Of a stretch of 5,178 nt of DNA, positions 1-5,178 are shown in pieces. Under the pieces are notes generated by a model. That model was not told where the DNA came from. It made no database searches and saw nothing but the letters and a program-made list of their open reading frames with translations. Source of the DNA: Rhodospirillaceae bacterium (lineage in GTDB: Bacteria > Pseudomonadota > Alphaproteobacteria > Rhodospirillales > Magnetovibrionaceae); the NCBI GenBank assembly GCA_002401565.1, contig NVTL01000029.1, positions 20,109-25,286 of the forward strand. Reading direction: 5' to 3'. A program made the translations under genes and the position numbers. Within the stretch, counting starts at the first letter, position 1, and each line of letters begins with the position of its first letter.

Positions 1-170
1 GCACAGCCCATGATCAGGTCTTCGATGTCTTTGGGGTTAACGCTGGTGTGGTCAATCAATCCTTTGACCACTTGCGCGGCAATCTCATCGGGGCGGGTGT
101 GCGCCAAGCCGCCTTTGGTGGCAAAGGTGAACGGAGACCGCACATATCCGGCAATGACAATGGACTTCAT
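1..170 (-). CDS. Thiolase (acetyl-CoA acetyltransferase / 3-ketoacyl-CoA thiolase), N-terminal part, cut by window edge
   Basis: The first 56 residues of a thiolase-family enzyme are present; the gene continues beyond position 1. The translation opens MKSIVIAGYVRSPFTFATKG and continues with RPDEIAAQVV, then DIEDLIMGC. This is the usual thiolase N-terminus: a beta strand, an R-(S/T)-P-F/G segment, an R-P-(D/E) helix start and a D-I-(E/D)-D-(L/V)-I-x-G-C strand. Thiolases cleave 3-ketoacyl-CoA with CoA in beta-oxidation or condense two acetyl-CoA. The catalytic Cys (near residue 90) and the C-terminal His and Cys lie outside the window, so chain-length preference and direction cannot be judged. 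The ATG overlaps the ligase stop codon as ATGA (167-170), and an AAAGGAG site 8 bases upstream supports this start. The position after an acyl-CoA ligase favours a degradative (FadA-like) role, but this is inference. Confidence 0.88.
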   Translation of the reverse strand, partial: MKSIVIAGYVRSPFTFATKGGLAHTRPDEIAAQVVKGLIDHTSVNPKDIEDLIMGC

Positions 171-1798
171 GATGCTAACTCCTTTATGAGATCTTTTTTG
201 GATAATTTTCCGACTAATGTTTTGGGCAGGCTGTCGCGAATTTCAACGGCCACCGGGCGTTCGATCCGGTTTAGATCTTCATTTGCAAAATCGAGCAGGG
301 TTTGATTGGTTGCAAACGATCCGGATCTGACCGTGACATAAGCCATGGGCGCTTCGCCTCGGTAATCATCAGGCACGCCAATGACGATGACTTCCAAAAC
401 GTCTTCGTGACGGTACAGCGCATTTTCGATGACTTGCGGATAGACTTTAAAGCCCGAGCAAATGATGATGTCTTTGATGCGGTCGGTGAGGAAAAAATAG
501 CCGTCTTCATCTTGATAACCAACGTCCCCGGTGCTCAGCCATCCGTCTTGTAAGACCTTGTCTGTTTCGGCTTTTTGGTTCAAGTATCCGGACATGACTT
601 GAGGCCCCCGGACCACCAATTCCCCCACCTCACCTTGAGCGGCGACCTGTTCAAAGTTTTCCAGATTTCGACATTCAATATCCGTCCACGGCAACGCAAG
701 GCCGATGGACCCGATTTTGTTTTCGCTGTGCGGTGGGTTGCAGGTGACCACGGGCGAGGCTTCGGATAAACCGTAACCTTCGACCAAAATGCAATGGCTT
801 AAACGTTCAAATTCAATTTTCACTTTGCCGGGCAAGGGGGCACCGCCGCTGATGCAATAGCGGATCGATGTTAAGTCAAAATGATCAAAATCTTTTGCCG
901 TGTTGATGGCTCCGTAAATGGTCGGTACGGCGGGAAAAATCGTGGGCTTTTTGTGTGTGATGGTCTCCAACACTTCGCCCAAATCAAAACGCGGCAATAA
1001 AATCAGTTCCGATCCGGTGGCGAGGCCCAAATTCATGCCAGCCGTCATGGCAAATACATGGAAAAAAGGAATCACACAAAGGAATTTGTCTTCCCCTGCC
1101 TTGGTCCGGCCCAGCCATAGACGCACTTGTTCTGCATTGGCGCGAATGTTGGCGTGGGTCAACATGGCGCCTTTGGGGGTGCCGGTCGTGCCGCCCGTAT
1201 ATTGAATAACCGCGATGTCTTTTTCAGGCGTAATGGTGACGGGTTTGGGCGCGTCTTTGTCGGCGATCAATAAACGGAACGGAATGTGGCCTAAATCCTT
1301 TGGCACGTTTGCGACCTCGGCCCGTTTGAAAATTTGAAACAATAAACTTTTTATCGGGGGCAGGGCTTCGCTTAACGCACATACCACAATTGTTCTTAAG
1401 GTTGTCGTGTGAAGGGCCGGAGCGACTTTTTTATAGACGCTTTTTAAATCCAACGTGAACATCAAAACAATGGAGCTGTCTTCGATTTGTTCGCGAATTT
1501 CACGTTCTGTATACAGCGGATTAAAATTAACAACGGTGGCGCCAATCAAAAGCGTGGCGTAATGGGCAATCACATAATAAGGGCTGTTGGGCAAACACAA
1601 ACCAATCCGGTCATCCTTTTGAAGGCCTAAATCCTGAAGCCCACGGGCGGCTTCGCGGACTTGTGCCCAGACTTCGCCATAGGTCATTTTCTGGCCTAGA
1701 AAATCCAAACAGTCTAAATCCGGATGAGCCTCGGCCCCTTGGCTGAGAATGCGCGTGGCGGGGCCTGTTGGAATGTTGGCGGTAGGATGCGTATTCAT
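167..1798 (-). CDS. fadD: Long-chain fatty-acid--CoA ligase (AMP-forming)
   Basis: This 543-residue enzyme of the ANL adenylate-forming superfamily activates a free fatty acid with ATP to acyl-AMP and then acyl-CoA, in the cytoplasm or at the inner membrane face. The core motifs are all present in order: P-loop YTGGTTGTPKGAMLTH at 200-215; aromatic/His segment PFFHVFA at 244-250; GGAPLP at 318-323; YGLSEASPV at 342-350; STGD with the ribose-binding Asp at 425; hinge segment DRIKDIIICSGFKVYP at 439-454; and a C-terminal PKTLVGKLSKKDL at 525-537 whose Lys531 is the expected adenylation lysine. The length is close to that of bacterial FadD (about 560). No signal peptide or membrane helix is visible. 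The start overlaps the stop of the upstream fusion gene as ATGA, with GAGGAGG 10 bases upstream. The medium versus long-chain preference cannot be read from sequence, so the symbol rests on family resemblance. Confidence 0.93.
   Translation of the reverse strand: MNTHPTANIPTGPATRILSQGAEAHPDLDCLDFLGQKMTYGEVWAQVREAARGLQDLGLQKDDRIGLCLPNSPYYVIAHYATLLIGATVVNFNPLYTEREIREQIEDSSIVLMFTLDLKSVYKKVAPALHTTTLRTIVVCALSEALPPIKSLLFQIFKRAEVANVPKDLGHIPFRLLIADKDAPKPVTITPEKDIAVIQYTGGTTGTPKGAMLTHANIRANAEQVRLWLGRTKAGEDKFLCVIPFFHVFAMTAGMNLGLATGSELILLPRFDLGEVLETITHKKPTIFPAVPTIYGAINTAKDFDHFDLTSIRYCISGGAPLPGKVKIEFERLSHCILVEGYGLSEASPVVTCNPPHSENKIGSIGLALPWTDIECRNLENFEQVAAQGEVGELVVRGPQVMSGYLNQKAETDKVLQDGWLSTGDVGYQDEDGYFFLTDRIKDIIICSGFKVYPQVIENALYRHEDVLEVIVIGVPDDYRGEAPMAYVTVRSGSFATNQTLLDFANEDLNRIERPVAVEIRDSLPKTLVGKLSKKDLIKELAS
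179..185 (-). promoter_or_regulatory. Shine-Dalgarno site for the thiolase, inside the ligase gene
   Basis: AAAGGAG on the minus strand, 8 bases before the thiolase ATG. It is embedded in the last codons of the ligase (Lys-Glu of the C-terminal KELAS). Together with the ATGA stop/start overlap it indicates coupled translation. Confidence 0.75.
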
Positions 1799-4092
1799 GC
1801 TGATTTCGCCTCCTCTTTTTCTGTGACGTGGGTGATGAATTTATCCAACACGTCCCAGCTGTTAGAGCCTTGGTCTGTGACGATGCCGTGTTGGTCGCTG
1901 GCGATCCATTTCAACTGACAATCGGTGGCGAGTTTTCCGTATATGGATTGCACACTGTCCGGATGCACCACCGGGTCTTTGTCGGCTTGGATCAACAACA
2001 CCGGGACTTGGACTTCGGGCAAACGCCGCTGCATTTCATCAATCATGATGCGCAATTCGTTTAAGGCCTGAATGGGCATGGCGCGATAATTGATGTCGGG
2101 ATGTTCACTGTCGTTATCGCGAAACGGAACAACGTCATCGACCAACGGCAACCAACTGGCCATTTTGTTTAAGCCTTGCAACAACGGCACAAAGGCAATT
2201 TTGGCGTCTTGAAATTTTATAGGCGCGTTTATGCTGGCAATTCCAGCCAGATTGTCGGGCCATTCAGAAGCGTGGATTAACGCCAAGACGCCCCCTGATG
2301 AAAAGCCCATGACCACCACCTGATCACAATGGGCGGCCAAAATACGGTAACACCGTTCAATGGATTTTAACCATTCGGGCCATGTGCGTTCATGCAAATC
2401 CCAAGGCGATGTGCCGTGCCCGGCCAAGCGCACACCCAAAACCGCATAACCATCATCTTTTAGTTTGTGGGCATAATGGGTCCATTCCGATGGAGAGGCC
2501 AAAAGCCCGTGCACCAACAATACGCCAACCGAGCTTTTTTGTTTGGGCAATAATAAATAAGGCGCGCCGCTTTGCGTTGCGGTTTCTTGGTCGTTCACAT
2601 CGGCATGTTTGACTTTGTGGAAATGCTGGCGGTTCCAGTCATGGGCGCGGATTTCATCATCAAATAAAAGCTCGGCAAGATCTAATTCTGAAAGGGTATG
2701 GGCTTCTTCTAAGGCTTCATTCATGATGGATTTTACGGCGGGGATCGGGGCCACTTCGTTGGCATAAATTAAAATGGGATTGCTGATCCGCACTTCGTCA
2801 AAATGAAACTCTTCATAAAGCGGTGGCAGAAAATGATAACCCTGATCCGTCAGTTCAATCAGGCCCGCCGATTTTATGGTGGTTAGGAACCTGTCCAATT
2901 CGGTGCAGTGACCTTCGATTAATCCACGATACCGATCCGGCCAATACAGGCTTCTGTGCAGGGCCACTTCTTTTTGCTTTTGAAGCTTTTTCAGGGCCAG
3001 ATATAAAGTGTAATGAAAGGTCTTTAAGTCAATTGATGACTTTCCAGCTTTGACCATGCACAAAATTAAAGACGAGGCCAGGTGGCTGAGATTGACCGTG
3101 ATGCCTGTGTACAGTGCTTTCATAGACAGATCGCGAATGCGTTTGGTTTCTTTTGAAATACATTTGATCAGCATGCGTTCGGTCCAGTCTTCGCCGCGTT
3201 CGCCGCGCAGGTTAAACAGGTCGTCCAAAGACCGGACTTTTTTGAAATACCGTTCCAGCAACATGCGTTCCCACCACGGCCATTTTTTATGGGTGTACAA
3301 CGCTTCGCCCAAACGAATGTCCATGTCGGTGTCTTTCAGCAATATATTGCCTTCGATCACCAGTTCTTCCATGAATTGACGGCTGAGGCCCTTGGTCCAA
3401 GATTCCGCCGTACGGCTGAACGCATTTTCGTCGATGTGCAACGGGTAAAAGGTAATGGTTCCGGGCACGACAGCGGTGGGCTTTGACGCGGCTTTGATCA
3501 GGGCGGCTACGGAGGGCATTTTTAACGTACGGGCCCAGCGGTCCAAACGGGCCAGATCGTCTCGCTGGTGCAGGCTGAGAATGCGGCGTTTGAAAATGTC
3601 CAAAGTCAGGGCCAGTACGCTGGCGCCTTTGTGGTGTTTGCGGCGTTCTTCGGCGGTGCGGGAATAGATGTTGTATTCGCCTTGGTCGTCTAACACTTGG
3701 CGGTCTTTGACCATGCCGCCTTCGGGAAAGATAACGACCTTGCGGCCCTTTAAAATCTCACCCGCTAAAAACGGCAACAATCCCGGCATGGTATTGGGTA
3801 CGGCCCCCACCTTACGCAAAAAAGAACTGACCCGGTGGTTGCCTGCGAACAATTCATGATCGGCAACGGATCGGCAATAGGCTCCGGTGGCTTGATGAAT
3901 GATATAAGGCGGAATAATGGTTTCAAAACGGGCAAAATGATTGAACAGGAAGATGTCGCCCTGTTGGGTAAGGCCTTCGTCGTGATGAACTTTGACGTTT
4001 ACGCCCAATGTTTTGCGCAGGGTATGAAAAGACCGGACACACCAATTGTATGTGTCTTCGTTCAGATCAAAATCGGAATCCATGTGCGTCAT
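1795..4092 (-). CDS. Fusion protein: glycerolipid-type acyltransferase (PlsC/PlsB-like) joined to an alpha/beta hydrolase (lipase/esterase-like)
   Basis: One uninterrupted 765-residue frame carries two enzymes. The N-terminal acyltransferase (about 20-260) has a motif I FNHFARFET with His52 but Glu57 where HX4D is usual, a motif II-like stretch ELFAGNHRVSSFLRKVGAV at 80-98, motif III VVIFPEGGM at 119-127, and a motif IV-like VVPGTITFYPL at 208-218. The middle (about 270-510) is mostly helical in appearance; phrases such as TVNLSHLASSLIL and YANEVAPI recall the C-terminal part of PlsB-type acyltransferases, but this is a weak resemblance. The C-terminal alpha/beta hydrolase (about 520-755) has oxyanion segment LLVHGLLASP (525-534), nucleophile elbow GFSSGG with Ser598, probable Asp706 in QADKDPVVHP and His735 in SDQHGIVTD, the pattern of carboxylesterases and monoacylglycerol lipases. 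No signal peptide or clear membrane helix is seen, so it probably acts as a cytoplasmic or peripheral membrane protein. AAAAGG 10 bases before the ATG supports this start. The true acyl donor, acceptor and ester substrate are unknown. Confidence 0.9.
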   Translation of the reverse strand: MTHMDSDFDLNEDTYNWCVRSFHTLRKTLGVNVKVHHDEGLTQQGDIFLFNHFARFETIIPPYIIHQATGAYCRSVADHELFAGNHRVSSFLRKVGAVPNTMPGLLPFLAGEILKGRKVVIFPEGGMVKDRQVLDDQGEYNIYSRTAEERRKHHKGASVLALTLDIFKRRILSLHQRDDLARLDRWARTLKMPSVAALIKAASKPTAVVPGTITFYPLHIDENAFSRTAESWTKGLSRQFMEELVIEGNILLKDTDMDIRLGEALYTHKKWPWWERMLLERYFKKVRSLDDLFNLRGERGEDWTERMLIKCISKETKRIRDLSMKALYTGITVNLSHLASSLILCMVKAGKSSIDLKTFHYTLYLALKKLQKQKEVALHRSLYWPDRYRGLIEGHCTELDRFLTTIKSAGLIELTDQGYHFLPPLYEEFHFDEVRISNPILIYANEVAPIPAVKSIMNEALEEAHTLSELDLAELLFDDEIRAHDWNRQHFHKVKHADVNDQETATQSGAPYLLLPKQKSSVGVLLVHGLLASPSEWTHYAHKLKDDGYAVLGVRLAGHGTSPWDLHERTWPEWLKSIERCYRILAAHCDQVVVMGFSSGGVLALIHASEWPDNLAGIASINAPIKFQDAKIAFVPLLQGLNKMASWLPLVDDVVPFRDNDSEHPDINYRAMPIQALNELRIMIDEMQRRLPEVQVPVLLIQADKDPVVHPDSVQSIYGKLATDCQLKWIASDQHGIVTDQGSNSWDVLDKFITHVTEKEEAKSA
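1809..1815 (-). promoter_or_regulatory. Shine-Dalgarno site for the acyl-CoA ligase, inside the fusion gene
   Basis: GAGGAGG on the minus strand, a near-perfect anti-16S match, 10 bases before the ligase ATG at 1798. It lies in the codons for the acidic C-terminal tail (KEEAKSA) of the acyltransferase-hydrolase. It fixes the ligase start and, with the ATGA overlap, supports translational coupling or strong independent initiation. Confidence 0.78.
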
Positions 4093-4102
4093 ATTGTAGG
4101 AA

Positions 4103-4108
4103 CCTTTT
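4103..4108 (-). promoter_or_regulatory. Shine-Dalgarno site for the acyltransferase-hydrolase fusion
   Basis: AAAAGG on the minus strand, 10 bases before the ATG at 4092. The in-frame ATG at 4083 would be 19 bases away, so 4092 is the better start. The site is weaker than those of the two downstream genes. Confidence 0.5.
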
Positions 4109-4131
4109 CAGGCTTTCCCCCCTACACATGG

Positions 4132-4162
4132 TATATAGTAACTCATATGGAGTTTACTTCAA
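4132..4162 (-). promoter_or_regulatory. Weak candidate promoter for the lipid operon
   Basis: Reading the minus strand, TTGAAG (4162-4157) is followed after 16 bases by TACTAT (4140-4135), or after 19 bases by TATATA (4137-4132). These are partial matches to sigma-70 -35 and -10 boxes, placed 40-70 bases before the fusion-gene ATG. The small dyad at 4138-4157 lies between and over these boxes, the expected place for a repressor site. This is a guess from consensus; the operon could instead be read from the cytochrome promoter. Confidence 0.28.
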
Positions 4163-4190
4163 AATGATTACACAAATAAACTTATGAGTT
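4140..4190. repeat. Imperfect inverted repeat between the cytochrome and the lipid operon
   Basis: The left arm (4140-4156) reads AACTCATA, then TGG, then AGTTTA; the right arm (4177-4190) is TAAACTTATGAGTT. These form 14 complementary pairs with a 3-base bulge (4148-4150) around a 20-base loop (4157-4176). The right arm includes the cytochrome stop codon. The left arm is also a small dyad by itself (GTAACTC, 5-base spacer ATATG, GAGTTTAC; 4138-4157). In the minus-strand transcript it would give a hairpin at the end of the cytochrome message, but it is AT-rich and has no following U-run, so it is not a canonical terminator. It may instead be an operator or an mRNA-stabilising or attenuating hairpin. 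Confidence 0.5.
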
Positions 4191-4661
4191 GGGGCGGCGA
4201 TCAATCACTTTAGAGCTGTTTTTGACGTTATGACACGCGGTACAGTTCGACAAGCTGACCGCTTTTTTCATCGCTTTGGAGCTAATTTTGCGGGCACTGT
4301 GTTCGCGCACAAACCATTTTTTGGTGGAAATGCGCTGACCAATTTTGCGGGGGCGACTGCCGTTGTACACTAGGTATTCTTCGATTTGTAACCGGGTGGG
4401 CTCGTTCAGGCTGATATCTTCGCCAAAATGATTGCTTAAATTACCCATGATTTTCTGCCAAGCATAAGCCCGCAAATACCGTGGAGAATAGGCTGGATGG
4501 CAATCACTGCATTCCTGAACGGTCAAAGCATCGGTCGCCAATGAAATCGCACCGGAAGCCTGTGCATTATCCAATTGCAAAAGCGTGGGTGTGATATATA
4601 AAGCCCCGGCAACAAGACCAAGGCGGCTGAGAGCTTTAAGACGAGACGGACGTGCGTTCAT
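4182..4661 (-). CDS. Exported dihaem cytochrome c, DHC family
   Basis: This is a small periplasmic electron-transfer protein. Counting from the first possible ATG (4667, 161 residues), a signal peptide covers about residues 3-37, with basic residues, the hydrophobic run LGLVAGALYITPTLL and a probable cut after AQA. Two haem c sites follow: CSDCH (53-57) and CTACH (142-146). Between them come AYSPRYL, W70, NHFGED with His80, an IEEYL helix and a KKWFVREH segment with His123; His80 and His123 are plausible distal ligands. This order of motifs matches the DHC family first known from Rhodobacter sphaeroides, where DHC pairs with the haem protein SHP; no SHP gene is visible here. The ATG at 4661 is preferred over 4667 because GAAAG (4671-4675) lies 9 bases before it but only 3 before the upstream ATG. 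The region around residues 105-135 is very rich in Lys and Arg. The gene points the same way as the lipid operon, 89 bases upstream of it. Confidence 0.88.
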   Translation of the reverse strand: MNARPSRLKALSRLGLVAGALYITPTLLQLDNAQASGAISLATDALTVQECSDCHPAYSPRYLRAYAWQKIMGNLSNHFGEDISLNEPTRLQIEEYLVYNGSRPRKIGQRISTKKWFVREHSARKISSKAMKKAVSLSNCTACHNVKNSSKVIDRRPNS

Positions 4662-4670
4662 GATCATGGT

Positions 4671-4675
4671 CTTTC
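4671..4675 (-). promoter_or_regulatory. Weak Shine-Dalgarno site that decides the cytochrome start
   Basis: GAAAG on the minus strand lies 3 bases from the first ATG (4667) and 9 bases from the second (4661). Normal spacing favours the second. The match is short, so the choice is tentative; the signal peptide is intact either way. Confidence 0.4.
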
Positions 4676-4711
4676 GGTCAAATTAGACTAAACTGGATTA
4701 GTTTTTATAGC

Positions 4712-4716
4712 GGGAG
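4712..4716 (+). promoter_or_regulatory. Shine-Dalgarno site for ggt
   Basis: GGGAG on the plus strand, 6 bases before the ATG at 4723. It is at the right distance for this start, and the signal peptide begins immediately at this ATG. Confidence 0.65.
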
Positions 4717-4722
4717 ACGAAG

Positions 4723-5178
4723 ATGCGCAAGGGTTTACACCAATTAGCTGGGCTGGCTTTCACGGCTTTGGTGCTGCTTTCAGGCCCTGTGCAGGCTCAA
4801 GACCGCACGCCAGAGATGGCGACCGGGCTGATAAAATCTAAAAATGTCACGGGCCAAAAATTCATGGTGGCGGTGGCAAATCCTTTGGCTTCACAGGCCG
4901 GATACGAAGTTTTGTTGCAAGGTGGCAGCGCCGTGGACGCGATGGTTGCCGCGCAAATGATGTTGGGGTTGGTTGAACCGCAAAGCAGTGGTTTGGGTGG
5001 CGGAGCCTTTTTGGTGTATCACGATGCCCGAAAAAATGCGGTTACAACATTTGACGGGCGCGAAACGGCGCCTGAATTGGCGACGCCCGATTTGTTCTTA
5101 AATGCCGACGGTACGCCGCTGAAATTTTATGACGCTGTTGTTGGTGGCCGGTCCGTTGGCACGCCGGGCACGTTAAAA
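4723..5178 (+). CDS. ggt: Gamma-glutamyltranspeptidase (gamma-glutamyltransferase), N-terminal part, cut by window edge
   Basis: The first 152 residues of a periplasmic Ntn-hydrolase that removes or transfers the gamma-glutamyl group of glutathione and related compounds. A signal peptide MRKGLHQLAG...GPVQA covers residues 1-25, with probable cleavage before QDRTP. Family signatures follow: MVAVANPLASQAG (48-60), LLQGGSAVDAMVAAQ (64-78), LGLVEPQSSGLGGGAF (81-96), DGRETAP (111-117) and GGRSVGTPG (141-149). Arg113 in DGRETAP corresponds to the arginine that binds the glutamyl carboxylate in the E. coli enzyme (FREMAP). The frame is open to the window end. The Thr nucleophile at the self-cleavage site of the precursor lies beyond it, so intactness of the enzyme cannot be confirmed. 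The start is supported by GGGAG (4712-4716), 6 bases before the ATG. The gene diverges from the cytochrome gene. A role in glutathione salvage or in supplying cysteine or glutamate is the usual expectation. Confidence 0.93.
   Translation, partial: MRKGLHQLAGLAFTALVLLSGPVQAQDRTPEMATGLIKSKNVTGQKFMVAVANPLASQAGYEVLLQGGSAVDAMVAAQMMLGLVEPQSSGLGGGAFLVYHDARKNAVTTFDGRETAPELATPDLFLNADGTPLKFYDAVVGGRSVGTPGTLK

Follow-up and report, generated by a model that had tools for sequence, protein, structure and literature searches.

The window, i.e. the whole stretch of 5,178 nucleotides analyzed here, encodes on its minus strand a protein in which an acyltransferase and an alpha/beta-hydrolase are joined in a single chain, followed by genes of fatty acid activation and degradation that continue beyond the window:

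1..170, minus strand (L002, 7031-8170): start of a FadA-type thiolase gene, 379 aa, TIGR01930, its first 4 bases shared with the end of the ligase gene
167..1798, minus strand: FadD-type long-chain acyl-CoA ligase, 543 aa
1795..4092, minus strand: acyltransferase and alpha/beta-hydrolase fusion, 765 aa (open reading frame, homologs, models)
3388..4092, minus strand: acyltransferase core, residues 1-235, with PF01553 at 33-161 and a GPAT1/PlsC-like fold
3922..3942, minus strand: acyltransferase motif I, N51-H52-X4-E57; H52 and E57 kept in 287/287 relatives
3715..3729, minus strand: acyltransferase motif III, FPEGG, residues 122-126; E124 and G125 in 287/287, G126 in 275/287
3319..3330, minus strand: conserved T255-D-M-D258 motif; D256 and D258 in 287/287
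2578..3387, minus strand: end of the acyltransferase fold and helical, winged-helix-like domain, residues 236-505 (model)
1822..2538, minus strand: monoacylglycerol-lipase-like alpha/beta-hydrolase domain, residues 519-757
2299..2301, minus strand: Ser598, predicted nucleophile in GFSSGG; Ser in 275, Ala in 9 and Gly in 3 of 287
1975..1977, minus strand: Asp706 of the triad; Asp in 286 and Glu in 1 of 287
1888..1890, minus strand: His735 of the triad, 287/287
4182-4667, minus strand: dihaem cytochrome c, 161 aa, PF09626, 89 bases upstream of the fusion
4723-5178, plus strand: start of a divergent gamma-glutamyltransferase gene
L002, 4749-7100, minus strand, beyond the window: FadB-type gene, 3-hydroxyacyl-CoA dehydrogenase/enoyl-CoA hydratase
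L002, 2450-4738, beyond the window: FadE-type gene, long acyl-CoA dehydrogenase

The fusion stop and the FadD start share four bases (1795-1798), and the genes follow on one strand in the order fusion, then fadD, fadA, fadB and fadE types, which amounts to a complete β-oxidation set. From the overlaps and the gene order we infer that the fusion is probably co-transcribed with the β-oxidation genes. The sequence-only reading of this DNA had named the ligase and the thiolase correctly as neighbors, but its list was incomplete, as the FadB-type and FadE-type genes come after them. In the FadB-type protein the dehydrogenase domain precedes the hydratase domain, and its best match is NF052272 (Staph_FadB). 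The cytochrome gene shows no clear tie to the others; since it precedes the fusion on the minus strand, the transcript may begin with another gene than the fusion. A scan of positions 4000-4800 revealed one promoter-like site against 1.0 expected and three terminator-like sites, two of which overlap, against 0.8 expected. The alignment of four upstream stretches, two rows of which seem to come from one genome, contained no usable operator, and no Rfam family matched at the gathering threshold. The gamma-glutamyltransferase is represented in L002 (12723-14460) by two overlapping frames, 12723-13298 and 13282-14460, perhaps owing to a frameshift or an assembly error.

The frame of 765 residues had been read as carrying an NHX4E/FPEGG acyltransferase and a Ser598-Asp706-His735 hydrolase, and it does: the motifs lie where they had been placed, and both sets of active-site residues are intact in one uninterrupted chain. 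The internal ATG at 2724-2722 corresponds to residue 457, within the helical domain. The hydrolase half exhibits, in sequence and model, the alpha/beta-hydrolase fold with GXSXG, Asp and His, and residues 524-741 match the Pfam family Hydrolase_4 above its cut-off (E 8e-23). HX4D/E is described in part of one source as a hallmark of the acyltransferase superfamily (PMC6148475), and the fusion possesses both PF01553 hallmarks, HX4D/E and FPEG, together with a borderline Pfam match: at residues 33-161 the protein scores 22.5 bits, slightly below the 23-bit cut-off, while the same frame reaches 26.5 bits, above it, in the genome search. Among 59 aligned rows, the window included, PF01553 was detected in 54 and Hydrolase_4 in all (E<=0.01), and residues 1-505 had no match in NCBIfam at E<=0.1. 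Judged by these comparisons, the HX4E/PEGG/TDMD proteins would constitute an acyltransferase subfamily that is borderline in Pfam and unmatched in NCBIfam. In AlphaFold models, residues 486-761 resemble bacterial monoacylglycerol lipases and residues 1-462 resemble human GPAT1.

The fusion is genuine and conserved, and no assembly join. The first protein search, in which 7996 candidates were scored, identified 1842 relatives at E<=1e-3; 119 of the 120 matches listed cover 97-100% of the fusion, and 22 of these 120 are 1308-1337 aa long, with PF00501 and PF13193 added. The domain order recurs in many proteobacteria. A genome scan yielded 348 relatives, and the best 80 of the 348 were taken for locus analysis, so that the counts of gene context given below lean towards loci like the window. 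In all 80 the halves lie in one stop-free frame (the N-terminus of L050 is truncated by a contig end), those of the isolates Novispirillum itersonii and Sedimenticola selenatireducens among them. Against this background it is next to impossible that an assembly error or a frameshift has united two separate genes: no point in support of such an artefact was found, and the near-complete coverage, the unbroken frames and the scattered, fragment-like ends of shorter relatives all speak against it. In one relative, G017, the gene is broken into two frames. A stand-alone acyltransferase family was sought with a 400-aa query and none was found. That query retrieved 182 shorter proteins, of which 120 were examined and 119 of these were new; they stop anywhere from window residue 200 to 765, the fullest bin being 250-299, with no peak at 505, and therefore look like fragments.

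Named carriers include Novispirillum itersonii, Kiloniella laminariae, Terasakiella pusilla and Sedimenticola species; carrier bins are also labelled Acidobacteria, Nitrospinota and Klebsiella pneumoniae, labels that may be wrong. The fusion on the Klebsiella pneumoniae MAG contig (L109) groups with the gammaproteobacterial bin L107, and that label is probably wrong. The genome containing the window (3.03 Mb, 113 contigs, 86% complete) has one full copy, and 17 of 59 other relatives of this genome carry the fusion, one of them (G017) in the split form. At the level of the class, 16 of 384 other genomes match strongly and one weakly; here the query was the acyltransferase half only, the strong matches sit in frames of 749-1409 aa, and the hydrolase motif was looked at in two. 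At the level of the phylum, with at most two candidates scored per genome, 4 of 397 other genomes match over nearly the full length, and the most distant of them (L127, 31% identical) retains NHFTRME, YPEG and GFSAGA. No relative was found in viral contigs by a pattern scan with one protein, suited to close relatives only, or in plasmids by tblastn at E<=1e-20.

The two halves are not equally fixed. Conservation was assessed in 287 distinct relatives, combined from two lists of the best 120 each, one of which was started from a serine-less Kiloniella sequence, and the 80 loci. H52, E57, E124, G125, K129, D256 and D258 are invariant in all 287, G126 is found in 275 and M127 in 278. The hydrolase triad is conserved in its histidine and, with one exception, in its aspartate, but not throughout in its serine: Ser598 is replaced in 12 of 287 relatives (nine with Ala, three with Gly), while Asp and His remain. 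The proportion 12/287 is a biased rate, since one search began with the Kiloniella sequence; among the best 80 of the 348 genomic relatives the serine is lost in five loci. The rows concerned are P0240-P0246 (nearest to Kiloniella laminariae and including Dongshaea marina), L102, L106, two Novispirillum rows and P0118; L101, a duplicate row of the Kiloniella group, is serine-less as well. Their motifs read GFATGG, GFASGG or GFGTGG (L063, L093, L101, L102, L106, P0118, P0240-P0246). Other Kiloniellaceae bins (L042, L088, L108) have kept the serine. No second full-length copy was found in five serine-less genomes, a result that is weak for the genome of L106, of which only 1.5 Mb is available. 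As the serine is lost in some relatives and the acyltransferase residues never vary, the acyltransferase is, by its residues, the fixed part of the family, and the lipase is predicted to be disarmed at times. We infer that acyl transfer is probably the obligatory activity, with hydrolysis an accessory lost in some lineages; cleavage via Ser598 appears dispensable there, whereas acyl transfer appears indispensable.

This asymmetry bears on two other explanations of the fusion. The protein might be mainly an acyl-CoA-dependent acyltransferase whose hydrolase half edits or protects, by removing a mis-acylated product or excess acyl-CoA, and may decay to a scaffold. The invariance of the acyltransferase residues against 275/287 for the serine fits this idea, as does the ratio of hydrolase to acyltransferase identity, which averages 0.95 in 76 serine-bearing rows and is among the lowest in the Kiloniella group (L101 0.80, L102 0.84, L106 0.77; ranks 0, 4 and 0 against the 76 rows). 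However, the serine-less Novispirillum rows have an ordinary ratio of 0.93-0.94, the window itself is low (0.84, rank 4 of 76) despite its intact triad, and a serine retained in 275 relatives is needless for a mere scaffold; on balance we regard this explanation as unlikely, though worth keeping in mind. The other explanation, one of those offered by the sequence-only reading, is a two-site transacylase, in which a serine acyl-enzyme is formed and the other half passes the chain to a second lipid, with neither free fatty acid nor CoA involved. Both sites do lie on a single chain, and some proteins with the alpha/beta-hydrolase fold are annotated as acyltransferases (the NCBIfam family OlsI weakly matches 24 of 59 rows, best E 3.5e-6). 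Nevertheless, clades with Ala or Gly in place of the serine persist with invariant acyltransferase residues, and the adjacency and fusion of the ligase suggest acyl-CoA as the donor. As a general rule the transacylase is therefore not supported, and for the fusion at large we consider it very improbable. The deacylation-reacylation cycle proposed along with it may operate in relatives that have the serine. A cycle dependent on both sites in every case is not the general job of the family, since the serine-less clades keep the gene.

Gene context was compared in 81 loci (the 80 and the window), of which four had too little downstream DNA, leaving 77 informative ones. FadA and/or FadB genes lie downstream in 37 of them and are absent from 40. 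The window left out, such an operon is present in 27/34 Alphaproteobacteria, 1/25 Gammaproteobacteria, 0/3 Betaproteobacteria, 1/1 Magnetococcia, 0/1 Polarisedimenticolia and 7/12 loci with no class named; where at least 7.5 kb of downstream DNA was available, FadA, FadB and FadE were all present in 25 of 49. The check proposed by the sequence-only reading, whether the gene always stands beside a ligase and a thiolase, comes out negative outside Alphaproteobacteria: in Gammaproteobacteria the operon is missing from 24 of the 25 informative loci. These 24 are among the 40 loci without it, so that the link to β-oxidation may be secondary. The tie to the ligase, on the other hand, is strong, as had been supposed: it adjoins the fusion in 25 of 77 loci and is fused to it in frame in 10 (~1300 aa), hence adjoining or in the same chain in 35, and was not found in 42. 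L040 and L042 have β-oxidation genes without the ligase. A quick tree, in which many forks are weak, requires at least five changes of the operon state and at least four of the ligase-fused state, so that the ligase seems to have been repeatedly joined or separated. In two Methylococcaceae bins a more distant ligase (34-35% identical) adjoins the fusion gene, and the upstream region in Sedimenticola selenatireducens (L066) holds a gene of the acetyl-CoA-synthetase type. The β-oxidation genes that follow the fusion of the window, together with the clear lipase fold, could also be reconciled with a lipase serving β-oxidation, whose acyltransferase half is merely a membrane- or acyl-binding module; this we find improbable, given that the acyltransferase catalytic residues are kept in 287/287 relatives and are steadier than the serine of the lipase.

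Among characterized proteins, the nearest to the hydrolase half are bacterial monoacylglycerol lipases (Bacillus sp. H257, 3rm3/4ke7; Geobacillus, 5xks) and LipS (4fbl). Their chains have ~250 residues, whereas in the fusion the lipase-like domain is preceded by an acyltransferase in the same chain; a further difference is the missing serine in 12 of 287 relatives. The fusion model matches the overall fold of GPAT1/PlsB, including its C-terminal part, up to residue 462, but the sequence lies outside the GPAT1/PlsB profiles (NCBIfam, residues 1-505). HX4D and PEGT-R appear as GPAT motif requirements in the part of PMC4280512 consulted, which also reports that a D-to-E change in motif I of human AGPAT1 abolished activity; the fusion departs from both motifs, with HX4E in 287/287 relatives and PEGG-M. 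A wide acyltransferase alignment compared by hhalign with 20 PlsB sequences gave E 0.09, in a test whose positive control (PlsB against Aas) was no better, at E 0.07; against the Aas-like protein of the window's genome it gave E 1.9e-4 and probability 47%, in the correct register. From the PlsC/LPLAT superfamily (PF01553) the fusion differs by its extra C-terminal domain (~330-505) and the HX4E variant. Another PEGG group is formed by alphaproteobacterial PlsB-like frames of ~450-520 aa (L172-L175), with HRSNMD and F/YPEGG, which score below the PlsB cut-off.

Aas combines an acyltransferase with an AMP-forming ligase in one chain, and in E. coli, PldB (lysophospholipase L2) and Aas, encoded by separate genes, together deacylate and re-acylate lysophospholipids. 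The fusion relatives of ~1300 aa likewise join an acyltransferase to an AMP-forming ligase, and PldB is a hydrolase of a kind similar to that in the fusion. By analogy, Aas may be regarded as the nearest working counterpart, with the differences from Aas and LplT-Aas that the fusion has a lipase-like domain in between, a ligase of the FadD type and β-oxidation neighbors. According to part of one source, LplT and Aas occur fused in one ORF (PMC11416262). Pfam revealed no LplT-type transporter in the fusion protein of the window, whose residues 33-161 are already taken by the acyltransferase.

The genome containing the window (G000) has PF01553 matches in only three places. One is a frame of 1147 aa, which we take as a putative LplT-Aas by its size and acyltransferase match; the PlsB model has no match in this genome. 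At least one further PF01553 match is retained in 8/8 fusion-bearing relatives examined, in frames of 240-416 aa, and two of them (G009, G011) have in addition a PF01553 frame of ~1145 aa. No match to PlsX or PlsY was found in G000, an absence that probably reflects its 86% completeness. In G001, of the same genus and 99% complete, the PlsY match is absent as well. The absence of both, with so few PF01553 places, had raised the possibility that the fusion is the first acyltransferase that this genome seems to lack. That the fusion replaces PlsY was considered and refuted: PlsY is present in 15 of 17 other fusion-carrying relatives, and the two carriers without it are only 65-66% complete.

We tentatively favor, at slightly less than even confidence, the view that the fusion is a conserved two-site protein that salvages acyl chains between β-oxidation and re-esterification. 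The lipase-like half is predicted to release fatty acids from monoacylglycerol or lysolipids; FadD, encoded by the next gene or fused at the C-terminus in some relatives, would convert the freed or imported fatty acid to acyl-CoA, which would be oxidized by FadE, FadB and FadA or, alternatively, re-esterified onto a glycerolipid acceptor by the GPAT-fold half. As acyl-CoA could go either way, the fusion would occupy the point where degradation and the rebuilding of lipids diverge. The sequence-only reading had the deacylation-reacylation cycle closed within the operon; it is not closed, since the FadB and FadE types provide a degradative exit for acyl-CoA. The variant motifs (HX4E not HX4D, PEGG-M not PEGT-R), the loss of the serine in 12 of 287 relatives and the 40 loci without the operon count against the salvage role. 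A more ambitious proposal, possible but doubtful, is that of a lipid-fate enzyme that cuts off, activates and re-attaches acyl chains within one chain, the ligase being fused in some lineages; if true, a single polypeptide at the entrance to β-oxidation would hold the whole line of deacylation, activation and reacylation.

In the literature searched, which left most subscription journals outside, no paper on the fusion and no biochemistry of it were found. The folds are known, and it is the arrangement, the HX4E/PEGG/TDMD subfamily and the recurrent tie to FadD that appear undescribed. In the sources searched, existing names are mostly "alpha/beta fold hydrolase" or "esterase/lipase", with some JGI names mentioning both halves, although it is the acyltransferase half whose key residues are invariant. 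The serine-less lineages constitute a natural experiment separating the two predicted activities. If the proposed role is true, many proteobacteria would own an extra acyl-CoA-using route of lipid acylation, wired to fatty acid breakdown and running beside the usual PlsY and PlsC-type enzymes.
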